A stretch of DNA of 8,924 nt from Chlamydiota bacterium. Lineage in GTDB: Bacteria > Auribacterota > Tritonobacteria > UBA1439. The position numbers were made by a program, and so were the translations under genes. How positions within the stretch are numbered: position 1 is the stretch's first letter; the number at the start of each line of letters is the position of its first letter. The notes under the pieces are model-generated. The model saw nothing but the letters and a program-made list of their open reading frames with translations, was not told the DNA's origin and did no database searches. Shown piece by piece: positions 1 to 8,924 of this stretch. The DNA is taken from contig JAAYCL010000010.1 of NCBI GenBank assembly GCA_012729785.1, forward strand, positions 1 to 8,924, given 5' to 3'.

Positions 1-53
1 CCCTGGCCGGCTTGAGCGGAGCCCTTGAAGGCTCAACCTCAAGCCGGCCAGGG
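1..53. repeat. Large imperfect hairpin (16-bp inverted repeat)
   Basis: Bases 1-16 are the exact reverse complement of 38-53. Inside them a second 5-bp stem (19-23 with 30-34) closes a 6-base loop. No T-run follows on the + strand, so it is not a standard intrinsic terminator in that direction. The other side lies outside the window, so a terminator for a gene arriving from the left or a dispersed palindromic repeat are both possible. No second copy is present in the window. Confidence 0.6.
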
Positions 54-461
54 AGATATGTCATGCCTGATGCTGGTACTCCTGTCGCAGCCGTGAAAAT
101 CTTTCACAAAGAAACGTCATGAGCCCAAATATACACCATAATCCGCCGCCGCGCAATTCATGCGCACGGGAATGCGCATAACATCCAGCGGCGCAGTAGG
201 ATACAGAATATGTATCTCAGCGAATATTTTCTCCCGCAGGACGGGGCGCCGATGCGGGGACAGACGCGGCCCGGGACGCCGAAAGACGCCGCGCGGCGGC
301 GCATACCGCGGGAAAAGGCCGGGCAACGGGGCGGGTGCCGATAAGGTGCCCGAGGGATACCCTTGGGATGCCCAGGCCCAATCGGCATCGCGGGAACGCC
401 GTGGGGGATATGCCCAGTGCGGAACGGGGGCAGGATTTCAGTGCCGACCCGCGGCCGCGGA
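54..461. other. Stretch with no supportable gene
   Basis: I see no convincing coding region here. The open frames have no good ribosome binding site and no recognisable protein; the longest, from 160, runs straight through the tRNA at 482 and is only open because the DNA is GC-rich. Small structures are present: a 6-bp palindrome at 93-107, and the heptamer ATGCGCA twice at about 160-177. The left part (about 54-235) is richer in A and T than the rest, which would suit a regulatory or decayed region. Confidence 0.5.
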
Positions 462-470
462 TGCTATACT
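462..470 (+). promoter_or_regulatory. Extended -10 promoter element for tRNA-Ser(GCU)
   Basis: TATACT at 465-470 is preceded by TG at 462-463, giving an extended -10. The predicted start near 477 lies about 5 bases before the mature tRNA 5' end. No good -35 hexamer lies 17 bases upstream, which an extended -10 can tolerate. Confidence 0.5.
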
Positions 471-481
471 GAATCTCCGGT

Positions 482-576
<95 letters not shown>

Positions 577-687
577 GATTCAATCGGGGGCATGCGCACG
601 GTTGGGGACGGACGCTGGCGGGGCCCCATTGCGTGCGCGGTGGCGTTCCTTGACCGAAGGGGGGGCGTCCGCCCTCTGGAGGATGGG

Positions 688-954
688 ATGGCGGACGACG
701 GGAGCCGGCTCGTCGCCGTGGCACGCGAGACGGACCGCATCAAGGCCTCCGCCATCGTGGACGCGCTGCGCGAGGAGGGGATCGAGGCGGAGTGGCGCGA
801 GCCGCGCGCCCCGTGGTTCGACGGGCTGGAGCGGGACTGGCTCGGGGAGAGGTACGGGCAGATTCTCGTCCTCGACGCGAACCTCGCGCGGGCGCGGGAG
901 ATCGTCGCGGGCCTGAGGGCCGCGGAAGGGCCGGGCGGCCCGCCGGCGCCATAG
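688..954 (+). CDS. DUF2007-like putative signal-transducing protein
   Basis: This is an 88-aa protein of one small alpha/beta domain. It follows the DUF2007 pattern: an N-terminal strand (LVAVARETD), a helix over the next ~20 residues (IKASAIVDALREEGI), a variable middle, then a strand and helix with GQILVLDANLARAREIVAGL. In this family such domains are small, ACT/ferredoxin-like folds annotated as putative signal transducing proteins, with no established reaction. The ATG at 688 is chosen because GGAGG at 678-682 sits 5 bases upstream. The same frame stays open far to the left through the tRNA, but that part has no start with a ribosome binding site and cannot be coding. The Gly/Pro-rich tail is probably disordered. 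It may be co-transcribed with the upstream tRNA-Ser. Confidence 0.72.
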   Translation: MADDGSRLVAVARETDRIKASAIVDALREEGIEAEWREPRAPWFDGLERDWLGERYGQILVLDANLARAREIVAGLRAAEGPGGPPAP

Positions 955-974
955 CGCGGCGCCGGCGGCTTTTC

Positions 975-1012
975 GGGAAGGTGGCGGCGTGCGGCCTATC
1001 GGGCACGACTTG
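975..1012 (+). pseudogene. Decayed tRNA-Ser 5' half (older copy)
   Basis: A gap-free alignment to 1462-1499 of tRNA-Ser(CGA) gives 29 of 38 matching positions. It starts at the exact mature 5' end and stops after the second anticodon base, as does the better copy at 1077-1115. A hairpin (1013-1031) and then AAATCGTA follow, the same order as in that copy. No 3' half follows, so it cannot be a functional tRNA. I read it as the first tRNA 5' half displaced by an insertion and then left to mutate. Confidence 0.65.
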
Positions 1013-1039
1013 CCCGCCGAATAGCGGGGCGAAATCGTA
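1013..1039. repeat. Hairpin insert, single-unit older copy
   Basis: A 19-base unit (CCCGCC, loop GAATA, GCGGGGCG) is followed by AAATCGTA. It is a slightly shortened version of the 21-base unit found twice at 1116-1157, and it lies at the same position relative to the tRNA-like sequence. The 16 bases 1024-1039 are identical to 1150-1165. Confidence 0.7.
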
Positions 1040-1076
1040 TCCGCGGTCATTCAGTTCCGGGCGAAGTAACAAGATC

Positions 1077-1115
1077 TGGAGAGGTGGCAGAGTCCGGTTT
1101 ATCGCGCACGACTCG
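1077..1115 (+). pseudogene. tRNA-Ser(CGA) 5' half, exact duplicate
   Basis: These 39 bases are identical to 1461-1499: one base of leader plus the first 38 bases of the intact tRNA-Ser(CGA), including the acceptor strand, D arm, 5' anticodon strand and first two anticodon bases. The 42-base insert then breaks the match, after which AAATCGT (1158-1164) matches tRNA bases 1500-1506. Homology ends there, so there is no variable arm, T arm or acceptor 3' strand. The perfect identity suggests a recent event. Confidence 0.9.
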
Positions 1116-1157
1116 CCCCGCCATGAAGGCGGGGCGCCCCGCCTTTATGGCGGGGCG
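1114..1157. repeat. Tandem double hairpin inserted in the tRNA-like anticodon loop
   Basis: Two 21-base units stand in tandem (1116-1136 and 1137-1157). Each reads CCCCGCC, a 5-base loop (ATGAA, then TTTAT), GGCGGGGCG. Each can form a perfect 9-bp stem (1114-1122/1128-1136 and 1135-1143/1149-1157), and the two units are also nearly inverted copies of each other. The insert lies between the second and third anticodon bases of the tRNA-like sequence. The CG on both sides could be a 2-base target duplication. Confidence 0.8.
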
Positions 1158-1189
1158 AAATCGTAGTGTTGGGTAGCACGGGTAATGAC

Positions 1190-1459
1190 ATGTATTATGT
1201 CTATATCCTGAAAATGGGTAATGAACAGCTCTATACGGGATTCACTAAAAATCTGAAGCGAAGGATGCAGGAGCACAACGGCGGCAAGGTTGACTCCACG
1301 AAAAGAAGGTTGCCCCTTACACTAATTCATTACGAGGCATATCTGAAAGAGAGCGATGCACGTAGAAGAGAGGAATTTCTAAAGAAATCTCAGGGTAAGA
1401 GATACCTGAAGCTGCAAATCCGTGATTGTTTAGCTGAATTGGGTTCGAGGGCTGAATAA
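1190..1459 (+). CDS. GIY-YIG family endonuclease, UPF0213-like
   Basis: This is an 89-aa single-domain GIY-YIG nuclease of the small stand-alone type (UPF0213/YhbQ-like). The motif residues are VYI (4-6) and YTG (15-17), followed by the conserved LKRRMQEHN (23-30) with the catalytic-type Arg, and ARRREEFLK (57-65) with the Glu expected to bind the metal. GKVDSTKRRLP and HYEAY are also typical. No DNA-binding extension is present. ATG 1190 is chosen because MYYVYILK is the usual family start; GTG 1166 would add 8 unrelated residues. No clear ribosome binding site is visible. The stop codon ends two bases before tRNA-Ser(CGA). Base composition is far lower in GC than the neighbours. Family members are known or presumed DNA nucleases; a homing role here is inferred from the flanking tRNA repeats. 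Confidence 0.9.
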   Translation: MYYVYILKMGNEQLYTGFTKNLKRRMQEHNGGKVDSTKRRLPLTLIHYEAYLKESDARRREEFLKKSQGKRYLKLQIRDCLAELGSRAE

Positions 1460-1461
1460 AT

Positions 1462-1552
1462 GGAGAGGTGGCAGAGTCCGGTTTATCGCGCACGACTCGA
1501 AATCGTGTAGACCTTAACGGTCTCGTGGGTTCAAATCCCACCCTCTCCGCCA
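1462..1552 (+). tRNA. tRNA-Ser(CGA)
   Basis: This is a complete class II serine tRNA. Acceptor strands GGAGAGG (1462-1468) and CCTCTCC (1542-1548) pair, the discriminator is G1549, and CCA is encoded at 1550-1552. Anticodon stem 1491-1495/1503-1507 closes loop CTCGAAA with anticodon CGA at 1498-1500, which reads UCG. In the usual numbering the D stem has an A12-C23 mismatch that the other two serine tRNAs here lack. Both bases lie in the 5' half that may have been brought in by the upstream element. The gene begins 2 bases after the GIY-YIG stop codon and is followed 38 bases later by the next coding region. Confidence 0.95.
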
Positions 1553-1590
1553 GTTTCTGCAAACGAGGATTCATCGAACAGAGGGACGCC

Positions 1591-1893
1591 ATGCACCGAT
1601 CGGAGATCAAGACGGTCCAGCCCGCGTCCGTGTTCGCGCTGCTGTTCAGCGCGGTGTTCATCGTCGGGCTGGTCTACCTGCTCGCTTCGAACCTCGGCCT
1701 GATGCCGCGCGACCTCGGGCGGATGCTTCAGGCGATCTTCGCCCGGCTGAACAGGCTCACCCCTGTGCCGCGGTCGCTCGCGTACGCCGCCTTCTGGGGC
1801 GCGGCGGCGGGAGTTGTGGGAATGGCGGCGTCGCTTGTGTATAATATCTTCGCCGGTATCGTGGGCGGAATCAAGGCGGAGATCGAGGAGTAA
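1591..1893 (+). CDS. Small two-helix membrane protein, DUF3566-like
   Basis: This is a 100-aa protein with a short cytoplasmic-type N terminus (MHRSEIKTVQP), a first membrane helix at about residues 11-33 (SVFALLFSAVFIVGLVYLLA), a basic loop with several Arg, a second long hydrophobic Gly/Ala-rich helix at about 64-92, and an acidic tail (KAEIEE). Two helices with a preceding I-K-x-V-x-P-x-S-V-F stretch resemble the DUF3566 membrane domain, but I hold that assignment only loosely and no function is known. The start at 1591 is supported by GAGGG at 1581-1585. The gene lies between tRNA-Ser(CGA), 38 bases upstream, and tRNA-Arg, only 3 bases after its stop, and is probably transcribed with them. 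Confidence 0.75.
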   Translation: MHRSEIKTVQPASVFALLFSAVFIVGLVYLLASNLGLMPRDLGRMLQAIFARLNRLTPVPRSLAYAAFWGAAAGVVGMAASLVYNIFAGIVGGIKAEIEE

Positions 1894-1896
1894 CGC

Positions 1897-1973
1897 GCGC
1901 CCGTAGCTCAATTGGATAGAGCGTTTGGCTACGGACCAAAAGGCTGGGGGTTCGACTCCCTCCGGGCGCGCCA
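1897..1973 (+). tRNA. tRNA-Arg(ACG)
   Basis: This is a class I tRNA. Acceptor GCGCCCG (1897-1903) pairs with CGGGCGC (1963-1969), the discriminator is G1970, and CCA is encoded at 1971-1973. Anticodon stem 1924-1928/1936-1940 closes loop CTACGGA with anticodon ACG at 1931-1933. In bacteria the A34 of this tRNA is converted to inosine by TadA, allowing it to read CGU, CGC and CGA. The gene for that enzyme is the next one downstream. The tRNA begins 3 bases after the stop codon of the preceding membrane-protein gene. Confidence 0.97.
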
Positions 1974-2077
1974 TGATTACGGGTGCTCGCTGTCGGGTTC
2001 CCGCTTCCAGGGACGGGGCGTCCACACAACCCTGCGCGCCGGGTCCCGCGAGCGGGTCGGCGGAGATCCTCCCTCCC

Positions 2078-2554
2078 ATGACGCACGCTGACGCGGAGCG
2101 CGATCTCGGGTACATGCGCGAGGCGCTGAAGGAGGCCGCGCAGGCGTTCGAGGAGGACGAGGTCCCGGTGGGCGCGGTGATCGTGCGCGGGGGGCGCGTC
2201 GTCGCCCGGGCGCACAATCAGGTCGAGCTCCTCAGGGACGCCACCGCGCACGCCGAGATGATCGCCCTCACGCAGGCCTCCTCCGAGGCCGGGGACTGGC
2301 GGCTCGACGGCGCGGCGCTCTACGTCACCAAGGAGCCGTGCCCGATGTGCGCGGGCGCCATCGCCCTCTCCCGCGTCGCGCGGCTGGTCTTCGGGGCGCG
2401 CGATCCGAAGGCCGGCGCCGCCGGGTCGAGGATGGACATCCTCGGGAGCGGCTGCCTCAACCACACGGTCGAGGTCGAGGCGGGCGTGGAGGAGGGGGAA
2501 TGCGGGGCGCTGCTCAAGGCGTTCTTCAAGAAGCAGCGCGCGGCGGCAACATGA
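2078..2554 (+). CDS. tadA: tRNA-specific adenosine deaminase TadA
   Basis: This is a 158-aa zinc-dependent deaminase that converts wobble adenosine 34 to inosine in tRNA-Arg(ACG), a cytoplasmic and normally essential reaction. The cytidine/deoxycytidylate deaminase fold is clear: H58-A-E60 supplies one zinc ligand and the proton-shuttling Glu, and P87-C88-P-M-C91 supplies the two Cys ligands. VPVGAVIV (29-36), N47, LYVTKEPCPMCAGA and VFGARDPKAGAAGS are TadA hallmarks. Length matches the family. ATG 2078 gives the usual N terminus before the first helix, with GGAG 12 bases upstream; ATG 2114 is an alternative that would trim the first helix. A 104-base leader separates it from its substrate tRNA gene, and its TGA lies 3 bases before tRNA-Ser(GGA). 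Confidence 0.96.
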   Translation: MTHADAERDLGYMREALKEAAQAFEEDEVPVGAVIVRGGRVVARAHNQVELLRDATAHAEMIALTQASSEAGDWRLDGAALYVTKEPCPMCAGAIALSRVARLVFGARDPKAGAAGSRMDILGSGCLNHTVEVEAGVEEGECGALLKAFFKKQRAAAT

Positions 2555-2557
2555 TGC

Positions 2558-2651
<94 letters not shown>

Positions 2652-2693
2652 CTTCCCCGGGCCGTGCGATCGGGGTGCACGCGGGGGTAACCC

Positions 2694-3593
2694 GTGAACA
2701 GGAAGATCGCGATCATCGCGCTCCCCCTCGGTCTGTTCCTCCCCCACACCGCGGCCCCCGACCCCGCCCCCGTCGAGAAGATCGGCGTGGTCGCGACCAT
2801 CCTCCCGTACGCATATTTCGCCGAGCGGGTGGGGGGGGAGGCGGTCGAGGTGTCGGTGATGGTGCCCCCGGGCGCCAACCCGCACAGCTACGAGCCCGCG
2901 CCGCGGCAGCTCGACGCGCTGGGCCGGGCGCGGCTGTACGTCAAGGCGGGCACCGGGATCGAGTTCGAGCTGGCCTGGATGGACAAGCTCACGGCGCTGA
3001 ACCGGACGATGCGGGTGTGCGACGCCTCGCGCGGGATCGCCCCGCTCGGGGTGGAGGGGGAATGCGGGCACGCGGAGGAGCGGGGGCGTGCGCACGGCGC
3101 CGTGCGCGGGCGGGATCCGCACGTGTGGCTCTCCCCCGCAAACGCCGCCGTCATCGCCGAGAACATACGCGCCGCTTTGGCGGAAATCGACCCCGCCCGC
3201 GCGGAGGCGTACGCGGCGAATGCGCGGGCGCTGCGGGCGGAACTCGATCGTTTGGACGGGGAGGTCGCGGCGGCGCTCCTTCCCGCCCGCGGCAAAACGT
3301 TCTTCGTCTTTCACCCCGCGTGGAGCTATTTTGCCGCGCGGTACGGCCTCGTGCAGGCGCCGATCGAGGCCGGGGGGAAGGAGCCTGGGGCGAGGGGGTT
3401 CGCGGCGTCGGTGAAACGGGCGCGGGAGCTCGGGGCGAACGCGGTGTTCGCGTCGCCTGAGTCGAGCCGGAGGGGCGCCGAGGTCGTCGCCCGGGAGATC
3501 GGGGGGCGCGTGATCGTCATCGACCCGCTCGCCAGGAACTATCCCGAGAACCTCCGGCGCGTGGCGGCCGCTTTGGCGGAGGAGGCGCGATGA
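2694..3593 (+). CDS. znuA: Zinc ABC transporter, substrate-binding protein ZnuA
   Basis: This is a 299-aa periplasmic metal-binding protein of the cluster A-I (ZnuA/TroA/PsaA) family, which captures Zn2+ (or Mn2+) and delivers it to the ZnuB permease. A short signal peptide (about 1-20) has no lipobox Cys, suggesting a soluble periplasmic protein. The metal ligands expected for the family are present: H64 in NPHSYEP, H143 in DPHVWLSP, H207 in FHPAW and D277 in VIDPLA. The loop before H143 (about 121-142) contains Cys and His but is not the long His-rich loop of many ZnuA proteins. The GTG at 2694 is chosen from the signal peptide and a G-rich site just upstream; no nearer alternative keeps the signal. 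The stop overlaps znuC by ATGA. Three His ligands favour zinc, but Mn2+ cannot be excluded. Confidence 0.93.
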   Translation: MNRKIAIIALPLGLFLPHTAAPDPAPVEKIGVVATILPYAYFAERVGGEAVEVSVMVPPGANPHSYEPAPRQLDALGRARLYVKAGTGIEFELAWMDKLTALNRTMRVCDASRGIAPLGVEGECGHAEERGRAHGAVRGRDPHVWLSPANAAVIAENIRAALAEIDPARAEAYAANARALRAELDRLDGEVAAALLPARGKTFFVFHPAWSYFAARYGLVQAPIEAGGKEPGARGFAASVKRARELGANAVFASPESSRRGAEVVAREIGGRVIVIDPLARNYPENLRRVAAALAEEAR

Positions 3594-4354
3594 GGGGCGA
3601 GGAGATCGTGCGCCTGAAGGACGTCTGCGTCTCCTACGGGGGCGTGCCGGCGCTGGAGGAGGTGAACCTCTCCGTGCGGCAGCGGGACTTCCTCGGCATC
3701 ATCGGGCCCAACGGCGGCGGGAAGACCACCCTCCTCAAGACGATCCTCGGCCTCATCGCTCCGTCGCGCGGCGAGGTGCGCGTCTTCGGCCGGAGGCCGC
3801 AGGAGGCCGGGAAACTCGTCGGGTACGTGCCGCAGCATGTCCCGTTCGACCGCCTCTTCCCGATCAGCGTCTGGGACGTCGTGCTGATGGGGCGGCTCGC
3901 TCACGCGCCCCGCCTGGGGTACTACAAGGCGGAGGACCGTGCGCGGACGCGCCGGGCCCTTGAGACCGTGGGGGCGTTCGACCTCCGGGACCGCCAGATC
4001 GGGGAACTGTCGGAAGGGCAGAAGCAGCGCGTGTTCATCGCGCGCGCCCTCGTCACGGACCCCAGGCTGCTCCTGCTCGACGAGCCCACCGCGAGCATCG
4101 ACGCCTGCGCGCAGGAGGGGATCCACCTCCTCCTGAAGCGGCTGCGCGAGCGGATGGCGGTGGTGCTCGTGACGCACGACGTCGGCGTCCTCTCCGCGCA
4201 CGTGGACACGATCGCCTGTCTGAACCTCCGGCTCCACTACCACGAGTCGAAGGAGATCACCCTCGACGACCTCCAGGCGGTCTACGGGTGCCCGGTGCAG
4301 ATGATCGCCCACGGCGTTCCCCACCGGGTGATGGAGGCGCACGGAGTCCGATGA
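3590..4354 (+). CDS. znuC: Zinc ABC transporter, ATP-binding protein ZnuC
   Basis: This is a 254-aa cytoplasmic ATPase that powers metal uptake by the ZnuABC complex. All ABC motifs are intact: Walker A GPNGGGKTT (39-47), Q-loop Gln in VPQH (82), signature LSEGQ (140-144), Walker B LLLLDEP (160-166), the following SID D-loop, and the H-loop His in VTHD (196). The tail after residue 215 carries the extra region seen in ZnuC-type ATPases, with several His (HYHESKE, AHGVPHRVMEAHG). Start ATG 3590 overlaps the znuA stop as ATGA, which implies translational coupling. Its own TGA overlaps the znuB start in the same way. Confidence 0.96.
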   Translation: MRGEEIVRLKDVCVSYGGVPALEEVNLSVRQRDFLGIIGPNGGGKTTLLKTILGLIAPSRGEVRVFGRRPQEAGKLVGYVPQHVPFDRLFPISVWDVVLMGRLAHAPRLGYYKAEDRARTRRALETVGAFDLRDRQIGELSEGQKQRVFIARALVTDPRLLLLDEPTASIDACAQEGIHLLLKRLRERMAVVLVTHDVGVLSAHVDTIACLNLRLHYHESKEITLDDLQAVYGCPVQMIAHGVPHRVMEAHGVR

Positions 4355-5178
4355 CCGGGATGCTCCAGTACGAGTTCGCGCGGAACGCGCTCGTTGCGGC
4401 CCTGCTGGCGAGCGTCGCCTGCGGCGTCATCGGCTCCTACGTCGTGGTGAAGCGGCTCGCCTCCATCAGCGGCGGGATCGCCCACGCCGCCTTCGGCGGG
4501 ATCGGCATCGGCTACTTCCTCGGGATCGATCCGCTCCTCGGCGTGCTGCCGTTCAGTCTCGCATCGGCGGCGGGGATCTGGGCCGTGAGCAGGAGAGGCC
4601 GCCTTCCCGAGGACACCGCCGTCGGGATCTTCTGGGCGATGGGGATGGCGGTCGGCGTGCTCTTTATCGGGCTCACGCCCGGCTACGCCCCCGACCTGTT
4701 CGGCTACCTGTTCGGCAGCATCCTGACCGTCCCGCGCTCGGACCTGTACCTGATGCTGGCGCTCGACACGCTGATCGTCGCCGTGGTGGGCCTGCGCTAC
4801 AAGGAGCTTCTGGCGCTCTCCTTCGACGAGGAGTTCGCGAAGGTGTCGGGCATCCGGGCGGAGGCGATGTACCTGATGCTCCTTGGGCTGGTGGCGGTCA
4901 CGGTGGTCGTACTCATCCGGATCGTCGGGATCGTGTTGGTCATCGCCCTCCTGACCATCCCCGCGGCGATCGCGCGACAGCACACCCGGAACCTGACGCG
5001 GATGATGGCGCTCTCGACACTCGTCTGCGCCGTTTTGTCCTTCGCGGGCCTTTGGATCTCCTACGCAACGGACCTTCCCTCCGGCGCCACGATCATCCTC
5101 CTCGCCTGCCTCGCCTTCGCGGCGTCCGCCGCGGCGCGCGCGGCCGCCGAGCGGACGAGGGGGCGTTCGGCCCGCTGA
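4351..5178 (+). CDS. znuB: Zinc ABC transporter, permease ZnuB (ABC-3 family)
   Basis: This is a 275-aa polytopic inner-membrane permease of the ABC-3 family, forming the Zn2+ channel with ZnuA and ZnuC. It has about eight hydrophobic helices, beginning with ALVAALLASVACGVIGSYVVV. The early conserved stretch KRLASISGGIAHAAFGGIGIGY (about 29-50) and LLTIPAAIARQHTRN (about 205-219) are characteristic. Segment FDEEFAKVSGIRA (about 160-172) is the cytoplasmic coupling loop that contacts the ATPase. The Arg/Ala-rich C terminus is probably cytoplasmic. ATG 4351 overlaps the znuC stop (ATGA); earlier in-frame ATGs lie inside znuC. A small hairpin follows the stop codon directly, so this is probably the last gene of the operon. 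Confidence 0.95.
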   Translation: MTGMLQYEFARNALVAALLASVACGVIGSYVVVKRLASISGGIAHAAFGGIGIGYFLGIDPLLGVLPFSLASAAGIWAVSRRGRLPEDTAVGIFWAMGMAVGVLFIGLTPGYAPDLFGYLFGSILTVPRSDLYLMLALDTLIVAVVGLRYKELLALSFDEEFAKVSGIRAEAMYLMLLGLVAVTVVVLIRIVGIVLVIALLTIPAAIARQHTRNLTRMMALSTLVCAVLSFAGLWISYATDLPSGATIILLACLAFAASAAARAAAERTRGRSAR

Positions 5179-5179
5179 C

Positions 5180-5200
5180 AGCCGGAATCCCGGCTCTTTC
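5180..5200 (+). terminator. Possible weak terminator after znuB
   Basis: AGCCGG (5180-5185) and CCGGCT (5190-5195) form a 6-bp stem with a 4-base loop two bases after the znuB stop. Only a short CTTTC follows in place of a proper T-run, so termination may be partial. Confidence 0.4.
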
Positions 5201-5228
5201 CCGCCGGCGGGGCCGCCGAACGGTACGC

Positions 5229-5257
5229 TTGCCACGGCACTGCGCCGATGGTAGTAT
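5229..5257 (+). promoter_or_regulatory. Sigma70-type promoter for the Thr/Pro-linker protein
   Basis: The -35 TTGCCA (5229-5234) and -10 TAGTAT (5252-5257) are separated by exactly 17 bases. The predicted start, about 5263-5266, lies almost on the ATG at 5267, so the transcript would be leaderless or nearly so. Confidence 0.5.
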
Positions 5258-5266
5258 CCTGAAGGT

Positions 5267-6280
5267 ATGAGCGCGATCTGGTTCGGGCGTGCGGCGTTCC
5301 GCGGGGCGCGCTTCACCCTCGGGTTCGTTCTCCTCGTGGCGGTTTTCTCCTCTCCCTCGGCGGCCTATGAGCCGACTGTAGGGCCCACGGAGATCCCCAC
5401 CGTTACGCCCACGCCCACATCGACGCCCACGGAGATCCCCACCGCAACACCCACGCCGTCCCCGCTCCCGGAGTACCTTGTGCTTTCCGCGAAAAAGGAG
5501 GACGAAGACGGCAACGTCCGCCTGCACTACACGTGCGATTTCCAGCGGTATGACTATCGCGGGACGCCGGTGGACGTCTACCTCGCCGCGGTGGCCGGAC
5601 CGAGATTCACGGACGATGAGCCGTTCAATCTCGGCACGCTGTTCGACGCGGACGAGGTGCGCATCTTCAGGGCCGATATGGGTACCTACGTCTCCAACGG
5701 CGTGGTCGAGGGCCCTACATTCCGCGGGGCGGTATTCACCTCGGCGGAAAGCAGCTCGCTGCTGATCAACACCGTGTCGTCGGAGATCTACCGTCAGCCG
5801 TTCGCCTTCGCGGCGGCCTTCGTCCGGTCCGGGACGGGGGAATTCGTGGCGACGGACGGTTTCCCCGTGGCGGGCTCCGGCATCGTCACCCCGTTCCAGT
5901 ATCGCGCCGTGATACTCGACAGGACCATACACGTGGGGGACGACTACGATTCGTATATGGCGGATTGGGAGGTTCCGAATCCGGAGGGGCTGAGCATAGA
6001 CGTCCGGTTCTCGATGGCGCATGTCCCCAACGGGCTCGCCGTGCTTCACGGCGGGTATTGGGGAACCTACTACCGCAACGCGGTCTACCTGAACGGCTCC
6101 TACCTCGGCGCCATTCCCGGTCTCATGAACGGGAACCACTGGGCGTGGTCAACCGTCTATGTCTCGCCGGAACGGTTCCGCGAAGGCGGGAATACGATGG
6201 GGTTTCGCGACGACATCAATCCGGAGACCGGGCACTGGGACAACTACATGGCGAAAGGGTGGGAGCTCCACTACAACTGA
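5267..6280 (+). CDS. Secreted protein with Thr/Pro-rich linker and C-terminal beta domain
   Basis: This is a 337-aa protein of unknown function. A signal peptide (about 1-33, hydrophobic core TLGFVLLVAVF, cleavage near SAA-Y) is followed by a Thr/Pro-rich linker at 36-69 containing PTEIPT twice. The body has no motif I can name. The last ~130 residues (ILDRTIHVGDDYDSY to the end) include LNGSYLGAIPG, GGNTMGF and HWDNYMAKGWELHYN. This pattern suggests a galactose-binding-like beta sandwich, with N-G-x-x-L-G and a closing D-N-x-x-x-K strand; that is inference. The ATG at 5267 is the only start that keeps the signal peptide. AAGG lies just one base before it, too close for normal pairing, and a promoter ends right upstream. 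The protein is probably exported or cell-surface. It ends 18 bases from a convergent gene. Confidence 0.8.
   Translation: MSAIWFGRAAFRGARFTLGFVLLVAVFSSPSAAYEPTVGPTEIPTVTPTPTSTPTEIPTATPTPSPLPEYLVLSAKKEDEDGNVRLHYTCDFQRYDYRGTPVDVYLAAVAGPRFTDDEPFNLGTLFDADEVRIFRADMGTYVSNGVVEGPTFRGAVFTSAESSSLLINTVSSEIYRQPFAFAAAFVRSGTGEFVATDGFPVAGSGIVTPFQYRAVILDRTIHVGDDYDSYMADWEVPNPEGLSIDVRFSMAHVPNGLAVLHGGYWGTYYRNAVYLNGSYLGAIPGLMNGNHWAWSTVYVSPERFREGGNTMGFRDDINPETGHWDNYMAKGWELHYN
5383..5444 (+). repeat. 20-bp direct repeat in the Thr/Pro linker
   Basis: Bases 5383-5402 recur exactly at 5425-5444, a spacing of 42 bases (14 codons), encoding PTEIPT twice. The identity at DNA level indicates a recent in-frame duplication of the linker. 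Confidence 0.85.
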
Positions 6281-6298
6281 GGAGCGGCGGGCGGGAAC

Positions 6299-6631
6299 CT
6301 ACCTGTACGAGCTGCGGCGGTTTGCCTTGAACGCCACCGACTTGTTGTGGGAGATGCTGCTCCACTTGTACTTCCGCGAGATCTCCGTGTAGACGCGCTG
6401 TGCCTGCTTGTCCATCTTCTTGTCGAGGCAGGTCTGGCAGCACTGGAACATGTTGTGCTGTTTGAAGTCCGGATCGGCGGAGAGGGCGGATTCGGGCGCG
6501 TCGCTGCCAAGCGTCTTGTCGCACACCGCGCATCTTCCTTCGGCCGTCTCAGGCGCTTCCGAGTACGCGGGTTGCGCGATGAGCATCGCAATCGCCAGGC
6601 ACCACAGGAGATATATCGTCTTCGTCTTCAT
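6299..6631 (-). CDS. Small secreted Cys-rich protein, possible TRASH/YHS-like metal-binding
   Basis: This is a 110-aa protein with a clear signal peptide (about 1-24, MKTKTIYLLWCLAIAMLIAQPAYS). The mature part carries C34-x2-C37 (RCAVCDKTLG), then H59 and C64-C65-x2-C68 (HNMFQCCQTC), and a basic C-terminal tail. Two Cys pairs about 30 residues apart, the second within an FxCCxxC context, resemble TRASH/YHS-type metal-binding modules. I cannot confirm the family; a redox or structural role for the Cys is equally open. The start at 6631 is well supported: AAGGAG on the minus strand at 6637-6642, five bases away, and a strong promoter behind it. It lies next to a zinc-uptake operon on the opposite strand, separated by one gene, so a functional link is only suggestive. 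Confidence 0.78.
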   Translation of the reverse strand: MKTKTIYLLWCLAIAMLIAQPAYSEAPETAEGRCAVCDKTLGSDAPESALSADPDFKQHNMFQCCQTCLDKKMDKQAQRVYTEISRKYKWSSISHNKSVAFKANRRSSYR

Positions 6632-6649
6632 CTTCGCTCCTTCATCGAA

Positions 6650-6678
6650 AAGATAGCTGACCGATGGACGCGTGTCAA
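6650..6678 (-). promoter_or_regulatory. Sigma70 promoter for the Cys-rich protein gene
   Basis: On the minus strand a perfect -35 TTGACA (6678-6673) and -10 TATCTT (6655-6650) are separated by exactly 17 bases. The predicted start near 6643 leaves a leader of about 12 bases that is just enough for the AAGGAG ribosome binding site. Confidence 0.65.
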
Positions 6679-7125
6679 GGGGGGGGTGGATTTTGGCCTT
6701 CTCCCGGTTTCCGAGAAGCGCTGCGGTGCGCATCTCGGTGGACGAAAAATCGGGTGACGCGGGGACTCTTCGACGACATCCCGCAGGGCTGCCCGCAGCG
6801 CGTGAGGGTGGAAGATGATTGCGAACGTCAGAGAAGCCGCCCAACTCTATGCCGATGCGCAAAACAGGCTACGTCGAACAGTGACCGTGGGGCATCCGGT
6901 CTCGGGATAAAGCGCTTGAATGCGACCTCGGCCTTTCGTAGCATTGATACGGCGGCGTTCCATGCTGACCCGAGGCGGGTAGGTCGTGACTGTTTTGTGG
7001 CCATATTTCGGCGACACTGGTCAGGAATGGTCGCGGACAGCACAACGCGCCTTTGGTGGAGAATGAACGCAACGCACCGGTAATGCGGGTAATTAGAGCA
7101 CGCGGCAGGGGTCGCGGCGCACAGG
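6679..7125. other. Intergenic stretch with no recognised gene
   Basis: Both strands have short open frames, but none has a good start signal, a recognisable domain or composition like the neighbouring genes. The part from about 6830 to 7080 is lower in GC than the surrounding genes. A decayed gene is possible. A 31-codon frame beginning at 6814 has an upstream purine-rich stretch but is too short to support. Confidence 0.45.
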
Positions 7126-7201
7126 GCCGATGTAGCTCAACTGGCAGAGCAGCTGATTTGTAATCAGCAGGTTATCGGTTCGACTCCGATCATCGGCTCC
7201 A
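7126..7201 (+). tRNA. tRNA-Thr(UGU)
   Basis: This is a class I tRNA with acceptor GCCGATG (7126-7132) pairing with CATCGGC (7191-7197), discriminator T7198, and CCA encoded at 7199-7201. Anticodon stem 7152-7156/7164-7168 closes loop TTTGTAA with anticodon TGT at 7159-7161, reading ACA and ACG. A 5-bp GC hairpin (7202-7206/7214-7218) follows directly. A tRNA-Thr/tRNA-Tyr pair is a common bacterial arrangement, but the usual tRNA-Gly and tuf genes do not follow here. Confidence 0.96.
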
Positions 7202-7208
7202 CCGCCTC

Positions 7209-7237
7209 TTGTGGGCGGCGGGGGGGTGCGCTATAAT
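7209..7237 (+). promoter_or_regulatory. Promoter for tRNA-Tyr
   Basis: A perfect -10 TATAAT (7232-7237) has a weak -35 TTGTGG (7209-7214) 17 bases upstream. The -35 overlaps the hairpin that follows tRNA-Thr. The predicted start near 7244 gives a leader of about 70 bases before tRNA-Tyr. Confidence 0.55.
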
Positions 7238-7314
7238 GCGTCCTGAAAAAGGCGGCCGCATCTCCCGCTCCTTGCTTTTGTTCTTTGCGCCGTACACTTC
7301 TTCTGCTGTTGCGT

Positions 7315-7400
7315 GGGTAGGTACCCAAGCGGCCAAAGGGGGCAGACTGTAAATCTGCTGGCTTTTGCCTTCGAAGGTTCGAATCCTTCCCTGCCCACCA
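7315..7400 (+). tRNA. tRNA-Tyr(GUA)
   Basis: This is a class II tRNA with the long variable arm typical of bacterial tyrosine tRNAs. Acceptor GGGTAGG (7315-7321) pairs with CCTGCCC (7390-7396) with one T-G wobble; the discriminator is A7397 and CCA is encoded at 7398-7400. Anticodon stem 7342-7346/7354-7358 closes loop CTGTAAA with anticodon GTA at 7349-7351, reading UAC and UAU. The D-arm sequence CCCAAGCGGCCAAAGGGG matches tRNA-Tyr. Confidence 0.96.
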
Positions 7401-7437
7401 GTTCCACGGCAAAGAAAATGTAACGTGTACGGTGTGG

Positions 7438-7493
7438 GGTAAAAGATAAAGGGCGGGCATCGTGGTAGGTTCCTGACGACGATGCCCGCCCTT
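7438..7493 (-). terminator. Strong intrinsic terminator for the 146-aa secreted protein gene
   Basis: A perfect 15-bp stem (7449-7463 with 7479-7493) encloses a 15-base loop. On the minus strand it is followed by the T-rich tail TTATCTTTTA, as expected for an intrinsic terminator of the gene ending at 7530. On the + strand it follows tRNA-Tyr by about 50 bases and could also stop that transcript, though no T-run follows there. Confidence 0.8.
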
Positions 7494-7499
7494 CCGCTG

Positions 7500-7524
7500 C
7501 TCTCTCTCTCTCTCTCTCTCTCTC
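7500..7524. repeat. (CT)12 dinucleotide microsatellite
   Basis: An uninterrupted CT tract of 25 bases reads (GA)n on the minus strand, where it lies between the stop codon of the 146-aa gene (five bases away) and its terminator hairpin. Tracts of this length are prone to slippage. Confidence 0.95.
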
Positions 7525-7529
7525 GACGG

Positions 7530-7970
7530 CTACTCCACGATGAAGCTGTTGCTGTAGTCCACCTCCGCGATCGTTTTGCCTTCCATCACCGCGGCGACGA
7601 ACTGGCATGTCCCCTTCGGCCAGTCCGCCGGAAGATGCATGTCGAGCGAGGCGGTCATCGCCGTGTTGAACGGAAAGCCGACGGCCGCACGGGGGGCCGC
7701 CTCGACGGTCTCGATCTCGACGAACCCCTTCCCCGGCCCGGCGTAGCACTCGATGCGACCGTCCGGGAGCATCACGCCGAGGATGATGGCGACCGTGCTG
7801 ATGCCGTTTGGAACGATCTCCCAGTGGAGCGTGATCGTCGAGCCGGCGGCGACGCGATTGTGCGGGACGGAGAGATGCAGCCCCGCTTCCTTGGCCAATG
7901 ACGAAGCCGCCGCCGCGCAGAGCGCGCACGCGACACAGACGGCCACCCACCTCTCTCTTCCCTTCGCCAT
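7530..7970 (-). CDS. Secreted 146-aa protein of unknown function
   Basis: I do not recognise the family. An N-terminal signal peptide (about 1-26, RERWVAVCVACALCAAAASSLA) indicates export. The remainder reads as alternating beta strands (AAGSTITLHWEIVP, AIILGVMLPDG, FVEIETVEAA, TCQFVAAVMEGK, DYSNSFIVE), like an immunoglobulin-type or similar beta sandwich. The only two Cys of the mature part, C75 and C122, could form one disulfide. The start at 7970 is supported by a GGGGG stretch four to five bases upstream and a promoter behind it. The gene stands alone between its own promoter and a strong terminator. A GA microsatellite lies in its 3' untranslated region. Confidence 0.78.
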   Translation of the reverse strand: MAKGRERWVAVCVACALCAAAASSLAKEAGLHLSVPHNRVAAGSTITLHWEIVPNGISTVAIILGVMLPDGRIECYAGPGKGFVEIETVEAAPRAAVGFPFNTAMTASLDMHLPADWPKGTCQFVAAVMEGKTIAEVDYSNSFIVE

Positions 7971-7993
7971 GACACCCCCGCCTCTTTACTTTG

Positions 7994-8022
7994 ATATTAG
8001 CACAGTATGCCCTCGGGGGCAA
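7994..8022 (-). promoter_or_regulatory. Sigma70-type promoter for the 146-aa secreted protein gene
   Basis: On the minus strand -35 TTGCCC (8022-8017) and -10 TAATAT (7999-7994) are 17 bases apart, with TG one base ahead of the -10 (extended form). The predicted start near 7987 gives a leader of about 17 bases containing the G-rich ribosome binding site. Confidence 0.55.
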
Positions 8023-8091
8023 GCATCCTGTACGGCATCCGGAGATCCGGGACAGGCGACGTTGGAGGGGGGGCGTGACGGGGCCGTTTCG

Positions 8092-8924
8092 TTATTTTGG
8101 ATCGGGCTTCGCCGTCGAGCGCCGGGCGCAGAAGAAGGCGGTCAGGGCCGCGATGCCGGCGCTCCATGCCGCGGCGAGCGGCCATGTGAGAGCCTCCTTC
8201 CTAAAGAACGCCGGGAAGATCCGAAGGGGGAACCTCGGGAAACAGTACGCGGCGAGATGGCGGTGTTTATAGAGGAGCCCGGGACGCGCGCAGCCGAGCC
8301 AGCCGAACGCGAGGCTCGCGGCGAGCAGGAGGGCGAAGAGGGCGGCGAACGGCCGGCGCAGCCGCGCCGCGAGCGCGGCGCAGATAGCGGCGCCGAGGAA
8401 CGGCGCGGGCGCGACCATGTAGCGCGGGGGCGGGGCGAAACCGCCCCACCAGAAGACGAACTGCGCGCCGGGGAGATAGATGGCGAGCAGCAGCAGGCCT
8501 ATGTAGATGCCGAGGGCGCGGCGCGTGCGGAAGAGAATGACCAGCCCCGTGGGCGACAGGAGGTAGACGGGCGACCAGGAGAGGAGGCCGTGCCCGCGGT
8601 CGAGGAGGATGCCGAAGACGCCGTCGAGAAGGCCGCGGCTCGAGAGGCCCCGCTCGCCGTAGTTCTGGTACAGGTATCCGGCCGCGGGATTGAGCGACCC
8701 GAAGGCGCGGTGCTGGTACGAGAGGAAGAGGGCGAGGGAGGCGAGCAGCGGGACCGCGGCGACGACAAGGGCCGCCGCGCGGCGGCGAGGGTTTTCGTCG
8801 GTCCACGCCCGGCGCGCGTGCATCGCCGCGAGGAGGAGGGCGGGGAGGAGGAAGCGGAAGGAGAGCCACGGGAGGAAGGCGACGCAGAGGGACGAGATGA
8901 TGAGGGAACCCGTGAATCGGGGAG
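8092..8924 (-). CDS. Polytopic membrane protein, glycosyltransferase-like C-terminal part (partial)
   Basis: 276 residues are visible. The frame is open to the window edge, and the 33 codons before the first internal Met continue the membrane-protein pattern (LIISSLCVAFLPWLSFRF), so the true start lies beyond 8924. There are about seven hydrophobic helices. The segments YQHRAFGSLNPAAGY, GHGLLSWSPVYLLSPTGL, FWWGGFAPPPRYMVAPAPFLG and the long hydrophobic runs resemble the C-terminal half of GT39/PMT-like lipid-linked sugar transferases and their uncharacterised relatives. Their catalytic acidic residues lie in the missing N-terminal part, so activity cannot be judged. Such proteins add sugars from polyprenyl-phosphate donors at the outer face of the inner membrane. 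The C terminus is basic (FFCARRSTAKPDPK). No terminator is visible after the TAA. Confidence 0.75.
   Translation of the reverse strand, partial: PRFTGSLIISSLCVAFLPWLSFRFLLPALLLAAMHARRAWTDENPRRRAAALVVAAVPLLASLALFLSYQHRAFGSLNPAAGYLYQNYGERGLSSRGLLDGVFGILLDRGHGLLSWSPVYLLSPTGLVILFRTRRALGIYIGLLLLAIYLPGAQFVFWWGGFAPPPRYMVAPAPFLGAAICAALAARLRRPFAALFALLLAASLAFGWLGCARPGLLYKHRHLAAYCFPRFPLRIFPAFFRKEALTWPLAAAWSAGIAALTAFFCARRSTAKPDPK

Follow-up and report, generated by a model that had tools for sequence, protein, structure and literature searches.

Integrative elements in tRNA genes are integrase-based, usually restore the 3′ end of the gene that they occupy and are kilobases long. Mobile ORFs (mORFs) of fungal mitochondria follow a strategy without splicing, in which the inserted endonuclease gene brings along a substitute, often foreign, end for the target gene and the displaced native end persists as a remnant on the far side, as described for Allomyces atp6 and for Glomus atp6, atp9, cox2 and nad3 (PMC3630166). 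According to the available text of that report, the mORF endonucleases are mostly of the LAGLIDADG type, with a GIY-YIG enzyme in atp9. A 2024 report located GIY-YIG genes in non-intron insertions of CPR rRNA genes, mostly at the tops or bases of stem-loops; its available portion deals with rRNA only, judges the GIY-YIG genes to be outside homing and does not mention tRNA (PMC11270868). REP and REPIN sequences are short inverted hairpin pairs with non-autonomous copies, and their partner RAYT is an HUH Y1 transposase (PMC2817692, PMC8266576). UPF0213-type proteins, known as stand-alone domains, have been predicted to act in repair, and two of them, 1zg2 and 1ywl, were grouped with bacterial Slx1 proteins; no mobile element is described there (PMC1564403).

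Here we describe a bacterial locus that we interpret, with a probability of about 0.6, as a minimal non-splicing mobile element that would invade loops of structured-RNA genes, carry a replacement piece and probably be driven by an Slx1-like nuclease. To judge from the available text on mORFs, theirs is the closest known strategy. As in mORFs, an endonuclease gene adjoins a duplicated part of the target gene, and the displaced native part lies across it. Unlike mORFs, which occupy fungal mitochondrial protein genes, the insertions described here are in bacterial tRNA and other structured-RNA genes, and a hairpin doublet marks the junction and also occurs alone; a doublet at the mORF junction is not mentioned in that text (PMC3630166).

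An interrupted tRNA-Ser(CGA) gene beside an intact copy

The window, i.e. the whole stretch of DNA analysed, is an entire contig of 8,924 bp (C10) from a 2.59 Mb genome in 45 contigs. The order of neighbours, tRNA-Ser(GCT), a DUF2007 gene, tRNA-Ser(CGA), tRNA-Arg(ACG) and tRNA-Ser(GGA), is the same as in related genomes. The sequence-only reading had proposed that a GIY-YIG cassette between 39-bp direct repeats was inserted in the anticodon loop of tRNA-Ser(CGA). The two repeats (1077–1115 and 1461–1499) are exactly identical and extension fails at both ends; each consists of one T followed by nucleotides 1–38 of tRNA-Ser(CGA), placing the onset one base ahead of the mature 5′ end, as had been stated. 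When 1115 is joined to 1500, which omits a unit of 384 bp, the result matches the intact tRNA at 1462–1552 letter for letter.

All features of the locus lie on the + strand. The first repeat is the outer remnant of the tRNA (1077–1115, from repeat comparison and fragment search). It is followed by hairpin 1, CCCCGCCATGAAGGCGGGG (1116–1134, from repeat/hairpin analysis and folding), and hairpin 2, CCCCGCCTTTATGGCGGGG (1137–1155, from the same analyses and a pattern scan), which is nearly the reverse complement of hairpin 1; a CG stands after each. The insert expected between the repeats is thus present, although as a REPIN-like double hairpin (1116–1155) instead of a single one. Beyond the doublet, the tRNA sequence picks up again for about 8 nt with the short arm AAATCGTA (1158–1165, from sequence and folding), which comprises the remaining anticodon loop and the 3′ strand of the stem, so that the doublet lies within an otherwise complete anticodon arm. 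Folded as a single strand, arm and doublet form one long hairpin (−30.9 kcal/mol, z −7.3), and the equivalent sequences of two other loci (L043, L107) a three-way junction. The gap before the intact tRNA is occupied by the GIY-YIG gene (1190–1459, 89 aa, from domain match, structure comparison and alignment), for which ATG 1190 is the best start. It is as poor in GC as had been noted (0.426 for the ORF against 0.661 for the whole window) and matches PF01541 with an E-value of 1.2e-14. The complete tRNA-Ser(CGA) at 1462–1552 (tRNA detection, repeat comparison) would, if an insertion took place, combine a 5′ half from the unit with the 3′ half of the original gene. The postulated lack of an integrase also holds, as the 384-bp unit carries the GIY-YIG gene as its sole gene and no recombinase was recognised among the window ORFs. 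Like the integrative elements, the unit occupies a tRNA gene and restores it; unlike integrase-borne tRNA islands, it contains no tyrosine or serine recombinase.

In one genome of the same genus (G001) and one of the same family (G003), the same neighbourhood contains an uninterrupted tRNA-Ser(CGA) without the insert, and no GIY-YIG gene was found at the corresponding site. These empty sites, together with an identical break (CTCG^AAA) in homologs from other phyla, support an anticodon-loop insertion with restoration of the tRNA. A further related genome (G004) has a truncated GIY-YIG gene, 70% identical, 25 bp ahead of the same tRNA. The window itself holds a third, decayed unit of the same design at 974–1039: an older tRNA-Ser(CGA) 5′ half (974–1012), 74% identical to the intact half, and a decayed hairpin followed by AAATCGTA (1013–1039, from sequence and alignment). 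Because position 974 corresponds approximately to the start of the tRNA in related genomes, insertion seems to have taken place at least twice, first at 974 and more recently beside the working tRNA. The 5′ half is identical in the relatives, so import and local duplication look alike in the window.

The encoded protein is of the bacterial Slx1-like type

The profile of the encoded protein matched 1zg2 (1.6e-15) and 1ywl (1.8e-13) in the PDB, with SLX1 next. Foldseek comparison of its AlphaFold model (pLDDT 90.8) likewise ranked 1zg2, 1ywl and Slx1 best, and both sequence and fold gave the order UPF0213 proteins, Slx1, I-TevI. With its GIY-YIG domain, single-domain size and nearest solved relatives 1zg2 and 1ywl, the protein is of the bacterial Slx1-like/UPF0213 type, not of the I-TevI type, and belongs to the same family as those stand-alone domains. 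Tyr5, Tyr15, Arg25, His29 and Glu61 are invariant across 25 aligned relatives. Slx1 is a structure-specific nuclease that acts on branched DNA. This activity suggests, without proving it, that the folded arm is the substrate, and the Slx1-like nuclease is the likely driver of the element. An NCBIfam search returned no family for the window protein. PHROGs and PADLOC gave no match and viral contigs one match only, by which tests a phage gene or a known defence gene was rejected.

A widespread class of GIY-YIG loci associated with tRNA genes

We collected 214 distinct GIY-YIG loci, drawing on the phylum of the window, Patescibacteria and 80 named genome contigs that span many phyla. A tRNA (117 loci) or tmRNA (4 loci) was located within 300 bp in 121 of them, on the same strand as the GIY-YIG gene in all 121. 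The density of tRNA/tmRNA genes per flank was 0.217 within the first 100 bp and about 0.003 past 700 bp. The remaining 93 loci lack a nearby tRNA or tmRNA, which counts against a mobile element of the proposed kind; an Rfam search of some loci without an adjacent tRNA found a tmRNA (L076), an RNase P RNA (L151), a group I intron (L101) and a distant tRNA (L106). GIY-YIG genes are located downstream of tmRNA on the same strand at L076, L231, L244 and L265, with hairpins in between, and downstream of RNase P RNA on the same strand at L151.

In 47 of the 117 tRNA-adjacent loci, 14 nt or more of the adjacent tRNA recurred exactly elsewhere nearby, compared with 1 of 585 controls with other isotypes; with fragments of at least 18 nt, the numbers were 39 and 0. 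Relatives of the window protein are therefore strongly associated with tRNA fragments, as the sequence-only reading required. The fragment was across the GIY-YIG gene from the intact tRNA in 33/38 loci with the tRNA downstream and 8/9 with the tRNA upstream. However, 44 of the 53 loci with an upstream tRNA had no tRNA fragment, which again speaks against the proposed element. The same layout recurs in many independent assemblies, including contigs of at least 0.7 Mb (L203, L297), which argues against chance and against the possibility, raised earlier, that the 39-bp duplication is an assembly artefact. The locus is a member of a widespread and apparently undescribed class.

The four nearest homologs, with 60–70% identity, are from Cloacimonadota (L072), Lentisphaerae (L073), Planctomycetota (L074) and an unclassified bacterium (L075), and all four are at tRNA-Ser(CGA). 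The break of the window is also found upstream in L072, L073 and L075. L074 has a T-loop junction downstream and, upstream at the contig end, a doublet followed by AAAACC. On the GIY-YIG tree, tRNA isotypes were clustered, with 67 changes compared with a mean of 84 after shuffling and none of 300 shuffles as low; having few columns and many open forks, the tree serves as a test of clustering, not of detailed history.

Breaks in loops and restored ends

The remnant starts at mature nucleotide 1 or 2 in 31 of 43 loci with a downstream tRNA and reaches the 3′ end of the tRNA in 9/9 with an upstream tRNA. The replacement 5′ half of the earlier proposal therefore holds as a restoration, but not as a rule about the 5′ end, because either end of the gene can be the one restored. 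In L203, L222, L229 and L187, the remnant differs markedly from the intact tRNA, with identities of 27/36 (L222, L229) and 29/36 (L203); 65/70 was also seen, and in the window both halves are identical. Such differences indicate that the intact copy may be a foreign replacement.

Among 32 clean breaks, 26 fall in a loop, with about 11 expected: the T-loop accounts for 10, the anticodon loop for 9 and the D-loop for 7. In most of the other six, the anticodon arm is replaced by a hairpin. In both the T-loop (TTCG^AA) and the anticodon loop of Ser(CGA) (CTCG^AA), the break comes after nucleotide 4 of 7, give or take the CG shared with the doublet, so the doublet is at the tip of an otherwise complete arm. 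Targeting of the anticodon loop is thus correct for the window but too narrow in general, since the insertions are in loops in genes for structured RNAs: the T, anticodon and D loops of tRNA, RNase P RNA and 23S rRNA. Taken as a whole, the sequence-only reading stands in part; it was to be given up if all related genomes lacked an empty site, if relatives of the protein had no association with tRNA halves or if the duplication was an artefact, and none of these was found.

Hairpin doublets without a nuclease gene

We also scanned 11 whole genomes for the doublet pattern without using the GIY-YIG sequence. True palindromic doublets were found only in tRNA arms, rnpB and 23S rRNA; as the genomes were mostly picked for holding GIY-YIG loci, the scan gives the location of doublets, not their frequency. 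Our doublet counts leave out a simple stem-and-CG pattern, which was too strict. Doublets without a neighbouring GIY-YIG gene are located at tRNA-Glu (L287), tRNA-Arg (L288) and tRNA-Val (L290/L291). The last are tandem 97-bp units of tRNA-Val 3′ part, flank, short arm and doublet at the ends of contigs C20 and C48 of G009, both of which break inside the array. Some flank is also repeated in L287 and L290. Two tandem doublet units follow tRNA-Ala(TGC) between 16S and 23S in an rRNA operon (L302, 1384–1626), and one doublet is within the 5′ part of a 23S rRNA gene (L289, 1485–1527). Stacked copies occur in L073, L004, L290/L291 and L302.

The genome of the window and G001 have a doublet in rnpB at GAGACG^AGTC (G000:C14:57584-57626; L169, about 1481–1523), of which hairpin 2 is the exact reverse complement of hairpin 1 in the window. 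The rnpB site is empty in G003 and G004, which speaks against native hairpins of that RNase P region, and G002 has a different, longer insert near the same place. G001, despite the rnpB doublet, has only a weak GIY-YIG match, a finding that counts against the nuclease as the mover. We then searched 379 Patescibacteria genomes for the conserved centres GTCATNCGAC/GTCGNATGAC. This second scan, which gave no control matches, detected 15 sites: 11 in tRNA arms beside an intact tRNA, 1 in RNase P RNA and 3 unassigned or imperfect. A GIY-YIG match at E ≤ 1e-16 was present in 5 of 6 genomes with true doublets, compared with 103/379 overall. The doublets resemble REP/REPIN sequences as short inverted hairpin pairs with non-autonomous copies and one small nuclease candidate. 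Unlike in REPIN/RAYT systems, the linked gene is a GIY-YIG gene, and the copies, low in number, lie almost exclusively in structured-RNA genes.

Discussion

The sequence shows a tRNA interrupted in a loop, a doublet at the break within an otherwise complete arm, and an intact tRNA beyond the nuclease gene. From the split targets, doublets at the break, replacement pieces, stacked copies, solo doublets and empty sites, we infer mobility and cleavage. The constant part of the element would be the short hairpin doublet; in the presumed autonomous form, it would be joined by a single small gene for an Slx1-like GIY-YIG nuclease and by a replacement tRNA piece. The nuclease would cut or nick the folded arm, or the matching duplex, near the centre of the loop; with the sequence of the tRNA itself providing the homology, repair against the element, or its integration, could then produce a restored tRNA and a single junction that carries the doublet. 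Solo doublets may be non-autonomous copies moved in trans. The restored tRNA retains the presumed target, so further rounds could stack beside it, as at 974 and 1077 in the window, even though a retained target in itself counts against this mechanism. Since the tRNA supplies both homology arms, such an element would be able to cross phyla. The stronger proposal, a new class of bacterial mobile elements in which the doublet enters loops of tRNA, RNase P and rRNA genes by means of a structure-specific Slx1-like GIY-YIG nuclease while a spare gene piece keeps the host alive, is in our view an even bet.

A classical homing endonuclease would recognise a duplex site in the tRNA gene and spread by gene conversion, with the hairpins merely protective or transcriptional. 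The clustering of isotypes on the tree and the break TCG^AA common to the Ser(CGA) anticodon loop and T-loops are compatible with homing. It is nevertheless unlikely, as solo doublets exist without the gene, the UPF0213 and Slx1 structures are nearer than I-TevI, and breaks affect three kinds of tRNA loop as well as other RNA genes. Alternatively, REPIN-like hairpins might be moved by another enzyme or by errors of replication, and the GIY-YIG gene might be a passenger, or a repair gene that is tolerated near hairpin-rich tRNAs; this, too, seems rather improbable. The strand agreement in 121/121 loci, the fragment on the far side of the gene, the clustered isotypes and the excess of GIY-YIG genes in Patescibacteria with true doublets speak against a passenger, even though doublets without a linked gene, the many GIY-YIG loci without tRNA and the predicted repair function of UPF0213-type proteins (PMC1564403) agree with one.

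The identical 5′ halves in the window and the repeated flanks in L287 and L290 might also result if the tRNA had been duplicated locally in tandem, with later decay and hairpins grown by chance, and no mobile element had been involved. The repeat, however, begins at mature nucleotide 1 with no more than one base of upstream flank, remnant and intact tRNA differ strongly at several loci, and rnpB has an empty site; the recurrence of the same break and doublet in different phyla already disfavours duplication, which we regard as very improbable. The probability that the locus is what remains of a group I intron or an integrase-borne island is negligible. Both kinds use tRNA genes, and a group I intron is in the neighbourhood of L101, but the window insert contains no Rfam intron, no recombinase was recognised among the window ORFs and the unit is merely 384 bp long. 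Unlike a group I intron with a homing endonuclease, it has no ribozyme core. With group I introns, integrase islands and REPIN/RAYT, the locus has isolated traits in common; it lacks a defining component of the first two.

Within the coverage of our literature search, which had preprints and most subscription journals outside it, there was no description of tRNA-linked GIY-YIG elements. Based on this and on the comparisons with known systems, the class is apparently new, and would be a variant only if fungal mORFs were considered the same kind. The GIY-YIG genes in CPR rRNA likewise reside in non-intron inserts of structured-RNA genes, whereas the available text of that study gives no link to doublets or gene restoration (PMC11270868); they may be the rRNA branch of the present class. 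If the loci are indeed mobile elements driven by the nuclease, this would explain the small GIY-YIG genes beside tRNAs in CPR, Omnitrophota, Planctomycetota and related bacteria. It would mean a route through essential RNA genes without splicing or an integrase, and a natural parallel to cleave-and-rescue gene drives. It would also suggest that some tRNA genes have been replaced by foreign copies through such elements, and the Slx1-like family would gain a testable substrate, stem-loop DNA with a doublet.

Two minor observations concern single loci. L006 has, at about 1000–1280, a tRNA-Asn-like 3′ part, with intron-like sequence before it and several hairpins and a GIY-YIG gene after it. At the contig end of the window (1–53), there is a 16-bp perfect inverted repeat with a gap of 21 nt.
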